DNA of 64,000 nucleotides, taken from Aggregatilinea lenta. Its GTDB lineage: Bacteria > Chloroflexota > Anaerolineae > Aggregatilineales > Aggregatilineaceae. Location: positions 1,717,506 through 1,781,505 of the forward strand of contig NZ_BFCB01000002.1 of NCBI RefSeq assembly GCF_003569045.1. Reading direction: 5' to 3'. The position numbers and the translations under genes are program-made. Under the pieces are notes generated by a model. It did not search any database and was not told the origin of the DNA. It was given only the letters and a program-made list of their open reading frames with translations. Positions 1-64,000 of the stretch are shown in pieces (within the stretch, counting starts at the first letter, position 1; each line of letters starts with the position of its first letter).

Positions 1-1
1 T

Positions 2-694
2 ATTAACCACGCTGCCAAGGTGCGCTACATGTTCAACGGCCAGTTCACCGTGCCGCTGGTGATCCGTACCACGACCGGCGGCGGCAAGCAGTTGGGTGCG
101 ACGCACTCTCACGCACCGGAAGTGATTTTCGCGCATTTCCCCGGCCTGTATGTGGGCATCCCCAGCACGGCATACGACGCCAAGGGCATGCTCAAGGCAT
201 CGATCCGCAGCGATAACCCGGTCATGTTCGTCGAGCACAGCACCATGCTCCAGCGCCGCAGCGATGTGCCGGACGACGAAGACTTCGTACTGCCCATCGG
301 CAAGTCGGACGTAAAGCGCGAAGGCGACGACGTGACCATCGTGACGTTCGGCAAGGGCGTCGAGTGGTCTACCAAAGCCGCCGAGATGCTCGAAAAAGAT
401 GGCATTCAGGCTGAGATCGTGGACTTGCGCTGGCTGCGTCCGCTGGACCTGGAGCCGGTCTACGAGAGCTTCAAGAAGACCAACCGCTGCGTGATCGTCG
501 AAGAAAGCCTGCCGATGTTCAACGTCGGGGCGGAAGTGGCGGCCAAGCTTCAGGAGAACATGTTCGATTATATGGACGCGCCGATCAAGCGCGTCGCGGC
601 GATGGACCAGCCCCTGCCCTACTCGCGGGATATCGAGCTGATGGCGCTGCCGAGCGCCGAGAAGGTTGTCGCCGCCGTCAAGGAGTTGGTGTAA
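2..694 (+). CDS. pdhB: Pyruvate dehydrogenase E1 component, beta subunit (5' end outside window)
   Basis: Thiamine-diphosphate-dependent 2-oxoacid dehydrogenase E1-beta, which with E1-alpha decarboxylates pyruvate and reductively acetylates the lipoyl arm of E2. The reading frame is already open at base 2 (INHAAKVRYMFNGQ...), so the GTG at base 20 is not the true start and the N-terminal third is missing. Visible family signatures are the VPLVIRTTTGGG and THSHAPE stretches, followed by the C-terminal transketolase domain (VTIVTFGKGV, EIVDLRWLRPLD, VIVEES). The stop overlaps the E2 start codon (TAATG), so translation is probably coupled. E1-alpha is expected just upstream. A branched-chain 2-oxoacid specificity cannot be excluded from sequence alone. 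Confidence 0.93.
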   Translation: MNHAAKVRYMFNGQFTVPLVIRTTTGGGKQLGATHSHAPEVIFAHFPGLYVGIPSTAYDAKGMLKASIRSDNPVMFVEHSTMLQRRSDVPDDEDFVLPIGKSDVKREGDDVTIVTFGKGVEWSTKAAEMLEKDGIQAEIVDLRWLRPLDLEPVYESFKKTNRCVIVEESLPMFNVGAEVAAKLQENMFDYMDAPIKRVAAMDQPLPYSRDIELMALPSAEKVVAAVKELV

Positions 695-2055
695 TGGCTG
701 AGCAAGTGATTATGCCCAAGCTCGGCTTCGACATGGCCGAGGGCACGCTGATCAACTGGACAAAGCAGGTCGGTGACGCGGTCAGCAAGGGTGACGTGAT
801 TGCGGAAATCGAAACCGACAAAGCGACCATCGAGATCGAATCGCAGGTCGGCGGCACGATTTTGAAGCTCCTGGCCGAACCGGGCGCCGTGCTGCCGGTT
901 GGCTCCCCGATCGCCTACGTTGGCGCTGAGGGCGAAACTGTGGCGGACGAAGGCGGGGCCAAGCCCGATCAGGCGCAGGATTCCGCCGAAGCCGCCGTCG
1001 CAGAACCGGAAGATGCGCCGGGTACCACCGAGGACGTGCATGAAGGGGAAGCGCGCCAGGACCAGACCGGAGCCACCCCGCAGCAGCCCGCCTCGGCTGA
1101 AGTTCAGCCGAAAGGCAACGGGAATTTCCCGGCGGGCCTGAAGGCCAGCCCCATCGCGCGACGCATCGCCGACGAGCGTGGGATCGACCTGAGCCGCGTG
1201 CAGGGCACAGGCCCCGGTGGCCGCATCGTCAAGAAGGACGTCGAGGACGTCCCGGCAGGTGAAGCGCCCGCCGCCCCGGTGCAGCCTGCCGCAGCACCCG
1301 CAGCCGCCGCGCCTGCTGCCCCGGCTTCCGCGCCGACCTATGGCGCTGTCCCGACCGACCAGGACGTCGAGGAAATCCCGCTGAGCAAGATGCGCTCGCG
1401 CATCGGCCAGCGCATGATCCAGAGCAAGCAGCAGGTTCCGCACTTCTACGTGACCAGCAGCATCGACGTGACGGCGCTGATGGACCTGCGCCGCCAGCTC
1501 AACGCGAGCCTGGACGACGACGCGGCGAAGATCACGGTCAACGACCTGATCGTCAAGGCCACCGCTCTGACGCTGCGCCAGTTCCCGAACCTGAACTCGC
1601 ACTACTACGGCGACAAGGTCATCCGCTACAACCGGATCAATGTCGGCATGGCCGTCGCCACGCCGGACGGCGGGCTGATCAACGTCGTCGCGCAGGACGC
1701 GGACAAGACCGCGCTCGGCACGATGGCCGCCCAGAACCGCGAGATCATTGGCCGCGCGCGCGAAGGTAAAATCAAGCCGGAAGACGTGGAAGGCAGCACC
1801 TTCAGCGTCAGCAATCTCGGCCCGTACGATGTGGATCACTTCATCGCGATCATCAACCCGCCCGAAGCGGGCATCCTCGCCATCGGCACGGCGACCAAGA
1901 CGCCCGTCGTGCTGGACGACGACACCATCGGCGTGCGCATGATCCTGAAGGCGACCATCAGCGTCGATCACCGTGTCAGCAATGGCGCGGAGGGTGCGGA
2001 GTTCATGAAGGCGTTCAAGACGCTGATTGAGAACCCGATGCGGCTGGTGCTCTAG
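694..2055 (+). CDS. pdhC: Dihydrolipoamide acetyltransferase (E2) of the pyruvate dehydrogenase complex
   Basis: E2 core subunit that transfers acetyl groups from its swinging lipoyl arm to CoA; 453 residues. Domains in order: one lipoyl domain (about 1-77, lipoylated Lys43 in ETDKATIE), an acidic linker, a peripheral-subunit-binding domain (about 149-184, ASPIARRIADERGID), an Ala/Pro-rich flexible linker (about 187-215), and the catalytic domain (about 225-453). The catalytic histidine is His426 in DHRVSNGAEGAEF; the position that is Asp in most E2 enzymes (DHRVxDGA) is Asn430 here. The start overlaps the E1-beta stop. No E3 gene follows in the window; a terminator-like repeat comes next. 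Confidence 0.93.
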   Translation: MAEQVIMPKLGFDMAEGTLINWTKQVGDAVSKGDVIAEIETDKATIEIESQVGGTILKLLAEPGAVLPVGSPIAYVGAEGETVADEGGAKPDQAQDSAEAAVAEPEDAPGTTEDVHEGEARQDQTGATPQQPASAEVQPKGNGNFPAGLKASPIARRIADERGIDLSRVQGTGPGGRIVKKDVEDVPAGEAPAAPVQPAAAPAAAAPAAPASAPTYGAVPTDQDVEEIPLSKMRSRIGQRMIQSKQQVPHFYVTSSIDVTALMDLRRQLNASLDDDAAKITVNDLIVKATALTLRQFPNLNSHYYGDKVIRYNRINVGMAVATPDGGLINVVAQDADKTALGTMAAQNREIIGRAREGKIKPEDVEGSTFSVSNLGPYDVDHFIAIINPPEAGILAIGTATKTPVVLDDDTIGVRMILKATISVDHRVSNGAEGAEFMKAFKTLIENPMRLVL

Positions 2056-2087
2056 CATCTGCTCTCTCGTTCGGGGGCAAAATTCAC

Positions 2088-2132
2088 CTCACCCCTGGCC
2101 TCTCTCCAGTCTAGGCTGGAGAGGGGAGAAAA
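2088..2132 (+). repeat. Family A interspersed repeat (CTCTCC...GGAGAG hairpin)
   Basis: A copy of a roughly 45-base element that recurs in the window: CTCACCCC-GG followed by an inverted repeat CTCTCCAGTCTAGGCTGGAGAG and a GGGGAGAAAA tail. Other copies lie near 9752, 17225 (inverted), 21617 (inverted), 27118 (degenerate), 32295 and 50714 (inverted). All copies lie between genes or at gene edges. Confidence 0.8.
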
Positions 2133-2153
2133 CAGGTTCAACATGACATGTAG

Positions 2154-2183
2154 GGGCGGGTTTCCAACCCGCCCTGCTTTTTT
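2154..2183 (+). terminator. Hairpin plus T-run after pdhC, built from a family B repeat
   Basis: GGGCGGG (2154-2160) pairs with CCCGCCC (2168-2174) and is followed by TGC and six T residues. This is a plausible Rho-independent terminator for the pdh operon. The hairpin is a copy of the GTAGGGGC-type palindromic repeat (it starts with GTAG at 2150). The rest of 2056-2402 holds the family A repeat and the putative glpA promoter; I see no gene in it. Confidence 0.6.
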
Positions 2184-2337
2184 GTCCCTTTCAATCAAAC
2201 CCCAAACCCACGTCAGGCACACCCAATTTCACCAATAACTAACCGTCCGGTCGGCGGCGCGGCACGTGAGGGTTGCCACTGGTCCCCCACCGGGCGGCGT
2301 GGTATGCTCCGCCCATACCGGATCGGCGCGTGATCCA

Positions 2338-2346
2338 TGCTACAAT
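2338..2346 (+). promoter_or_regulatory. Putative extended -10 promoter for glpABC
   Basis: TGCTACAAT gives an extended -10 (TGn-TACAAT; hexamer 2341-2346), about 57 bases before the preferred TTG start of glpA. No convincing -35 is visible. The element overlaps the upstream ATG at 2337, which argues against that ATG as the start codon. Confidence 0.45.
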
Positions 2347-2402
2347 TTGCCCATTATGAAACACCACAAATCCTTTATACCGCACCCGAACGGAGCCATC
2401 TC

Positions 2403-4013
2403 TTGACCACGACCGTTGACGTGCTGGTGATCGGCGGGGGCGCGACCGGAGCCGCCGCCGCCTACGACGCCGCGCGGCGTGGGCTGCGCGTGCTGCTGGT
2501 CGAGCAGGGCGACCTGACGACCGGGACCTCCGGGCGCTACCACGGACTGCTGCATTCCGGCGGGCGTTACGCCGTGCGCGACACCGAAACGGCCCGCGAG
2601 TGCATCGACGAGAACACCATTTTGCGCCGCATCGCGCCGTTTGCCATCGAGGACACGGGCGGCCTGTTCGTTGCCACGCCTGACGATCCGCCCGACTTCG
2701 CGCCCAGGTGGGTCGCGGGCTGTGCGCAGGCGGGCATCCGCACCGAGGCGCTGACGCCGCAGCAGGCGCGCGCGCAGGAACCCGGCCTCGCGCCAGACCT
2801 GGCCGCAGCGTATCGCGTGCCGGACGGCACATGCGACTCGTTCGACCTGATCCACGCCTTCGCGGGCGCGGCGCGCGCGCTGGGCGGCGACGTGCTGACC
2901 TATCACCGCGTCACGGCGCTGCTGCGCGAGGGCAACACGGTGGTTGGCGCGCGTCTCGCGGACGTGCGCAGCGGCGCGGAGCAGACCGTACACGCGGCGT
3001 GCGTGCTCAACGCGGGCGGCGCGTGGGCGGGCGAAGTCGCGCAGTTAGCCGGGCTGGACGTGCGCGTGCTGTTCGACCGGGGCGCGATGATCGCCATGAA
3101 CATGCGCTGGACTAACACCGTGATCAACCGCCTGCGCTCACCCTCGGATGGGGACATCCTAGTCCCGGTTGGCACGGTGTGCGTGCTGGGCACGACCTCC
3201 GTGCACACCGATTTTCCGGGCGACACGCGCATCGAGCCGTGGGAAATCAGCCGCATCCTGGCCGAAGCGGACGCGGTGATGCCCGGGATCCGCCAGGGCC
3301 GCGCGCTGCGCGCCTGGGCAGGCGTGCGCCCGCTCTACGAGCCGCCCGAAGCGCATCCCAGCGAAGCCGCCGGGCGCGCGCTGAAGCGCACGTTCTCGGT
3401 GATCGACCACGCGCAGCGCGACGGCGTGCGCGGCCTGATCACCGTCACCGGAGGCAAGCTGACCACCTGCCGTTTGATGGCCGAGCAGGCGATCGACGCG
3501 GTGTGCGCCCAGGTGGGCATCACCGCGCGCTGCACCACCGCCGACGAACCGCTGCCGGGTCCGCAAAAACCGCGCCACCACCAGTTGCAGGATCGCCTGC
3601 GCAAGCTGGAGCACGGCGAAATGCCCGGCGATCTGATCTGCGAATGCGAGATGGTCACGCGCCCGCAGCTTGACGCGGCCATCGCCGCCTACGGGGATCA
3701 GCCTGTCGCGCTGGATGACCTGCGGCGCGATCTGCGGCTGGGCATGGGGCCGTGCCAGGCGGGATTTTGTGGCTACCGCGCGGCGGCCATCGTGCAGCAG
3801 GCGCAGGGCCGCACCAGCGCCGAGACGACGGACGCCTTCGCCGCATTCGTGGACGAGCGTTTCAAGGGCGTGCGTCCGCTGCTGTGGGGCCACCAGCTGC
3901 GCCAGCTTTATCTGGACGAGCTGATTTACCGCCGCACACTGGGTTTGGACCAGCTCACAGCGCCGCCAGAGACGGCCATCACCGAGGAAGCCGCCGATGT
4001 CCAACTCGACTGA
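2403..4013 (+). CDS. glpA: Anaerobic glycerol-3-phosphate dehydrogenase subunit A (FAD-binding)
   Basis: Large catalytic flavoprotein of the GlpABC complex, which oxidises sn-glycerol 3-phosphate to dihydroxyacetone phosphate and passes electrons through GlpC to menaquinone. An FAD Rossmann motif VLVIGGGATGAA sits at the N-terminus, followed by the GlpA-typical TSGRYHGLLHSGGRYAVRD and TVTGGKLTTCRLMAE. A C-terminal BFD-like [2Fe-2S] domain has cysteines CECE...GPCQAGFCG. Length (536 residues) matches the family. I chose the TTG at 2403 because CGGAG lies 7 bases upstream and the protein then begins right at the FAD fold; an in-frame ATG at 2337 would overlap the promoter. It overlaps glpB by 17 bases. 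Confidence 0.93.
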   Translation: MTTTVDVLVIGGGATGAAAAYDAARRGLRVLLVEQGDLTTGTSGRYHGLLHSGGRYAVRDTETARECIDENTILRRIAPFAIEDTGGLFVATPDDPPDFAPRWVAGCAQAGIRTEALTPQQARAQEPGLAPDLAAAYRVPDGTCDSFDLIHAFAGAARALGGDVLTYHRVTALLREGNTVVGARLADVRSGAEQTVHAACVLNAGGAWAGEVAQLAGLDVRVLFDRGAMIAMNMRWTNTVINRLRSPSDGDILVPVGTVCVLGTTSVHTDFPGDTRIEPWEISRILAEADAVMPGIRQGRALRAWAGVRPLYEPPEAHPSEAAGRALKRTFSVIDHAQRDGVRGLITVTGGKLTTCRLMAEQAIDAVCAQVGITARCTTADEPLPGPQKPRHHQLQDRLRKLEHGEMPGDLICECEMVTRPQLDAAIAAYGDQPVALDDLRRDLRLGMGPCQAGFCGYRAAAIVQQAQGRTSAETTDAFAAFVDERFKGVRPLLWGHQLRQLYLDELIYRRTLGLDQLTAPPETAITEEAADVQLD

Positions 4014-5283
4014 GATCACGCCGCGCGGCACGGATATCCTCGTGATCGGCGCGGGGCTGGCCGGACTGACCGCCGCCGCGCTGGCCGTGCGCGCGGGCGC
4101 GTCCGTGCGGCTGATCGCTAAAGGCTGGGGCCAGCAGATGATCGCGCCGGGCTGGATCAGCGTGGCGGATCATGCCGGGAGCGACGTCCTGGCCGCCGCC
4201 GCGCGGATTGCCGCCGAGCAGCCCGATCACCCGTACGCGCGGGCTGGAGCGGACGCGCTGCCTGCCGCGCTGGACGCGTTTTGCGAAATCGCGGAAACCG
4301 TCGGTCTGCCTTACGCGCGCCGCACCGATGGCCGCGCGCTGCGCCTGCCAACCGCCCTGGGCGCGATCCAGACGCCGCTGATCGCGCCGCGCGGGCTGGC
4401 CCAGGGCGACCTGACGGACATCGGCGGGCCGGTGCTGCTGGTCGGCTTCAACGGCTGGCGCGACTTTCATCCGGATCTGGCCGCCGGGAATTTACGCGCG
4501 CAGGGCATCGACGCGCGGGCCGTGCTGATCGACCCGCCGGAGTTCCGCGACGCCTGGGACATGTGGCCGGGCGACTTCGCGCGACAGATGGACAATGCGA
4601 GTTTCCGGCAGATCGTCGCGCAGCAGGTCAGGCCGCACGCGCACGGCGCGGCTAAGATCGGCTTTCCTGCCGTGCTGGGCCTGGATCATCCCGGCGAGGC
4701 CCTGGACGACCTCGCGGCGGCGCTGGGCTGCCCGGTGTTCGAGATCCCGGCGCTGCCGCCGAGCACGCCCGGCGTGCGGCTGAGCAGCCGCCTGCGGACG
4801 TGGCTGCTGCGCCAGCGTGCCCGCGTGCAGATCGGGCACCCGGTCGTGCGGACGCGCGTCGAGGGCGGGCGCTGCGTGGCGGTTGAGGTCGAGGGGTTAG
4901 GCCACGTCACGCCGTTTTATGCGGATCAGTTCATCCTGGCGACGGGCGGGCTGTACGGCGGCGGGCTGCTGACCGACGACACCGGGCGCGTGTGGGAGCC
5001 GCTGTTCGGCCTGCCGCTGGTCACGCCCGGCGGTGAGGGCCGCACGGACTGGTATGGCGAGCGGCTGCTGCAAACGGGCGGCCATGCCATTCACCGGAGC
5101 GGCGTGCGCGTCGATGCATCACTGCGCCCAGTGGATGCGGCGGACACCCCCGTGCTGGACAACGTGCGCGCGGTGGGGCACCTGCTGGCGGGGTTCAATC
5201 CGCTGACGGACGGCTGCGCGGAAGGCGTCGATCTGGTCACGGCCTATCAGGCCGTGCGCGCCGCGCTGGCCGTGGGGGCGTAG
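3997..5283 (+). CDS. glpB: Anaerobic glycerol-3-phosphate dehydrogenase subunit B
   Basis: Second flavoprotein subunit of GlpABC, thought to link GlpA to the iron-sulfur subunit GlpC. The 428 residues begin with an FAD-type nucleotide fold DILVIGAGLAGLTAAALA. They contain GlpB-typical stretches including KIGFPAVLGLDHP, EIPALPPSTPGVRL and a C-terminal GHLLAGFNPLTDGCAEGVDL. The start lies inside the end of glpA (17-base overlap), implying translational coupling. Two unrelated genes separate it from glpC, unlike the contiguous glpABC of enterobacteria. Confidence 0.92.
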   Translation: MSNSTEITPRGTDILVIGAGLAGLTAAALAVRAGASVRLIAKGWGQQMIAPGWISVADHAGSDVLAAAARIAAEQPDHPYARAGADALPAALDAFCEIAETVGLPYARRTDGRALRLPTALGAIQTPLIAPRGLAQGDLTDIGGPVLLVGFNGWRDFHPDLAAGNLRAQGIDARAVLIDPPEFRDAWDMWPGDFARQMDNASFRQIVAQQVRPHAHGAAKIGFPAVLGLDHPGEALDDLAAALGCPVFEIPALPPSTPGVRLSSRLRTWLLRQRARVQIGHPVVRTRVEGGRCVAVEVEGLGHVTPFYADQFILATGGLYGGGLLTDDTGRVWEPLFGLPLVTPGGEGRTDWYGERLLQTGGHAIHRSGVRVDASLRPVDAADTPVLDNVRAVGHLLAGFNPLTDGCAEGVDLVTAYQAVRAALAVGA

Positions 5284-5300
5284 AGGCATGGATGCCTGAG

Positions 5301-5455
5301 GACGGGTTTGAAACCCGCCCCTACCCATTCCCATTATTGGCAGCCTCGTCGTTGTAGGGGCAAGTTTGTAACCTGCCCGGTTTATTCTTGATCTGCCGTT
5401 TACGCAGGCGACGGGATCAAATAATTACGTAAGGGCAGTTCATGAATTGCCCTAC
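5301..5455. repeat. Three palindromic family B repeats after glpB
   Basis: Three copies of the short GTAG...CTAC-type palindrome lie in tandem: GACGGGTTTGAAACCCGCCC (5301-5320, followed by CTAC), a decayed copy at 5354-5380 (GTAGGGGCAAGTTTGTAACC...), and 5429-5455 (GTAAGGGCAGTTCATGAATT then GCCCTAC). The last copy contributes a spurious in-frame ATG (5442) upstream of the methyltransferase gene. No gene in this stretch. Confidence 0.8.
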
Positions 5456-5501
5456 GGAAACGCATCGCACGATAATCCGGCCCGACAGAGCGGAGGCAAC
5501 A

Positions 5502-6272
5502 GTGTCTAGAGAACATTACGCACGCATCGCGGATCTGTATGATAGATTCGTCACGACCGGCGCAGACGTCGATTTCTTCGTCGACGAGGCCCGTCGCGCC
5601 GGGGGTGACGTGCTCGAATTGATGGCAGGCACGGGGCGACTGACGCTGCCGTTGGCCGAGGCAGGCATCCCCGTGACCTGCGTGGATTTCTCGCCAGAGA
5701 TGCTGCACCGCCTGCGTGAGAAGATCGACCGGCACGGGTTTACCGCCGACGTGCACAACATGGACGTGCGCACGCTGGATCTGGGGCGCACCTTCAAGCA
5801 GATCATCATCCCGTTTCAGGCGTTCCCCGAACTCACGACGGAGGCCGACCAGCGGCAGACGTTGGAACGCATCCACGCGCATCTGGCGGCAGATGGCACC
5901 TTCATCTGCACGCTGCACAACCCGACCGTACGCCGGACCACCATCGACGGGCAGCTGCGTCTCGCGGGACGTTTCAGCGCCGACAACGACCAGCTTTTTG
6001 TGTGGCTGCTGCAGACCTGCGATACGGCATCGCAGATAGTGGAAGTGCTGGAATTCTTCGAGGTCTATGACCGGCGGGGACGCCTGGTCGAAAAGCGCAC
6101 GTCGGAGCTGCAATTTCTTCTGCTGGAAAAAGCCGCGTTCGAGCAGCTCATCAAGGACGCCGGATTCGAGCCGGTGGCGCTGTACGGCAACTACGCCCGC
6201 GCGCCGTTTGACGAAGCGAGCAGCCCGTTTATGATCTGGGTGCTGCGCCGCGCCGGAAACGGGGTCACGTGA
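5502..6272 (+). CDS. Class I SAM-dependent methyltransferase
   Basis: Small-molecule-type methyltransferase of 256 residues; the substrate is unknown. Motif I is VLELMAGTGRLTLPLAEAG near residues 32-50, followed by an acidic motif II residue (VTCVDFSPEML), typical of the Methyltransf_25/11 fold. I chose GTG at 5502 because GGAGG (5492-5496) lies 5 bases upstream. An in-frame ATG at 5442 would start inside a palindromic repeat and add residues unrelated to the fold. The stop overlaps the GTG start of the NUDIX gene by 4 bases (GTGA), so these two are co-translated between glpB and glpC. Confidence 0.85.
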   Translation: MSREHYARIADLYDRFVTTGADVDFFVDEARRAGGDVLELMAGTGRLTLPLAEAGIPVTCVDFSPEMLHRLREKIDRHGFTADVHNMDVRTLDLGRTFKQIIIPFQAFPELTTEADQRQTLERIHAHLAADGTFICTLHNPTVRRTTIDGQLRLAGRFSADNDQLFVWLLQTCDTASQIVEVLEFFEVYDRRGRLVEKRTSELQFLLLEKAAFEQLIKDAGFEPVALYGNYARAPFDEASSPFMIWVLRRAGNGVT

Positions 6273-6910
6273 CGGTCACCCTCGAAAAGGTGGTCGCGTT
6301 CATCACGCGCGAGACGGCGCACGGACCGGACCTGCTGCTGTTCGAGCATCCCTACGCGGGCATCCAGATCCCTGCCGGGACGGTCGAGATCGGCGAAGCG
6401 CCCGACGCCGCCGCACTGCGCGAAGGACGCGAGGAAACCGGGCTAATCGGCCTGCAACTGGTGCAGGCGCTCGGCCAGCGCGACGATTCGCCGCCGGATG
6501 GCTGCGCCGCGATAGCGCGGACTTCGACCGTCTACGCGCGACCCCACACGGGCAGCTTCGGCTGGGCGCGGCTGCCGCGCAGCGCCTGGGTACGCACCGA
6601 GCGCCACGCGGACGGCTTCACGCAGGTGACGTACGTCGAGCACGACGCCGAACCCGATCCGCAGTATGCGACGTACCAGATCACGGGGTGGGTGCCCGAC
6701 GAGATGCTGACCCGGCAGCAGGTGCGCCATTTTTATCATCTGGACTATCCCGGCAACGCGCCGCCTCGCTGGACGGTGCAGACAGACAACCACCGCTTCA
6801 CGCTGTTCTGGGCGCGGCTGGACGCGCTGCCGCCGATCATCCCGCCGCAGGATACGTGGCTGGAGACACTGGCACAGCAGTTTCCCGATATCCAGCGCCG
6901 CGATGTATAG
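6269..6910 (+). CDS. NUDIX hydrolase
   Basis: Mg-dependent hydrolase of a nucleoside-diphosphate-linked substrate; specificity unknown. The 213 residues contain a complete NUDIX box, G-x5-E-x7-REGREETGL, around residues 37-60 (GTVEIGEAPDAAALREGREE). The C-terminal ~100 residues are longer than in a minimal NUDIX and end with an aromatic-rich segment. The GTG start overlaps the methyltransferase stop. The placement between glpB and glpC suggests co-transcription with the glycerol genes, but there is no evidence for a shared pathway. Confidence 0.88.
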   Translation: MTVTLEKVVAFITRETAHGPDLLLFEHPYAGIQIPAGTVEIGEAPDAAALREGREETGLIGLQLVQALGQRDDSPPDGCAAIARTSTVYARPHTGSFGWARLPRSAWVRTERHADGFTQVTYVEHDAEPDPQYATYQITGWVPDEMLTRQQVRHFYHLDYPGNAPPRWTVQTDNHRFTLFWARLDALPPIIPPQDTWLETLAQQFPDIQRRDV

Positions 6911-6951
6911 CTGCACTTTCCGATCACGCACAGTTTGGAGCCATCGCTCGC

Positions 6952-8271
6952 ATGACGACCAACAGCCTGTTGAACCTGATCGAAGCGACGCCGTTCACCG
7001 CCGATCACTGCGTGAAATGCAACATCTGCACTTCGGCCTGCCCCTATGCGGCGGTCGAGCCGCGTTTCCCTGGCCCCAAGACGGTCGGGCCGCAGGCGCA
7101 GCGCCTGCGAGAGCCGGGCGCGCCCTCACCCGATCACGCCGTCGATTGGTGCTCTGGCTGCGGGATCTGCACGCTGGTCTGTCCGCACGGCGTCAAGGTG
7201 ATGGAAATCAACACACAGGCGAAGGCCAAAATCGTCGAGGACGAGGGCATGTCGCCCCGCAACTGGTTCCTCAGCCGCAACGAGCGCTGGGGGCGCTGGG
7301 GCACGCCGTTCGCGCCGCTGCTCAACTTCGCGCTGCGTTCGCGCCCGCTGCGCCTCGTCGCAGAAAAAGTGATGGGCGTCTCAGCGCGCGCGCCGCTGCC
7401 CGGCTGGGCGGGTTATTCGTTCCGTGGCTGGTGGAAGAAGGAGCAGAAGCGCCATCCGCAGCCCACGCCCGCCAGCGACCGCGATCGCGTGGTGTACTTC
7501 CACGGCTGCTCGACCAACAGCTACGAGCCGCATATCGGTAAGCTGGCCGTGGCGATTTTGGAGCACGTCGGCCTGCACGTGGAGATCCCGCCGCAGACGT
7601 GCTGTGGGCTGCCGGCGCAGTCCAACGGCGATTTTCCTGGCGCGCGCAAATATGCCAACAAAAACATCGAGACGTTCCTGCCCTACGCGCAGCGCGGCAT
7701 CCCGATTGTGGGCACGTCCGCAAGCTGCATCACGGCGATCAAGGGCGATTACCAGCACGTCCTGGGCCTGGAGGACGGGGCGGCGCGAGCGGTCGCCGAG
7801 CATACCTTCGATTTCATGGAATTTCTGGCGCTGCTGGCCCAGGAAGGCCGCCTGCCACTGGACTTCCGGCCCATCGAGCGCGAGCTGCCCTATCATGCGC
7901 CGTGCCAGCTCAAGGCGCACGGCATGGGTCGCCCTGCGCTGGACGTACTTGACCTGATCCCCGGCCTGCGCGTGTGGGAGATCGACGCGGAGTGCTGCGG
8001 CATCGCGGGCACGTATGGCTACAAGGTCGAGAAGCGCGCGATCTCCGAGGCGGTAGGCTCGAAGCTGACCGAGCAGGTGTACGAATCGGGCAGCGATACG
8101 GTCGTGTGCGACACGGAGACATGCCGCTGGCAGATCGCCGCGCTGACCCAGACGCGCGCCATCCACCCGATCGAGCTGGTCGCCGCCGCGTACAGCCTGA
8201 CTGTCGAAGGCTACGTGCTGCCGGTCCTCGCCGGGGCGCAGGTTGGCGTCAATGCTTCTGCAGAAGTTTAG
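6952..8271 (+). CDS. glpC: Anaerobic glycerol-3-phosphate dehydrogenase subunit C (Fe-S subunit)
   Basis: Membrane-anchoring iron-sulfur subunit that transfers electrons from GlpAB to menaquinone. It has two [4Fe-4S] motifs near the N-terminus (CVKCNICTSACP and CSGCGICTLVCP). Two CCG (heterodisulfide-reductase-type) domains follow, with QTCCGLPAQ and AECCGIAG. The 439 residues are slightly longer than the roughly 396 of E. coli GlpC. I used ATG 6952 with TTGGAG about 11 bases upstream. A longer open frame runs back to 6688 but merely shadows the NUDIX gene. A 41-base gap separates it from the NUDIX gene. Confidence 0.92.
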   Translation: MTTNSLLNLIEATPFTADHCVKCNICTSACPYAAVEPRFPGPKTVGPQAQRLREPGAPSPDHAVDWCSGCGICTLVCPHGVKVMEINTQAKAKIVEDEGMSPRNWFLSRNERWGRWGTPFAPLLNFALRSRPLRLVAEKVMGVSARAPLPGWAGYSFRGWWKKEQKRHPQPTPASDRDRVVYFHGCSTNSYEPHIGKLAVAILEHVGLHVEIPPQTCCGLPAQSNGDFPGARKYANKNIETFLPYAQRGIPIVGTSASCITAIKGDYQHVLGLEDGAARAVAEHTFDFMEFLALLAQEGRLPLDFRPIERELPYHAPCQLKAHGMGRPALDVLDLIPGLRVWEIDAECCGIAGTYGYKVEKRAISEAVGSKLTEQVYESGSDTVVCDTETCRWQIAALTQTRAIHPIELVAAAYSLTVEGYVLPVLAGAQVGVNASAEV

Positions 8272-8309
8272 AGATGTCGTAAATTCCGTAAATTTTCATG
8301 AATAAAGTA

Positions 8310-8338
8310 TTGACATTAGTTGAGTATAAAAATAAGAT
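8310..8338 (+). promoter_or_regulatory. Strong sigma-70-type promoter in the gap after glpC
   Basis: TTGACA (8310-8315), a 17-base spacer, then TAAGAT (8333-8338), in a locally A+T-rich stretch (TATAAAAATAAGATG). The consensus -35 and optimal spacing make this one of the best promoters in the window. It reads into a gap without a protein gene that ends in a strong terminator. Confidence 0.65.
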
Positions 8339-8344
8339 GTTAAC

Positions 8345-8459
8345 AATTATCAGTTTCGTCGCGCAGGCGAAACAGAACTTAACACACAACTGAACGCTTC
8401 GATGCGCAGTTGTTGGCAACAGGACAGCAGGATGGCAATCGTCATCCTGCTGTTTTTTT
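8345..8459 (+). ncRNA. Candidate small RNA between glpC and the SixA-like gene
   Basis: About 115 bases enclosed by a promoter (TTGACA-17-TAAGAT, predicted start near 8345) and a Rho-independent terminator ending near 8459. The segment can fold into three successive hairpins. Hairpin one is GTTTCG (8353-8358) with CGAAAC (8368-8373). Hairpin two is ACAACTG (8386-8392) with CAGTTGT (8407-8413), plus an inner CGC/GCG pair around TTCGAT. Hairpin three is the terminator, 8424-8453. No open reading frame with a ribosome site is visible. The downstream protein gene is convergent, so this promoter cannot serve it. I do not recognise a known RNA family. Confidence 0.55.
8424..8459 (+). terminator. 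Rho-independent terminator
   Basis: Perfect 11-base stem ACAGCAGGATG (8424-8434) with CATCCTGCTGT (8443-8453), an 8-base loop, and a run of seven T residues (8453-8459). The T-run is only on the plus strand, so it terminates rightward transcripts (glpC and/or the candidate small RNA). Confidence 0.88.
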
Positions 8460-8471
8460 GCGTTCCCGTGC

Positions 8472-8984
8472 TCAGTCGTCTTTGCCGTCGCCCCTGACCA
8501 GATCTCGGCTGAGTATCCAGCGCAGCGACCACGCGCCGCCCGTATGAGACAGGCAGGCCACGGTCGAGGTGGCGAACCACACGGGCAGCCGACCGGTGCT
8601 GCCGGTCAGCATCAGACTCACCAACTCCTCCATGAACGGATTGTGGCCCACCAGCATCACCGGTTCCGGCTCCAGATGCAGTTCACGCGCCAGCGGCTCA
8701 ACCGGGTCGGCGTAGGTCAGCCCAGCGACTGCGATCACGCCGCCAAGGGGCGACAGCCGCTCCCCGAAGATCTCCGCCGTCTGCCGCGCGCGGACCAATC
8801 CGCTGTGCCGGATCTGCTGCACGGGCACGCCCGCCCCGGCCATCAGGTCCGCGAGGCGCGCCGCGTCCTGCTGCCCGCGTTTGGTCAGCGGGCGATCCAC
8901 GTCGTTGGCATAGCCTTCTTTGGCTGCCTTGCCGTGCCGGACCAGATACACCCGCGCCCCTTCAGGTCGATCCAACATGCTCAT
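8472..8984 (-). CDS. sixA: SixA-like phosphohistidine phosphatase (histidine phosphatase family)
   Basis: Histidine-phosphatase (phosphoglycerate-mutase fold) of 170 residues. It carries the catalytic LVRHGKA motif at about residues 14-20 and the second-half MLVGHNPF motif. The short length fits the SixA branch, whose E. coli member dephosphorylates phosphohistidine in a phosphorelay or PTS protein; the actual substrate here is not known. The start is ATG 8984, with GGAGG 5 bases upstream on the minus strand. It lies 17 bases downstream of the TrmH-like gene on the same strand, so probably in its operon. Confidence 0.85.
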   Translation of the reverse strand: MSMLDRPEGARVYLVRHGKAAKEGYANDVDRPLTKRGQQDAARLADLMAGAGVPVQQIRHSGLVRARQTAEIFGERLSPLGGVIAVAGLTYADPVEPLARELHLEPEPVMLVGHNPFMEELVSLMLTGSTGRLPVWFATSTVACLSHTGGAWSLRWILSRDLVRGDGKDD

Positions 8985-9001
8985 TGCACCTCCGCTGCTG
9001 T

Positions 9002-9748
9002 CTATTTCGTCTGCAAACGCTGCCGCATAACCTCGAAGCCCAGCACTGCCGCCGCTGCCGCCGTGCCAAGCGATTGGTCGAATTCGCGCCCGTAGGGGAT
9101 CTGCACCAGCAAATCGGCCTGATCCAGGAACGAACGCGTAATGCCGCGCTTTTCCCCGCCAATGACCAGGAACAGCGGGCCGGTCAGGTCCGCCGCGTAG
9201 AGCGGAACCGTCTCCGCCTTGTCGTCCGCGCTGACCACCTTTAGCCCGCGCCCCCGGAAGAGCTGCGCCGCGTCGAGCGCCGTCTCTGCAATAGCCGTCG
9301 GAATCCATTCGGTCGCGCCCGCCGAGGCGCGCGCCACAACGCCCGCCGCCGACATCCAGTTGCGCGGACGCAGCACCAGCCCGTCCGCGCCCGCCGCGTA
9401 GAGCGTGCGCACCGCCTGCCCGAAGTTGAACGGGTCTTCCACGCCGTCGATCATGACGATGAACGGCGCGGCGCTGTCCCGGCCCAGGGCTTCCAGCGCG
9501 ACGAATTTGCGCGGCCCGACGCGGGCGATCACGCCGCCGTGCGTGCTGCCGCCTGCCAGCGCGTCGATCTCGTCTCCCGACACGCGTTCGATGGGAATGC
9601 CGCGTTCCTCGGCACGATGTTCCAGCCACGCCACACCGCGATCCCACTTATCGTGGCGCAGCGTGATACCGTAGACGTCGCGGCTGTCCGCCTTGATCGC
9701 GGCGCGCACCGAGACAAACCCTTCCAGAATCGCTTCGTTCTCGCTCAA
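9002..9748 (-). CDS. TrmH/SpoU-family RNA 2'-O-methyltransferase
   Basis: SPOUT-class methyltransferase that modifies a ribose in rRNA or tRNA; the target is not predictable. SpoU motifs in order are IDGVEDPFNFGQAVRT, LFLVIGGEKRGI and IPYGREFDQSLGTAAA, forming the trefoil-knot SAM site. An N-terminal substrate-binding segment of roughly 85 residues precedes them. The frame stays open to 9871, but its first ~40 residues translate a family A repeat, so I place the start at TTG 9748, right at the repeat edge. The repeat's GGGGGTGAGG would then act as the ribosome site. The true start is uncertain. Confidence 0.8.
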   Translation of the reverse strand: MSENEAILEGFVSVRAAIKADSRDVYGITLRHDKWDRGVAWLEHRAEERGIPIERVSGDEIDALAGGSTHGGVIARVGPRKFVALEALGRDSAAPFIVMIDGVEDPFNFGQAVRTLYAAGADGLVLRPRNWMSAAGVVARASAGATEWIPTAIAETALDAAQLFRGRGLKVVSADDKAETVPLYAADLTGPLFLVIGGEKRGITRSFLDQADLLVQIPYGREFDQSLGTAAAAAVLGFEVMRQRLQTK

Positions 9749-9751
9749 AAA

Positions 9752-9961
9752 CCTCACCCCCGGCTCCTCTCCAATCAGATTGGAGAGGGGAGAAAAACAA
9801 ATTCTAGCGCGATCATGTAGGGGCGTATTGCGATACGCCCCCATTCTTATCAAGTCAACGAACAAGCTCAATTTCCCTGGCGTTTCTACCGCTTTTCGTA
9901 GGGGTAGGGCAAGCCATACCCGATTTCCCTGCCAACAGGCGAAGCAAGCTCCGCCCCCTAC
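9752..9961. repeat. Cluster of family A and family B repeats
   Basis: Family A copy 9752-9796 (CTCACCCCCGG then CTCTCCAATCAGATTGGAGAG and GGGGAGAAAAA). Family B palindrome 9817-9841 (GTAGGGGCGTATTGCGATAC then GCCCC). A composite GTAGGGGTAGGGC...GCCCCCTAC element follows at 9898-9961. The 9749-10021 gap holds only these repeats and a decayed remainder. Confidence 0.8.
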
Positions 9962-10021
9962 GGAAAGCGATCCACCGTTTTCTTTGCCCGCTTTCCGAAA
10001 AGAAAGCGGTATCCCCTGCCC

Positions 10022-10987
10022 CTACATTCCAGCGATATCGCGCAGCAGGGCGGGCAGGCGCGCGGCGAAGTCCGGCGGGAACGTGTGCCCGTGATCCGGC
10101 ACGATTTCGAACGTGCACGACACACCGCCCGCGTTCAGTATCTCGGCCAGCTCGGTGATCGGCCCGTAGCTCGGATCGCGGTCCCCAGCGACAAGATAGC
10201 CGCGCAACCCGCGCCCCTGCGCCTGCGCGATCAGCGGTTTCCACCGCTCCGGTTGGCGCGTGATCACGCCGCCCGGCGCAACCGCCACGAAGCCCTGCGC
10301 CGGGATCGCGCCGGTCAGGGCCAGACGCAGCGCCGTCTCTGCCCCCATCGAAAAGCCGCCCACAACGATCCGCTCAGGGTCCAGCGCATACCGGTCGCGC
10401 ATCGCCGCGAAGTGCGCGCACACTTCCTGCTCAGAGCGGGCCTGATCGTCCCACACGTACCGATTCACCCCGCCCACCTGCGACGCCTGCGGCAGCGCCA
10501 GCAGCCACCCGTCACGGCGCGCGGCGTCCCAGAACGGCGCATCGATGGCGGCGCTGTGCAGGTTGCCGTGCAGGGCCAGTAGCAGCGGCAGCATTCGTCC
10601 CGGCGCGGTGTCGTCGGGCAGCCGGATCATCAGCTCTGGCCGCGCGGCACGCTGCGCCTCGGCCTGGAGCACCGACGACTGCACGCGCAGTTGGGCGAAC
10701 TCCACGCGGTCACGCAACGGGGCCAGATCGTCATCATCCCAAAACGGCGCCGCGTACCAATGCCCGGCAGCCAACGCCTCGCGCAGCAAGGCCAGCGCCG
10801 CCGCCGGATCGCCCGACTGGGCCAGAAGGCAGGCGCGGATGTGATACAACAGGGCCGCTTCTTCGGGATAGTGCGGCTGCGCCGCCGTCGCCAGGATCAG
10901 AGCATCCGCGTACTCGCCGCGCTGGTAGTAGGGCAGCAGGCCCCGGTAGAAATCGTCAAAATCATCGCGCGGAGTGGCGTCGGGCAT
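10022..10987 (-). CDS. Alpha/beta-hydrolase (esterase-like) with N-terminal TPR-like region
   Basis: Predicted carboxylesterase-type hydrolase of 321 residues. Residues about 8-85 look like helical TPR-type repeats (YYQRGEYADALILATAAQ; GDPAAALALLREALAAGHW). The C-terminal two thirds form an alpha/beta hydrolase with LLALHGN near the oxyanion hole and nucleophile elbow GGFSMGAE. A likely Asp lies in AGDRDPSYG and the catalytic His in DHGHTFPPD. I chose ATG 10987; the frame is open further upstream, but those residues are low-complexity. AGAGGGG lies about 13 bases upstream, further than ideal. Substrate unknown. Confidence 0.78.
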   Translation of the reverse strand: MPDATPRDDFDDFYRGLLPYYQRGEYADALILATAAQPHYPEEAALLYHIRACLLAQSGDPAAALALLREALAAGHWYAAPFWDDDDLAPLRDRVEFAQLRVQSSVLQAEAQRAARPELMIRLPDDTAPGRMLPLLLALHGNLHSAAIDAPFWDAARRDGWLLALPQASQVGGVNRYVWDDQARSEQEVCAHFAAMRDRYALDPERIVVGGFSMGAETALRLALTGAIPAQGFVAVAPGGVITRQPERWKPLIAQAQGRGLRGYLVAGDRDPSYGPITELAEILNAGGVSCTFEIVPDHGHTFPPDFAARLPALLRDIAGM

Positions 10988-11028
10988 CGTCGAGTTTTTC
11001 CCCTCTGGTGTGCCCACTGCGGGCGCTG

Positions 11029-11595
11029 TCAAAGCCGCGTAGGCCCCGCTTGGTGAGCCTCCCACTCGCGGCGCAGCAGGCCATACACGAGCATATCGTG
11101 GCGTGCGCCGTCGCGGTGGATCGCCTCGCGCAGCACGCCTTCGCGGGCGAAACCGAGCTTTTCGTAGAGCCGGATCGCGCCGGGATTATAGCTGAAGACG
11201 GTGAGCTGCACGCGATACAAATTCAGCTCGTCGAAGGCGTAGCTCAGCAGCAGGCGCAGCGCCTCCGCGCCGAAGCCCTGGCCGCGCCGGGCCGGATCGC
11301 CAATCGCGATCGAGATCCAGCCCGTGCGCTGCGACCACACGATGCCGTCCAGCTCCGCGAACGCGATCAGCTCGTCGCCGTCCAGCGGGCGCGCGGCAAA
11401 CATGAATGTGCCCGGCTCCTTACGCCACTGCTCGACCTTGTCCGCCATCTGCTGTTCGTTGAACGGGTAGGCAGGCTCGGCGTCGAACAGACGCAGGAAC
11501 GTGCCGTCCTCCCACCAGCGTACCAGCATGGGGATATCCGCCGCGCTCAAAGCCGTCAGGCGCAGCCGTTCCCCGCGCAGGATGTTACCGATCAT
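11029..11595 (-). CDS. GNAT acetyltransferase, RimJ/RimL type
   Basis: Acetyl-CoA-dependent N-acetyltransferase of the RimJ/RimL/SpeG type, 188 residues. The acetyl-CoA pyrophosphate-binding segment is visible as GDPARRGQGFGAEALRLLL, followed by NPGAIRLYEKLGFAREGVLR. Start ATG 11595 is preferred over ATG 11601 because GGGG then sits 6 bases upstream. It overlaps the preceding GNAT gene by 11 bases, so the pair is one translation-coupled unit. Substrate unknown (ribosomal protein, small amine or antibiotic are all possible). Confidence 0.83.
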   Translation of the reverse strand: MIGNILRGERLRLTALSAADIPMLVRWWEDGTFLRLFDAEPAYPFNEQQMADKVEQWRKEPGTFMFAARPLDGDELIAFAELDGIVWSQRTGWISIAIGDPARRGQGFGAEALRLLLSYAFDELNLYRVQLTVFSYNPGAIRLYEKLGFAREGVLREAIHRDGARHDMLVYGLLRREWEAHQAGPTRL

Positions 11596-12175
11596 GCGCA
11601 TCCCCGTTCACGGCGGGCAGTTCTTGCGTCTGGACTTTGACCTTGGGGCGCGTGGCGGTGAACTCGACGCGCTCCAACGGCTCGCCGCGCACGGAACGCG
11701 CGGCGCGGTGTGGCAGCCGTGCCGTCTCGCGGAATCCGCACTTCAGGATGCAGCCCACCGAGCGCCGGTTGCCGGACCACGTCGCGGCCTTAACGGTGTT
11801 CAGCCCCATCTCGCGGAACAGGGTGCGCACCAGCAGGTGCAGCGCCTCCGGCCCGTAGCCCTGGCCCCACATCTGCGGATCGGGCAGGACGACGCCGACG
11901 TACGTACAGCCCGTGTCCCGGTTCAGGTTGTACCAGCACACCCAGCCGATGTGTTGCCCCTCGACCGTGTCCACTTCCCACCGTTTGCGCGTATCCGGGG
12001 GGATCTGCCCTGCGCTGCGGCTGGCCTCGAACGCCGCCCGATTTGGTGGCGCAAAGGGTACATCCGGCTCGTCGTAATACTGCCACTCTTCCAGCTGCAA
12101 CCACGCGAACAGATCGTCCGCGTCCGTCTCGCGCGGCTCGTCACGCAAGACTACACGCTGTCCCTCGATAATCAT
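11585..12175 (-). CDS. GNAT acetyltransferase, RimJ/RimL type
   Basis: Second N-acetyltransferase of the pair, 196 residues. The A-motif is LPDPQMWGQGYGPEALHLLV and the C-terminal motif resembles GNRRSVGCILKCGFRE. The arginine-rich C-terminus (RSVRGEPLERVEF) replaces the more usual end of the fold. Start ATG 12175 has GAGGTG 6 bases upstream; the GTG at 12184 lies directly on that ribosome site and is unlikely. It shares an 11-base overlap with the downstream GNAT gene, suggesting duplication and joint expression. Confidence 0.8.
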   Translation of the reverse strand: MIIEGQRVVLRDEPRETDADDLFAWLQLEEWQYYDEPDVPFAPPNRAAFEASRSAGQIPPDTRKRWEVDTVEGQHIGWVCWYNLNRDTGCTYVGVVLPDPQMWGQGYGPEALHLLVRTLFREMGLNTVKAATWSGNRRSVGCILKCGFRETARLPHRAARSVRGEPLERVEFTATRPKVKVQTQELPAVNGDAHDR

Positions 12176-12204
12176 CGTGCCCACCTCCCCACTCGTCTGT
12201 GATG

Positions 12205-13704
12205 CTATGCCCCGTCCGCCCAGCCCGATGCACGCTCGACCGCACGCCGCCAGCCCGCAATCAATGATTGGCGCTCGTCATCGGCCATACGCGGCTCGAA
12301 CGTGCGATCAATCGTCCACTGCCGGGCGAGCGCATCCGTGTCCGGCCAGACGCCCACCGCCAGCCCGGCCAGATAGGCCGCGCCGAGCGCCGTCGTCTCC
12401 GTGACCGCCGGGCGCTGCACCGGCACGCCGAGCAGATCGGCCTGGATCTGCATCAGCAGATCGTTCTTCGCCGCGCCGCCATCCACACGCAGCGCGCTGA
12501 GCGTGATGCCCGAATCGGCGTGCATGGCGTCCAGCACGTCGCACGATTGCAGCGCGATGGCGTCCAGCGTGGCTCGCGCGATGTGCGCCCGTGTCGTGCC
12601 GCGCGTCATGCCGATCAGCGTGCCGCGCGCGTAAGCGTCCCAGTGCGGCGCACCCAGGCCCACGAACGCCGGGACGAAGTATACGCCGTCCGCGCTCTCG
12701 ACGCTGCCCGCCAGCGGCTCGACCTCCGCCGCATTCCCAATAATGCCCAGGCCGTCGCGCAGCCACTGCACCGCAGCACCCGTCACGAAAATGCTGCCCT
12801 CCAGCGCATACGTCACCGGGCCGCCCTCAAGCTGCCACGCAATGGTCGTGACCAGATTCGACTTCGACTCGACGCCCGATTCGCCCGTGTTGAGCAGCAC
12901 GAAACTCCCCGTGCCATAGGTATTTTTCGCCATGCCGGGCGCATGGCACGCCTGCCCGAACAGCGCCGCTTGCTGGTCACCGGCCATGCCCGCCAGCGGG
13001 ATCGATGCACCCAGCACATGCGCCACCGACTCGCCATAGACCGCGCTCGACGGGCGGACCTCCGGCAGCAGGCTGCGCGGGATGTTCAGGTGCGCCAGGA
13101 TCTCGTCGTCCCAATCGCCCTTGTAAATGTTATAGAGCAACGTGCGGCTGGCGTTGGTCGGATCGGTGACGTGCAGCGCGCCGCCGCTGAGATTCCACAG
13201 CAGCCACGTATCGACCGTGCCGAAGGCCAACTCGCCGCGTTCCGCGCGCGGACGTGTGCCGGGTACGTTGTCCAGCAGCCACGCGACCTTCGTGCCGGAG
13301 AAATACGCGTCCGTGACCAACCCGGTTTTGGCGCGGATCACCGCGTCGAAGCCCTCGGCGCGCAGCGCGTCGCACATCGGCGCGGTGCGGCGGCACTGCC
13401 ACACGATCGCGTTATAGACCGGCTCGCCCGTACGACGGTCCCAGATCAGGGTCGTTTCGCGCTGGTTGGTGATGCCGATCGCCGCCACGTCCGCCGCGCT
13501 GACTTTCGCCCGGTCGAGCACGGCGCGGGCCACGTCGCGCTGAGTGCGCCAGATGTCGTGCGGATCGTGCTCGACCCAGCCGGGCCGGGGAAAGATCTGC
13601 GGGAATTCCTGCTGTGCCGTTTCCAGAAGCTGCCCGGCTTCGTCGAACAGGATCGCGCGCGAGCTGGTCGTGCCCTGGTCGAGCGCCAGAATCAATTGAG
13701 GCAT
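12205..13704 (-). CDS. glpK: Glycerol kinase
   Basis: FGGY-family kinase that phosphorylates glycerol with ATP to sn-glycerol 3-phosphate, the substrate of GlpABC encoded 4 kb away. The N-terminal ATPase-fold motif is [16 protein letters not shown]. Further GlpK-typical stretches are [36 protein letters not shown] and [15 protein letters not shown]. Length (499 residues) is standard. Start ATG 13704 gives the usual N-terminus [11 protein letters not shown]; a TTG at 13713 is possible but leaves poor ribosome-site spacing. It is transcribed from its own promoter near 13754-13759. Confidence 0.96.
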
Positions 13705-13753
13705 GATCGGCAAAACCTTTCAAGAGGAAGAAGTGGTCGCTTAAGTTGTGCTT

Positions 13754-13759
13754 ATTATA
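13754..13759 (-). promoter_or_regulatory. Putative -10 element for glpK
   Basis: On the minus strand TGCTATATAAT places a perfect TATAAT at 13759-13754, about 50 bases upstream of the glpK start. No good -35 is seen. The stretch 13705-14034 contains this promoter and otherwise nothing I can identify; short plus-strand open frames there resemble no protein family. Confidence 0.5.
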
Positions 13760-14034
13760 TAGCACGCGGGAAGCTTACGGGGGAAACAGGCCGCTCCGAC
13801 CGGGCGCGTGAGTGAGAGGCACCTGCCTGCGACGGAGAGAGCCAGTCGAGGCGTTCTAGACCTTGGGCCTTGTACATGTGGAATCAGGAGAGGATAGTCC
13901 AACACTTTGCCGTGTGCGAACGAGCGGGCAGTCTGCAGGCAGCGATCCTCGACGGCTTACAGGCCAGAATCGCGCGCAGCGATCAACACAGTCATTGTGC
14001 CAGGCAGATGCATGTCGATCTCAAGCTGTCATCC

Positions 14035-14322
14035 TCAACGCGGTCCTGCTCGACGAGATGCAGTGTGGGTTTGGGATCTGGACTGCCAAGCCTGCCGGAA
14101 CTGCACTTTGATCCAGGGCAGATGAAACAGTAAATGTGTGGCGATAACCAGGGCCAGCAATACCCCTGTGAACCCTAACACACGGTGCCACGATTGGTAT
14201 GCCGGGCCTGCGTGGTGCAGGATGACGTTAACCGTCAGGGCCGCGGTCAGGTGGACCAGAGCCAGCGAAAAGAGTCCAAGATCAAGTAATAGATTTGTTC
14301 GGGGTTTGACGGGCTTTCCCAT
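14035..14322 (-). CDS. Small DUF4405-like membrane protein
   Basis: A 95-residue membrane protein with two predicted transmembrane helices, about 14-36 (LFSLALVHLTAALTVNVILH) and 45-68 (HRVLGFTGVLLALVIATHLL). Histidines at the ends of both helices (LVHLT, ILHH, WHRV, THLLFH) recall the haem-ligand arrangement of DUF4405/cytochrome-b561-like proteins. Haem binding is an inference. Start ATG 14322 has GGGAG 8 bases upstream. It lies 19 bases downstream of the TetR gene on the same strand and is probably co-expressed with, and controlled by, that regulator. Confidence 0.62.
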   Translation of the reverse strand: MGKPVKPRTNLLLDLGLFSLALVHLTAALTVNVILHHAGPAYQSWHRVLGFTGVLLALVIATHLLFHLPWIKVQFRQAWQSRSQTHTASRRAGPR

Positions 14323-14341
14323 CGAATGTGCTCCCACACGC

Positions 14342-14950
14342 TCACTGACCGGCCAGATCTTCAGATTCCGGTATGCTGCTAATGCCAAACAGAATGATGT
14401 CGCGCACGGCGTTAAACAGGTCCTGATCCGAAAGTCCTAATGTCATAAGTCCTGGATTGCGCAGGACATGCACCAGGATTTCCCAGATTATGGCGCGTGC
14501 GACCTCCCGGTTGAGTCCCGGGCGTAGGATGCCCCGTTCGTCACTCAGATCAAATAGACGGCTAAACAACTCCCCCTCGGTATCCAGACGCACCTGTTGG
14601 AGATCAGCATACACGTCGGGGTAGAGACGTTCCAGCTCATCCAGCCGCGCAGGCAAATCTCCGGTGGGGAGTGAGGCGATCCCCCGCCCGATCTGATCCA
14701 GGATCTGGGTCGGATCGGCATCGGGGCGATCATTCAGGGTTTGCAGCGCCTGCTGAAAAACGGCCTCTGATTGCAAAAAGGCCGCCCGCACCAGTTCGCG
14801 TTTGTCGGCACAGTGACGGTAAATCGTGACGCGTGTAACCCCTGCCTCGCGTGCGATCTCTTTGATCGAAGTACGCTTGATGCCGTACGCCATGAATAAA
14901 CGCAAGGCCGCCCGTACAATCCGGTTCATGGTGTCGTTTTGAGTCTCCAT
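14342..14950 (-). CDS. TetR/AcrR-family transcriptional regulator
   Basis: One-component repressor of 202 residues. The N-terminal TetR helix-turn-helix spans about 8-55 (RIVRAALRLFMAYGIKRTSI; KEIAREAGVTRVTIYRHCAD). A variable ligand-binding helical domain follows. It is the first gene of a two-gene unit with the DUF4405 protein. A perfect 8-base-arm palindrome overlaps its start codon and promoter, so autoregulation is likely. The predicted transcription start falls at or next to the ATG, implying a leaderless or near-leaderless mRNA. Confidence 0.87.
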   Translation of the reverse strand: METQNDTMNRIVRAALRLFMAYGIKRTSIKEIAREAGVTRVTIYRHCADKRELVRAAFLQSEAVFQQALQTLNDRPDADPTQILDQIGRGIASLPTGDLPARLDELERLYPDVYADLQQVRLDTEGELFSRLFDLSDERGILRPGLNREVARAIIWEILVHVLRNPGLMTLGLSDQDLFNAVRDIILFGISSIPESEDLAGQ

Positions 14951-14985
14951 GATACATAATTAACATAATTTGTATCATTTGTCAA
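14949..14985 (-). promoter_or_regulatory. TetR promoter with overlapping palindromic operator
   Basis: On the minus strand TTGACA (14985-14980), a 17-base spacer and TAATTA (14962-14957) form a promoter. Superimposed is an inverted repeat ATGATACA (14949-14956) ... TGTATCAT (14971-14978) with a 14-base A+T-rich centre, which would block the polymerase when bound. The arms match the spacing of TetR-family operators. Upstream, 14986-15271 holds only candidate ubiD promoters, for example TTGGCA (15141-15146) with TATGCT (15164-15169), or TAAAAT (15215-15220). Confidence 0.55.
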
Positions 14986-15271
14986 TCTACTCAAAGTCTC
15001 TTAGATGAATTCTAGATCGATGATTTTGTTTCAAGACACGCGGTTATGCTTTACCTGGGTGGCGTAGGTGACCACAGCCTTCCTCTCCCGCCAAACCGGT
15101 CTATTCACGGGAGCCAGTCGGCGTTAACGACGCCTATCATTTGGCAGGGATAGCGCGAAACGTTATGCTATCCGCGCGACGAAACTGCCCTATGGCAAAG
15201 CACGCAGCTCGTGATAAAATCTACAAGGTTTCAAATCTTTCAAAATTCCCTGAACGATGGAGCCCCTCTCA

Positions 15272-17089
15272 ATGGCCTACGCCGATCTGCGTGACTTTGT
15301 CCAGCGCCTGGAAGCTGAAGGCGAGCTGATCCGTATCACCACGCCCGTCAGCGCGCGGTTGGAGATCACCGAGATCACCGACCGGGTGAGCAAAGGCCCG
15401 GACGCGCACAACAAAGCCCTGCTGTTCGAAAACGTCGAGGGCAGCAGTATTCCCGTGCTGATCAATGCGTTCGGCTCGGCGCGGCGTATGGCGCTGGCGC
15501 TGGGCGTCGATGACCTGGAAGATGTCCGGCACAAGCTCGGCAAGCTGATCGACCTCAGGCTCCCGGCAGGCATGGGTGGCATGATCAGCCGGGGCACGGA
15601 TCTGCTGGGCGCGGTGCGCAGCATGGGCTTCGGTCCCAAGCTGGTCAAGCAGGCTCCGTGCCAGGAGGTCGTCATCACCGAGGATCCGTCGCTCGACATG
15701 CTGCCGATCCTGACCTGCTGGCCGCACGACGGCGGGCCGTACATCACCCTGCCGCAGGTCATCACGCGCGACCCGGTCAGCGGGACGCGCAACGTGGGCA
15801 TGTACCGCCTACAAAAGTTCGACGGGCAGACCCTGGCAATGCACTGGCAGCGTCACAAGGGCGGTGCGGAGCACGAGCGTGAGGCGCGCGAGGCACAGAA
15901 GCCGCGCATCTCGGTTGCGATAGCGCTCGGCGGCGACCCGGCGCAGTCCTGGTGCGGCTCGGCCCCGCTGCCGCCCAACATCGATGAGTACCTTCTGGCG
16001 GCGTGGCTGCGCGGGCGGCCCGTGCCGTTCGTCAAGTGCGTCACACAGGACCTGGAAGTGCCCGCCAACGCCGAGATCGTGATCGAGGGCTACCTGGACC
16101 CCAACGAGCACCGCATCGAGGGGCCGTTCGGCGATCATACCGGCTTTTACACGCCCGAAGACCTGTTCCCGGTGATGCACGTCACCGCGATCACGCACCG
16201 CGAGAACCCGATCTATCCCACGACTATCGTTGGCAAGCCGCCGATGGAAGATTATTGGATGGGCAAGGCCACCGAGCGGTTATTCCTGCCGCTGATGCAG
16301 CTCTTTATGGGCGAAATCCGCGACGTGAACATGCCCGCCGAGGGCGTATTCCACAATCTCGTGATCGTCAGCATGAAGCCGCGCTTCCCCGGCCACGCGC
16401 AGAAGATCATGTACGGGCTGTGGGGCCTGGGCCTGATGATGCTGTCGAAGGGCTTCGTCATCGTGGACGAGGACGTGGACGTGCACGATCTGCACGCCGT
16501 GGCGGACGCGGTGTTCCAGAACGTGGACTGGCCGCGCGACGTGACGATTGTGGACGGGCCGGTGGACCAACTCGACCATAGCGCGGTGCGCAACTCGTAC
16601 GGCGGCAAGATCGGCGTGGACGCCACGCGCAAGCCGGAGCGTCACCCCGGCGGCCAGTCGGTCCCGGTGTGGGCCACTGGCGATATCACGGAAATCGTGG
16701 GCGAGAACTGGACCACCTACGGCGACGCGGTACTGGTCGCGGCAGTCGATCAGGCGACCCACCCCGCCGGAGAGACGATCCGCGCGCTGTGGCAGCACAT
16801 CCCGAATCACGTCGTCGTGCTGCTCGACGCGGACGCAGACGTGTGCGATCTGCGCGCCGTGGCGTGGCGCGCCCTGGGCAACACCGACTGGCGGCGTGAC
16901 GTCGTGTTCAGCCGGGCGCCCGATCACTTCGCGCCGGAGGACGTGCCTCGCGGTGCAATCGGCATCGACGCACGCGCCAAAGGGCCGGAAGACGGCCATC
17001 CACGCGGCTGGCCGGAAGAGATCGTCATGGACAACCAGATCGTGCAGCGCGTCACCGAGAAGTGGGATAGTTACGGGATCGGGGCATGA
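15272..17089 (+). CDS. mqnL: UbiD-family decarboxylase, probably of menaquinone biosynthesis
   Basis: Prenylated-FMN-dependent decarboxylase. In the futalosine menaquinone route a UbiD homologue (MqnL) decarboxylates the prenylated naphthoate made by a UbiA homologue. The 605 residues show UbiD motifs: NVGMYRLQ, PFVKCVTQDLEVPANAEIVI, HRIEGPFGDHTGFY, and a C-terminal GIDARAKGPEDG. Start ATG 15272 has GGAG 9 bases upstream and gives the typical MAYADLRDF N-terminus. The cofactor would come from the UbiX homologue at 22823. The MqnL role rests on the nearby UbiA, UbiE and UbiX genes; the decarboxylase class itself is secure. Confidence 0.88.
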   Translation: MAYADLRDFVQRLEAEGELIRITTPVSARLEITEITDRVSKGPDAHNKALLFENVEGSSIPVLINAFGSARRMALALGVDDLEDVRHKLGKLIDLRLPAGMGGMISRGTDLLGAVRSMGFGPKLVKQAPCQEVVITEDPSLDMLPILTCWPHDGGPYITLPQVITRDPVSGTRNVGMYRLQKFDGQTLAMHWQRHKGGAEHEREAREAQKPRISVAIALGGDPAQSWCGSAPLPPNIDEYLLAAWLRGRPVPFVKCVTQDLEVPANAEIVIEGYLDPNEHRIEGPFGDHTGFYTPEDLFPVMHVTAITHRENPIYPTTIVGKPPMEDYWMGKATERLFLPLMQLFMGEIRDVNMPAEGVFHNLVIVSMKPRFPGHAQKIMYGLWGLGLMMLSKGFVIVDEDVDVHDLHAVADAVFQNVDWPRDVTIVDGPVDQLDHSAVRNSYGGKIGVDATRKPERHPGGQSVPVWATGDITEIVGENWTTYGDAVLVAAVDQATHPAGETIRALWQHIPNHVVVLLDADADVCDLRAVAWRALGNTDWRRDVVFSRAPDHFAPEDVPRGAIGIDARAKGPEDGHPRGWPEEIVMDNQIVQRVTEKWDSYGIGA

Positions 17090-17100
17090 CGTGAGGCCCT

Positions 17101-17270
17101 CATCCCCAGACTCCTTCCCCCACGCAAGCGGAGGGAAGGGGAATTAGAACAGTAGGGGCATATTGCCATACGCCCCGGCGGGCGGGTTAGCCCCCCACGA
17201 AAACGCGTGGGCCGTTCGCGCGGCTTTTCTCCCCTCGCCAGCCCAGACTGGAGTGGGGCCGGGGGTGAGG
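17101..17270. repeat. Family A and B repeats between ubiD and ubiA homologues
   Basis: Family B palindrome at 17152-17176 (GTAGGGGCATATTGCCATAC then GCCCC). Inverted family A copy at 17225-17270 (TTTTCTCCCCTCGCCAGCCC, then GACTGGAGTGGGGCCGGGGG and TGAGG). A decayed hairpin (CTTCCCCCACGCAAGCGGAGGGAAG) lies at about 17113. The gap contains no gene. Confidence 0.72.
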
Positions 17271-17346
17271 TCGGCTCCGCCCTCACGAAAACCGGATCGC
17301 ATACATCGCAGACATGGGCGAGGCGAACTCGCCCAGGACAGAACAC

Positions 17347-18273
17347 ATGGGATCATCGACACAACGCGCCAAAGACTCCGCCCAGGCCCGTGGCTTGCAG
17401 CCCGGCAGCGCCGCCTATAAGCTGCGCGTGTTTCTGGACCTCGTGCGCTTCGAGCACACGATCTTTGCGCTGCCATTCGCGTACATCGGCATGGTGCTGG
17501 CCGCCGAGGGTCTGCCCACGCTGTGGGACTTCGTGTGGGTGACGGTGGCGATGGCCGCCGCGCGCACGCTGGCGTTTGCGGTCAACCGCCTCGCGGACCG
17601 CGCCTATGACGCGCGCAACCCGCGCACCATGAACCGCCCCACCGTCACCGGGGCCATCGACGCGCGCACCGTCACCATTTACGCGGGCGTGGCGCTAGTC
17701 GTGCTGCTGGTCGCCGCCGCCGTGCTCGATCCGCTGGCGCTGGCGCTCTCGCCCATTGCGATCGTCTTTCTGGTGGGTTACAGCTTCACCAAGCGCTTCA
17801 CGGTGCTGGCCCACTGGGTGCTCGGCCTGACGGATGCGATGGCCGTCGCAGGCGGTTGGATCGCCGTGCGCGGCTCGTTCTTCGGCACGGACGATCTGCC
17901 CGCGTGGCTGCTGACCGCCGCCGTCACGTTCTGGATCGCGGGCTTCGACCTGATGTACGCCTGCCAGGACACGGAATACGACATCGCGGAGGGGCTGCAC
18001 GCCTGGCCCGCGAAATATGGCAATGCGAGCGCGCTGCGGCTGGCCGTGGCGAACCACGTGCTCTTCATGATCCTGCTGGTGCTGGCGGGCATCGCGGCAG
18101 GCCTGACATGGCCGTTTTACGTCGCAGTCGTCATCACTGCGCTGCTGCTGAACTACGAGCATCGACTGGTCAAACCCGACGACTTGAGCAACATCAACGT
18201 CGCGTTTTTCAACATGAACTCTTACATCGCGCTCACGCTATTCGTCGGGACGCTGCTTGCACTGTTGATCTAA
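17347..18273 (+). CDS. mqnP: UbiA-like polyprenyltransferase (MqnP-like)
   Basis: Integral-membrane aromatic prenyltransferase that would attach the isoprenoid tail to a naphthoate in menaquinone synthesis. It has 308 residues with about eight to nine hydrophobic segments. The two Asp-rich motifs are NRLADRAYDARNPRT (about residues 74-88) and CQDTEYDIAEGLHAWPA, both binding Mg-diphosphate. The early segment RFEHTIFALPFAYIGMVLA is typical of the branch found with futalosine-pathway genes. Start ATG 17347 has AGGA 8 bases upstream; an earlier ATG at 17314 lacks a ribosome site. The naphthoate role is inferred from the adjacent ubiD, ubiE and ubiX genes. Confidence 0.88.
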   Translation: MGSSTQRAKDSAQARGLQPGSAAYKLRVFLDLVRFEHTIFALPFAYIGMVLAAEGLPTLWDFVWVTVAMAAARTLAFAVNRLADRAYDARNPRTMNRPTVTGAIDARTVTIYAGVALVVLLVAAAVLDPLALALSPIAIVFLVGYSFTKRFTVLAHWVLGLTDAMAVAGGWIAVRGSFFGTDDLPAWLLTAAVTFWIAGFDLMYACQDTEYDIAEGLHAWPAKYGNASALRLAVANHVLFMILLVLAGIAAGLTWPFYVAVVITALLLNYEHRLVKPDDLSNINVAFFNMNSYIALTLFVGTLLALLI

Positions 18274-18300
18274 CGTTCCGACCCACAAGGAGAGACTCTC

Positions 18301-19350
18301 ATGCGTAAAACTCTGTTTTCACTCATGCTGCTCGCTGCGCTGCTGGTCACTGCGTTTGGACCGCTGCCCACATCGGCGCGCGCGCAGGACGACGACATCA
18401 CGCTGAAGATGGGCCTGCTGCCCATTCTGGACGTGCTGCCGTTTTACGTCGCGCAGGAAGCGGGCTACTTCGAGGCCGAAGGCGTCAACATCGAGCTGAT
18501 CCCGGTCAGCAGCGCGCTTGAGCGCGACCAGCTTCTGCTGGCGGGCGAGATCGACGGCATGCTCAACGACCTCGTAAGCACCGGCATCTTCAACGCGGAC
18601 GAGACGCGCATCGTCGTGGTGGCCCAGGCCCGCCGCGCCTACGACGACTCACCGCAGCTGCGCATCCTGGCCGCGCCAGACAGTGGCATCACCTCCCCCG
18701 AAGACCTCGTGGGTGTTGAGATCGGCATCTCCGAAAACTCGATGATCCACTACATCACGCAGCGCGTGTTGGAAGCCGACGGACTGAGCGCGGACGATCT
18801 CGAATATCGCGCCGAGCCGAACATCCCCGTGCGCTATCAACTGCTGATGGAAGGCCAGTTTAAGGCCGTGACCCTGCCCGATCCGCTGGCGCAAGCGGCC
18901 ATCGAGGGCGGCGCGATCCTCGTCGCGGATGACACCACGCTCGTCGAGCAACAGTACAGCCAGAGCGTGCTGAGCTTCCGCAAGGAGATCGTGGAGGATC
19001 ATCCCGAAGCGATTCAGGGCTTCCTGCGCGCGTGGATGCACGCCGCCGAGGACATCAACGCCGATCCTGAGGCGTACCGCGAGCTGTGGATCGAAAACAC
19101 CAGTGTGCCGGACTCCGTCCGTGACACGTACGTGCTGCCGCCCTTCCCGACCTACGCCATCACCGGCGAAGACGCCTGGGAAGATACGGTCAACTGGCTG
19201 GTGGACCTGGACATCGTGGACAGCGCCGCCAGCTACGAGGACAGCGTGAACCCCAGCTTCATGCAGGCGATGCAGATGGAAGCCGGGATGGAGTCCATGA
19301 CCGCGACCGCCGAGGCGATGATGGAAACAACCGCCGAAGCGGCGAATTAA
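18301..19350 (+). CDS. ABC transporter substrate-binding protein (NMT1/THI5/SsuA type)
   Basis: Secreted binding protein of 349 residues. A Sec signal peptide spans about 1-28 (MRKTLFSLMLLAALLVTAFG ... ARA cut before QDDD). The mature protein is a type II periplasmic-binding fold opening with LKMGLLPILDVLPFYVAQEA, as in thiamine-precursor, riboflavin or sulfonate binding proteins. The C-terminus is Met/Glu/Ala-rich low complexity. AAGGAGAG lies 7 bases before the ATG. It forms an import cassette with the ATPase and permease that follow. The ligand is unknown; its position between menaquinone genes hints at a cofactor precursor, which is an inference only. Confidence 0.85.
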   Translation: MRKTLFSLMLLAALLVTAFGPLPTSARAQDDDITLKMGLLPILDVLPFYVAQEAGYFEAEGVNIELIPVSSALERDQLLLAGEIDGMLNDLVSTGIFNADETRIVVVAQARRAYDDSPQLRILAAPDSGITSPEDLVGVEIGISENSMIHYITQRVLEADGLSADDLEYRAEPNIPVRYQLLMEGQFKAVTLPDPLAQAAIEGGAILVADDTTLVEQQYSQSVLSFRKEIVEDHPEAIQGFLRAWMHAAEDINADPEAYRELWIENTSVPDSVRDTYVLPPFPTYAITGEDAWEDTVNWLVDLDIVDSAASYEDSVNPSFMQAMQMEAGMESMTATAEAMMETTAEAAN

Positions 19351-19365
19351 CCACCCGAAAGCAGC

Positions 19366-19393
19366 GTAGGGGCGTATAGCTATACGCCCCTAC
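19366..19393. repeat. Perfect 28-base family B palindrome
   Basis: GTAGGGGCGTATAG followed by its exact reverse complement CTATACGCCCCTAC. It lies between the binding-protein gene and the ATPase gene and could act as a processing or attenuation hairpin within the operon transcript. Confidence 0.82.
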
Positions 19394-19417
19394 GAAATAC
19401 CCGACCCATTCGAGTCT

Positions 19418-20203
19418 ATGATCACTATCACCGATCTCACGTTTCGCTACGGGCCGCGCGGCGTCCCGGTCTTCGACGGCTTCAACTGGCACGTCGCACC
19501 GGGCGAAGCGTGGTCGATCATTGGCCCCTCCGGCTGCGGCAAGACGACGCTGCTCACGCTGATCGCCGGGCTGCGCCGTGCCACGGGCGGATCGATCCGT
19601 GTGGGTGAAACGCTCATCATGCGTCCGCGCCCGGAAAGCGGCCTGATCCTGCAAGATTATGGCCTGATGCCGTGGGCGACCGTGTGGGACAACGTGGCGC
19701 TGGGCCTGCGCGTGCGGCGCTTCTACGGCCCGGACGGCAAACACGCGCCGCAGTCCGCGCCACCGCCGAGCCGCCAGGAAGCGCGCACCGCCGTCGAGCG
19801 CTGGCTGCGCCGCCTGAACATTTACGAGCAGCGCGACAAGTTCCCGGGCGCGATCTCCGGTGGTCAGCGCCAGCGCACCGCCATTGCGCGGACGCTCGCC
19901 CTGCAGCCGGACCTGCTGCTGATGGATGAGCCGTTCAGCAGCCTGGATGCACCCACCCGCGAAGATTTGCAGGCGCTGGTCTTGCAGCTTCAAGAGGAAA
20001 TGCACCTGACCAGTGTCATCGTGACGCACGCCATTGAAGAGGCGGCGATTCTGGGCCGCCGCATTCTCGTCCTGAGCGAGCCGCCCAACACCGAGCCGGT
20101 CATCATCGAAAACGACGCGGCAGGTGAGCCTGGCTATCGCAGCACAGCGACCTTTTTAGAGACATGCACCCAACTACGCCACCTGCTCGGCCTGAGGGTC
20201 TGA
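19418..20203 (+). CDS. ABC transporter ATP-binding protein
   Basis: Cytoplasmic ATPase of the importer, 261 residues. Walker A is GPSGCGKTT, the Q-loop is LILQDYGLMPW, the signature is ISGGQRQR, Walker B is LLLMDEPFSSLDAP, and the H-loop is VTHAIEEA. It matches the nitrate/sulfonate/taurine (SsuB/TauB) branch. A Pro-rich insertion (about residues 106-120) follows the Q-loop region. The start follows a palindromic repeat with little ribosome-site signal. It overlaps the permease gene by 40 bases. Confidence 0.9.
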   Translation: MITITDLTFRYGPRGVPVFDGFNWHVAPGEAWSIIGPSGCGKTTLLTLIAGLRRATGGSIRVGETLIMRPRPESGLILQDYGLMPWATVWDNVALGLRVRRFYGPDGKHAPQSAPPPSRQEARTAVERWLRRLNIYEQRDKFPGAISGGQRQRTAIARTLALQPDLLLMDEPFSSLDAPTREDLQALVLQLQEEMHLTSVIVTHAIEEAAILGRRILVLSEPPNTEPVIIENDAAGEPGYRSTATFLETCTQLRHLLGLRV

Positions 20204-21009
20204 GCACCTCCCAACTCGCCCGGCCCGTAGCGGTCACGGGGCAGACGGTTCGCCAGATCGGGGCGCGGCTGCTGAACCTGCTGCTGGCGATCGGCATCTT
20301 CGCGCTGTGCTGGATCGCGCTGGCCGCGTATCTGAACCGCGACATCATGCCCTATCCGTGGCACGTGATCCCGGTGTTCGTCGAAGAAATGCAGGGCGAT
20401 CTGTGGACGCACACCCTCGCCAGCGCCCGGCGCGTGCTGTCCGCCATCGCCGTGTCGGTGGCGATCGCGACCCCGGTCGGGTTGGGTCTAGGCCAGATCC
20501 GCGCGCTGAACCGCATCTTCTCACCGCTGATCGCGCTGGTCTACCCGATCCCCAAGATCGTGTTCCTGCCGGTGATCCTGGTGATCCTGGGCATTGGCGA
20601 GACGTCGAAAGTCTTCCTGATCTCGATCATCCTGTTTTTCCAGATCCTCGTCGTCGTGCGTGACGAAGCCGCCAGCATCCGCCCGGAACTGCTGCAATCG
20701 GTGCGCTCGCTGGGCGCGGGGCGGCGCGCGCTGTTCCGCTACGTCTACGTGCCCGCCTCGATCCCGGCGGTGCTGACGGCGCTGCGCGTCTCGGTCGGCA
20801 CGGCGATCGCGGTGCTGTTCATCGCGGAGCAGTACTCGACGCGCGAGGGGCTGGGCTATTACATCGTCACGCTGACGTGGCAGCGCCTGCGCTTCGACCA
20901 GATGTACGCGGGCATCCTGGCGATGTCACTGCTGGGGCTGGTGTTGTACGTGGTGATCGACGTGCTGGAGCGCATCTTTGGCCGCTGGCGCTACGCGGGT
21001 GAAAGCTGA
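20164..21009 (+). CDS. ABC transporter permease (SsuC/TauC type)
   Basis: Inner-membrane permease, 281 residues, with about six hydrophobic segments after a polar N-terminus of about 32 residues. The coupling-helix (EAA) region reads ASIRPELLQSVRSLGAGRRA and contacts the ATPase. It belongs to the binding-protein-dependent permease family of the nitrate/sulfonate/taurine group. It is encoded immediately after and overlapping the ATPase, completing a three-gene importer with the binding protein at 18301. Confidence 0.9.
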   Translation: MHPTTPPARPEGLSTSQLARPVAVTGQTVRQIGARLLNLLLAIGIFALCWIALAAYLNRDIMPYPWHVIPVFVEEMQGDLWTHTLASARRVLSAIAVSVAIATPVGLGLGQIRALNRIFSPLIALVYPIPKIVFLPVILVILGIGETSKVFLISIILFFQILVVVRDEAASIRPELLQSVRSLGAGRRALFRYVYVPASIPAVLTALRVSVGTAIAVLFIAEQYSTREGLGYYIVTLTWQRLRFDQMYAGILAMSLLGLVLYVVIDVLERIFGRWRYAGES

Positions 21010-21017
21010 CGCCGGGG

Positions 21018-21023
21018 TATAAT
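21018..21023 (+). promoter_or_regulatory. TATAAT box upstream of the DUF4160/DUF2442 pair
   Basis: GGGGTATAATAG gives a perfect -10 hexamer 19 bases before the DUF4160 start. The mRNA leader would be only about 12 bases. This separates the small pair transcriptionally from the importer in front of it. Confidence 0.5.
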
Positions 21024-21041
21024 AGAGGCGGGTAAAGTGTC

Positions 21042-21278
21042 ATGCCAACCGTCATGCGGATCGGCCCCTTTCGCTTCTTCTTCTACTCAAATGAGGGTAG
21101 TGAGCCTCAGCATGTTCATGTACAGTCATCTGATGGCGAAGCAAAGTTCTGGCTGAAACCAATTGAGATTGCCTGGAGTCGCGGCTTTAACGACCGGGAA
21201 CTCTCCCAGATCGGGCGGCACATTCAGGACAACCAGGCTTATCTGCTCGAAACATGGCACAAGTTCTTCGAGGTGTAA
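21042..21278 (+). CDS. DUF4160 domain protein
   Basis: A 78-residue single-domain protein typical of DUF4160: MRIGPFRFFFYSNEGSEPQH, then VHVQSSDGEAKFWLKP, and a C-terminal helix ending HKFFEV. In many bacteria DUF4160 genes precede DUF2442 genes. The pair behaves like a mobile two-gene module with suspected toxin-antitoxin character, though the function is not established. It is followed after 2 bases by the DUF2442 gene and has its own TATAAT box. Confidence 0.8.
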   Translation: MPTVMRIGPFRFFFYSNEGSEPQHVHVQSSDGEAKFWLKPIEIAWSRGFNDRELSQIGRHIQDNQAYLLETWHKFFEV

Positions 21279-21280
21279 CC

Positions 21281-21559
21281 ATGAGCGACCAAAGTCCTCG
21301 TGAGGAAGATCGGCCCGTTGCGGTAGAAACAACGAGCGACATGCTGCGCGTCACACTCGCAGACGGACGAATCATCGCTACGCCGCTAAACTGGTATCCC
21401 CGGCTGGCAAATGCCACGCCGGAGCAGCGCGCCGTGTTTGAATTGAGCAGGGGCGGTGTGCATTGGCCCGATCTGGACGAAGATCTGTCCGTGGCCGGAA
21501 TGCTGCGCGGCAATCGCCCGGCCCAGCCGCACCACACATCGACGGAAACACACGTTTAA
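21281..21559 (+). CDS. DUF2442 domain protein
   Basis: A 92-residue protein whose central part (LRVTLADGRIIATPLNWYPR, then LSRGGVHWPDLDEDLSVAGM) is the DUF2442 fold, related to NE0471-type N-terminal domains. Start ATG 21281 has GAGGTG within the end of the DUF4160 gene, 6 bases upstream. It is co-transcribed with the DUF4160 gene. The C-terminal tail (NRPAQPHHTSTETHV) is polar and probably disordered. Function unknown. Confidence 0.8.
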   Translation: MSDQSPREEDRPVAVETTSDMLRVTLADGRIIATPLNWYPRLANATPEQRAVFELSRGGVHWPDLDEDLSVAGMLRGNRPAQPHHTSTETHV

Positions 21560-21568
21560 AACACAAAC

Positions 21569-21658
21569 GCGGGCGGGTTAGAAACCCGCCCCTACAAAAC
21601 CCTGTCTTTTTGCTTGCTCCCCTCTCCAACTTGATTGGAGAGGGGCCGGGGGTGAGGT
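21569..21658. repeat. Family B and inverted family A repeats
   Basis: Family B palindrome 21569-21595 (GCGGGCGGGTTAGAAACCCG then CCCCTAC) and inverted family A 21617-21658 (CTCCCCTCTCCAACTTGATT, then GGAGAGGGGCCGGGGGTGAG). They separate the DUF2442 gene from the UbiE homologue. Confidence 0.8.
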
Positions 21659-21730
21659 CGCTGCGGAATTCATCCAGCCGTGCAACCCGCCCCACCTGAA
21701 TTCTCTTGCGGAATCGAAGGCCCCTGACCC

Positions 21731-22435
21731 ATGACCCAATCCACCGACCACGGCGCGTATGTGCAGGACATGTTCGGACGCATCGCCGCCCGCTATGACC
21801 TGATGAACCGCCTCATGACTTTCAACCAGGACCGTGCATGGCGGCGCTTCGTCGTGAGCAAGGCCGCGCCCCCGCCGGGCGGCTGGCTGCTGGACATCGC
21901 CACCGGCACGGGCGACATCGCGTTCGAGGCGCGGCGGCAGGTCCGCGATCTGCACGTCGTCGCGGCGGACTTCGCGCTGCCGATGATGCGCGTCGGCCAG
22001 CAGCGACCCGGCGCGGATGCGGTCGCGTGGCAGGCCGCCGACACGCTGCGCCTGCCCTACGCTGACAACAGTTTTGACGCCGTGACGAGCGGCTACCTGT
22101 TCCGCAACGTGACGGACATCCCCGGCGCGCTGGCCGAGCAGATGCGCGTGCTCAAGCCGGGCGGTCGCCTCGTCACGCTGGACACGACCCCACCGCCGCA
22201 CAACCTGCTGCGCCCGTTCATCCAGTTCCACCTGAAGGTCGTCATCCCCACCCTGGGCCGGATCATCAGCGGGGAAGCGGATGCCTACAAGTATCTACCC
22301 GAAAGCACACTTGGCTTCAAGACCGCCGAGGAGCTGGCCGCGCTTATGCGCGCCGCCGAGCTGCAAGACGTGGGCTACCAGCGTTTCATGTTCGGCACGA
22401 TGGCCGTGCATTGGGGCACAACGCCTAAATTGTAA
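21731..22435 (+). CDS. menG: Demethylmenaquinone methyltransferase (UbiE/MenG)
   Basis: SAM-dependent C-methyltransferase for the last step of menaquinone synthesis; 234 residues. UbiE-family signatures are YVQDMFGRIAARYDLMNRLM, SAM motif LLDIATGTGDIAFEA, DNSFDAVTSGYLFRNVTD and RVLKPGGRLVTLDT. The C-terminal YKYLPESTLGF is also family-typical. It lies downstream of the UbiD and UbiA homologues on the same strand, although repeats and four or five small genes intervene. Ubiquinone specificity is unlikely given the futalosine-like set. Confidence 0.92.
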   Translation: MTQSTDHGAYVQDMFGRIAARYDLMNRLMTFNQDRAWRRFVVSKAAPPPGGWLLDIATGTGDIAFEARRQVRDLHVVAADFALPMMRVGQQRPGADAVAWQAADTLRLPYADNSFDAVTSGYLFRNVTDIPGALAEQMRVLKPGGRLVTLDTTPPPHNLLRPFIQFHLKVVIPTLGRIISGEADAYKYLPESTLGFKTAEELAALMRAAELQDVGYQRFMFGTMAVHWGTTPKL

Positions 22436-22472
22436 ATTCGTTCTTTCTTCCAGGACGGAGTGCGGCCCTTTT

Positions 22473-22480
22473 GCTATACT
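22473..22480 (+). promoter_or_regulatory. Extended -10 promoter and structured leader before the Mop gene
   Basis: TGCTATACT forms an extended -10 (hexamer 22475-22480). The predicted leader of about 105 bases contains two copies of GCTTGAGGT and a GCTTCAAGGC that can pair with them, so a small hairpin or alternative pairing is possible. I do not recognise a named riboswitch. Confidence 0.42.
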
Positions 22481-22591
22481 CTTAGCTTGAGGTCATTGCA
22501 GGCTTGAGGTTGTTATCGGCTTCAAGGCACTTCATGCCGCGTCCCCTAGCGCTTCGTCGTATCCTACACTTGTAGCAAGGAGACACATCTC

Positions 22592-22804
22592 ATGAAGCTC
22601 AGCGCACGGAACACGCTCAAGGGCACCGTGAAGAAGGTAACGCCCGGTGCCGTGAATGCCGAGGTCGTGATCGAGGTCGCAGGCGGGGTCGAAATCGTGT
22701 CGATCATCACGATGGAATCGATGAAGTCGCTGGGTCTTGAGGTGGGTAAAGAAGCCTACGCCGTTATCAAGGCGTCCAACGTCATGGTCGGGGTCGATCA
22801 TTAA
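22592..22804 (+). CDS. Molybdopterin-binding (Mop/TOBE) protein
   Basis: A 70-residue single Mop domain of the molbindin type, which binds molybdate or related oxyanions in the cytoplasm as an oligomer. Diagnostic segments are the N-terminal MKLSARNTLKGTVKKVTPGA, VNAEVVIEV, SIITMESMKSLGL and AYAVIKASNVMVG. AAGGAG lies 11 bases before the ATG. It is the first gene after a recognisable promoter and leader, and the ubiX homologue follows after 18 bases. A link between molybdate and the quinone genes is not evident. Confidence 0.88.
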   Translation: MKLSARNTLKGTVKKVTPGAVNAEVVIEVAGGVEIVSIITMESMKSLGLEVGKEAYAVIKASNVMVGVDH

Positions 22805-22822
22805 TCTCCGGGCGCAAATCTC

Positions 22823-23422
22823 TTGCAAGTAACGCCGTCCAAACGCCTGATCGTCGCCATTTCCGGTGCCAGCGGTGCGATCTATGGCATCCGCCTGCTG
22901 GAAGCGCTGCGCCAGGATCGCGCGGTTGAAACGCACCTGATACTGACCGACGCAGCGCGAATCACCATCACGCAGGAAACCGAGCGGACGGTAAGCGAGG
23001 TCGAAGCGCTGGCCGACGTGGTTCATAAGCCGCACAACATCGGCGCGAGCATCGCCAGCGGATCGTTCGCGGTCATGGGCATGGTTGTCGTGCCGTGCAG
23101 CATCAAGAGCCTGTCGGCCATCGCGCACAGCGCCGCAAGCGATCTACTGAGTCGCGCGGCAGATGTACAGCTGAAGGAAGGCCGCCCGCTGGTGTTGGCC
23201 GTGCGCGAAACTCCGCTGCACCTGGGGCATCTGCGACTGATGGTCCAGGCGGCAGAAATCGGCGCGGTCATTATGCCGCCCATCCCGGCGTTTTACAGCC
23301 ATCCGCAAACGCTGGACGATGTGATTAACGGGACGGTCGGGCGTATCCTGGCGCGCCTGGACATCGACAATGACCTGTACTTTGAATGGCTGGGGTTAAA
23401 GGGCAAACCACATGCTGAGTGA
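22823..23422 (+). CDS. ubiX: UbiX flavin prenyltransferase
   Basis: Transfers a dimethylallyl group to FMN to make the prenylated FMN cofactor needed by UbiD-type decarboxylases such as the one at 15272. It has 199 residues. The FMN-binding N-terminus is LIVAISGASGAIYGIRLLEA, followed by VPCSIKSLSAIAHSAASDLL, LVLAVRETPLHLGHLRLM and MPPIPAFYSHPQTLDDVI. I use the TTG at 22823; no strong ribosome site is visible, so translation may be coupled to the Mop gene. The end overlaps the next gene by 11 bases. Confidence 0.92.
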   Translation: MQVTPSKRLIVAISGASGAIYGIRLLEALRQDRAVETHLILTDAARITITQETERTVSEVEALADVVHKPHNIGASIASGSFAVMGMVVVPCSIKSLSAIAHSAASDLLSRAADVQLKEGRPLVLAVRETPLHLGHLRLMVQAAEIGAVIMPPIPAFYSHPQTLDDVINGTVGRILARLDIDNDLYFEWLGLKGKPHAE

Positions 23423-23906
23423 ACTTCCCTTGCTGCCCGACGATCTGCGCGCGGCGCTGACCGAGTTTATGGCCGGGCAATCGACGCTGGTCCTGGCGAC
23501 CACAGGTGAGCAGGATGGCCGCCCACAAGCGACGCCGCTGTTTTTTGCCGCCGATGAGGAGTTCAACCTCTATTGGGTGTCCAGCCCCGACAGCCGCCAC
23601 AGCACCAACATCGCGGATTGGGACGTGGCCGAGGCCGCGATCTTCGTCCAGACCTGGGACTGGACCGGGATTAAGGGCGTGCAGCTGGCGGGAAACGCCG
23701 AAGCCGTCGCCGACGACGAAGAACGCGCCCGTGCCTTGAGCATCTACAAGGCCAAGTTTCCGTTCGTCAACGACCGCTTCGAGGATGTGATCGAAGACAG
23801 CATCCTGTACGTCTTGCGCCCGAGCTGGGTGCGGTGGCTCGACAACGAGCGCCATTTTGGGTACAGGCAGGAATTCCGCATCGAACCACCCGAGCGCCCG
23901 AGCTAG
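23412..23906 (+). CDS. Pyridoxamine-5'-phosphate-oxidase-like FMN-binding protein
   Basis: A split-barrel flavin-binding protein of 164 residues. It shows the usual order LATTGEQDGRPQATPLFFA, FNLYWVSSPDSRHSTNI, and VQLAGNAEAVADDEERARAL. This family includes PNPOx-like and haem/F420-associated proteins; the exact substrate cannot be assigned. It overlaps the end of the ubiX homologue by 11 bases and is therefore co-translated with it, which suggests a flavin-related role. Confidence 0.8.
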   Translation: MLSELPLLPDDLRAALTEFMAGQSTLVLATTGEQDGRPQATPLFFAADEEFNLYWVSSPDSRHSTNIADWDVAEAAIFVQTWDWTGIKGVQLAGNAEAVADDEERARALSIYKAKFPFVNDRFEDVIEDSILYVLRPSWVRWLDNERHFGYRQEFRIEPPERPS

Positions 23907-24041
23907 CGCAGGAGCGCACCAGGCCGACTCAGCTTTCAACCGCCGACCATCCAGCCTGTAGCTCATCACATTTTCCGCAGCGACAGCGGGCCGCTGCCTG
24001 TCCGATGCCGGGCAGGCATAGCGGGACTTTAAGGAGGACCC

Positions 24042-25283
24042 ATGGAAAGTAATGTCATTGAGTTATTTCTCGCGTTGGGCATCATCATTGCCGCCTCGCA
24101 GTTCGCCGGGGCCGCGGCGCGTTCGTTAGGCCAGCCGCGTGTGTTTGGTGAATTGATCGCGGGTGTCTTGCTTGGCCCGACCGTGCTCAACCTGCTGGAC
24201 TGGTCCGTCTTCCACGACCCGGAGCTGCTGCATCACACCATCACCGAGCTGGCCGAGCTGGGCGTGCTGTTCCTGATGTTCATCGTCGGGCTAGAAGTAC
24301 ACCTGGGCGAGCTGTTATCCGTGCGCAAGGTCGCGCTGTGGGGCGGCGCGCTGGGCGCAGTGCTGCCTATACTGCTCGGCGCACCAATTATCTTGATCTA
24401 CGGCTATTCAACCGAAGCGGCGATCTTCGTTGGCGTGACGCTGGCCGCCACCTCGGTCAGCATCTCCGCCCAGACACTGCTGGAACTGGGCGTGCTGCGC
24501 ACTAAGGAAGGTCTGGGACTGCTGGCGACTGCCGTGGTAGACGACGTGCTGGCCATCCTATTGCTGTCAATCGCCATCGCTACGCTGGGCACGGGCGAAA
24601 GCGCGGGCGCACTGGACCTCGTGTGGATCTTCGTACGCATGATGCTGTTTATCGTCCTCGGCATGGGCATCGCGTGGACGCTCCTGCCGCGCACGCTCAA
24701 CCGCATTCACCGCAGCCGCAGCCTGGCGACCGGCACGGCGGCGTTCGCGCTGATCGCGGCGCTGATCTTCGGCTGGGCGGCGGAAGCCCTGGGCGGCATC
24801 GCGGCCATCACCGGTGCGTTCATCGCAGGCATGGGCCTCAGCCAGACGACCGAGTCCACCAAAGAAAACATTGAAAAGGCGGTACAGAACATCTCCTACT
24901 CGTTCCTGGTGCCGATCTTCTTCGTCAACGTGGGCCTGAACGTCGATCTGACGCAGTTGGGCATCGACCTGTTGCCCCTGACTGGACTTTTACTGCTATC
25001 ATCAGTCATATCGAAGGTGCTCGGCAGCGGCCTCGGCGCGCGCATCGGTGGGTTCACCACCATTGAGTCGTTTCGGGTGGGCATCTGCATGATCTCGCGT
25101 GGCGAGGTTGGCCTGATTATCGCCTCGGTAGCGCTGTCCAACGGCTTCCTGACCGAGGAGCTGTTCCAACCCGTCTTTGTCGTCATTCTACTGACCACGG
25201 TCCTGACGCCGCCGCTGGTGCGTCTCGCCTTCCGAGGACGGACTGAGAAGCCGCGGCCAAAACTAGCTTCAGAGCACGCTTAG
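24042..25283 (+). CDS. CPA2-family cation/proton antiporter (Kef/NapA-like)
   Basis: A 413-residue inner-membrane antiporter with about 11-13 transmembrane helices, exchanging Na+ or K+ for H+. The N-terminal GQPRVFGELIAGVLLGPTVL and ELGVLFLMFIVGLEVHL are CPA2 signatures. The paired acidic residues in TAVVDDVLAILLLS correspond to the ion-binding pair, and VGICMISRGEVGLIIASVAL is the conserved late segment. AAGGAGG lies 5 bases before the ATG. There is no C-terminal RCK/TrkA domain. A small PII-like protein follows, perhaps as its regulator. Confidence 0.88.
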   Translation: MESNVIELFLALGIIIAASQFAGAAARSLGQPRVFGELIAGVLLGPTVLNLLDWSVFHDPELLHHTITELAELGVLFLMFIVGLEVHLGELLSVRKVALWGGALGAVLPILLGAPIILIYGYSTEAAIFVGVTLAATSVSISAQTLLELGVLRTKEGLGLLATAVVDDVLAILLLSIAIATLGTGESAGALDLVWIFVRMMLFIVLGMGIAWTLLPRTLNRIHRSRSLATGTAAFALIAALIFGWAAEALGGIAAITGAFIAGMGLSQTTESTKENIEKAVQNISYSFLVPIFFVNVGLNVDLTQLGIDLLPLTGLLLLSSVISKVLGSGLGARIGGFTTIESFRVGICMISRGEVGLIIASVALSNGFLTEELFQPVFVVILLTTVLTPPLVRLAFRGRTEKPRPKLASEHA

Positions 25284-25304
25284 CAAAAAGGAATGCGACG
25301 TCTT

Positions 25305-25667
25305 ATGGCAAAACTCGTCATCCTGATCACTCCGCAGATGGAAAAGGGAATCGCGGTCGCAGAAGCCTGGGAGGCCTCAGGCGCGACCGGCGTGACCCTG
25401 ATCGAAAGCTATGGGCTGCACCACGTTCGCGAGAAAAGCCGGACGAAGGAGCTGCCACTGTTCGTGTCGATGGTCAACGTGCTGCGCCAGGTCGAGGAGA
25501 CCAACCAGACGATCCTCTCGGTCGTGTCCGACGAGCTGGTCGATGCCCTGTTGGACTCGGCCTGTGAGGTGCTGGGCGACCTGCGCACGAAGCCGGACAC
25601 GGGCGTCGCTTTTGTCATCGATGTGGACCGGATCTTCGGATCGGAAACACTCAAGCTGCTGGAATAA
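25305..25667 (+). CDS. Small PII-like (GlnB-fold) protein
   Basis: A 120-residue soluble protein. The pattern beta-alpha-beta (KLVILITPQMEKGIAVAEAW, then GVTLIESYGL) followed by VREKSRTKELPLFVSMV and a second half ILSVVSDELVDALLDSACEV looks like the ferredoxin-like PII fold. The assignment is by pattern only. I prefer ATG 25305 over 25293, which abuts the AAGGA. It follows the antiporter by 21 bases on the same strand, so it is likely co-transcribed and may gate the antiporter in the way PII-like proteins gate other transporters. Confidence 0.6.
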   Translation: MAKLVILITPQMEKGIAVAEAWEASGATGVTLIESYGLHHVREKSRTKELPLFVSMVNVLRQVEETNQTILSVVSDELVDALLDSACEVLGDLRTKPDTGVAFVIDVDRIFGSETLKLLE

Positions 25668-25693
25668 CAGGCCGGGCTTGACTGGGAGCTTGT

Positions 25694-26407
25694 ATGGCTG
25701 AAGCAGAGCTGCGTACAGACACGCCGGAATCGCCGCGCATTCTGGCGCTGATCCCGGCGTATAACGAAGCACGTCACGTCGCCGGCGTGATCGCCGGAGC
25801 CAAAGCCGCGCTGCCCGTGCTGGTCGTGGACGATGGATCGAGCGACGACACCGCCGCCCAGGCCGAGGCTGCCGGGGCGACCGTGCTGCGCCAGCAGCCT
25901 AACCAGGGCAAGGGCGCAGCGCTGCGTGCCGGGTTCCGCTGGGCGGTGGTTCAGGGCTACGACGCGATCATCATGCTCGATGCCGACGGCCAGCACGATC
26001 CCAACGAGATCCCGGAGTTCATCAATCGCTACAACCACCTGCACACCGACCTGATCATCGGCTCACGCAGCTTCAGCCAGATGCCGCTGCTGCGACGCAC
26101 GACCAACACCATCGGGCGGTGGCTCTTTTCGTGGGCCATCGGCCAGCCCATCCCCGACAACCAGTCGGGCTACCGGCTCGTCAGCCGCCGCCTGATGGAA
26201 GCCACGCTCGAAAGCCACGAGAGCGGCTTCGAGTTCGAGGTCGAGATGATCGTGATCTGCGTGCGGCGCGGCTACCAGTTGGGCTGGGTGCCCATCCGCA
26301 CGATCTACGCCGACGAGGTGAGTCACATCCGGCCCGGCCAGCATGTCGTCGGATTCTTCCGGCTCGTGTGGCATACGCGGGCCGCGATGCGCCATGGAAA
26401 CGCCTGA
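25694..26407 (+). CDS. Glycosyltransferase family 2
   Basis: GT-A-fold glycosyltransferase of 237 residues, of the DPM1/GtrB-like type that transfers sugars to polyprenyl phosphate or acts in polymer synthesis. Visible motifs are ALIPAYNEARHVAGVI, VVDDGSSDDT, LDADGQHDPNEIPEF (DxD-type) and DNQSGYRLVSRRLM. The C-terminus ends in an amphipathic segment without clear transmembrane helices. It overlaps the following thioredoxin-like gene by 14 bases, implying co-translation, though the functional link is obscure. Confidence 0.88.
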   Translation: MAEAELRTDTPESPRILALIPAYNEARHVAGVIAGAKAALPVLVVDDGSSDDTAAQAEAAGATVLRQQPNQGKGAALRAGFRWAVVQGYDAIIMLDADGQHDPNEIPEFINRYNHLHTDLIIGSRSFSQMPLLRRTTNTIGRWLFSWAIGQPIPDNQSGYRLVSRRLMEATLESHESGFEFEVEMIVICVRRGYQLGWVPIRTIYADEVSHIRPGQHVVGFFRLVWHTRAAMRHGNA

Positions 26408-27053
26408 CTTCAGCCTGCTGACGCCGCCCGGCCCACAGCGCGGCCCCGGCTGGCTGCTGCTGCTCGTCCTACCGCTTGGCGGCGCGATTGCGGCCCTGCT
26501 GATCATCACGCTCTCCGGCGGTGAAGACGAAGGCGGCAGCGCGACCGCCGCCGCGTCCTATCCCTCCCCCGCCCCGGTGACGTTCATCCCGCCCACGCCG
26601 CTGCCCGCCGCGACCGCCGTGCCGAGCCTGATCGACCAGCCGCTGCCCACGTTTAGTCTGTCCACGCTGGATGGGGACACGATCAGCCTGCCGGAAAGCG
26701 TCGCGGGCAAGGTCGTGTTCCTCAATTTCTGGGCGACGTGGTGCGTGCCGTGCGAAGAAGAGATGCCTGCGCTCCAGCAGCTGCAGGATGCGCACGGCGC
26801 GGACGGCGTCGAGGTCATTTCCGTGACGGACCCGACCTCCGGGCAGACGGAGGACGACATTCGCGCCTTCATCGACGAGCACGACCTGTCACTGACTGTC
26901 GCGCTGTCGTCGGAACTGGCGCTGTACCAGACCTTCAACGTGCTCCAGATCCCGATCACGTACATCATCGACCGCGACGGTACCGTGCGCGACTACCACA
27001 TCGGCGCGCTGACGCCGGACGACATCGACGCGTACCTGGAAGAGCTGCTATAA
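26394..27053 (+). CDS. Membrane-anchored TlpA-like thioredoxin
   Basis: A 219-residue thiol-disulfide protein facing outside the cytoplasm. One transmembrane helix spans about 19-40 (WLLLLVLPLGGAIAALLIIT). A low-complexity Thr/Pro/Ala linker follows, then a TlpA/ResA-type thioredoxin domain with VVFLNFWATWCVPCEEEMPA (active-site CVPC) and the cis-Pro segment LQIPITYIIDRDG. It would reduce apocytochromes or other extracytoplasmic disulfides. The frame is open upstream to 26343, but ATG 26394 begins a natural N-terminus. It overlaps the glycosyltransferase gene by 14 bases. Confidence 0.87.
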   Translation: METPDFSLLTPPGPQRGPGWLLLLVLPLGGAIAALLIITLSGGEDEGGSATAAASYPSPAPVTFIPPTPLPAATAVPSLIDQPLPTFSLSTLDGDTISLPESVAGKVVFLNFWATWCVPCEEEMPALQQLQDAHGADGVEVISVTDPTSGQTEDDIRAFIDEHDLSLTVALSSELALYQTFNVLQIPITYIIDRDGTVRDYHIGALTPDDIDAYLEELL

Positions 27054-27117
27054 CGCAGCTTTAGCCGTTAGCGGGTAGATGAGGGGAAACGGGGCTGATC
27101 GCGGCGTGGGCAAACCG

Positions 27118-27227
27118 CCCCCCGGCCCCGCTCCAATCAAGTTGGAGAGCGGAGATAAGCAAAATCGAGCGCGACCCGTAGCGGCGGGATCGAGCTATCA
27201 CGTAGGGGCAATTCACGAACTGCCTCG
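27118..27227. repeat. Degenerate family A and family B repeats
   Basis: A diverged family A copy at 27118-27160 (GGCCCCGCTCCAATCAAGTT then GGAGAGCGGAGATAAGC) and a family B copy at 27202-27227 (GTAGGGGCAATTCACGAACT then GCCTCG). The second half of each has accumulated changes. This convergent gap (27054-27316) has no gene. Confidence 0.7.
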
Positions 27228-27316
27228 TCTCGCAGCTACCAGCCACCACCAACGCAAAAGGGGCGCATAAATACGCCCCACTGATATCACGGTTCCGGCC
27301 CGCGCCGGGCGAGGCC

Positions 27317-27664
27317 CTAGCGCTCGCTGGTGCGATACGCGTCCTCGCGCTCGCGCAGCAGCAGGTCTTCGAGTTGGTACACCTCGTCGTCGCTGAGGTC
27401 GTTGACCAGCCGCTGAATGCGATCCGGGCGGTTGCGCTTGGCCTTCGACAGCTGGCGCTCCTCGGCGTCCTGGTCACGACCGCCGACCCAGATCGCCAGG
27501 GTGCTCAGCGTCGCCGCCCCGGCCAGCGCCAGCACGATGCCAAACAATTCGATGCCTCGCATCCCATTCACCGCGCCTGTGGACGAGGTCATCATGGTGA
27601 TCAGCATGATCGTCACCATGACCCAGATCAGGATGGTGCCTCCCAGTCGTTTGTTCGCGTCCAT
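27317..27664 (-). CDS. Small two-helix membrane protein, function unknown
   Basis: A 115-residue protein with two predicted transmembrane helices (about 9-26, GTILIWVMVTIMLITMMT, and about 38-60, IELFGIVLALAGAATLSTLA). A charged cytoplasmic tail rich in Arg/Glu (RPDRIQRLVNDLSDDEVYQL, then EDLLLREREDAY) resembles a short SHOCT-like helix hairpin. It lies 35 bases downstream of the DUF4013 gene on the same strand. I do not recognise a family. Confidence 0.6.
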   Translation of the reverse strand: MDANKRLGGTILIWVMVTIMLITMMTSSTGAVNGMRGIELFGIVLALAGAATLSTLAIWVGGRDQDAEERQLSKAKRNRPDRIQRLVNDLSDDEVYQLEDLLLREREDAYRTSER

Positions 27665-27699
27665 TGCTGCCCTTCCCCTTATCTACCTGATCAGAGGCC

Positions 27700-28338
27700 C
27701 TACCGCCCCTGTTCGATCTCCAGCGCCGCCTGACCGATCAGGTGGCCGTACGCAACTTGCACCCAGAAGCCCAGCACCAGAATTCCCACACAGGTCACGA
27801 TCAGCAGCGGCGACACCAGCGCCGCCAGCAGCCCGACCGCCAGCACGTACAGCAGCAGCATAACCAGCACGCCCACGTGCTTGCGGACGTCGCGCAGCAG
27901 CGAGCCGAACTGCACGAAGTCGGAGAAGTTGCCGCTTTCAGTGTAGCGCATGACGCCCATCCAGAACATCGCCGTGGCGGGAATGGCGTAGATCAGCGAT
28001 GCAAGCGAGACGAACATGCCCAGACACGCCACCATCAGCCCGCCCGCATCCGAATCGCCGACGATGCTGCTGAAAATACCGATCACGCAGCCCACCAGCA
28101 GTGCGGGCAGCGCGTACACAATTCCGGCAATTGTGGCCATGATGCCATCGGTGATCACCTGGCCGAGATCCTCGGTGCCGGGCAGCGGGCGGGCCTTGCC
28201 CTGAATAACGTTCCGCGCTACACCGACCGTATAGCCCAGTCCAAAGATCGGGATCAGATTGAGCAGCGTCCCAACCACCACTTTGGTGATCCAGTTCTCA
28301 TCGTCCAGTGGAAACTTGATCGCTCGTACGAAATCCAT
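27700..28338 (-). CDS. DUF4013 membrane protein
   Basis: A 212-residue integral-membrane protein with about five or six hydrophobic segments. The N-terminal part (DDENWITKVVVGTLLNLIPI, then FGLGYTVGVARNVIQGKARP) is the hallmark of DUF4013, a family of unknown function common in Chloroflexota and archaea. I chose ATG 28338 because GGGGG lies 7 bases upstream; ATG 28344 is possible. It is probably co-transcribed with the small membrane protein downstream. Confidence 0.75.
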   Translation of the reverse strand: MDFVRAIKFPLDDENWITKVVVGTLLNLIPIFGLGYTVGVARNVIQGKARPLPGTEDLGQVITDGIMATIAGIVYALPALLVGCVIGIFSSIVGDSDAGGLMVACLGMFVSLASLIYAIPATAMFWMGVMRYTESGNFSDFVQFGSLLRDVRKHVGVLVMLLLYVLAVGLLAALVSPLLIVTCVGILVLGFWVQVAYGHLIGQAALEIEQGR

Positions 28339-28416
28339 CACCATACCCCCTGCGCCAGCAAGTACCAATCCAGTCTTGCTTTTCTATACGCAGGGATCAG
28401 GCGGAAAGTTGCGCGG

Positions 28417-29385
28417 CTAGCGCTCTGACTCCGGGGCGACGGCGGCGGACGGCAGCGCGCCTTGTTCGCGCCGCAGACGCAGCCCCACGCGCGCGAAACG
28501 CAGCCCGTTGGCGCCCTGCTGGATCAGGAACACGGCGAGGAAGATCGCGGTTGCAGTCAGCACGATCGCGGGTCCGGTAGCAATGTCCTGGTGATAGGAA
28601 AGGTAAAAACCGACGATGCTCGACGCCGCGCCCAACCCTGCCGACACGACCATCATCGGCAGCAGGCGATGCGTGAGTAAATTCGCCGTCGCCGCCGGGG
28701 TGACCAGCAGCGCGATCATCAGCGCGATGCCGACCGTTTGCAGCGACACGACGATGGTCACGGCGATCAGGATCAGCAGCAGCAGGCGCAGCGCCTCGTC
28801 CGGCAGACGCAGTGTGCGTGCCAACGTGGGATCGAACGAGATGATCATGAATTCCTTGAAGAACAGCGCCACGACTACCAAAACCGCCGCGCCGAAAATC
28901 ACGATCAGGCGCAGGTCCGCCGCCGATACGCCCAGAATCTGCCCGAACAGGATATGCGTCAGGTCGCCCGCGTAGTTGTCCATGCGCGAGATCATGGCGA
29001 TGCCCAGCGCGAACGACGCAGTGAAGACGATCCCAATCGCGGTGTCTTCCTTGACGCGCTCGTGCCGCGTCAAAAAGCCGATGCCCAGCGCGCTGAGGAT
29101 GCCCGCCGCGAGGCCACCCCAGAACAGGCCGTCCGTCGCGCCGTTCGTGCGCTGGTAGGCGACCGCCACGCCGGGCAAAATCGCGTGGGCCAGCGCGTCG
29201 CCGAAGAACGTCATGCCGCGCACGACGACGTACGTGCCCAGCACACCGCTGACGATGCCCACCACAATCGCCGCTTCCAGGCTGCGCAGCAGCAGCGCGT
29301 ATTGCAGGGGCGCAATGAACCACATATCCAGCTTATCGATCACCGTGGACCATAAGCCGCTGGCCAGAAAAAGGGTCACGCTCAT
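28417..29385 (-). CDS. znuB: Zinc/manganese ABC transporter permease
   Basis: Inner-membrane permease of the ABC-3 (ZnuB/TroC/MntB) family; 322 residues with about eight or nine transmembrane helices. Family motifs are TYVVVRGMTFFGDALAHAIL near the N-terminus and SLQTVGIALMIALLVTPAAT in the coupling region. It is the last gene of the zur-znuA-znuC-znuB unit. Zinc rather than manganese is inferred from the His-rich binding protein and the neighbouring Fur-family gene. Confidence 0.9.
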   Translation of the reverse strand: MSVTLFLASGLWSTVIDKLDMWFIAPLQYALLLRSLEAAIVVGIVSGVLGTYVVVRGMTFFGDALAHAILPGVAVAYQRTNGATDGLFWGGLAAGILSALGIGFLTRHERVKEDTAIGIVFTASFALGIAMISRMDNYAGDLTHILFGQILGVSAADLRLIVIFGAAVLVVVALFFKEFMIISFDPTLARTLRLPDEALRLLLLILIAVTIVVSLQTVGIALMIALLVTPAATANLLTHRLLPMMVVSAGLGAASSIVGFYLSYHQDIATGPAIVLTATAIFLAVFLIQQGANGLRFARVGLRLRREQGALPSAAVAPESER

Positions 29386-29462
29386 CTTGTCTTTCGATTC
29401 GGTCGATTGATCGGATTGTTCGGGTTTATCAGGTTAATAGAGTTAATTGGATCGATCGGAGG

Positions 29463-30332
29463 CTAGTCCGCTCCGGCGTGCTCGTGCTCGTCGTCGTGGC
29501 AGGGCTTGTCGGCCACCAGCACGAACTGCTCGCCGTCCTGCCACAGCGCGATACGATCGCCAAAGGTCTGGCCGAGCATTTCGGGTGTATAGATCTCGGC
29601 AGGTGGGCCATACGCGATCATGCGCCCCCGGTTAATCATCAGCAGCTTGTCGTAGTGCGTCGCTGCCTGAGCCAGATTATGCGTCGCCAGCAGCACGGCG
29701 ATCCCATCGCGGCGCAGCACGTCAAGCACCTCGAAGATCTCGGATTCAGCCTGCGCATCGACGCCGCTGAACGGCTCGTCCAACAGCAGTACGCTCGCCT
29801 CCTGCGCCAGTGCGCGCCCCACGAAGACCCGCCGTCGCTGCCCACCAGACAGCTCCCCGATCTGACGCCTGCGTAGATCCCACATGCCCACGCGCTCCAA
29901 CGCCTTGCGCACCGCCTCGCGGTCGCGCTTGCGTGGTGGCAGCACATAGCCGATCTGGCGCGCGCGTCCCATCATCACCACGTCCCACACCGTCGCGGGG
30001 AACTTCCAGTCGATTGCCTCGTGCTGCGGCACATACCCGACCATCGAGTGACTCTGGCGGCATGGCGCGCCGCCGATGGAGATCGCGCCGTGATGCGGCA
30101 GCAGCCCAACCAGCGCCTTGAACAGCGTGGACTTGCCCGCCCCGTTGGGACCGACGATGCCCACACGCTCGCCCGCGTACACCTCGAACGACACGCCATC
30201 GAGCATGCGCTCGCCGTTGTACCCGGCGGCGAGGTCGGTCACGGTCATCACCGGGGCGGCGGTGGTCAGTGCGTCCGCGTAGGCCTGCTTGAGTGCAGGA
30301 GTGGTTGCCCGTTGTACCAGTTCGGCCATCAT
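29463..30332 (-). CDS. znuC: Zinc ABC transporter ATP-binding protein
   Basis: ATPase of the metal importer, 289 residues. Walker A is GPNGAGKST, the Q-loop is VPQHEAIDW, the signature is LSGGQRRRVF, Walker B is LLLDEPFSGVD and the H-loop is ATHNLAQA. MVGYVPQHEAIDWKFPATVW is typical of the ZnuC/MntB branch. The C-terminal tail CHDDEHEHAGAD is His/Asp-rich and may buffer the metal. I use ATG 30332; ATG 30329 is equally possible. It lies between znuA and znuB. Confidence 0.9.
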   Translation of the reverse strand: MMAELVQRATTPALKQAYADALTTAAPVMTVTDLAAGYNGERMLDGVSFEVYAGERVGIVGPNGAGKSTLFKALVGLLPHHGAISIGGAPCRQSHSMVGYVPQHEAIDWKFPATVWDVVMMGRARQIGYVLPPRKRDREAVRKALERVGMWDLRRRQIGELSGGQRRRVFVGRALAQEASVLLLDEPFSGVDAQAESEIFEVLDVLRRDGIAVLLATHNLAQAATHYDKLLMINRGRMIAYGPPAEIYTPEMLGQTFGDRIALWQDGEQFVLVADKPCHDDEHEHAGAD

Positions 30333-30414
30333 GTCACCCGTTAACTTAATCGTCGCAGTGAAAAGAGTGCCCACGCCGGGCTGAGGATCGTTCCGGCGCG
30401 AGCCTCAGCGTACG

Positions 30415-31566
30415 TCATTGCAGCGCGTCCGCGATTGCTGTCACGTTATACAGAATGTAGTCAAGATAGGTCCCCGCGCCATCCTCCGGTGCGCTGAGCG
30501 TGCCCGTGTAAAGCTGAACCATCTGCACGCCCGTCTCCTGCGCGACCTGCTCGGCCAGATCCTGGCTCACGGTGGTCTCCGTGAAGATAGCCGGGACGTG
30601 GTGCGTCTCGATCGTATCGATCAGCCCGACCAGCTCCTGCACGGACGGCTCGGCGCTGGTGCTGGCGCTGGGGATCACCACGCCGATCACGTCCAGCCCG
30701 TAGCGGCTGGCGAGGTAGCCAAACGCCATGTGGTTCGTGACGATCACACGGCGATCTTCGGGGATGCCGTCGATCAGTGCCGCCGCCTGGTCGTCCACCT
30801 CGGCCAACTGCGCGAGGTATGCGTCCGCGTTGGCGGCGTAGGTATCCGCGTTGTCCGGGTCGAGGGCGGAAAACGCGTCACGCAGGGTCAGCGTCCACAA
30901 CGCGACGTTGGCCGGGTCCATCCACACGTGCGGATCGCAGCTTCCGGCGGCGTGCTCGTGTTCTTCCTCTTCGCCTTCGTGCTCTTCGTCCTCTTCGTGA
31001 TCGTGCCCGGCGCATTCCAGCGCGTAGAGCGGTCCCATCGATCCGGTGGTCAGCGTCGCCTCGTCGATGCCAAAGGCAGCTTCGACCGCCTCGTAATGCC
31101 CGGCACAAACCGGATCGATGGCGGTTTCATCGATGTGCGCTTCTTCGGTATGCTCTTCGTCGGCGTGTTCTTCGCCCTCATGCTCGTCTTCCGTGACCTG
31201 CACGGGGTGGATTGGGAGACACTCGGACACGATCACCTGATGATCGCCCGCCGCTTCTTCCACCACGGGCAGCAAGTTCTCCTCAAAGTTGACCCCCACC
31301 GTCAGCACCAGATCGGCGTCACTGAGCGTTGCCACGTCCTGCGCGGACGGAGTAAAAGCGTGCGGATTGCCGCCAGGCGGGATCAGACTGGTTACGTCGG
31401 CGGCGTCGCCCGCGACATTTTGCGCCACATCCGCCAGGATGCTGAAGCTGGCGACAATTTGCGGGCGGTTGTCCTGCGCGGCGGCCTGGGGTGCAGCGGC
31501 GAGCGGCGCAAGCGCCAGCGCGAGCACGACGATCAGCACGGGACCTACAACAAGTTTGCGTACCAT
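30415..31566 (-). CDS. znuA: Zinc ABC transporter substrate-binding lipoprotein-like protein (ZnuA)
   Basis: Cluster A-I metal-binding protein of 383 residues. A signal peptide spans about 1-30 (KLVVGPVLIVVLALALAPLA), with Ala-rich cleavage and no lipobox Cys. Zn ligands are likely His69 (NPHAF), His213 (DPHVWMD), the His of TNHMAFGYL and an acidic residue in FTETTVS. Two His/Glu-rich stretches (about 125-145 and 188-206) form an unusually long charged loop with paired CAGH motifs, as in zinc-specific ZnuA. The start is ATG 31566, with GAGGAG 12 bases upstream; a GTG directly before it is an alternative. Confidence 0.9.
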   Translation of the reverse strand: MVRKLVVGPVLIVVLALALAPLAAAPQAAAQDNRPQIVASFSILADVAQNVAGDAADVTSLIPPGGNPHAFTPSAQDVATLSDADLVLTVGVNFEENLLPVVEEAAGDHQVIVSECLPIHPVQVTEDEHEGEEHADEEHTEEAHIDETAIDPVCAGHYEAVEAAFGIDEATLTTGSMGPLYALECAGHDHEEDEEHEGEEEEHEHAAGSCDPHVWMDPANVALWTLTLRDAFSALDPDNADTYAANADAYLAQLAEVDDQAAALIDGIPEDRRVIVTNHMAFGYLASRYGLDVIGVVIPSASTSAEPSVQELVGLIDTIETHHVPAIFTETTVSQDLAEQVAQETGVQMVQLYTGTLSAPEDGAGTYLDYILYNVTAIADALQ

Positions 31567-31610
31567 CACGTTTAAAATCTCCTCTGCAAGGTACCGGATC
31601 CAACACGACC

Positions 31611-31626
31611 TATGCAGCACTGCATA
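31611..31626 (-). promoter_or_regulatory. Palindrome upstream of znuA, candidate regulator site
   Basis: TATGCA (31611-31616), GCAC, TGCATA (31621-31626) is a perfect inverted repeat about 45 bases before the znuA start, in the 123-base gap between zur and znuA. It could be an operator, but it does not match the palindrome in front of zur. Confidence 0.35.
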
Positions 31627-31689
31627 ATGTCCGGCGAGCAGGCCAGGCTCGCCGCCTCGGCATCAAACAGGTCAATGACCTGACGTACC

Positions 31690-32121
31690 CTAATTGCTGC
31701 GCTGGCACTCTGCGCACAACCCGGAGATCTCCAGCCAGTGGCTGGTGATCTGGTATCCCGTGCGCGCGGCCAGCGAGTCCAGAAACTCGCCCAGCCCGCA
31801 GCCCTCGATCTCAACGACCGCGTGGCAGCGCTCGCACACCAGATGGTGTGTGTGCCCTGGCGTGGAGAGGGCGAAACCGTGGCAGTTGTCCGCCACATGG
31901 ACCGCCCGCACAATCTGCATGCCTTCCAGCAGTTCCAGCGTGCGGTAAACCGTCACCAACCCCAGGTCGGCGCAGTACTTCTGTCCGAGCACCTGGATTT
32001 CCGCGGGCGACAGCGGCGTCGCGGTGTGCAGCAGCGCGTGCAGGATCGCGGCGCGCTGCTGCGTGAGCTTGTGCCCCTCCTCGCGGAGTTGTTGGGCCAG
32101 CGCTTCGAACCGATCGCTCAT
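31690..32121 (-). CDS. zur: Fur-family regulator, probably Zur
   Basis: Metal-dependent repressor of 143 residues. The winged-helix part contains GHKLTQQRAAILHALL and LGLVTVYRTLELLEGM. The C-terminal part has HTHHLVCERCHAVVEIEGC and a final CAEC, giving a Cys4 structural zinc site plus His ligands. Location directly upstream of znuACB on the same strand makes Zur more likely than Fur. Start ATG 32121 has GGTGG 5 bases upstream; a GTG at 32130 is possible. A palindrome in front of the gene suggests autoregulation. Confidence 0.85.
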   Translation of the reverse strand: MSDRFEALAQQLREEGHKLTQQRAAILHALLHTATPLSPAEIQVLGQKYCADLGLVTVYRTLELLEGMQIVRAVHVADNCHGFALSTPGHTHHLVCERCHAVVEIEGCGLGEFLDSLAARTGYQITSHWLEISGLCAECQRSN

Positions 32122-32143
32122 CGTTTCCACCTACGAATTGACA

Positions 32144-32171
32144 ATGTTTTTCACTGTAAATGAAAAACGTT
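32144..32171 (-). promoter_or_regulatory. Fur/Zur-box-like palindrome upstream of zur
   Basis: GTTTTTCA (32146-32153), CTGTAAA, TGAAAAAC (32161-32168), extending with one mismatch to about 12-base arms. It lies 23 bases before the zur start codon, overlapping the likely promoter, and resembles Fur-family boxes (TGAAAA-type half-sites). It is the best candidate for zinc-dependent autoregulation. The rest of 32122-32450 contains the repeats listed next. Confidence 0.6.
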
Positions 32172-32294
32172 TTCAGTACGAGATTGTATAGAAGGCCGGG
32201 GGCGCTGTCAAGGGCCGAGCGGAAACGCAGTTTTAGCGGTTAGTGTTTTGGGATTGGTTGAAAGCAAGCCGAACGAGGGCGGACATCGACGCCG

Positions 32295-32380
32295 CCTCAC
32301 CCCCGGCCCCTCTCCAACTTGATTGGAGAGAGGGGAGAAAAACACGTTAGCTTCGTAGGGGCGGGGCTTGCTCCGCCCGG
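32295..32380. repeat. Family A and family B repeats between zur and dtd
   Basis: Family A copy 32295-32342 (CTCACCCCCGGCCCCTCTCC, then AACTTGATTGGAGAGAGGGG and AGAAAAA) and family B copy 32355-32380 (GTAGGGGCGGGGCTTGCTCC then GCCCGG). A small TTTTAGCGGTTAGTG element lies just before them, near 32231. Confidence 0.8.
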
Positions 32381-32450
32381 TTCTTGCCTTTGCACCGGAT
32401 CAGCGACACTTTGGGGCGAATTGCGACACGCCGCGCCCAATCTACACCGC

Positions 32451-32900
32451 CTACAACGTATCCGTATCCAGCAAAATCGTCACCGGGCCGTCGTTCCGGA
32501 TCTCGACGTGCATATAGGCGCCAAACACGCCCATCTCCACGCGCGGCACGCCTTCTTCGCGCAGCAGCGCGGCGAAGCGCTCGACCAGTGGCGCGGCCAC
32601 ATCCGGCGGCGCGGCGTCGGTGAAGCTCGGACGGCGGCCTTTGCGTGCGTCGGCGTAGAGTGTGAACTGCGACACGACCAGGCAGCCACCGCCCACGTCC
32701 AGCAGCGACAGGTTGAACTTGCCCTGCGCGTCCTCGAACACGCGCAGCCCGGCGACCTTACGCGCCAGCAGACGCGCCTGTGCCTCCCCGTCGCCGTGCC
32801 CCACGCCGAGCAGGATCACGTAGCCCTGATCCACCGCCCCTACGACCTCACCCTCAACGCTCACCGCGCCCTTCGTCACCCGCTGTAACACCGCCCGCAT
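32451..32900 (-). CDS. dtd: D-aminoacyl-tRNA deacylase
   Basis: Cytoplasmic proofreading enzyme that hydrolyses D-aminoacyl (and glycyl) tRNA esters; acts as a dimer. 149 residues, the standard length. Signatures are [20 protein letters not shown] at the N-terminus, the active-site [22 protein letters not shown], and the cross-subunit Gly-cisPro segment [12 protein letters not shown]. Start ATG 32900 has GAGAGGA about 6 bases upstream. A frame extending far upstream is just an open antisense stretch. Confidence 0.95.
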
Positions 32901-32980
32901 GGTTGATCCTCTCGTGTGTGCCTGCCCGAACTCCGCCCGATTGTACGGATCTCCTGCCTGAATGCGACCCCCGGCCCGCG

Positions 32981-33463
32981 CTACTCGCCCGGCGCAGCGC
33001 TCCCATTCAGGCGCTTCTCGAACCAGATGCAGTCCAGATGCTGCACCTTGCCGCGATGCGTCTCGACGTAACCCTGGCTCAGGTACAGGTGCTGCGCAGC
33101 GTGCTGGACCACGGACGTTTCCATGAACAGCGTGTCGTAGCCCTGGCGGATCGCTTCGGCTTCCAGCGCGGCGAGGATCGCCTTGCCGAAGCCGCGCCCC
33201 TGGTAATCGAGGTGCGTGCGCATGCGCTTGATTTCCGCGCGCGTCGGCGTGTCGCGGCGGAATGCGCCCATCGCCACCACATGCCCACCGACTTCGCCCA
33301 CCAGAAAGCAGCCGCCCCGGTCGAAGTACGCGCCCTGGATGTCGCGCAGGTCGTCGTCCCAGGGGCCGTCGCCCAGGTACGCACCCACCTGCTTCATCAG
33401 CGTCACGTGCAGATCCCAGATCACCGCGTTGTCGTCGGGCCGGCAGGGCCGGATCGTGAGCAT
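32981..33463 (-). CDS. GNAT acetyltransferase
   Basis: Single-domain N-acetyltransferase of 160 residues. The acetyl-CoA site is [20 protein letters not shown], followed by [18 protein letters not shown]. Start ATG 33463 has AAAGGA 9 bases upstream and gives [11 protein letters not shown], a normal GNAT beginning. It is 80 bases upstream of dtd on the same strand, without evident functional connection. Substrate unknown. Confidence 0.82.
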
Positions 33464-33544
33464 GGGCGCGTGTCCTTTCGTGCGTCCCTCCAACACTGGC
33501 CCGCAAGTATACTCGCGCACGCGCGGACGGGGGCATCTTCGCGC

Positions 33545-33550
33545 TATAAT
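33545..33550 (+). promoter_or_regulatory. TATAAT box for the alpha/beta hydrolase gene
   Basis: CGCGCTATAATCG places a perfect -10 about 35 bases before the hydrolase start, in the divergent gap with the GNAT gene. Confidence 0.5.
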
Positions 33551-33584
33551 CGCCGTGTTTTGCGCGGACCTGTACCCAAAGGGG

Positions 33585-34340
33585 ATGGCTGTGCCTGTTA
33601 TCGAGGCGAACGGGGCAACGATTGATTACGGCGACACCGGCGGCGACAAGCCCGTCGTGGTGCTGATTCACGGCTGGCTGGGGTCGTGGGACGCGGAGTT
33701 CGGCCCGGAGATCGAATGGCTCCGGCCTCACTATCGCGTGATCGCGCCCACCCGGCGCGGGTATGGGCGATCCGGCCCCAAGCCGCGCACCTACACGCGC
33801 GACTTTTACCGCCGTGACGCGGAAGATATGGCTGCGTTCCTGGACGCACTCGGCGTGACGCAAGCGCATATCGTCGGCTTCAGCGACGGCGGCGAAGTGG
33901 CGATCCTCATGCCGATCCTGCGCCCCGACCTTGTGCGCTCGGTGGCGGCGTGGGGCGCGGTCGGCCACTTCGACCCGTCGCTGCGCGCCCTGATCCCCGG
34001 CTACTGGCCGCCCACGTGGCTCGCGCCCGCCACGCGCGACCGGCACGGCGTCGATCCGGAGACGGTCTACGGCATGATCAAGGGCTGGATGGCGGCCATG
34101 CTGGAGATCATCGACACAGGCGGCGACATCAGCCGGAACGAGGCGCATACCATCACGTGCCCGCTGCTGCTGATGCTGGGGCGGCAGGATCGTCTCAATC
34201 CTGAGAGCGCCGGGCGGGCGCTGGTGGAACAGATCCCGAACGGGCGGCTGGTCATGTTCGACGGCGGCCACCCCGTGCACCGCGAGCAAACGGAAGCGTT
34301 CCGGCAGACGCTGTGGGAGCACTTGCAGGCGGCAGACTAA
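33585..34340 (+). CDS. Alpha/beta hydrolase
   Basis: Soluble serine hydrolase of 251 residues. It shows [13 protein letters not shown] near the oxyanion hole, nucleophile elbow GFSDGGEVA (catalytic Ser), the acid in [12 protein letters not shown] and His in [11 protein letters not shown]. This is the classic esterase/haloalkane-dehalogenase-like lineage, but the substrate cannot be told. AAAGGGG immediately precedes ATG 33585, so the in-frame GTG at 33591 (6-base spacing) may be the real start, a difference of two residues. Confidence 0.85.
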
Positions 34341-34388
34341 AACGCTCCGCACCTGAAACGGTCAAAAATAGATTAAGGACCGAGGACG

Positions 34389-35252
34389 ATGAGCCACAGC
34401 GACAGCGAGACCAACCGGCACTTAGGTTATGCGGACGACGCGCGTCTGCTGCTGATCAACGCCGACGACTTTGGTATGTATCCGGCCATCAACGCGGGCG
34501 TCGTGCGCGCCTTTCAGGAGGGCATCGTGCGCTCGACCAGCCTGATGGTCCCCTGCCCCGGCGCGGCAGAGGCTATGCAGCGCATCCGGGAACACCCTGA
34601 GATCCGCTTTGGCGTGCACCTGTCGGTCATCCGCGACATCGGGCACTACTACTGGGATCCGGTTGCGCCCAGGGACCGCATCCCGTCCCTGCTGGACGAC
34701 GACGGCTATTTCTACGCCATCGAGCGCATGGACGTGATGCTGGCGCGGGCCACCGTGCCGGAGCTTGAGCTTGAATTCCGCGCGCAGATCGAGGCGGTCC
34801 TGGCGGCAGGACTGACGCCGACGCACGTCGATTGGCACTGCCTGCACAGTGGCGGACGGGCGGACATTTTCGACCTGACGCTGGGCCTGGCGCGGGAATA
34901 CGGCTTGGCGCTGCGCGTCGCGTCGCACCCGTTCATCGAGCAGGTTCAAAGCCAGGGGCTGCCTACCGACGATTACGACTTGCTGGACAGCTTCGCCGTG
35001 CCCATCGATACCAAACCCGCGCATTACGCCCGCCTGCTGCGCGAGCTGCCGGAGGGCCTCACCGAGTGGGCCGTGCATCCGAGCGTGGGCGATGCGGCGT
35101 CGCAGACGTTGGACGGCGGCTGGCAGGTGCGGCGCTCGGACTTCGACTTCCTGGTGTCGCCAGAAGCCCGCGACCTCATCGCGCAGGAGGGGATCACGCT
35201 GTTGAGCTGCGCGCCTCTGCAAGCCGCGTGGCAGGCCGCGTCCGCGGAATAA
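34389..35252 (+). CDS. ChbG/YdjC-family carbohydrate deacetylase
   Basis: Metal-dependent polysaccharide-deacetylase-like enzyme of 287 residues. The family is typified by ChbG, which removes one acetyl from chitooligosaccharides. Key features are LLLINADDFGMYPAINAG (metal-binding Asp-Asp), FGVHLSVIRD (His), and THVDWHCLHS (His pair). The C-terminus carries EWAVHPSVGD. It follows the hydrolase gene after 48 bases. The substrate is presumably an N-acetylated sugar, but this is not visible in the sequence. Confidence 0.85.
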   Translation: MSHSDSETNRHLGYADDARLLLINADDFGMYPAINAGVVRAFQEGIVRSTSLMVPCPGAAEAMQRIREHPEIRFGVHLSVIRDIGHYYWDPVAPRDRIPSLLDDDGYFYAIERMDVMLARATVPELELEFRAQIEAVLAAGLTPTHVDWHCLHSGGRADIFDLTLGLAREYGLALRVASHPFIEQVQSQGLPTDDYDLLDSFAVPIDTKPAHYARLLRELPEGLTEWAVHPSVGDAASQTLDGGWQVRRSDFDFLVSPEARDLIAQEGITLLSCAPLQAAWQAASAE

Positions 35253-35265
35253 GCTGCACCGACAC

Positions 35266-35787
35266 TCAGCGGTCGAAGTAAGAGGCTTGCAGGAACCGCA
35301 TGCCCGCGATGATCTGGCTGACGCGCGGCTCGCTGAGCGAGCCGATGTAGTCGCCCAACTGCGCTTTGCCGACCGTCGAGACTTTCGACACTTCGATCAC
35401 GCTGGGCTTGGGCAAATTCGCTTCTCCGACATCGAGCAGCACGCTGCCGGGAAAACTCGCGCGCTTCAGGTTCGAGGTCAACGCGCACACCACGACCGTA
35501 TTCAGGCGACTGTGGTTAAGCACATCCTCCTGAATGACCACGTAGGGATGGCGGATGTCCGGCTCCGCGCCGCCGATGGCGTCCCGCTGCAACCAGTACA
35601 CATCCCCGCGATTGACGATGCGTCGCTGGTCGCCGCGCAAGGCATCCGAGTTCTGCTCCCGCTCGACGAACTGCTCGAGGGCCACTTGAATAACGTAGCT
35701 TTGGGACGCGCCCAGACGATGTGCTACCGCTTTCACCTGATGGAGCAGCACAGTGGGGATCGTGATGGAGGTTTTTGTCGTTGGCAC
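35266..35787 (-). CDS. Fused ribbon-helix-helix antitoxin and MazF/PemK toxin
   Basis: A 173-residue protein carrying both halves of a type II toxin-antitoxin system in one frame. Residues about 1-50 form a CopG/RHH DNA-binding domain (TKTSITIPTVLLHQVKAVAH, then RLGASQSYVIQVALEQFV). Residues about 56-173 form an MazF/PemK RNase (RIVNRGDVYWLQRDAIGG, RHPYVVIQEDVLNHSRLNTV, VVCALTSN, PSVIEVSKVSTVGKAQLGDY). Normally these are separate overlapping genes. The start is GTG 35787. No stop or frameshift separates the parts; an internal start for a free toxin is possible but not obvious. Activity of a fused toxin is uncertain. Confidence 0.8.
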   Translation of the reverse strand: MPTTKTSITIPTVLLHQVKAVAHRLGASQSYVIQVALEQFVEREQNSDALRGDQRRIVNRGDVYWLQRDAIGGAEPDIRHPYVVIQEDVLNHSRLNTVVVCALTSNLKRASFPGSVLLDVGEANLPKPSVIEVSKVSTVGKAQLGDYIGSLSEPRVSQIIAGMRFLQASYFDR

Positions 35788-35900
35788 GGGTGGATCACCG
35801 TCCTCGAATATTCAGCTTGCGGGACAGCCCTGATCGTACCGAATAATGTAGACTTAACCAGTGATGCGCTGCCCTCGGATGGCGGCGCTCTATTCGGCGC

Positions 35901-36362
35901 ATGGCAAAACCAAACGACAGGCACACTATGCAACGCTTGAACAGACTATCCCGCTTCGCCACAAACCCGCTGATCTGCTGGGCGCTGACCCTCACCTGGA
36001 CGGCGGTTGCCGCGTCGCTCATGCTGTCACCTTCCGGCGAGGGAACGACCGTGACGTGGGTTTCGTCGCTCTTCGGCGGCACGGAAATCACGGACGCGAT
36101 CGGACACGTGATCATCAACACGATCCTGGGCTTTTTGTGGTCCTGGACGCTGAGCCTTTACACTTCTCCGACCAGGGCGACCCGGCTCGTGCTCAGCGGC
36201 GGGCTGATCTGGTGCTGCGGCGCAGAGGGATCGCAGTACTTCGTACCGGGACGCGGCACCTCCCTGCTCGACCTCTCCGCCAACCTCCTCGGCGTGTCGC
36301 TCGGCGTCCTGCTGATGAGGCGGCTGGCGCACAAAGCCTCACGACTGCAAAACATCTCATAG
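35901..36362 (+). CDS. VanZ-like membrane protein
   Basis: A 153-residue protein with about four transmembrane helices. The C-terminal EGSQYFVPGRGTSLLDLSAN then LLGVSLGVLL is the VanZ-family signature (ExxQ ... DLxANxxG). VanZ itself gives low-level teicoplanin resistance; most homologues have no known role. The start could be ATG 35901 or ATG 35928; neither has a strong ribosome site. It is transcribed divergently from the RHH-MazF gene. Confidence 0.78.
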   Translation: MAKPNDRHTMQRLNRLSRFATNPLICWALTLTWTAVAASLMLSPSGEGTTVTWVSSLFGGTEITDAIGHVIINTILGFLWSWTLSLYTSPTRATRLVLSGGLIWCCGAEGSQYFVPGRGTSLLDLSANLLGVSLGVLLMRRLAHKASRLQNIS

Positions 36363-36807
36363 GCTGAGGTAACAGCCACCCAAAAACAGCCGCGCTTTGA
36401 TCTGCGTGGCTGTGTATGTTTGGTGGACCTGAAGGTAAGCCACTCAAACACTAGATATCTTCATGAATTCTCAATTCCAGTTCCCAATTCGGCCCTGAGT
36501 GATCGCAAGCATCCTGACAAAGCTCAACTGAAAGCAACGATCCTGGAGCTGCACGATGCGGCTGGAGCGGCCCCAAGATCGCGGAAATTGGGATAGTACT
36601 CGATACGGGTAGGACAGCGTGTGCGGTTCAACAAACAGGGGCAAATCGACAGTTAGGGCAGCAGACTTTGTCGGGCATAGCCACGAAATGTCGTCCACAA
36701 TCGGCACTATGTCGGACGATGTGCATTGAGCAGTCCGCCGGGTGGATGTCAAGATCGGCACGCGCCACAAGCCGCCAGCGCGTGCCGATTTTTCACCACG
36801 TTTTCAG
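36363..36807. other. Intergenic stretch without a recognisable gene
   Basis: A 445-base gap between the VanZ-like and RDD genes. It begins with a long imperfect inverted repeat (CCACCCAAAAACAGCCGCG at 36376-36394 with CGTGGCTGT...TTTGGTGG to 36424). The remainder is less G+C-rich than its surroundings. A 99-codon minus-strand frame (36471-36770) resembles no family I know and has no ribosome site. It may be a decayed gene or mobile remnant. Confidence 0.4.
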
Positions 36808-37185
36808 CTAGGCTTTTACGACGTACGTCCCGGCCAGCTTATCATGCAGCGTCTGGTTTTCAGGATCGGGAATCGCCCACAGCCACCCCAATAACAGGAC
36901 TAACGTGCTGATGTAGTAGCCGATGTAGCGAATGATCGCCTGCACGTCGTTGACGCCGCCGCCGCTGGTATTCACCACGCGGATGCCCATCAGACTCTTG
37001 CCCGGCGTCTGGCCGTTGTTGCGCGTCCAGAAATACCAGTTGTACAGGATGCCGACGATGAAACCCGTGCCGACCCCCAGGATGTTGCTGCCGACCACCG
37101 CGCCAACCACGGCACCAATAATCGCCAAAATGATCGAGTCGATGATGAGCGCAATCAAGCGTGAAGTCAAACTGGCCTTTGGCAT
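36808..37185 (-). CDS. RDD-family membrane protein
   Basis: A 125-residue integral-membrane protein with three hydrophobic segments. It has the RDD features: Arg and Asp in the first helix (SRLIALIIDSIILAII), then TRNNGQTPGKSLMGIRVVNT and a C-terminal QTLHDKLAGTYVV. The family is of uncertain function; some members are proposed transporters. Start ATG 37185 is preceded by a GAGGAT-type site. It is a single-gene unit by spacing. Confidence 0.88.
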   Translation of the reverse strand: MPKASLTSRLIALIIDSIILAIIGAVVGAVVGSNILGVGTGFIVGILYNWYFWTRNNGQTPGKSLMGIRVVNTSGGGVNDVQAIIRYIGYYISTLVLLLGWLWAIPDPENQTLHDKLAGTYVVKA

Positions 37186-37284
37186 AGTATCCTCCGCGTA
37201 AGATTTCGTCCCTGCCGTGTACCTTGAATGTAGCAGAACGGAACGAAGAATCCACGCAGCTATGCCGCAGGCCGGACTCGCCGA

Positions 37285-37662
37285 TCAGCACATCGCAGGC
37301 GGCATGTGCTTTTTGACCGGGATGCCGCACAGGAACTTGAACGGCGTCTCGCCCGTGTTCTCGTAGGTGTGCTGCATCCCGCCCGGCACGAAGATCACGT
37401 CTCCGGCGGCCACGTCGCGGTATTCGCCGTCGATCAGCACGCGGCCCTGCCCCTCGACCACGAAGTTTTCGTGCTCGTAGGGGTGGCTGTGCAGCGGTGT
37501 ATGCCCGCCCGGTGCCACCTCGATCATGCGCAGCGCGTAGACCGGCGCGTTGTCGTGATCGTCGTCAATCAGCCAGCGGATCGTCGTGCCCGGCGCTTCG
37601 TCGCCAAATGTCTGCGCGGGCACGTCCGTGTAATGCACTACCTTGCCTTGAGTGTCGGCCAT
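37285..37662 (-). CDS. Cupin-domain protein
   Basis: A 125-residue single cupin barrel. The metal-binding motif 1 is GGHTPLHSHPYEHENFVVEG (His-x-His-x4-Glu). Motif 2 is PGGMQHTYENTGETPFKFLC. The substrate or ligand is unknown; small cupins of this kind are dioxygenases, isomerases or sensors. Start ATG 37662 has GGAG 8 bases upstream. It lies downstream of the LysE-type gene on the same strand with a 28-base gap. Confidence 0.86.
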   Translation of the reverse strand: MADTQGKVVHYTDVPAQTFGDEAPGTTIRWLIDDDHDNAPVYALRMIEVAPGGHTPLHSHPYEHENFVVEGQGRVLIDGEYRDVAAGDVIFVPGGMQHTYENTGETPFKFLCGIPVKKHMPPAMC

Positions 37663-37690
37663 GATTCTGTCTCCGTAGAAAATCCCACGA

Positions 37691-38329
37691 CTACTTTTTG
37701 CCGCCGCCCGAAACGGCGGTCGCCACGCCGAGCGCGATGTACACCCCGCCCGCGAACAGGCGCTGCCCGCGCCAGAACGCCGCGTTGTCGCGCAGCCAGC
37801 CGCCGAGCGTACCCGCCAGCAGCGCGTAGGTGCCATCGCTGCACAGCGCCATCAGCACAAAGATAACGCCAAGCACGACAATCTGCACGCTGGCCGGGCC
37901 GCGCGCCGGATCGATGAACTGGGGCAGGAACGCGAAGAAAAACAGCGCCGCCTTGGGGTTGAGCACGTTGACCAGCGTGCCCTGGTAAAACACGCGGCTG
38001 AGCGCCTGCGGTGGGACCTCCGTGACGCGCTGCGGTGTATCACGCTCCAGCAGCTTGCGCACGCCGAGCACGATCAGATAGGCTGCGCCCAGCAATTTGA
38101 CCGCCTGGAACGCCAGCGCCGACGACATCAGCAGCGCGGAAACGCCCAGCGCCGCCGCCAGGATGTGCACGAACGTACCGAGCGCGATCCCCAGCGCGGA
38201 GACGATCCCGGCCCGCCGCCCCTGGTCCACGCTGCGCGCGACGATGTAGAGCACCGCCGGGCCGGGCACGAGCAGCAGCGCCAGCGCAGCAGGCACGAAC
38301 ACGATCAGCGTCGATGAGTCGGGCAGCAT
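37691..38329 (-). CDS. LysE/RhtB-family amino-acid exporter
   Basis: A 212-residue translocator with about six transmembrane helices. It has the typical N-terminus FVPAALALLLVPGPAVLYIV and SVDQGRRAGIVSALGIALGT, and a central NVLNPKAALFFFAFLPQFID. It exports amino acids or derivatives such as homoserine; specificity is not predictable. Start ATG 38329 has GGGGAGA 7 bases upstream. It is followed by the cupin gene, so the pair may be co-expressed. Confidence 0.88.
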   Translation of the reverse strand: MLPDSSTLIVFVPAALALLLVPGPAVLYIVARSVDQGRRAGIVSALGIALGTFVHILAAALGVSALLMSSALAFQAVKLLGAAYLIVLGVRKLLERDTPQRVTEVPPQALSRVFYQGTLVNVLNPKAALFFFAFLPQFIDPARGPASVQIVVLGVIFVLMALCSDGTYALLAGTLGGWLRDNAAFWRGQRLFAGGVYIALGVATAVSGGGKK

Positions 38330-38350
38330 AACGGGATCTCCCCTCATTTC

Positions 38351-38959
38351 CTAGTCGCCGCTGCGCAGATCCTTCAGGCTTTCGGCCCGGTAAGCGATCT
38401 CCGAAAAGACGACCGTGCAGCTTTCTCCGGTAGGCGACTGCGCCAGAAAGCCAGCCTGCAGACTTTCGACTTTGCCCAGTGTAAAGTAACGCACCATATT
38501 CCAGTACTTGCCATCGAGCGAGTAATGCAGCGCGAAGGCCATGTCGATACGCGCTACGCGCAGATAGACGGTGTTCCCGTCGATCACCGTGGAATTGCAG
38601 TCATCCGAGAGGCCGCGCGTCACCACGGACACGATCATCGGCTTATGCTGTGGTGAATATTCGAAGCATAATTTGGTCCACAGGTCTTCACGCTCGTACA
38701 GCACGAGCACCCCCGCGTCAAAGGTCGAGGCGAAATTGACGGTAACTTTGGCGCTTAACAAAAATTTCTCGACGGGTGGCATAAACAGCGCAGCCGGTGC
38801 GTTGCTCGATACCCAATCGCTGCCCGACGGTTCGACAAACCAGTCGGTTTTCGCGCCCGCTGTGATACTCAGGCTGTTGTCTGACCCGACTTTCCAGTCT
38901 ACGGGATCGTTTTTCCATTGCAGGTCGCCGGGGATGGGTGCCAGGCTCAGAGTCGTCAT
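38351..38959 (-). CDS. DUF1349 (concanavalin-like) protein
   Basis: A 202-residue beta-sandwich protein of the DUF1349 family (sometimes called regulation of enolase 1). Typical stretches are GSDNSLSITAGAKTDWFVEP, DAGVLVLYEREDLWTKLCFE, SVVTRGLSDDCNST and YLRVARIDMAFALHYSLDGK. No signal peptide is evident, so it may be cytoplasmic; a carbohydrate-related role is inferred from the fold. Start ATG 38959 has AGGA about 9 bases upstream. It lies 21 bases upstream of the LysE gene in the same direction. Confidence 0.82.
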   Translation of the reverse strand: MTTLSLAPIPGDLQWKNDPVDWKVGSDNSLSITAGAKTDWFVEPSGSDWVSSNAPAALFMPPVEKFLLSAKVTVNFASTFDAGVLVLYEREDLWTKLCFEYSPQHKPMIVSVVTRGLSDDCNSTVIDGNTVYLRVARIDMAFALHYSLDGKYWNMVRYFTLGKVESLQAGFLAQSPTGESCTVVFSEIAYRAESLKDLRSGD

Positions 38960-39148
38960 GATATTTTTTCCTGTGCCATAAAGGCTGTTCGTAAAAACAA
39001 GCGCGGAAGAAATATAACGCACTTCAATAGCGCGGCATAGGCGTTACAGCCTGCCAACCGATCGCCCACCGTGCCCCGGTTAAGTCGTGGCAGATCTGCC
39101 GCGCGCCGGTACAATCGCTTGGGTGCAGATGCAGCAAAGGGGTGTATT

Positions 39149-40138
39149 GTGTCTGAATCCTTCGTCAGCCGGGCCGATGGCTACGTCAAGTGGCTGCGCG
39201 ATCGGGTCGGCCACCAGTTGATCTACCTCGTTTACGCCACGATTCTGGTCTTTGACGACGCGGGCCGCCTGCTGGTCCAGCGTCGCTACGATTTCGACTG
39301 GCTCGGCGTGCCGGGCGGCGCGCTGGAACCCGGCGAAGGGCTGCGCGCCTGCGCCGAGCGCGAAACCTTCGAAGAAACGGGGCTGCGCGTCGAGGTCGAG
39401 CGGCTCGTCGGCGTGTTCAGCCATCCCGACTACAACCTGCTCTACCCCAACGGCGACCACGTGCAGCAGTGGACCGCATGTGTCGTGGCGAGGCCCGTAG
39501 GCGGCCAGCTCCATGCGGACGGCGGCGAGACGCTCGGCGTCAGTTGGATGGCGGTCGAGGAGGCGCTGCCGCAGTTTCCGGTTGCGTATCAGGCGATGGT
39601 GCGCGCGGCGCTGGCCTCACCGCACGACGCCGTGATCGAGCCGGTCTATACCCGCGCGCCGCTGACGCCGCACTTCCCCGTGCTGCGCCAACACATCCAG
39701 CACGATCCGGTGATCCTGCCGGGCGTGATGGCCGTCGTGCGCGACGACGCCGGGCGCGTGCTGGTCGCGCGGCGCGTGGATGACGGCCTGCTCGATATCC
39801 CCGGCGGCTACTGCGATCTGGGCGAGACGACGACCGCCGCCGTGGTGCGCGAGGTGCGCGAAGAGACGGGCCTGGAAATCGAGCCGGTGCGCCTGATCGG
39901 CATCTACAGTCAGGACATGATGACGCGCTACCCCAACGGCGACGTGGTGCACGGCGTCGGCGCGGCCTTCGACTGCCGTCTCAAGGGCGGGACCCTGCGC
40001 GCGGATCACGGCGAGATCAGCGAAGTGGCGTTCGTGCCGCTCGAAACGCTGCTCGAACAGCCTGCGCCGCTGATGGGCGGGATGCGTCAATGCTGGCGCG
40101 ACGCGATGGATCCGGCGCGCTGGCCCGTCCTGCGGTAA
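39149..40138 (+). CDS. Tandem two-domain NUDIX protein
   Basis: A 329-residue protein with two complete NUDIX hydrolase domains. The first box is GGALEPGEGLRACAERETFE then ETGL (about residues 67-90). The second is GGYCDLGETTTAAVVREVRE then ETGL (about residues 235-258). The NUDIX ligands REXXEE are intact in both, so both may be catalytic. Start GTG 39149 has AAAGGGG 6 bases upstream. Substrates unknown; a tandem arrangement may serve dinucleotide or paired-substrate hydrolysis. Confidence 0.86.
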   Translation: MSESFVSRADGYVKWLRDRVGHQLIYLVYATILVFDDAGRLLVQRRYDFDWLGVPGGALEPGEGLRACAERETFEETGLRVEVERLVGVFSHPDYNLLYPNGDHVQQWTACVVARPVGGQLHADGGETLGVSWMAVEEALPQFPVAYQAMVRAALASPHDAVIEPVYTRAPLTPHFPVLRQHIQHDPVILPGVMAVVRDDAGRVLVARRVDDGLLDIPGGYCDLGETTTAAVVREVREETGLEIEPVRLIGIYSQDMMTRYPNGDVVHGVGAAFDCRLKGGTLRADHGEISEVAFVPLETLLEQPAPLMGGMRQCWRDAMDPARWPVLR

Positions 40139-40262
40139 GATCGGGGATATCTGGTTACGGCGTGTTCCGTACGAGCAAATGCCGTTATATGCGAGCCGGT
40201 ACACAGCCAACCAAACGCATCATTTCTGAGCCAGAATTCTTTTCTGCAAAAGGAGAAATCTC

Positions 40263-40646
40263 ATGTCGCGTGAAGCTATTGCAACACCCGATGCGCCCGC
40301 CGCCGTCGGTCCCTACTCACAGGCGATTGTCGCCAATGGTTTCGTGTTCGTCGCCGGGCAGCTCGGCGTGATCCCCGAAACCAAGCAGTTCGCGGGCAGC
40401 ACCGTCGCGGAACAGACCGATCAAGCGCTGAAGAACATCGCCGCGATCCTGGCCGCCGCCGAATGCAGTATGCAGAACGTCGTCAAGGTGACCGTGCTGC
40501 TGGCCGATATCGGCTCGTTTGCAGAAATGAACACGGTCTACGCGACCTACTTCCCTGACGAGCCGCCCGCGCGCGCCGCGTTCGCCGTGAAGGACCTGCC
40601 CCTGGGCGGATTGGTCGAGATCGAAGCCATCGCAGCCACGCTCTAG
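40263..40646 (+). CDS. ridA: RidA family enamine/imine deaminase
   Basis: A 127-residue trimeric YjgF/YER057c/UK114 protein that hydrolyses reactive 2-aminoacrylate made by PLP enzymes such as threonine dehydratase. Signatures are AAVGPYSQAIVANGFVFVAG, QLGVIP, and a C-terminal PPARAAFAVKDLPLGGLVEI (catalytic Arg, Glu). AAAGGAG lies about 8 bases before the ATG. It is a protective housekeeping enzyme relevant to the several PLP-enzyme genes nearby. Confidence 0.94.
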   Translation: MSREAIATPDAPAAVGPYSQAIVANGFVFVAGQLGVIPETKQFAGSTVAEQTDQALKNIAAILAAAECSMQNVVKVTVLLADIGSFAEMNTVYATYFPDEPPARAAFAVKDLPLGGLVEIEAIAATL

Positions 40647-40668
40647 CAGCACACCGGGAGCGGCTGCC

Positions 40669-41523
40669 ATGCGAATCGAGATTCTGGGATCGGGCGGCGC
40701 GCTGACGACGCCGCGCGTCGGCTGCCAGTGCCCCGTCTGCGTCGAGGCGCGGGCCAAAGGCGTGCCCTACAGCCGGAGCGGGCCGAGCACGTTTGTGCAC
40801 GGCCCGGACCTGCTCATCGACACGCCGGAAGAAATCAAGGATCAGCTCAACCGCTCGCAGGTGACGTCCATCGGCGCGTGCATCTACTCGCACTGGCATC
40901 CCGATCACACCGCAGGCCGCCGCGTGTGGGAGTCTGCCAACGCCGATCCGACCCACTACCCGCCCCGCCACCGGAGCACCGATATCTACCTGCCGGAGCA
41001 GGTCGCGCAGGACTTCCGCACGTGGCTTGGATCGTGGGAACAGTATGCCTACATGCAGCACCTGGGCCTCGTGAACGTAATCGAGCTAAGCGATGGCGAC
41101 ACGGTGACACTGAACGGCACGACGATCCGGCCCTTCCGGCTGGCGGAAGACTACGTGTACGCCTTCCTGCTCGAAGCGGGCGGCCAGCGCGTGCTGATCG
41201 CCCCCGACGAGTTGAACGGGTGGGTCCCGCCGGACTTCGTGCAGGGGGTCGATCTGGCGATCATCCCGATGGGACTGGCCGAGTTCCACCCGCTGACCGG
41301 TGAGCGGCTGTTCACCGAAAATCACCCGCTGATGCAGCGCGAGGCGACGTACGTCGAAACGCTGGAGATGGTGCGCCAGCTCAAGGCCGGGCGTGTGATC
41401 ATGACCCACATCGAAGAAACAACGCAAATGGGTTACGACGACCTGCTCACGCTCGAAGATCGGCTGCGTGCGGACGGGTTCAATATCACGTTCGCATATG
41501 ACACGATGATGATCGAGGTGTAA
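40669..41523 (+). CDS. Metallo-beta-lactamase-fold hydrolase, PhnP-like
   Basis: A 284-residue metallohydrolase with the double-metal motif SHWHPDHTAG (about residues 75-84) and a later THIEE. An N-terminal Cys cluster, GCQCPVCVEARAKG (about 19-32), is characteristic of the PhnP/lipoyl-associated branch that binds zinc. It would hydrolyse a phosphodiester or similar ester; no phn genes are near. It starts 22 bases after ridA and ends 3 bases before the response-regulator gene. Confidence 0.84.
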   Translation: MRIEILGSGGALTTPRVGCQCPVCVEARAKGVPYSRSGPSTFVHGPDLLIDTPEEIKDQLNRSQVTSIGACIYSHWHPDHTAGRRVWESANADPTHYPPRHRSTDIYLPEQVAQDFRTWLGSWEQYAYMQHLGLVNVIELSDGDTVTLNGTTIRPFRLAEDYVYAFLLEAGGQRVLIAPDELNGWVPPDFVQGVDLAIIPMGLAEFHPLTGERLFTENHPLMQREATYVETLEMVRQLKAGRVIMTHIEETTQMGYDDLLTLEDRLRADGFNITFAYDTMMIEV

Positions 41524-41526
41524 GGC

Positions 41527-42210
41527 ATGGCGGGCGAACTCATTTTGCTGGTGGACGACGAGCGCAACATCATCGAGCTGGCGAGCCTGTACCTCAAACA
41601 GGACGGCTACCGCGTGATCAGCGCCGAGGACGGCGTGGAAGCGCTGCAGCGCGCGGAGCAGGATCAGCCCGCGCTGATGGTGCTGGACCTGATGCTGCCC
41701 AAGCTGGACGGCTGGGAGGTGTGCAAACAGGTGCGCGCCGCCTCCGATCTGCCGATCCTGATGCTGACCGCCCGCGACGACGATATCGACAAGATCGTCG
41801 GGCTGGAACTGGGCGCGGACGACTACCTGACCAAGCCGTTCAACCCGCGCGAGCTGGTTGCGCGCATCAAGGCGATTTTGCGCCGCACGGAGCCGCGCCG
41901 CGCCGAAGGCGACGACAAGCCGCTGCGCATGGGCAACGTCAGCATCGACCCGGCGGGGCGCACCGTGCTGGTGGGCGGCAAGCCCGTCGATCTGCGCGCC
42001 AAGGAGTTCGACCTGCTGCTGGCCCTGGCCGAAAACCAGGGCATCGTGCTCACGCGCGAAAAGCTGCTCGACCTCGTGTGGGGCTTCGACTTTTACGGCC
42101 AGACACGCACGGTGGACGTGCACGTCGCGCACCTGCGCAGCAAGCTGGCCGGGGGCACGATCGAGATCGAAACCGTCTGGGGTGTGGGCTACAAGTTCAA
42201 CCTGCTGTGA
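41527..42210 (+). CDS. OmpR/PhoB-family response regulator
   Basis: A 227-residue DNA-binding response regulator. The receiver (1-117) has LLVDDERN, phosphoacceptor Asp in LMVLDLMLPKLDGWE, Thr in LMLTARDDD and Lys in DDYLTKPFNPRE. The C-terminal winged helix contains LRAKEFDLLLALAENQGIVL and TRTVDVHVAHLRSKL. It is followed by a sensor kinase gene and forms a two-component pair with it. The regulated genes are unknown. It starts immediately after the PhnP-like gene, so the three may share a transcript. Confidence 0.94.
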   Translation: MAGELILLVDDERNIIELASLYLKQDGYRVISAEDGVEALQRAEQDQPALMVLDLMLPKLDGWEVCKQVRAASDLPILMLTARDDDIDKIVGLELGADDYLTKPFNPRELVARIKAILRRTEPRRAEGDDKPLRMGNVSIDPAGRTVLVGGKPVDLRAKEFDLLLALAENQGIVLTREKLLDLVWGFDFYGQTRTVDVHVAHLRSKLAGGTIEIETVWGVGYKFNLL

Positions 42211-42300
42211 AGCAGCGCCAATCTGTAATCGAGATTTTACAGTTGCGCAGCACATTGATAACGAGCGGGGCGTAAGGTAGGGTCGAGGGTGAAGGACTAC

Positions 42301-43773
42301 ATGCTCCACTCACTGCGAACACGCTTACTTGCCTCCTACGTCGCCATCCTGCTGGTCATGCTGTGTCTGATCGGCTTTGTGCTGCTGCTGTTCCTACGGA
42401 CGCGCCCGCTGCCCACCGACACCCTGATCCGCGACCTGACCGGCACGCTGCTCGACGTGCGCGTGACGGAAATCGTGCGGCTGGAAGGGCGGATGAACAA
42501 CAGCGTGACGGCGGAGGTCAGCACGCTGCTGAGCAGCGAGGCCGCCGCGCGTGACTTCCGGCTGATGGTCGTCAGCGAGGATAATAGGGTCGAGTTCGAC
42601 TCGGACGAGACGCTCGACGCTGGCGCGATGCTGACCGAATTGGAGCGCGAGCCGCTGGTCCGCCCTACCGCTAGCCGCACGGCCGCGATCTACCAGGGGC
42701 GCTTCCTCAACCCTGACGGCACGGAATGGATCTACGTCGCGCAGCCGCTGCGCCCCGTGCTCGTGCAGCGCACCAACACGCTGCTGCTGGTCGTGGCGAC
42801 GCCCGTGCCGCGTCCCTCACTGCGATCCGTGTTCCAGACCTTCGGCGAAACATTCTTCCGCCCGCTGGCGCGCGCCGGGCTGCTGGGGCTGCTGGTGGCG
42901 ATCGGTCTCTCGGCGCTGATCGCGCGCTCCGTCGCGCGACCGCTCCAACGCATGAGCAAGGCCGCCGAGCACATCGCGGACGGCGACCTGACGCAGCGCG
43001 TACCGGTCAATGGGCCGCACGAGGTCCGCATGCTGGCGCAGTCGTTCAACGAGATGACCGAGCAGGTCGCCGCGACGCAAGAAGTCCAGCGCGACTTCCT
43101 CGCCAACGTCTCGCACGACCTGCGCACGCCGCTGACCAGCATCCAGGGCTTCTCGCAGGCCATCGCAGAAGGCGTCGCGTCCGATCCCGAAGCGGCCCAG
43201 CACGCCGCGCAGATCATCCACGACGAGGCTGGGCGGCTGCACCGCATGGTTGAGAGCCTGCTCGATCTGGCGCGCATCGAATCGGGCCAGATGGAACTCC
43301 AGCACCGATCGCTGTGGCTGGGCGACGTGCTGCACGCCGTGGCGGAGAGCATCTCCATGCGCGCGCGGGATAAGGGCGTGCAGCTCGACGCGCAGATCCC
43401 GCCCACCCTGCCGCGCGTGGCCGGGGATGGCGACCGGCTGGCGCAGGTCTTCACGAACCTGCTCGACAACGCGATCCGGCACACGCCCGCCGGGGGCCGC
43501 GTGACGCTCGACGCCACGGCCACCGCCGACGCGCTGATCGTGACCGTGCGCGACACAGGCGAAGGTATCCCGGCGGCAGAGCTGTCGCGCATCTTCGAGC
43601 GCTTCTATCAGGTGGACAAAAGCCGCCAGCGCGGGCGGCGCACCGGCTCCGGTCTGGGGTTGGCGATCAGCCAGCAGATCGTGGAGGCGCACGGCGGGCG
43701 GATCGAGGTCGCCAGCGTCGAGGGGTCGGGCACGACGTTCACCGTGCGCCTGCCGCGCCTGCCGGAGGAATAA
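42301..43773 (+). CDS. Sensor histidine kinase (HAMP-HisKA-HATPase)
   Basis: A 490-residue membrane kinase. A first transmembrane helix (about 10-32, ASYVAILLVMLCLIGFVLLL) precedes an extracytoplasmic sensing region of about 140 residues. A second helix (about 199-215) leads to HAMP (ARPLQRMSKAAEHIADGDLT), then HisKA with LANVSHDLRTPLTSIQGF. The ATPase domain has N box TNLLDNAIRHTPAGG, G1 VRDTGEGIP and G2 TGSGLGLAI. I use ATG 42301 with AAGGA 4 bases upstream; GTG 42289 adds four residues. It pairs with the response regulator. Confidence 0.92.
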   Translation: MLHSLRTRLLASYVAILLVMLCLIGFVLLLFLRTRPLPTDTLIRDLTGTLLDVRVTEIVRLEGRMNNSVTAEVSTLLSSEAAARDFRLMVVSEDNRVEFDSDETLDAGAMLTELEREPLVRPTASRTAAIYQGRFLNPDGTEWIYVAQPLRPVLVQRTNTLLLVVATPVPRPSLRSVFQTFGETFFRPLARAGLLGLLVAIGLSALIARSVARPLQRMSKAAEHIADGDLTQRVPVNGPHEVRMLAQSFNEMTEQVAATQEVQRDFLANVSHDLRTPLTSIQGFSQAIAEGVASDPEAAQHAAQIIHDEAGRLHRMVESLLDLARIESGQMELQHRSLWLGDVLHAVAESISMRARDKGVQLDAQIPPTLPRVAGDGDRLAQVFTNLLDNAIRHTPAGGRVTLDATATADALIVTVRDTGEGIPAAELSRIFERFYQVDKSRQRGRRTGSGLGLAISQQIVEAHGGRIEVASVEGSGTTFTVRLPRLPEE

Positions 43774-43841
43774 AAGCGTCCCTTTCTTTCGGAAAGGAAA
43801 GGGCCCCAAAGAAAGCCATAAAACAAAGTCGGAAGTATCGG

Positions 43842-43869
43842 GTAGGGGCAATTCATGAATTGCCCCTAC
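43842..43869. repeat. Perfect 28-base family B palindrome
   Basis: GTAGGGGCAATTCA followed by TGAATTGCCCCTAC. It lies between the convergent kinase and M24-peptidase genes. A G/A-rich hairpin with GTCCCTTTCTTTCGGAAAGG just after the kinase stop (43778-43804) may end that transcript. Confidence 0.82.
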
Positions 43870-43902
43870 GATCATTTACCCTCGTGTTTTAAGGAACCGG
43901 AA

Positions 43903-45006
43903 TTACACCCCAATCCGCCGCAGCTCGCGCGGGAATGTCGTCAGGCTCTCCGCGCCGTCGGCAGTCACCACAACGTCGTCCTCGATGCGCACGCCGAACT
44001 CGCCCGGCAGGTAGATGCCCGGCTCGACGGTGAAGACCATACCCGGCTCCAGGATCTGCGTGTTGCCCTCGACCATGTTCGGGCCTTCATGCGCTTCCAT
44101 CCCCAGGCCGTGCCCGGTCCGGTGCGTGAAGTACTTGCCATATCCCGCATCTTCAATCGCCTTACGCGCCGCGCGATCCACTTCCTGCGCCGCGAGGCCG
44201 GGTTTGGCGACCCGCCGCCCGGCCTCGTTCGCCGCGCGCACCGCCTCGTAGACCTCGATAAATTTCGCCGATGGCTCGCCCACGATAAACGTACGCGTGA
44301 TGTCGGACACGTAGCCACGCGCACTGGTCCCATAGTCGAACAGCAGCACGTCGCCCTCCTTCAGCACGCGATCGCCGGGATCGGCGTGCGGCAGAGCGGC
44401 GTTGGGGCCGATCAGCGCGTACGGCTCGAAGGGATGCTTGCCGCCACCGCGCTTGAGCTGCTCGACGATGAGCTGCCCGGTGATCGCGCGCTCGGTCAGG
44501 CCGGGCCGCACCCACTCGATCACGGCTTGCAGCGCGTCCTGGCTGATCGCGATCGCTGCGCGCAGCCCGGCGAGGTCGTCCGCGTCCTTGCGCAGCCGCA
44601 GGTTTGCGAGGTCTTTACCTGCCAGCACGAGGTTCACGCCAGGGAAATAACGTTCGATCAGCGACGATTCGAGCATGCGAATGCGCAGCTCCTCGACGCC
44701 GATGCGCTTGCCGTTCAGGTCGAGCGATCGCGCCGCCGCCTCAAATGCGCCCGCATACCCGTCCGTGTCGGTCCAGGTGAAGATCTCAGTCTTGAGCGGG
44801 ATCTCCGAGAAGCGCTCCTGTTCCAAAAACGGCAAGATCGCCACCGGGTCGCGGCCCGGCACGAAGAACACGATCAGCGGGCGCTCCATCAGGTGAAAGT
44901 CCTGCCCGGTGATGTAAAACAGGTTCGACCCGGGGATCAGCACCATGCCGTCCAGCCCGGCCTGCTCGATGATGTCGTACAGCTTTTGAACGCGGGAATC
45001 TGCCAT
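43903..45006 (-). CDS. M24-family aminopeptidase (Xaa-Pro type)
   Basis: A 367-residue metallopeptidase of the pita-bread fold, Xaa-Pro aminopeptidase branch. The N-terminal creatinase-like domain (about 1-115) contains GMVLIPGSNLFYITGQDFHL. Dinuclear-metal ligands are Asp in LLFDYGTSARG, Asp in VSDITRTF, His in RTGHGLGMEAHEGP, Glu in FTVEPGIYLPG and Glu in VRIEDDVVV. It releases N-terminal residues before proline. Start ATG 45006; GGAG is about 11 bases upstream. It is transcribed convergently with the kinase. Confidence 0.93.
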   Translation of the reverse strand: MADSRVQKLYDIIEQAGLDGMVLIPGSNLFYITGQDFHLMERPLIVFFVPGRDPVAILPFLEQERFSEIPLKTEIFTWTDTDGYAGAFEAAARSLDLNGKRIGVEELRIRMLESSLIERYFPGVNLVLAGKDLANLRLRKDADDLAGLRAAIAISQDALQAVIEWVRPGLTERAITGQLIVEQLKRGGGKHPFEPYALIGPNAALPHADPGDRVLKEGDVLLFDYGTSARGYVSDITRTFIVGEPSAKFIEVYEAVRAANEAGRRVAKPGLAAQEVDRAARKAIEDAGYGKYFTHRTGHGLGMEAHEGPNMVEGNTQILEPGMVFTVEPGIYLPGEFGVRIEDDVVVTADGAESLTTFPRELRRIGV

Positions 45007-45110
45007 CGCGCGACGTGCTCCAATCGCTTGCTGCTGCCACAAAACCACGGATTCCCCTAGAGCCTAGAACCGCAGAGGCCGGATGTCAAGGGACTGGAAG
45101 GCAGCAAGCT

Positions 45111-45118
45111 GCTATAAT
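45111..45118 (+). promoter_or_regulatory. Extended -10 promoter for the YtxH-like gene
   Basis: TGCTATAAT, with a perfect TATAAT at 45113-45118, lies 40 bases before the ATG. It is in the divergent gap with the M24 gene. Confidence 0.55.
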
Positions 45119-45158
45119 CAAGGACATATTCAACAACCGGGTCGGGAGGAGCACGATT

Positions 45159-45416
45159 ATGCAGCGATTACTGGCATTTGCGGGTGGCATTTTGAGCGGG
45201 GCGACAGTCGGAACCCTGGTGGCACTGCTGTTCACGCCCGCGTCGGGTGACGAAATGCGCGACGACATCGAGCGCCGCAAACAGAACGCGATCATGGCCG
45301 GACGCGCCGCCGCCAACGCCAAGCGCGCGGAGTTGGAAGCAGAGCTAGCCGCGCTGACGAAATCACCGCTGGCGGGCGAGACCGGCGCGACGGTGCCCGC
45401 CACGATCCGGCGGTGA
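45159..45416 (+). CDS. YtxH-like small membrane-anchored protein
   Basis: An 85-residue protein with a Gly-rich hydrophobic N-terminus (FAGGILSGATVGTLVALLFT) directly followed by PASGDEMRDDIERRK and a charged helix. This is the pattern of YtxH/gas-vesicle GvpP-like proteins with the G-xx-G-xx-ALLFTPxSG motif. The function is unknown; some members are stress-induced. GGGAGGA lies 8 bases before ATG 45159. It has its own promoter and is followed by a terminator. Confidence 0.75.
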   Translation: MQRLLAFAGGILSGATVGTLVALLFTPASGDEMRDDIERRKQNAIMAGRAAANAKRAELEAELAALTKSPLAGETGATVPATIRR

Positions 45417-45460
45417 GAAAAGCAGTTTTTAGTCGTTAGTTTGAAGTTGTTAGTTCAAGC

Positions 45461-45494
45461 AAAAAAACCGTCGCGTAAATGCGGCGGTTTTTCG
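45461..45494. terminator. Bidirectional-looking terminator hairpin
   Basis: A-rich arm AAAACCGTCGC, loop GTAAAT, then GCGGCGGTTTTT (to about 45492). The stem is flanked by A-run and T-run, so it could terminate in both directions. It closes the YtxH-like transcript and precedes the A+T-rich gene. Confidence 0.72.
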
Positions 45495-45565
45495 TGTAAG
45501 ACAGAAACCAGTCCTGTTGTTGGCAAGACCTCCCCTGCCCTTCTTCAGCACCAATTGAAAAGGTC

Positions 45566-45571
45566 TATAAT
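45566..45571 (+). promoter_or_regulatory. TATAAT box before the A+T-rich gene
   Basis: GGTCTATAATACG carries a perfect -10 hexamer 28 bases before the ATG. The ribosome site is an unusual run of G (AAGGGGGGGG) 4 bases before the start. Confidence 0.5.
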
Positions 45572-45598
45572 ACGTTTGACTAAACAAGGGGGGGGATT

Positions 45599-47029
45599 AT
45601 GGCAATCTCTGTCAGCGATTATCTAGGCATTGACGCGGAAGAATTCGCCCAAACCGGAGCCTTTGACGCCATTTTAGATGTGGATGCAAAACTTTTTATT
45701 GATCCGCACTTACTCAAGGATACCTCTGCGCCCGAACTCCAAGGCTCCTATGGAAAAGTCCGCCACCGCTTTATTGAGATTCTCAAATTGCTTGAAGCCT
45801 CAAAGAAGCCGGGAGACAAAGCTTGGCGCGAAGCAGCCCATCGATTTAGATTTCCCGAAGTTCAGGGCTTATGTATTGGGTATTCAGCGCAATCCACATC
45901 GGGTAGTGGCATGGGAGAAGGCATTCGGCATCAGCTACTCACTACGGCTAAACTCATCGTGGATTCGGGTATTCGAGACCCCGAAATGTTCGAACTAATG
46001 GGCCTTTTTGAGGAGGGAGTGGGCGCTGATCGGATCAGCGATATGCTTGCAAGAATAATCCTTGAAGATTTGTTGACCTACTCTGAACGAATATTTAGCG
46101 AATTTGGAGTTACACGTACCAGAGAGATTAAACACGGTGATAAGCAGTTCAGTCTACCATCCAACCCATTCAACCGCTGGCCGATAATTCTTGTGCCTAT
46201 GGATATCCTCAGGGACTTACCTCAGATATTCGAGCTTAGCGATATCAGCGACGTGATTGATACTAATTGGACTCTGCGGCAACGACTAAATCAGGTAATC
46301 GGTATAAGTTGGCGTGATGCTCGCAAGCTCAAGAAGCGAGACTATAAAGACATCCTTCTTCACGAGCCAGAAATTCTCAGTCATCTAATTGTAGAATACC
46401 GCCAACTCCCAACTCAAAAGTACAGTTTTGACTCTGACCCAGCTGGACAGTTTCTTTGGTACAGGACAACTCGACGATATGCCAATCAGTATCCTTTAGA
46501 CCTCAAGCTTGTCTCCTTCCCTAAACCAGAACAAGTTTTAACAGTAGTTCTTGCCATCTGTAATCAATTTAAGCAACTGATCGAAAACAACGGCTTGCAT
46601 ACTTTGTTGTATCGGGATGATGCCTGTCTTGATCCCAAAAGAGAAGAGGCAGCTCAAAAAGTCTTCTTAGGTATAGCGGACGCATATTGCAAAGCCAATA
46701 ATCTAGACCTGAGTCCCGAAATAAATAGTGGTCGTGGATATGTGGATTTCAAAATAAGCCGCGGATATAGCAGTCGAGTTATTGTCGAGACTAAGCTAAC
46801 TACCAACCAAAACTTGCTTCATGGCTATCAGAAGCAAATTGGCGAATATCAAAAAGCCGAACAGACTAATTATGCGGTTTATCTTGTAATTGATGTTGAG
46901 GGAGGACCCAAAAAACGTCTGGAAGAGTTCTCTGCCTATATTGAAACCTCTAGAGCAGAGAATGAGCAAACCCCAGAAGTGCTAATTGTCTATGGACGAA
47001 GGAAACCATCAGCCAGCCATTTTCATTAG
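45599..47029 (+). CDS. A+T-rich hypothetical protein with C-terminal PD-(D/E)XK-like nuclease signature
   Basis: A 476-residue soluble protein whose base composition and codon use are visibly far more A+T-rich than its neighbours. The N-terminus (ISVSDYLGIDAEEFAQTGAF, then LFIDPHLL) matches an uncharacterised family I cannot name. The C-terminal part has a PD-(D/E)XK-like pattern: Asp383 in GYVDFKIS, then Glu397-x-Lys399 in VIVETKLT. A helix with Gln-rich YQKQIGEYQKAEQ and strand YAVYLVIDV follows. This suggests a DNA or RNA endonuclease, possibly anti-phage. No partner gene is present, and no transposase or repeat flanks it beyond the terminator. The function is an inference. Confidence 0.72.
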   Translation: MAISVSDYLGIDAEEFAQTGAFDAILDVDAKLFIDPHLLKDTSAPELQGSYGKVRHRFIEILKLLEASKKPGDKAWREAAHRFRFPEVQGLCIGYSAQSTSGSGMGEGIRHQLLTTAKLIVDSGIRDPEMFELMGLFEEGVGADRISDMLARIILEDLLTYSERIFSEFGVTRTREIKHGDKQFSLPSNPFNRWPIILVPMDILRDLPQIFELSDISDVIDTNWTLRQRLNQVIGISWRDARKLKKRDYKDILLHEPEILSHLIVEYRQLPTQKYSFDSDPAGQFLWYRTTRRYANQYPLDLKLVSFPKPEQVLTVVLAICNQFKQLIENNGLHTLLYRDDACLDPKREEAAQKVFLGIADAYCKANNLDLSPEINSGRGYVDFKISRGYSSRVIVETKLTTNQNLLHGYQKQIGEYQKAEQTNYAVYLVIDVEGGPKKRLEEFSAYIETSRAENEQTPEVLIVYGRRKPSASHFH

Positions 47030-47079
47030 GATTCTTTACTTTAGTTGCACTTTTCAGTCCATATCAGGAACTGTGAAAC

Positions 47080-47107
47080 GTAGGGGCAATTCGTGAACTG
47101 CCCCTAC
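47080..47107. repeat. Family B palindrome after the A+T-rich gene
   Basis: GTAGGGGCAATTCGTGAACT then GCCCCTAC, nearly perfect (one mismatch pair in the core). The G+C-rich host sequence resumes here, marking the right boundary of the A+T-rich insertion. Confidence 0.8.
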
Positions 47108-47133
47108 GACACGTCACCCAAACAGATGCGCCC

Positions 47134-49044
47134 CTACTCCACTGCCGTCAGCGTATAGCTGTAGTCGGCAGGCTCGGTCGTGACCGGGGCCAGCCCGGCG
47201 ATCACGATCACCGTCTGGCCGTCCGGCGCGAGGGGAATGTCCCACTCGCCCTGCGTGCCGTCTTCCGGCCCCAGCAGCCGCGTGACCGGCGTATCGCTGC
47301 CCGGCGCGACCACTTCCACCAGGAAGGTCTGCGGCAGGCGGTTGTTCATCAGAATCCAGCCCTCGCTGGTCCAGCCGCCGTCGCCGCTCTCGAAGTCCTC
47401 GCTGTAGTCCAGTTCTGGCACGCTCACATCGTCGATGATCAGGCCCGGCTGCGTCACGGCGTCGTCGGTGATGTACTCGAAGCGCACCAGGATCGGCTGC
47501 CCGGCGTAAGACGTCAGGTCCAGCGACTCCTGCACCCAGTCCCCGCTCTGGCCGGTGTAGCCGGGGCCGTAGCTGTTGCCGTGCGGATCGTCGGTGGTGG
47601 TCAGCGGTGTTTCGAGCGGCGTCCAGGTCGCGCCGTCGTCGGTGGACACCATCACGTATCCAAAATCCCAACCCTCTTCGATCCAGTACCACGTCCAGTA
47701 ATTCAGCGTAGCGCTGTCTACGTTCGTCAGGTCGAAGGCGCGCGTCAGGCGGCTGTCGCTCTCGTCGGCACGGTTGGACCACCACATCATCTCGCCACTG
47801 TGCGCGTCCGCCGGGACCAGTGACGCGGTTTCGCTGCCGTCAAACGCAAAGTGGAACGTCTCCGTGCCGTTGTTGGGCAGCGCGAGGTAATCTGGCCCCC
47901 ACTGCGGCGCAGACGCTTCAAACCACACGTCGCTGAGCGCCAACGTCTCGGTGATGCTGGCTTTGGGCAGATCCATCATTTCGCTGAAGGTATAGGCATA
48001 ACGCCCGTCGCCCACGGAGGCGTCCTGGATCAGATTCGTCGCCAGCCAATCCCCGAACAGAGCGACCAGTGTCACCGGCTCGCCCGTGGTCGGATCGGTC
48101 GCGCCGATGGCGGCCAGCGTCTCGTCCACGCTTTCCAGCCCGTTCTTCGCGTCGCTGACGAGCGTGGTGGTCGCTTCTTCGCCGTAGCGCTCGTAGAAGT
48201 ACGCCAGGAAGGCGAACGCCGCGCCGTAATGCAGGCCGCGATCGTCATCTTCCGGCCACGTGTTGAGCTGGAGATTCGGGGATTGCAGGAAGTCCGGCGT
48301 AAAGTCGCTCGCGCCGTACCCCGCGATCATCGCCGCCAGTTCCGACAGGCCCTCGTTTAGCCACGTATCTTCGTTGGCGTCCACGTTCCAGTGCACCATG
48401 TGCTGAAACTCATGCGCCAGTACGCCCTCGTAGTATGGCGTGCCAATGGCCCACTCCATCGTGTCCAGGTTGACGAAGAACATCTCGTGCTCGTTGGACC
48501 CTGCCACCGCCTCGGTCGGGTACTCGCTCTCGCTGCCGTAATACGCCGCGACCCAGCTACCCAGGTTGCGCGCGTGCAGGATATACAGGTGCGGATCGCC
48601 GTCGATGCCGGGGAACCACTCGGAGCCGAACACCTCGATCACCTTCGGGCGGATCGTCTCCTCGAACGTGTCCGCCGAGCGCTGTACAGCCGCCAGATTC
48701 GGGTCGTAGCCTTCCTCGAAGAACATGTAAATGTGCTCGGTGGCGTAGACCAGCCGTGCGTCGATCTCGAACTGGTAGTCCTGGTCCAGGTTGTCTGCCG
48801 AGAAGGTCAGCACGTCACCGACCTGCAATTCCGGTGCGGACGTGGGCGGTTCGGGGATGTCCGTCACACCCAGCAGGCGCTCGGCCAGATCCACACGGTC
48901 ACGCGCGGGGATCACGGTGTCTTCGAGCTGGCGCAGCGTCTCCTCGTCACCGTCCGCATGCGCGAACGGCGCGGACAGCGGCAGCGCGAGTGCAACCAGC
49001 AGCAGGAGGGTCAGCAAGCGGGAAACGCGGTGGGGTTTGCTCAT
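47134..49044 (-). CDS. Secreted zinc metallopeptidase, immune-inhibitor-A-like
   Basis: A 636-residue secreted protein. The signal peptide spans about 1-30 (RLLTLLLLVALALPLSAPFA, cleavage after HA). The peptidase domain has GVLAHEFQHMVHWN (HExxH) followed by TWLNEGLSELAAM, giving the third ligand Glu; the zinc site resembles immune inhibitor A/M6-like peptidases. The C-terminal part (about 400-636) contains beta-sandwich domains with SATLNYWTWYWIEEGWDFGY and QPGLIIDDVSVPELDYSEDF, as in MAM/immune-inhibitor domains. Start ATG 49044 has GAGG 6 bases upstream. It probably degrades extracellular protein. Confidence 0.85.
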   Translation of the reverse strand: MSKPHRVSRLLTLLLLVALALPLSAPFAHADGDEETLRQLEDTVIPARDRVDLAERLLGVTDIPEPPTSAPELQVGDVLTFSADNLDQDYQFEIDARLVYATEHIYMFFEEGYDPNLAAVQRSADTFEETIRPKVIEVFGSEWFPGIDGDPHLYILHARNLGSWVAAYYGSESEYPTEAVAGSNEHEMFFVNLDTMEWAIGTPYYEGVLAHEFQHMVHWNVDANEDTWLNEGLSELAAMIAGYGASDFTPDFLQSPNLQLNTWPEDDDRGLHYGAAFAFLAYFYERYGEEATTTLVSDAKNGLESVDETLAAIGATDPTTGEPVTLVALFGDWLATNLIQDASVGDGRYAYTFSEMMDLPKASITETLALSDVWFEASAPQWGPDYLALPNNGTETFHFAFDGSETASLVPADAHSGEMMWWSNRADESDSRLTRAFDLTNVDSATLNYWTWYWIEEGWDFGYVMVSTDDGATWTPLETPLTTTDDPHGNSYGPGYTGQSGDWVQESLDLTSYAGQPILVRFEYITDDAVTQPGLIIDDVSVPELDYSEDFESGDGGWTSEGWILMNNRLPQTFLVEVVAPGSDTPVTRLLGPEDGTQGEWDIPLAPDGQTVIVIAGLAPVTTEPADYSYTLTAVE

Positions 49045-49319
49045 CGTCAACCTCGTCGGGGTCTATAACGAATCGTCCTCGTGCCAGATTATACGGTTGA
49101 CTATACCGGTTTCCCTCAAAAACGCTGAATTTATTAACCGGGCGTTCATCCTGGCTGTCCGTTTCGCCCGAAAACGGCGCTGCTCCGGGGCGGAACGAAC
49201 CAATTCTCCGCTCAAGGGACGGCAGGCGATTGCACTTTCCGTACAAGGACGTCAGCCCTCAAATACGGTATGATCCGCCACGCGAGTTCAAATAGGAAAT
49301 CACGCAAAGGAAGTCCCTC

Positions 49320-50603
49320 ATGCAAACCGTCTTGCGCTGTATCGACTGCGGTAAAAGTTACCCTTCCGATCAAGCGTTCGTGACCTGTCCGGCGTGCGGC
49401 GGCCTGCTCGACGTAGAGCACGACCTGGACGCGCTGCGCGGGGCCGTCTCGCACGAGCTGTTCGACCAGCGGCTCGGAAGCTGGGACCGCCTCGACCGCT
49501 CCGGCGTGTGGCGCTACCGCGAGCTGGTGCTGCCGGATCTGCCCGCCGAGACGTACGTCACGCGCGGCGAGGGCAACACCACGCTGTACGACGCAACGCC
49601 GCGCCTGGGCGATTACGCGGGCGTGCGCAAGCTCCAGTTGAAGCACGAGGGCGAAAACCCAACCGGCAGCTTCAAGGATCGCGGCATGGCGGGTGGCGTG
49701 ACGCAGGCCCGGCGTGTCGGCGCGCACAGCGTGATCTGCGCCTCGACCGGCAACACGTCCGCGTCGATGGCGTCCTATGCGGCGATCAGCGGGCTTCAGG
49801 CGCTGGTGCTGTTCCCCGAAGGCTATGTGTCGCTGGGCAAAATCGCGCAGAGCGTGGCCTACGGCGCGACCAACGTGCAGGTGCACGGCGACTTCGACGA
49901 TACGCTGGCGATCGTGCGCGCCGCCGCCGAGTCGCTGCCCGTCTACCTGCTGAACTCGATCAACCCGTTCCGGCTGGAAGGGCAAAAGACGATCATCATC
50001 GAGATGCTGCACCAGCGCGGCTGGCGCGTGCCGGATTGGATCGTCGTGCCGGGCGGCAACCTAGGCAATTCGTCAGCGTTCGGCAAAGCGCTGATGGAAC
50101 TGAAGACGCTCGGCCTGATCGACCGCATGCCGCGCCTCGCCATCGTGCAGGCCGAAGGCGCGAATCCGCTCTACCGCAGCTTCGTGGACGGCAGCGCCAC
50201 CCTGACGCCCGTCAAAGCGCAGACCATCGCCACCGCGATCCGCATCGGCAACCCCGCCAGCTTCGCCAAGGCATGGCGCACGCTGGAATGGACCGACGGC
50301 GTGGTGACGGAGGTCAGCGATCAGGCGATCATGGACGCGAAGGCACAGGTAGACGCGGCGGGCATCGGCTGCGAACCGGCCTCGGCGGCCTCCGTGGCGG
50401 GCGTGCGGCGGCTGGTGGACGAGGGCGTGATCGCGCCCGGCGACGAGGTGGTCGGCATCCTGACCGGGCATGTGCTCAAGGATCCGGACGCGGTGCTGAA
50501 GTATCACAGCAAGGCGCTGGACGGTCTCACCTCCACCTTCGCCAACACGATGCACACGATCCCCGCATCCCTGGACGCGCTGAAGGCGCTGATTCCGGCG
50601 TAA
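49320..50603 (+). CDS. thrC: Threonine synthase
   Basis: PLP-dependent enzyme converting O-phosphohomoserine to threonine; 427 residues. An N-terminal zinc ribbon has Cys7, Cys10, Cys23 and Cys26. The Schiff-base Lys lies in ENPTGSFKDRGM, and ASTGNTSASMASYA, VVPGGNLGNSSAFGK and LTGHVLKDPD are canonical ThrC segments. AAGGAAG lies about 7 bases before the ATG. This is a normal, free-standing ThrC, in contrast to the second threonine-synthase-like protein fused to receiver domains at 58785. No thrA or thrB is beside it. Confidence 0.95.
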   Translation: MQTVLRCIDCGKSYPSDQAFVTCPACGGLLDVEHDLDALRGAVSHELFDQRLGSWDRLDRSGVWRYRELVLPDLPAETYVTRGEGNTTLYDATPRLGDYAGVRKLQLKHEGENPTGSFKDRGMAGGVTQARRVGAHSVICASTGNTSASMASYAAISGLQALVLFPEGYVSLGKIAQSVAYGATNVQVHGDFDDTLAIVRAAAESLPVYLLNSINPFRLEGQKTIIIEMLHQRGWRVPDWIVVPGGNLGNSSAFGKALMELKTLGLIDRMPRLAIVQAEGANPLYRSFVDGSATLTPVKAQTIATAIRIGNPASFAKAWRTLEWTDGVVTEVSDQAIMDAKAQVDAAGIGCEPASAASVAGVRRLVDEGVIAPGDEVVGILTGHVLKDPDAVLKYHSKALDGLTSTFANTMHTIPASLDALKALIPA

Positions 50604-50627
50604 GGGCAAAAACGGGCGGTGGTCGCT

Positions 50628-50830
50628 GTAGGGGTAGGGCTTGTGTTACCCGGCTTTTCTCTCAACGGGCGATGCAAGCATCGCCCCTACAAAATCACCG
50701 GAAATTTTGCTTGTCTCCCCTCTCCAATCCGATTGGAGAGGGGCCGGGGGTGAGGTTTCACCGGTAACCGGATCAATTTGTTAAACCGCATCAACCCGCC
50801 CGGTAGGGGCAGTTCATGAACTGCCCCTAC
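50628..50830. repeat. Dense repeat cluster between thrC and the Fur-family gene
   Basis: Family B copies at 50628-50652 (GTAGGGGTAGGGCTTGTGTT then ACCCGG), 50667-50690 (GGGCGATGCAAGCATCGCCC then CTAC) and a perfect palindrome at 50803-50830 (GTAGGGGCAGTTCA then TGAACTGCCCCTAC). An inverted family A copy lies at 50714-50758 (CTCCCCTCTCCAATCCGATT, then GGAGAGGGGCCGGGGGTGAG). The 50604-50956 gap contains these plus the Fur promoter and no gene. Confidence 0.82.
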
Positions 50831-50915
50831 AAAACCCGTTCGCCAACAGGACCACCTTGTGGGGAAAGGTGCCGGAGTCGAGGTCGGTTTTCCACGCGCC
50901 AGCCGATCCCGGCGT

Positions 50916-50923
50916 GGTATAAT
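50916..50923 (+). promoter_or_regulatory. Extended -10 promoter for the Fur-family gene
   Basis: TGGTATAAT (hexamer 50918-50923) gives a TGn-TATAAT element 34 bases before the ATG at 50957. Confidence 0.55.
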
Positions 50924-50956
50924 TCATCCACCAACCAACACAACGAGGGGCAACCC

Positions 50957-51412
50957 ATGCCATACCTCATCGACGAAGCCGAAGCCCTGCTGCACGAACG
51001 CGGCTTTAAAGTGACCCCGCAGCGCACGCTGCTGCTCCAGGTGCTCGCGGGCCAACCCGTGTACCTCGACGCCGAGGAGATCTACGATCTCGCGCACGAC
51101 CAGGACAGCAGCGTCAGCTTGGCGACCGTCTACCGCACGCTGAGTCTGTTCGCGGAAGTCGGGCTGGTCGATCACCGCTACATCGAGCCGGAGCACCGTC
51201 GGGAAGTCTTCCGCATGACCGAAGGCGAAGAACAGCACTACCTCACCTGCGTGCGCTGCGGCAAACGCGTGTTAATTCGTGCCGACTTGCTCAACCGCAT
51301 GGCGCGCCAGCTCGTCCAGCGGCGCGGCGTGAGCGTGATCAGCGCGTGCGCGTGCTTCACCGGCTACTGCCCGGAGTGCACCGAGGAACTCAAGCGCCTG
51401 GGCGAACTGTAG
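50957..51412 (+). CDS. Fur-family transcriptional regulator
   Basis: A second Fur-family protein of 151 residues, distinct from the Zur-like one. The winged helix has GFKVTPQRTLLLQVLA and SVSLATVYRTLSLFAEVG. The C-terminal half has EQHYLTCVRCGKRV and CFTGYCPECTEEL, so two CxxC pairs for structural zinc. The metal could be iron, manganese or zinc; a peroxide-sensing PerR role is also possible. GAGGGG lies 6 bases before ATG 50957. It has its own promoter and no obvious target next door. Confidence 0.88.
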   Translation: MPYLIDEAEALLHERGFKVTPQRTLLLQVLAGQPVYLDAEEIYDLAHDQDSSVSLATVYRTLSLFAEVGLVDHRYIEPEHRREVFRMTEGEEQHYLTCVRCGKRVLIRADLLNRMARQLVQRRGVSVISACACFTGYCPECTEELKRLGEL

Positions 51413-51414
51413 CC

Positions 51415-52398
51415 CTAGCCCTCCGTGCGTGCAATCTGCACGAACGACCGCACCCCGACCACGATCGACACGCCCGGCAGCCACACCAGCCCGACGCCCG
51501 TCAGCATGCCGAACAGGATCTCGCTCTGCACCGAGTGATCGCCGCTGCCCGGCAGGCTGTAACCAATCCACCCCGCCAGCAAAAACGGGATCACCAGAAT
51601 TAGCCACGCCGGGACGTTCGGCGTTGACGGCGTCAGCGCACCCAGCCACGAAACCTCGCGGCGCATGGGCAGCATCACGTACAGGATCATGCCCATGAAG
51701 GCCACCAGAACCCCGATGACGCCGATCCCCGACCGCTCGATCGCCCCGTCTGCCACGCCGATCCCCAGCGCGATCGCCAGGACCGCCGCCGCAACTAGCC
51801 ATTCGAGCAGCGCCAGCCGCCATACGCGCGGCAGGATCGGCCCGGGTGGCCGCAGCAGCAGCGCGATCGGGGCGCACGCCAGCAGCCCGACCCCGGTCAC
51901 AGCCAGGGCCGTGCCGATGCTCACTACCGGGATCGGCTCGTCAGAGACGACCGGCAGCCAGCGCACCCAGATCCCCCACAGCAGCCCGACTCCCAACGCC
52001 AGCGCAAAGTGCAGCGGTCCGGTCGGGCGACCGCTCAGCAGCAGATGAAACGCAGCCAGCGCACCCAAAAACGCCAGCGGCTGCGCCGCCAGGGGCCGCA
52101 CCAGCAGGCTGATCGGCAGGTCGCGCGTGGTGATGTGGCTGATCAGGGTCGCGTTTGCCAGCCCGTACAGCCCGGCGATCAGCAGCAGACTGAACGGATC
52201 GTTAGCGTGCACGCGCTCGATGAGATCCAGCGCGGCGGCGGCCAGCGCCACGTACAGCACCGCGATGCCCGCCCATTCCGGCACGGAAAAGCGGGTCGGC
52301 GTTTGCCAGACGATCAGCTCGGAGAACACAAGCAGCAGCGCGCCGAAGATCAGCCGGGCGCGCCAGACGGGAAACCGGGGACGTAAAAGGTCAATCAT
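51415..52398 (-). CDS. Polytopic membrane protein, function unknown
   Basis: A 327-residue protein with about nine or ten predicted transmembrane helices and short Arg-rich loops, lacking a family I can name. Representative segments are LIFGALLLVFSELIVWQTPT, LAALAAFHLLLSGR-like helices and VGVLVAFMGMILYVMLPMRR. Start ATG 52398 has GGAG 5 bases upstream. It is convergent with the Fur-family gene (2-base gap). Transport or sensing is possible; there is no direct evidence. Confidence 0.65.
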   Translation of the reverse strand: MIDLLRPRFPVWRARLIFGALLLVFSELIVWQTPTRFSVPEWAGIAVLYVALAAAALDLIERVHANDPFSLLLIAGLYGLANATLISHITTRDLPISLLVRPLAAQPLAFLGALAAFHLLLSGRPTGPLHFALALGVGLLWGIWVRWLPVVSDEPIPVVSIGTALAVTGVGLLACAPIALLLRPPGPILPRVWRLALLEWLVAAAVLAIALGIGVADGAIERSGIGVIGVLVAFMGMILYVMLPMRREVSWLGALTPSTPNVPAWLILVIPFLLAGWIGYSLPGSGDHSVQSEILFGMLTGVGLVWLPGVSIVVGVRSFVQIARTEG

Positions 52399-52572
52399 CA
52401 CCGCTCCGTAGGTGAAATGTCGCGGATTGCAGCACCGCCCCTACTATACTCGGTTCGTCCGCGCGCGGAAACGCACCCAGGTCTCACCGGGCCGCAGCAA
52501 GGGCTTGAAATTTCGGGGCCGCGCCGTACAATCCTCGCGCAGAGTCAGCGTCCGAAGAAGGAGAACGCCCCC

Positions 52573-53148
52573 TTGCCGCACGCATGCCTGATCCGCCGTA
52601 TGACCGAAGATGATATCCCGCGCCTGGTGGAAATCCGCCCCGGCTTCGTCAGCGAAACCGTGCTGGCCGTCGAGCGATCAGGGGATGGGATCGAGGTGGG
52701 CTGGCGGCTGGTCGAGCGTCCGCTGCTGGCGCCCTTCGACAAGGGGCACGACTACGACTTCGACGCGACTGAGCGCAAGAACATCCGCGAGCGGCTCCAG
52801 CGCGGCGACGGTCTGCATCTCGTCGCGGAGCGCGACCACCGGCTGTCCGGCATCCTCGACATGCTGCCGCAGGAATGGAACAGCACGGCGTTCATCTGGA
52901 ACCTGATGCTCGATCGGGACGCCCGCGGGCAGGGCCTGGGGCGTGACCTGTTTGAGCGCGCCGCGAACTGGGGGCGGCGTTTGGGCTACCGCTCGCTGAC
53001 GCTCGAAACGCAGACCAACAACGTGCCCGCCTGCCGCTTTTACGCGCGTATGGGCTGCCGCCTGGAAGGGCTGCGGGACGCATACTATACCAACGAGGAC
53101 GTCCAGCGCGGCGAGGTCGCGATCTTCTGGACCTATCCGCTAACGTAG
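52573..53148 (+). CDS. GNAT acetyltransferase (streptothricin-acetyltransferase-like)
   Basis: A 191-residue N-acetyltransferase. The acetyl-CoA motif is RDARGQGLGRDLFERAANWG, followed by RSLTLETQTNNVPACRFYAR and MGCRLEG, which resemble the streptothricin/aminoglycoside-type branch. Start TTG 52573 with AGAAGGAG about 9 bases upstream is the best-supported. The substrate is unknown, so a resistance role should not be assumed. Confidence 0.8.
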   Translation: MPHACLIRRMTEDDIPRLVEIRPGFVSETVLAVERSGDGIEVGWRLVERPLLAPFDKGHDYDFDATERKNIRERLQRGDGLHLVAERDHRLSGILDMLPQEWNSTAFIWNLMLDRDARGQGLGRDLFERAANWGRRLGYRSLTLETQTNNVPACRFYARMGCRLEGLRDAYYTNEDVQRGEVAIFWTYPLT

Positions 53149-53203
53149 AGCAGCGGATAACAATTAGCCGTTAGCCAAACGCAAAGGCAAAAGCCGTGCT
53201 CTC

Positions 53204-53229
53204 GTAGGGGCGGGGCTTGCTCCGCCCGG
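53204..53229. repeat. Family B repeat copy
   Basis: GTAGGGGCGGGGCTTGCTCC then GCCCGG, preceded by the small AATTAGCCGTTAGCC element (about 53162-53176) seen in variant form near 27061, 32231 and 45431. No gene in 53149-53333. Confidence 0.75.
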
Positions 53230-53333
53230 CTGTCGCCTTTTTGATTGCTTGCCGGAGAATTGGGAGAGCTGGTTCCGGCACGCGCCGGATCCGCCTGGGG
53301 CTAACCGCCAATCGCTAAGCTATCCGCTGCCGC

Positions 53334-55967
53334 TCACCCTTCGACCATCAATTGCAGCAGCATGTAGGCGATGTCCTCCGCCGCGCTGCCTGCGCCCATC
53401 TGCTCCATAATGGGCGCCAGCGCCGCGATGTCGGTCACGCGCGCCGCGTACGGCTCCGCGCGCAGGAACGCAATCAGCCGCCGCCAGAGGGAATAGGACT
53501 TGGTCGTGGTGAGCATCTGCGCCCACTGCTGGGCCAGCCGCGCCAACAGCAGCCCGCGCTCGCGCGCGTCGGTCACGTCGAGGCAGGCATTCAGGGCCAG
53601 CGCCAGGGCGTCCTGCTGGCGATCCTGCATGTCGGCGTAGGTGTCGATGTACGGGGCCAGACTGGCGAGCGCACTCGCCCGGTCGTACTCGTCCTTGACG
53701 GCCAGCGATGCGATGAGAGTCTCTTCCAGAATACGCTGGCGTGCCGGAAAGGTGGTGTGCGCCACCAGTTCCAGCAGCGCTCGCGCCCGCTGCGCCTGGT
53801 CCGGCACGGCACGCGCCGCGGCCAGCGCATCGTTATGCAGCCCGCCCGGATCGCGCGGGAGCAGCGCGGTCAGCACGTGCATGCGCTCGTAGGGGGTATC
53901 CACGCTCTGCACGACGGACATCGCCAGGGGCAGCAGCTCGTCGGGCAGCACGGGGGCCATCGTCGCCAGCACCGTGGCCTTGTCGGCGGCAGCAGTAAGG
54001 CCGCGCGCGGTGTCGATCACCTCGCGCGCGACACGCAGCGACGGCTCGGCGGGCAGCCGCGACAGCAGCGCGCCCAGCACCGGCACTCGCTGCAGCGGAT
54101 CGAGCAGCGTGTAGGCGTCGGCCAGCGCATCGGCCAGCAGATCGGCGGGCAAGTGCGGAACCAGCACAATCAGCGCACGGCGGCGCTCGTCTTCGTCGGG
54201 CAGGGAGCGGGCTGCGATCATCGCTTCTTGCAGCGCGCGGCGTTGCAGGTCGGCAGGCAGGTGCGGCGCGAGGTCGGTCAGCGCGACGACCCGGTCGTAC
54301 CAGCGCTCGATCGCCAGGGCGGCGGCCAGCGCTTCGGCCAGGACCTGCGCCCGCGCCGCGACGCTCAGATACGGCGCGATCGCCAGCAGCGCCGCCGCGC
54401 GCGCCTCGGACGAGGTCAGCTCGTGCGCCACGGCAATCGCCGCCACATTCAGATCGTCGGGCAGATGCGGTGTCAGGCGGCCCAACGTCGCCGCACGGTC
54501 GGCATCATCCGCGATGCTCTTGACCGCTTCCAGCGCCTCGGACAGCAGCTCCGGTGAGAGGTACGGGGCCAGCGCTGCGAACGCCCGCGCGCGGGCATCC
54601 TCCCGGCCAATCGAGAAGATCACCGTGATGGCCTGCTGCAAGCCGTCGGGAAAGTCCTGTAACAGCCCGACCGCGTCGATGGACGGGGCCAGCGCGATCA
54701 ATGTGCGGGCGCGCGCGTCGTCCCCCGCGATTTGCTCGATGGCCCGCAGCGCCCCCAGCAGCGCCTGACGCTGCAGCGCGCCCGGCAAAAACGGGATCAT
54801 GCGGCCCAGCAGCAGTGCGCTTGCCTCCGGCGACTCGGTCTGATACGCCACCGCGAGCAGCCGCGTCTGCGCTTCCGGCGGCAAATGGGGCGGCAGGTCG
54901 CCCAGGGCCGCCGCGCGCGCCAGATCGCTCGAAATGTCATTGGCGGCGGTGTCGAAGACCAGCGTAACGGCCTCGCGCTGCAAGTCGGGCGGCAGCTTTT
55001 CGATCAGCGCGGCCAGCACGCGTACGCGGGATGCCGGATCGTTGATCGCACGCGCGCCATCGAGCGCCTCTTGCTGGAGCGCAGTCATAGTCTGGTCTTG
55101 CAGCGACGCCAGATAGGGGGCAAGGGTCAGCAGCGCGTCCACCCGCACGGCGGGGGCGATAGGCGGATCGCTGCGCGCGATGGTGTCGGCCACCAGCGCC
55201 AGCAGATCGGGCGCATAGGCGGAGGCGTGCACATACGGCGCGAGCCGCGCGATCACCTGAATGCGCAGGCCGGGATCGTCCAGGCGCAGCACGCGCTCCC
55301 AGATCAGCCGGATCGCACCAGGCGGCAGGTACGACGCCACGTTCGCCAGGGCGAGCAGCATCGTCGCCATGTCGTCGGGCCGCAGCGCGCGGTGTTCCGC
55401 GCCGAGCGCCAGCAAATGCCGGATCTGGCGCGGCGCAGCCCCCGGTCCGGCGACCAGGGCCACGTCCAACAGGCGGTTGAGGTCTTCGTCGAGGGCCACC
55501 GCGACGGCGCTGGGCGCGGTGTAGGTCGCCCGCGCCAACTGCTGCAGGACCAGATGCAGGTCGGGCGAGCGGCGCAAGGCATCGGCGATGGTCGCAAACA
55601 AAACGCGCGCCTCGTCAAGCGTCTCTTCGTGCGGGGCCTGGGCGGGCAGCACGCTGCGCCACACAGCCGCCACCACGGCATAATCCGGCGTATCACCGGT
55701 ACCAAACAGTTTCAACAGCTCCGCGACGACGCGCGGATTGGCGAGCACCTGCCCCACCATCAGCTCGTTGACCTGCTCCGCGCGCATAGGCGTGGCGTAG
55801 TCGTCGAGCGCTTGTTCCAGCGCGCGCCAGTAGGCGGACCGGATCGTATCGGGATGGAAAAACTGCTCAAAGAGCGTTTCGGGGAACAGCTTGTCCAGGG
55901 CGCTCACGAACGCTTCAGCCGCGTTGGCGAGTTGTTGTGTGGTGTAGATCCCCTCGGAAAGTGACAT
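53334..55967 (-). CDS. Large helical-repeat (HEAT/TPR-like) protein
   Basis: An 877-residue protein made of about 20 consecutive helical repeats of about 31-35 residues from roughly residue 210 onward. Each reads approximately RA-ALxxLAPHLPxDLLxxAL-xAxxIxDExD (e.g. RAFAALAPYLSPELLSEALE, LAPHLPADLQRRALQEAMIA). An N-terminal non-repeat region of about 90 residues (YTTQQLANAAEAFVSALDKL) precedes them. No enzymatic domain or membrane segment is visible. It is probably a scaffold or regulator. Start ATG 55967; a TATACT box lies at 56001-56006. The arrangement resembles repeats attached to NTPases in other Chloroflexota, but none is present here. Confidence 0.78.
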   Translation of the reverse strand: MSLSEGIYTTQQLANAAEAFVSALDKLFPETLFEQFFHPDTIRSAYWRALEQALDDYATPMRAEQVNELMVGQVLANPRVVAELLKLFGTGDTPDYAVVAAVWRSVLPAQAPHEETLDEARVLFATIADALRRSPDLHLVLQQLARATYTAPSAVAVALDEDLNRLLDVALVAGPGAAPRQIRHLLALGAEHRALRPDDMATMLLALANVASYLPPGAIRLIWERVLRLDDPGLRIQVIARLAPYVHASAYAPDLLALVADTIARSDPPIAPAVRVDALLTLAPYLASLQDQTMTALQQEALDGARAINDPASRVRVLAALIEKLPPDLQREAVTLVFDTAANDISSDLARAAALGDLPPHLPPEAQTRLLAVAYQTESPEASALLLGRMIPFLPGALQRQALLGALRAIEQIAGDDARARTLIALAPSIDAVGLLQDFPDGLQQAITVIFSIGREDARARAFAALAPYLSPELLSEALEAVKSIADDADRAATLGRLTPHLPDDLNVAAIAVAHELTSSEARAAALLAIAPYLSVAARAQVLAEALAAALAIERWYDRVVALTDLAPHLPADLQRRALQEAMIAARSLPDEDERRRALIVLVPHLPADLLADALADAYTLLDPLQRVPVLGALLSRLPAEPSLRVAREVIDTARGLTAAADKATVLATMAPVLPDELLPLAMSVVQSVDTPYERMHVLTALLPRDPGGLHNDALAAARAVPDQAQRARALLELVAHTTFPARQRILEETLIASLAVKDEYDRASALASLAPYIDTYADMQDRQQDALALALNACLDVTDARERGLLLARLAQQWAQMLTTTKSYSLWRRLIAFLRAEPYAARVTDIAALAPIMEQMGAGSAAEDIAYMLLQLMVEG

Positions 55968-56090
55968 AGTGGCGCGCTCGTTCGAACCCTCAATGTAAAG
56001 AGTATATCCTGTGCCGGTGTAATAATTCGATACGACAAGAGTCCTAATGCTACAAACCTGACTAAATGTTAGCGCACCCACCGGGGGAAT

Positions 56091-56120
56091 AAAAAAAAGC
56101 CCCGGCGGATGGGCCGGGGC
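56091..56120 (-). terminator. Rho-independent terminator for the PA14/SH3 gene
   Basis: On the minus strand GCCCCGGC (56120-56113) pairs with GCCGGGGC (56106-56099) and is followed by eight T residues. It lies 27 bases after the stop of the PA14/SH3 gene. Confidence 0.85.
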
Positions 56121-56146
56121 GGACAAAGCGGACTGTGGCAGCGGCG

Positions 56147-58048
56147 CTACTCGGCAACGGTGGGCACGTCGGTCAGGCTGCCCTGCACGATGCGATACCA
56201 CGGCGCGGACGACCACCCAACCACGTCGCCGTGGCGGATCTTCAGCCACTGGCGGTTGGCGCTGATGCCCAACACCTGCACGCGTGTGCCCCACTGCGCC
56301 TTGCTGATCTGCGGGTAGGTCAGACCGGGACCGGTGCGGATGCGCATGTTGCCAAACGCCTGCGCGATGATGCCCTCGGTGGGCACCGGCGCGTAGACCG
56401 GGATCGAGCCGTCCAGGTAGGGCAGCTCGTCGAACGTGCCCTGCGTCAAACGGATATACCATGCGGACGACCAGCCCACGATGCCATTATAGGTCACGAG
56501 GTACCACGAGTGCCCCGCGTCCTTGCCATAGACCTGCACCGTCGTGTTCCACGGGATCACGCCCAGGATCGCCGCGCGGCGCTGCGGATCGCTGCGGATG
56601 TGGAGGTTCGCCAGCGTCACGCCCTGCACGTCGATCTGCGGCAGCTCGATGTTCGGAATAGGCGTCGGCGTGGCGGTCGGCAGCACGCCCGCCGAGTCAT
56701 ACGGGATGGTCGGCACCGCGTTGAGGTCGCCCGTGATGGTCAGGTATTGGCCCATCACCCAGCCCAGCGTGCCGTTGACGTTGATGTACAGCCAGACCGA
56801 GTCCGGCGTTTTACCCTGGATCGGGTAGGTGAAGCCGTTGTTCAGCTTTTGCAGGATCTCCGCCTCAAGCGACGGCCCGGCGCGGAAGTTCAGGATGTTG
56901 ACATTCACCGTGCCGGTGGTGCCGGTTGGCGTCACAGTTGCGGTCGCGGCGCCGGGGATCGGCGTCGAAGTTGCCGCGCCAGGGACTGCGGTTGACGTGG
57001 TCCCCGCGCTGCTGCCGTCCGGGTTGAGGATCGGGCTTTGCGCGTTGGGCGGCGACCACGTCAGGAACAACCCGGCGTCGGCGGTCAGTTCCTCGAACTC
57101 GAAGCGGAACGTGTACGAGCCGTTGGACAGCGGGAAGTCCGCCGTGAAGGTCTGGTCGCGCTTGAAGCCCCAGAAGTCGAACAGCAGGTAATCCGTTCCC
57201 GCGTTGTTGTTGATGTAGAAGCGGAAGGCGTCGTCGGCGCGGGCGTAGAACTTGTACGTCCCGGCGGGCATGTCGGTGGGAATGTTGACCGTGCGGATGA
57301 ATCGGGCCGAGAAGTTATCGACCTGTACGGCGGCGTTGGGGCTGCCCTGACCCCAGTTCAGGTTGAGGCCGCTGGGCGGATAGTAACCCGAATAGACCGG
57401 CAGACCGGACAGATCGATGTTGTTGAAGAATTCCGCGTACCACGCGTTGGTGGACGGCACGTACACCGCCCCGGTCGCAGTGGGAATAAATGGTGTATTC
57501 GTGGGCACGAACACCGTACTCGTCGGCTGCGGCGTGTTCGACGGAGTCGGTGTATAGAGAACATCAGCCGGGAATGTCAGCAAAATTCTGCCATCGCCAG
57601 CGGTGTCTTTCATCCGCACCTCGATGGTGTGAGACCCGGCAGTCATAGCCACATCACGCGTCAGCTCACCTTCAAGATCGTTGGACCAATCCGACACTAA
57701 AATAATCGGATTGCCGTCAATCAGCAGTTGAGGACGCTCGTCGCCACGCAGCGTAAAGCGATAGATACCATCAACAAAAGTGTCCGTTCCCGTAAAAATG
57801 ATGGAATAGCCATCCGCATTCGGGCTGGACGCTGCGCCCACCGTAGGCGCCCCCGCAAAGGTGTAATCGACTGGGGCAGCGACAGCAGGATCATTCGTCG
57901 ACGGACCGGTAAAATCCGGCGAGTTATAAATTGTAACGCTCCAGGTCGCCGGGGCCGCGTGACTGGTGCGCGTGCCAGTCCACAGTCCGCCGACGATCAT
58001 CACGCCCAATGCCAGGATCAAAAGCCAACGCGATAATGCACGTTTCAT
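56147..58048 (-). CDS. Secreted PA14/SH3-domain protein
   Basis: A 633-residue secreted protein. The N-terminal helix (about 8-27, LLILALGVMIVGGLWTGTRT) acts as signal peptide or anchor. A first PA14-like beta domain (about 33-155) is followed by a Thr/Pro-rich linker. A second PA14 domain (about 180-330, with STNAWYAEFFNNIDLSGLPV and AGTYKFYARADDAFRFYINN) follows. Three bacterial SH3 domains come last (NLRAGPS-type motifs ILNFRAGPSLEAEILQ, ANLHIRSDPQRRAAILG, GNMRIRTGPGLTYPQISK). It likely binds carbohydrate or cell wall. The start is ATG 58048; an A-rich terminator follows. Confidence 0.85.
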   Translation of the reverse strand: MKRALSRWLLILALGVMIVGGLWTGTRTSHAAPATWSVTIYNSPDFTGPSTNDPAVAAPVDYTFAGAPTVGAASSPNADGYSIIFTGTDTFVDGIYRFTLRGDERPQLLIDGNPIILVSDWSNDLEGELTRDVAMTAGSHTIEVRMKDTAGDGRILLTFPADVLYTPTPSNTPQPTSTVFVPTNTPFIPTATGAVYVPSTNAWYAEFFNNIDLSGLPVYSGYYPPSGLNLNWGQGSPNAAVQVDNFSARFIRTVNIPTDMPAGTYKFYARADDAFRFYINNNAGTDYLLFDFWGFKRDQTFTADFPLSNGSYTFRFEFEELTADAGLFLTWSPPNAQSPILNPDGSSAGTTSTAVPGAATSTPIPGAATATVTPTGTTGTVNVNILNFRAGPSLEAEILQKLNNGFTYPIQGKTPDSVWLYINVNGTLGWVMGQYLTITGDLNAVPTIPYDSAGVLPTATPTPIPNIELPQIDVQGVTLANLHIRSDPQRRAAILGVIPWNTTVQVYGKDAGHSWYLVTYNGIVGWSSAWYIRLTQGTFDELPYLDGSIPVYAPVPTEGIIAQAFGNMRIRTGPGLTYPQISKAQWGTRVQVLGISANRQWLKIRHGDVVGWSSAPWYRIVQGSLTDVPTVAE

Positions 58049-58190
58049 AATGACTCTGCCCCTCTTTGTCAGGTACTCAATGAGCGTCAGGCCGCTCATA
58101 CCGCCGGACAGATAATCCCACACCCGGTCAAACCGGACGGCCTATTTGAACTTGACTTATCTTAGCACGGATTTGGTAAGTACGCCTGAC

Positions 58191-58216
58191 GCCCGGCTGA
58201 TGGCTACCAGCCGGGC
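58191..58216. repeat. Inverted-repeat hairpin after the response-regulator gene
   Basis: GCCCGGCTG (58191-58199) pairs exactly with CAGCCGGGC (58208-58216). It lies 78 bases after the stop of the response-regulator gene on the minus strand. It lacks a T-run, so a terminator role is possible but weak. The rest of 58049-58293 contains the PA14/SH3 leader and nothing else identifiable. Confidence 0.5.
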
Positions 58217-58293
58217 ATTTGAGCGGCAACAGGGGTATGAATGTATTGAAACAGCGACGAGCACCAGCACCTTACCGGCGCTGGCCGTTCACG

Positions 58294-58680
58294 TTAATTC
58301 GTTTCGGGCAGCGCACCCAGGAACTTATTCACCATGGTGAGCAGATCGACAGTGCTGATCGGCTTGGGCAGATAGTCGTCACAGCCCGCCGCCAAAAAGC
58401 GCTCGCGGTCGCCACGCATGGCGTTAGCCGTCAGCGCCACGACGGGGATGTTCGCCGTCTCCGCGTAGGTCTTGATCCGGCGCGTGGCTTCGACGCCGTC
58501 AATGCCCGGCAGACTGATGTCCATCAAGATCAGGTCGGGGCGCTCGTGGGCCGCCAGCTCGACGCCGGTCAGGCCGTCGTCCGCTTCCAGCACCTCAAAG
58601 CCGCGCGCCGCCAGAATCTTGCGCACCAGGCGCTTGTTCTGAAAATTGTCCTCAACGTACAAGATTCGTTTCGAAGCCAT
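58294..58680 (-). CDS. Single-domain response regulator (CheY-like)
   Basis: A 128-residue stand-alone receiver. Acidic triad residues are in ILYVEDNFQN, phosphoacceptor Asp in LILMDISLPGIDGVE, Thr in VVALTANAMRGD and Lys in DDYLPKPISTVDL. It has no output domain, so it acts by protein contact, as DivK- or CheY-like proteins do. It is the last gene of a minus-strand set comprising the multi-GAF histidine kinase and the PLP-REC-REC fusion, 104 bases after the latter. Confidence 0.92.
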   Translation of the reverse strand: MASKRILYVEDNFQNKRLVRKILAARGFEVLEADDGLTGVELAAHERPDLILMDISLPGIDGVEATRRIKTYAETANIPVVALTANAMRGDRERFLAAGCDDYLPKPISTVDLLTMVNKFLGALPETN

Positions 58681-58784
58681 GCTTTGCTCCCGACAAAGCT
58701 AACGCCGGTTAACAGCCTCCGCGAGCGCGGAGATGTCCCGCAGCGCACGCGGACGCAGAACGATCGCCGTTCGTTGGGCCAGCC

Positions 58785-60932
58785 TCAGCGCCTATCGTCG
58801 CGCAGCGTGGCGTCCACACGGTGGATCAGCGCCGCGCGGTCCAGGTTGGCCTTTTGGAACAGCGAGATAATCTTGCCCAGCAGCCGCTCGCGCTCGTCGG
58901 CTTGAAGGTCCTTGGCGGTCATGATCACCACCGGGATGTCGGCCAGCGACGGCTCCTGCTTGAAGCGCTCCAGCAGATCCTCACCGGACGTATCCGGCAG
59001 CATCAGGTCGAGCACGATCAGGTCCGGCAGCTGCTCGCGGACGAGCCGCCAGCCGCTCTGGCCGTCGTGCGCCTCGTGCACGCGGTAGCGCCCGGTTGCT
59101 TCCAGCAGACGCCGCACCAGGCGCGCGTCGCGGTGGTCGTCGTCGATGACCACGATATCGCGCTGATCGACGTCCGGCGCAGCCTGAAAGGATGGCTTGG
59201 GCGCGGATACGATCTGGCCCTGCGTCGCTGCGCTGAGCAGATCGCCGTCGCCGTCCAGGTCGCCACCGAGCGTCTCCACGACGTGCTGCACCAGCTCGCG
59301 CGTGTTGAACGCGCCCTTCTGCCACAGCGATTCCGCACGCCCTTCGAGCCGGGCGCGATCGGCGGGCGTCAGCGTCTTGGCCGACACCACGACGACCGGG
59401 ATGTGCGCGGTTTCCTGATCCGCCTTGAACGCTTCGAGCAGCGTGAAGCCGTCCAGTTCCGGCATGGTCAGGTCGAGCACGATCAGGTCCGGCTTGCGCT
59501 GGCGCACGAGGTCGAAGCCGTCGCGCGGGCTGTTGACCTCGAACACGCGGTAATTCTTCTGTGCCTGCAACAGGCGTCGGATCAGGCGGCTGTCCTGGGC
59601 GTTGTCGTCGATGACGACGATGGTCGTCACCTGCTCGTCGAGCCGTTCCAGCGCCGCGCCCAGGCCATCTTCCAACTGGATGTGTGACGGCTCGCCGCCG
59701 CCCGCCGCGCCGAACTCCAGGTCCAGCACATACTGGTCTTCGAGGATGTGCTTTTCTGCCGGGAAGGTGTGGCCGGAGCAGTTGACTACCACCACGTCAT
59801 CCGCGCCGATGGTGCCATCCGCCAGCAGCGTTTCCAGCCCGGCAAACGCCACGGCTGCCGCCGGTTCCATGCTGTAGCCCTCGACGCGCGCCAGCCGCCG
59901 CATTGCGCGGAAAGCCGCGCCGTCATCCGCCGCGATCATCGTGCCCCCCGTCTCCGAGCACACCTCGAACAGGCGCGTATACGCCTGGCCGGGGTCGCCG
60001 GTCGCCAGCACGCTGATGCGCGTGTGCGGCACGACGGGCTCCGCCGTGCGCTTGCCCGCCGCCCAGGCTTCCGCCATCGGCGAGCAGCCCTCGGACTGGA
60101 TCAGGGCCAGCTTGGGCACCCGGTCGATCAGGCCCATGCGCTCCAACTCGCGGAAGCCCTTCCACACGCCCAGCGGACCGATGCCGCCGCTGACCGCCTG
60201 CACGTACCAGTCCGGCGCGCGCCAACGCCCATTTTCCACGGGAAGATGCTGCGCAAGCTGCTCCGCGATCTCGAACGCGACGGTTTTGAACGCCTCGCGG
60301 CCCATGATCGAATCCGCGCCGCGATCGTAGTAGAGCGAGCGGCGCGCGGCGAAGTCCTGCGCGATCTTCTTGGCCTGATCGTATGTGCCGGTGACCTTGA
60401 CCACCTCGGCCCCGTACAGCGCCAGCTCGCGCAGCTTTTCGTTGGGAACCGTGCTGGTCAGGAAGATCCACAGGCGGATGCCAGCCCGCGCGCAAAACGC
60501 GGCATAGGCGGCGGCTTTGTTGCCGGTCGAAGCCAGCACGCACTCGCGCACCCCGGCCTGGTTGAGCGCCGAAATGGTCAGCGCACCCTGGCGATCCTTG
60601 AAGCTGCCGGTCGGGGATTGGCGCTCGTCCTTGATGAAGATTGCGCCGTGGCCCAGCTCACGGCCCAGGCCGTTCGCGCGCAGCAGCGGCGACCAGCCCT
60701 CCCCCATTGTGACGACCGCTTCCGGCTCGATCAGTGGCAGCAGCTCGTCATAGCGCCACATCGAGGCGGGGCGGTTCCCCATCCCGGCGCGCCACAGGGC
60801 CACCGCACGCTCGTAATCATAATCCGCGTCGACCCATCGTGACCCGCAGATCTCGCACGATTCCGGTAGCGGATCGGGTGACATCTTGTGGCCGCAATCC
60901 ATGCAAACGATGGCATTGAGCAGCGAAGGCAT
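58785..60932 (-). CDS. Threonine-synthase-like PLP enzyme fused to two receiver domains
   Basis: A 715-residue multidomain protein in one uninterrupted frame. Residues 1-35: zinc ribbon with Cys10, Cys13, Cys26, Cys29. Residues about 60-405: fold-type II PLP domain with Lys112 in QSPTGSFKDRQG, ASTGNKAAAYAAFC, AVSGGIGPLGVWKGF and NCSGHTFPAEKH, close to threonine synthase but divergent in the phosphate-binding and C-terminal loops. Residues about 436-555: receiver 1 with Asp442/443 and acceptor Asp487 (LIVLDLTMPE). Residues about 592-708: receiver 2 with Asp597/598 and acceptor Asp642 (LIVLDLMLPD). Start ATG 60932 has AAAGGA 9 bases upstream. It lies between a histidine kinase and a response regulator. 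I know of no described enzyme with this layout. Confidence 0.88.
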   Translation of the reverse strand: MPSLLNAIVCMDCGHKMSPDPLPESCEICGSRWVDADYDYERAVALWRAGMGNRPASMWRYDELLPLIEPEAVVTMGEGWSPLLRANGLGRELGHGAIFIKDERQSPTGSFKDRQGALTISALNQAGVRECVLASTGNKAAAYAAFCARAGIRLWIFLTSTVPNEKLRELALYGAEVVKVTGTYDQAKKIAQDFAARRSLYYDRGADSIMGREAFKTVAFEIAEQLAQHLPVENGRWRAPDWYVQAVSGGIGPLGVWKGFRELERMGLIDRVPKLALIQSEGCSPMAEAWAAGKRTAEPVVPHTRISVLATGDPGQAYTRLFEVCSETGGTMIAADDGAAFRAMRRLARVEGYSMEPAAAVAFAGLETLLADGTIGADDVVVVNCSGHTFPAEKHILEDQYVLDLEFGAAGGGEPSHIQLEDGLGAALERLDEQVTTIVVIDDNAQDSRLIRRLLQAQKNYRVFEVNSPRDGFDLVRQRKPDLIVLDLTMPELDGFTLLEAFKADQETAHIPVVVVSAKTLTPADRARLEGRAESLWQKGAFNTRELVQHVVETLGGDLDGDGDLLSAATQGQIVSAPKPSFQAAPDVDQRDIVVIDDDHRDARLVRRLLEATGRYRVHEAHDGQSGWRLVREQLPDLIVLDLMLPDTSGEDLLERFKQEPSLADIPVVIMTAKDLQADERERLLGKIISLFQKANLDRAALIHRVDATLRDDRR

Positions 60933-61038
60933 ACCATTAAATCCTTTACCAGCCGGGCCGTGCAAAAGGTGCACGGCCACGCTTATCCTCTATCGTACCC
61001 GCCACCCGGCACAGCTTTCAAGGGCGGCTTTTGCGCAT

Positions 61039-61077
61039 GCGGTTTTCCGGCAGACGGCGCGTCCGCCGGAAAACCGC
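61039..61077. promoter_or_regulatory. Long perfect hairpin between the kinase and the PLP-REC-REC gene
   Basis: GCGGTTTTCCGGC (61039-61051) pairs exactly with GCCGGAAAACCGC (61065-61077), and the loop itself contains GACG/CGTC, giving a stem of about 17 base pairs. It lies in the 171-base gap between the kinase stop and the fusion gene start. There is no T-run, so it is more likely a processing, stability or attenuation element than a simple terminator. Confidence 0.6.
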
Positions 61078-61103
61078 CTATCTCCGCGTTGGGACGTGCC
61101 GTG

Positions 61104-64000
61104 CTACCACTGGCGCGCTTCCGGCACAACCGCGACCGGCACGGTGAAGCTGAAGACCGAACCGGCGCCCTCTGCGCTCTCCACCCAGATATCGCCGCCA
61201 TGCATCTGCACGAGTTGCCGGGTGATTGCCAGACCGAGGCCCGTGCCGCCGACGCGGCGCGTCGCGGATTGGTCCACCTGGCGGAAGCGCTCGAAGACCA
61301 GCGGCAGGTTCTCCGGACTGATGCCGATGCCGCTGTCGGCGATCGATACCTTGAGCATCGACGGATCATCTGCGAACGGCTCAGCGCTGATGGTGACGTT
61401 GCCTTCTTCGGTGAACTTGATGGCGTTGGACACCAGATTGTTGATGATCTGGCGCAGACGCAGCGGGTCGGCCTCGACGCCGGGCAGGCTCTCGTCGAAC
61501 TGAGTGACCAGCTCGACCGGCTTGCCGCCTAACAGCACGCGCGCGGTTGCAAGCACTTCGTTCGCGAGGGCGGGCAGGCTGATCGGCTCGACGCTCATGT
61601 CCATCTGCCCGGCTTCGATCTTCGCCAGATCGAGCACGTCGTTGATCAGGTTCAGCAGGTGGCGGCCACTGCCGTGAATGGTCTCCACGTCCTCTTGCAT
61701 ATCCTCGGTCAGATCGCCGTCGATGCCGTCCAGCAGCACCTCGGCGTACCCGATGATCGAGTTGAGCGGGGTACGCAGCTCGTGGCTCATGGAGGCCAGG
61801 AATTCACTCTTGAGGCGGTCAATACCACGCAGCTGCTCGGCTACTTCAACCTGTTCCAGGTAGAGGTACGCGTTTTGCAGCGCGATACCCACCTGGGACG
61901 CCACACTCTGCACCAGCCCAACTTCGTCGCGGGTGAAGGTGCGCGGGCCGCGCGTCTCGTCCAGGATCAGCGTCGCGATCACCTGCTCGGCCATCTGGAT
62001 CGGCACGACCATCGCGGCGGTGAAACCCATCGAGCGCATGAACTCGTTTTCGGGCGTCGGATTCTTGAAGGCATCCTCTTCGAGCTGGATGCTGCGCGAG
62101 CGAATCGCCTGTTCGGCGTCGGGACTCTCGCTGAGCGGCAGCGACAGGCCGATCATCTGCTCGCCGATCGTACCCTTCGCGGCCAGCATGTGCAGCATTT
62201 CCTGTTCGGCGTCGTAGCGGAACAGGCTCATTTCGGGCACGTCGAGCAGATCGACCAGCCCGTCGATCGCGGCCTGCGCGATGTCCGCCGGTTCGAGCGA
62301 CTCGGCCAGGTGCTGGCCCAGATCGTACAGGCGAGCACGGCGATCGGCCTCAAGCTCGACCTCGGCGAACAGGCGGGCGTTCGACAGCGCGACCGACAAC
62401 TGGCTCGCGACGATACCCAGCGTCTGGACTTCGCTTTCGGTGAAGTACCCGGCGCGGTTCTGCTGCACGTCGAGCACACCGATGAGGTCATTACCCAGGA
62501 ATAGTGGCACTGCCACCTCGGAGCGCGTCATCGGCAGCAGCGGGTTCGGCAGGTGGTCGGGATTCTCGCGCACGTCGTTCACGACGACGGCTTCCAGCGA
62601 CCGGGCGGCGCGGGCCACGAGGCTTCGCGGCGCGGTGAGCAGAATTTGGTGACCGGCACGCTTCAGCTGCGCGCCCGCCGGGCCAAGTCCCTCGCGAACG
62701 ACCAGCGCATTGCGGGCCGCGTCGTAGAGATAGACGTGCACGTGGTAGTACTCGAACGCGGACGCCAGCCGGTTGACCGTCTCGTTCAGCAGCGCGTCCG
62801 GGTGCAGCAGCAATGCCAGCTGCTGGCCCAGCTCGAACGCGGCGCGCTGACGGCGGGTCGTGCGCTCGCGCTCGGTCACTTCTCGCGACACACCGAGGAC
62901 GCCGATGGTCTGGCCTGTGTTGTCCTTCAAGGGGAGCTTCGTCGTATCGAAGATGTGCATAGAGCCATCGGCAAACGCCACCACGTCGTGCGAGTTGTGG
63001 ATGGTCTCGTTGCTTTCAATCACGGCGCGGTCGTCCGTGCGGAAGCCGGTGATGCCCTGCTCGGGGTCACCCTCGATCAGTTCGACCGGCGTGCCCAGGT
63101 CATAGTCCGTCTTCCCGATCATTTCTTCAGGGCGGCGGTTGCCATAGAACTCGGCGAAAGCCTCGTTGACCAGGACGTAACGGAACCGGCGGTCTTTCGC
63201 GAAGATCCAGTCGGGCGTGGTGTTAATCACCGTGCTCAGCAGGGTTTCACGCTCGATTCGCTCGGCGAGCGCGTTCTGCGTCTCGTCAAACGCGCGGAAC
63301 TGCTCCAGCGCCTGCGCGATACGCTCGGCGACGCCCTGCACCAGCTCCAGGTCATCTCCCTGCCATTCGCGCGGGCCGTTTTCGGCCACGACAATACGCC
63401 CGATCGACTCGCCCCGCAGCAGGATTGGCTGGGCCAACGCGCGGTCTTCTGCGGTGGGCACCAGTGCCGCTCCCTCGGCGACTTCTTGCAGGTTGTACTG
63501 CACCTGGACCTGGCCCTGTTCGCTCAGGCGGCCCAGGTAGCTCTCCCAGTTTTCCCGCGTCAGGCGGCGGTTGATCGCGTCGGCGCGGGCTACCGCGTCC
63601 TGCGCGGTTTCGTAGGCCTGGGCGCTTCGCAGCGACGCCGTCAACTGGCTGGCCATCGCCTCGAACACCGGCAGGTTTTCGTTGTTGAAAGTCCCCGCCA
63701 CGGATGCCTGCATGTCGAGCACACCCAGCACCGCACCACCGATCATCAGCGGCACGGCCAGCTCGGAGTGCGTATCGGGCAGCATGGGGTTGGGCAGGTG
63801 GATGTCGCTGGTCGCCGTGTCGGTCACCAGCACGGGGGCCTGGGTGCGGACGGCACGCGCCACAATGGAGCGGGCGTTCAGGTCCAGGCGGTGACGGCGG
63901 GAGAGCAGCTGCTGCCCCACCTCGCCCGTACCGGCGCGCAGGACCGCGTAGCGCGCGGCGTCGTCGACCAGATACACCTGTGCATAGTACAGGTGGAACT
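61104..64000 (-). CDS. Multi-GAF/PAS sensor histidine kinase (5' end outside window)
   Basis: Soluble hybrid-type sensor kinase; 964 codons are visible and the frame continues past the window end (FHLYYAQVYLVDD). Counting from the GTG at 63977: GAF (about 1-125), a second partial GAF-like region (about 150-235), PAS (about 250-370, TTPDWIFAKDRRFRYVLVNE), GAF (about 385-545) and GAF (about 560-710). HisKA follows with His732 in SMSHELRTPLNSIIGY, then HATPase_c with INNLVSNAIKFTEEGN, ADSGIGISPENL and GGTGLGLAI. No receiver domain is attached at the C-terminus. It is the likely phosphate donor to the PLP-REC-REC protein and the CheY-like regulator downstream. Confidence 0.93.
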   Translation of the reverse strand, partial: FHLYYAQVYLVDDAARYAVLRAGTGEVGQQLLSRRHRLDLNARSIVARAVRTQAPVLVTDTATSDIHLPNPMLPDTHSELAVPLMIGGAVLGVLDMQASVAGTFNNENLPVFEAMASQLTASLRSAQAYETAQDAVARADAINRRLTRENWESYLGRLSEQGQVQVQYNLQEVAEGAALVPTAEDRALAQPILLRGESIGRIVVAENGPREWQGDDLELVQGVAERIAQALEQFRAFDETQNALAERIERETLLSTVINTTPDWIFAKDRRFRYVLVNEAFAEFYGNRRPEEMIGKTDYDLGTPVELIEGDPEQGITGFRTDDRAVIESNETIHNSHDVVAFADGSMHIFDTTKLPLKDNTGQTIGVLGVSREVTERERTTRRQRAAFELGQQLALLLHPDALLNETVNRLASAFEYYHVHVYLYDAARNALVVREGLGPAGAQLKRAGHQILLTAPRSLVARAARSLEAVVVNDVRENPDHLPNPLLPMTRSEVAVPLFLGNDLIGVLDVQQNRAGYFTESEVQTLGIVASQLSVALSNARLFAEVELEADRRARLYDLGQHLAESLEPADIAQAAIDGLVDLLDVPEMSLFRYDAEQEMLHMLAAKGTIGEQMIGLSLPLSESPDAEQAIRSRSIQLEEDAFKNPTPENEFMRSMGFTAAMVVPIQMAEQVIATLILDETRGPRTFTRDEVGLVQSVASQVGIALQNAYLYLEQVEVAEQLRGIDRLKSEFLASMSHELRTPLNSIIGYAEVLLDGIDGDLTEDMQEDVETIHGSGRHLLNLINDVLDLAKIEAGQMDMSVEPISLPALANEVLATARVLLGGKPVELVTQFDESLPGVEADPLRLRQIINNLVSNAIKFTEEGNVTISAEPFADDPSMLKVSIADSGIGISPENLPLVFERFRQVDQSATRRVGGTGLGLAITRQLVQMHGGDIWVESAEGAGSVFSFTVPVAVVPEARQW

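Follow-up and report, generated by a model that had tools for sequence, protein, structure and literature searches.

A probably horizontally acquired one-gene protein of Aggregatilinea lenta, with a conserved N-terminal module and a predicted PD-(D/E)XK nuclease, as a candidate for anti-phage or anti-mobile-element defence

One-gene nuclease defences must separate self from non-self without a methylase or a guide. Few of them are understood and Shedu is one: the part of PMC12904381 concerned with it describes an N-terminal clamp that senses DNA ends and relieves the autoinhibition of a PD-(D/E)XK nuclease. The Shedu protein, SduA, is a single chain with an N-terminal regulatory part and a PD-(D/E)XK nuclease, and we propose the same layout for the protein examined here. 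RecB-like QxxxY nucleases, Cas4 and HsdR nuclease domains carry D, ExK and QxxxY in that order; QxxxY is recorded for RecB and some HsdR subunits in an excerpt of PMC4454674. The psu-int slot of P4-like satellites is presented as a reservoir of anti-phage systems, and seven of 19 cloned P4 sets (P4's own and 18 others) protected (both in sections of PMC9122126), so this cargo slot can also hold non-defence genes. RmrA proteases are antitoxins paired with varied toxins, as outlined in a portion of PMC10440598.

The DNA analysed here, hereafter the window, is a stretch of 64,000 nucleotides from Aggregatilinea lenta. The protein is encoded by an ORF at 45599-47029 on the + strand, one open frame of 476 aa with an ATG start. 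We put at about two in three the probability that it was acquired horizontally and acts, as a one-gene system, against phages or mobile elements; its molecular anatomy is well supported, and its defence function we infer from the context of its homologues. The features of the locus are as follows.

45417..47079, no strand: A+T-rich, foreign-looking block with one gene; GC 0.434, 0.447 and 0.36 in three sub-blocks
45463..45492, + strand: terminator-like hairpin in the interval between the YtxH-like gene and the ORF; inverted repeat with arms at 45463-45474 and 45481-45492
45599..47029, + strand: protein of PHROG 30194 / PDC-M36A / DUF8370 type, 476 aa
45599..46234, + strand: conserved N-terminal module (N-module), residues 1-212, a proposed sensor or regulatory domain; 11 invariant positions
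46235..46642, + strand: helical middle, residues 213-348, from the secondary structure of the AlphaFold2 model
46643..47026, + strand: predicted PD-(D/E)XK nuclease core, residues 349-476, with E349, D383, E397-x-K399 and Q413-xxx-Y417
47080..47107, no strand: 28-bp palindromic repeat at the downstream edge of the A+T-rich block, from a genome-wide repeat family

The sequence-only reading that preceded this work held that the gene departs from its surroundings in base composition and codon choice, and we confirmed both departures. GC is 0.41-0.49 in 500-base segments over the ORF and about 0.59-0.71 in segments clear of it. Its GC3 is 0.416, against a mean of 0.829 (sd 0.054, minimum 0.634) for 47 other ORFs of the window, and its codon-adaptation-like index is 0.286 against a mean of 0.655 (sd 0.073), the comparison ORFs (at least 150 aa each) having been picked by a GC3 rule that itself favours high-GC3 ORFs. 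The A+T-rich block begins where the YtxH-like gene ends, stops at the palindrome at 47080 and has the ORF as its sole gene; GC is 0.434 at the upstream edge, 0.36 from the ORF to the repeat at the downstream edge and 0.593 just beyond the block.

The gene had also been described as standing alone between a terminator and a repeat, with its own promoter. A hairpin does lie upstream (fold -18.8 kcal/mol, z -5.15) and a palindrome downstream, but the hairpin at 45463..45492 is absent from the consensus-scan listing and the palindrome is not specific to this gene. We found 22 exact sites of the palindrome in the genome (37 strand matches, against none for a reversed-pattern control), a number that led us to drop it as an insertion mark, and it is probably unrelated to the ORF. 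Within the window it is intergenic at 43842-43869, 47080-47107 and 50803-50830, and chance ORFs start inside it. Direct repeats bounding an insertion were also considered, and only short, chance-like repeats were seen around the ORF. The promoter found no support: the consensus scan found no + strand promoter-like site in 45300-47300, where it gave two sites in all against a mean of 2.3 in shuffled sequences, and the TATAAT visible at 45566-45571 lacks a good -35 box.

The ORF is single-copy in its own genome. The earlier reading had named conservation of the gene in all relatives, with matching codon use, as evidence that would count against it; we found no match in the 17 other genomes of the family (8 of all 18 pass the quality filter), and codon use differs. 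Across the phylum, the PHROG 30194 profile matches eight of 400 genomes drawn, the genome of the ORF counted. We compared the site in six relatives of the same family that have both flanking genes close together on one contig. The ORF is missing in all six, as the proposed empty-site comparison anticipated, but the interval is filled rather than empty: it is occupied by an InhA-like paralogue with 33-35% identity to the neighbouring InhA-like gene, and its GC is 0.57-0.66 outside this other gene. Thus, the ORF occupies a place where these six relatives keep another gene. The InhA-like MAM protein gene of the window lies at 47134-49050; the second paralogue that adjoins it in the six relatives is missing here, where the ORF stands, and the InhA-like gene has a single match in the window genome.

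In a tree made quickly and rooted arbitrarily, which does not fix its exact place, the window protein falls on the 60-row side of a supported branch, with 36 of these rows from Pseudomonadota, and apart from L003 and L004, which like L006 are taken to be of its own phylum; the position of L006, on a long branch, is unsure. The highest identity of the window protein within the tree set is 44%. Horizontal transfer of the ORF is the simplest reading. By Pfam, seven neighbours in the window are a response regulator, a histidine kinase, an M24 peptidase, a YtxH protein, the InhA-like MAM protein, a PALP enzyme and FUR. They are housekeeping-type genes and form no defence island, and the same scan found among these seven no integrase, transposase or plasmid gene and no HTH or ImmA/IrrE-type match. 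The defence link therefore rests on homologues elsewhere.

Conserved residues and a structural model support the prediction that the C-terminus is a PD-(D/E)XK nuclease whose QxxxY motif is of the RecB-like kind. Asp383, Glu397 and Lys399, which had been pointed out as lying in the order expected of such nucleases, are indeed at these positions and, together with Q413 and Y417, are invariant in 93 of 93 rows of the family alignment (A3), the window protein included; with E349 they are among its 19 invariant positions. As A3 was drawn from best matches, this invariance applies to nearer relatives. In the AlphaFold2 model of the full protein (pLDDT 91.9, pTM 0.89), the predicted core follows the order alpha-beta-beta-beta-alpha-beta (helix 349-366; strands 370-376, 381-387 and 393-400; helix 406-420; strand 426-432), and the Gln-bearing helix said to follow the motif is the predicted helix 406-420.

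Structural searches agreed with this in part. VIA-align, led by PD-(D/E)XK restriction enzymes, places residues 309-474 on OkrAI (Z 8.7, rmsd 3.7, 144 aligned) and residues 308-472 on BamHI (Z 8.3, rmsd 4.0, 148 aligned), whereas Foldseek with the whole model gave no match at E<=0.001 in the PDB or among viral proteins. Most of the 50 VIA-align rows listed are what we take to be PD-(D/E)XK nucleases, with exceptions such as Rep15. The tool itself cautions that Z values of about 8 occur often; much of the nuclease case is therefore carried by the invariant motif. Single-sequence and profile searches of PDB sequences gave implausible matches only. Motif and fold comparison together sustain the PD-(D/E)XK interpretation, and a C-terminus lacking any nuclease fold is not what we found; the nuclease call of the sequence-only reading is right, and its defence idea is well placed, if unproven.

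The family has D, ExK and QxxxY in the same order as RecB-like nucleases, Cas4 and HsdR, and invariantly so. However, the window protein has no helicase part, and the four conserved Cys that serve the Fe-S cluster of Cas4 are not found in the family, in which three A3 columns reach more than 30% Cys (0.62, 0.30 and 0.75) and the window protein has Cys in two. Among the 18 members of our first alignment (A1), the nuclease site is decayed in three (L014, L017 and L020). L014 and L017 are longer members (602 and 695 aa) with extra C-terminal parts.

The N-terminal 300 residues had been taken together, but the conserved module ends near residue 212. Eleven of its positions (D29, F33, P36, L38, E87, G94, G102, G142, D144, S147 and D148) are invariant in the 93 A3 rows, and residues 1-212 modelled alone reach pLDDT 93.1 and pTM 0.90. 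Foldseek of the module against the PDB gave no convincing match (best E 0.89), and VIA gave a best Z of 2.4 over 65 residues among the Foldseek top 1000 chains, a comparison that may miss a known fold. All of 17 further members, whose C-terminal parts differ, are decayed or are missing, retain D29, D144 and D148. Eight members (L005, L008, L011, L166-L168, L173 and L174) have a C-terminus unmatched by the window-type C-terminal model. They make up two groups of four, which hhalign joins at a probability of 99.2 but does not align with the window type (1.6 and 1.7); as the short alignments to the window type fall on the ExK region, the two types may still be remote kin within the superfamily. 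D, E, K and Q stand at the active-site columns in all eight, which look like carriers of a second nuclease type. Another five members (L007, L021, L169, L170 and L172) have the N-module without a recognisable nuclease. Plasmid proteins with the N-module only, of 283-304 aa, are encoded at L172:942-1790, L169:2989-3894, L170:3992-4900 and L021:7986-8897; one such gene sits on a plasmid of 6.8 kb for which four genes are listed. At L009:13-2088, a window-type nuclease lies behind an unrelated N-terminus of about 520 residues without a Pfam match.

The family is modular, with the N-module as its constant part. The occurrence of this module on plasmids without the nuclease, and the three of 18 decayed sites, indicate that nuclease action accounts for only part of what the family does. 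What makes the protein interesting is its unexplained N-terminal module. A bolder and rather doubtful proposal, which we put forward tentatively, is that the module is a new sensor (or enzymatic) immunity fold, a swappable head for an infection signal, and that this head, set on at least two nuclease types and also working alone on plasmids, rather than the nuclease, defines a large uncharacterised defence superfamily.

The fold comparison of the protein also turned up SduA (8ps5, Z 5.8, rmsd 4.4, 125 aligned). Shedu differs in its DUF4263 domain: the window protein has no Pfam match at E<=1 and no PADLOC Shedu match, and the Pfam copy searched presumably includes DUF4263. The protein is therefore proposed to be Shedu-like in its working and not a Shedu member. 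A further difference is that its N-module has no convincing match in the PDB.

The gene had been called an orphan, with an N-terminal part of no nameable family, and neither description survives. PHROG 30194 (function unknown) matches residues 4-474, practically the whole protein, with E 7.4e-114, and the PADLOC candidate PDC-M36A matches residues 7-210 with E 1.3e-8 and also matches 18 of 18 proteins of A1. The family is thus already catalogued as a defence candidate, which limits its novelty. RefSeq names the product of some E. coli relatives 'DUF8370 family protein'; no library that we searched gave a match of that name, and our literature search found no paper naming 'DUF8370' or 'PDC-M36'. 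Like Pfam, NCBIfam gave no match to the window protein at E<=1, and single-member matches to these two libraries within A1 are chance-like except for one to PDDEXK_9 at 0.01. We take the letter M in PDC-M36 to denote a multi-gene candidate; the window copy, in contrast, stands alone, and the PDC-M36 partner was unseen among 25 of the 164 PADLOC families listed for 110 neighbours and in ten chosen proteins.

A pattern scan of genome contigs confirmed 392 stretches encoding relatives, of which the best 80 were kept, and a scan of viral contigs gave 20; single-sequence scans of both were uninformative, an alignment being needed to find relatives. Seventeen plasmid records have a match, seven of them covering at least 80% of the query, whereas tblastn against 50,697 phage records gave no hit for either the window protein or the relative L114. 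Of 113 family ORFs, 94 were kept; those dropped include ten plasmid loci (L012-L021), split genes (L026, L085 and L119), contig-cut genes (L068 and L097) and L059, the twin of L058. Removal of L120 and L121 (leaving 92) and addition of the window protein gave the 93 rows of A3, whose sources are the best 80 of the 392 genome stretches and the viral contigs and whose mean pairwise identity is 34% (600 sampled pairs). The aligned members cover at least 11 phylum-level groups.

Homologues near defence genes or prophages had been recommended as a check, and we located relatives on viral contigs, in P4-like satellites, on plasmids and beside restriction genes. L114-like genes are present in 17 of 5426 E. 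coli genomes. A cassette of integrase, family gene and psu, taken from E. coli isolate AF3, recurs in 17 genomes at 80% coverage or more, with integrase and psu annotated in 16 and the 17th at 85% coverage without an annotated psu, and the 15 L114-like genomes listed are all within these 17; parts only of the cassette are shared widely (3742 places in 2459 genomes). A second E. coli group, found in 14 of 5426 genomes (13 over at least 80% of the query), includes a P4-like element at ssrA and a mobilizable element. Elsewhere, relatives have as neighbours SIR2 and DUF3427 genes; Eco57I-type methylase, helicase and AbiE genes; a IIG-type cluster; a type I R gene; a type III M gene; and an RmrA-like HTH-ImmA/IrrE gene. 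Since relatives lie on phage satellites and plasmids and beside defence genes in varied bacteria, one-gene defence is the probable function.

Counts of neighbours need to be interpreted cautiously, as the neighbour genes are mechanical, uncurated ORFs, so that the cluster, operon and PADLOC counts given here are rough. At 1e-10, 164 PADLOC families match the 110 nearest genes and 103 match 110 genes more than 6.5 kb away (scanned from 184 near and 126 far neighbours); these are numbers of families rather than of matching proteins, and do not establish that defence genes cluster right beside the family gene. Near-versus-far enrichment was dropped as an argument. So was a fixed partner gene, the largest neighbour clusters comprising seven to eight loci. 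An operon-like upstream gene (same strand, less than 60 bp away, at least 100 aa) is present at 24 of 106 loci and is of varied kinds, and no partner gene is obligate.

These neighbours bear on the best of the other explanations, which we judge to be improbable: that the protein is a toxin-like effector, a DNA-cutting toxin checked by a partner or by tight regulation and freed on infection or DNA damage, with the RmrA-like HTH and ImmA/IrrE peptidase gene found just upstream at some loci as antitoxin or regulator. The RmrA-like cluster comprises seven loci. In five of them (L019, L080, L081, L086 and L089) the RmrA-like gene ends between 3 bp inside and 19 bp before the family gene, but L079 has it downstream, on the opposite strand, and in L095 the two are 2.2 kb apart. 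For the L080 copy there are matches to RmrA (4.6e-102) and capP (4.9e-16), and for an HTH gene beside L021 there is one to capH (3.1e-28). Against this stand the figure of 24 in 106 loci for operon-like upstream genes of any kind, the variety of these genes, and the lack of an RmrA-like gene next to the window copy (seven neighbours) or next to the satellite copy of E. coli AF3. The RmrA-RmrT pair of RosmerTA is likewise not reproduced here: an RmrA-like gene precedes some relatives, but the window protein has no PADLOC RmrT match and no RmrA-type neighbour by Pfam. Upstream of the RmrA-like gene, four actinobacterial loci have a gene of 264-271 aa (L080:8056-8862, L086:8108-8905, L089:4231-5025 and L095:5707-6522), of which the L080 copy gave no PADLOC or Pfam match.

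The protein might otherwise be a restriction accessory, an extra nuclease working with R-M systems as a back-up or on modified or unmodified DNA, though we rate this as still less probable than a toxin. The family gene directly follows a type I R gene in L084 (REase_I), a gene of the same cluster in L094, a type III M gene in L113 and a cluster of IIG methylase, helicase and GIY-YIG genes in L015, and methylase-type clusters recur in about four loci each; however, operon-like upstream genes of any kind are confined to the same 24 of 106 loci, and no R-M gene lies beside the window copy (seven neighbours) or the inspected E. coli copies. Least probable, by a small step, is a role in maintenance of or exclusion by the carrier element (plasmid or satellite competition, or handling of its own DNA) rather than host defence, which would fit the lone N-module on plasmids, one of them of 6.8 kb with four listed genes, and the relatives in satellites and a mobilizable element, but not the lack of an integrase, transposase or plasmid gene among the seven scanned neighbours of the window copy, nor the invariance of the nuclease site in the 93 rows of nearer relatives.

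Under the preferred reading, one-gene defence, the N-module would hold the nuclease inactive and respond to some feature of invading DNA or of infection; once released, the nuclease would cut DNA, so that the invader is destroyed or the infected cell halted. The family is large, and in it a strictly conserved N-module, for which the PDB offers no convincing match, is attached to a standard fold for cutting DNA. Should the N-module be the sensor, swapping or mutating it would directly reveal what is sensed, and the satellite copies of E. coli make the defence reading testable in a laboratory strain. Four Acinetobacter loci (L031, L032, L085 and L097) have a conserved metabolic cluster upstream of the family gene; inspection by eye showed an aconitase-like protein in all four and citrate-synthase-like and lyase-like proteins in three, which suggests that the cluster marks a chromosomal hotspot.
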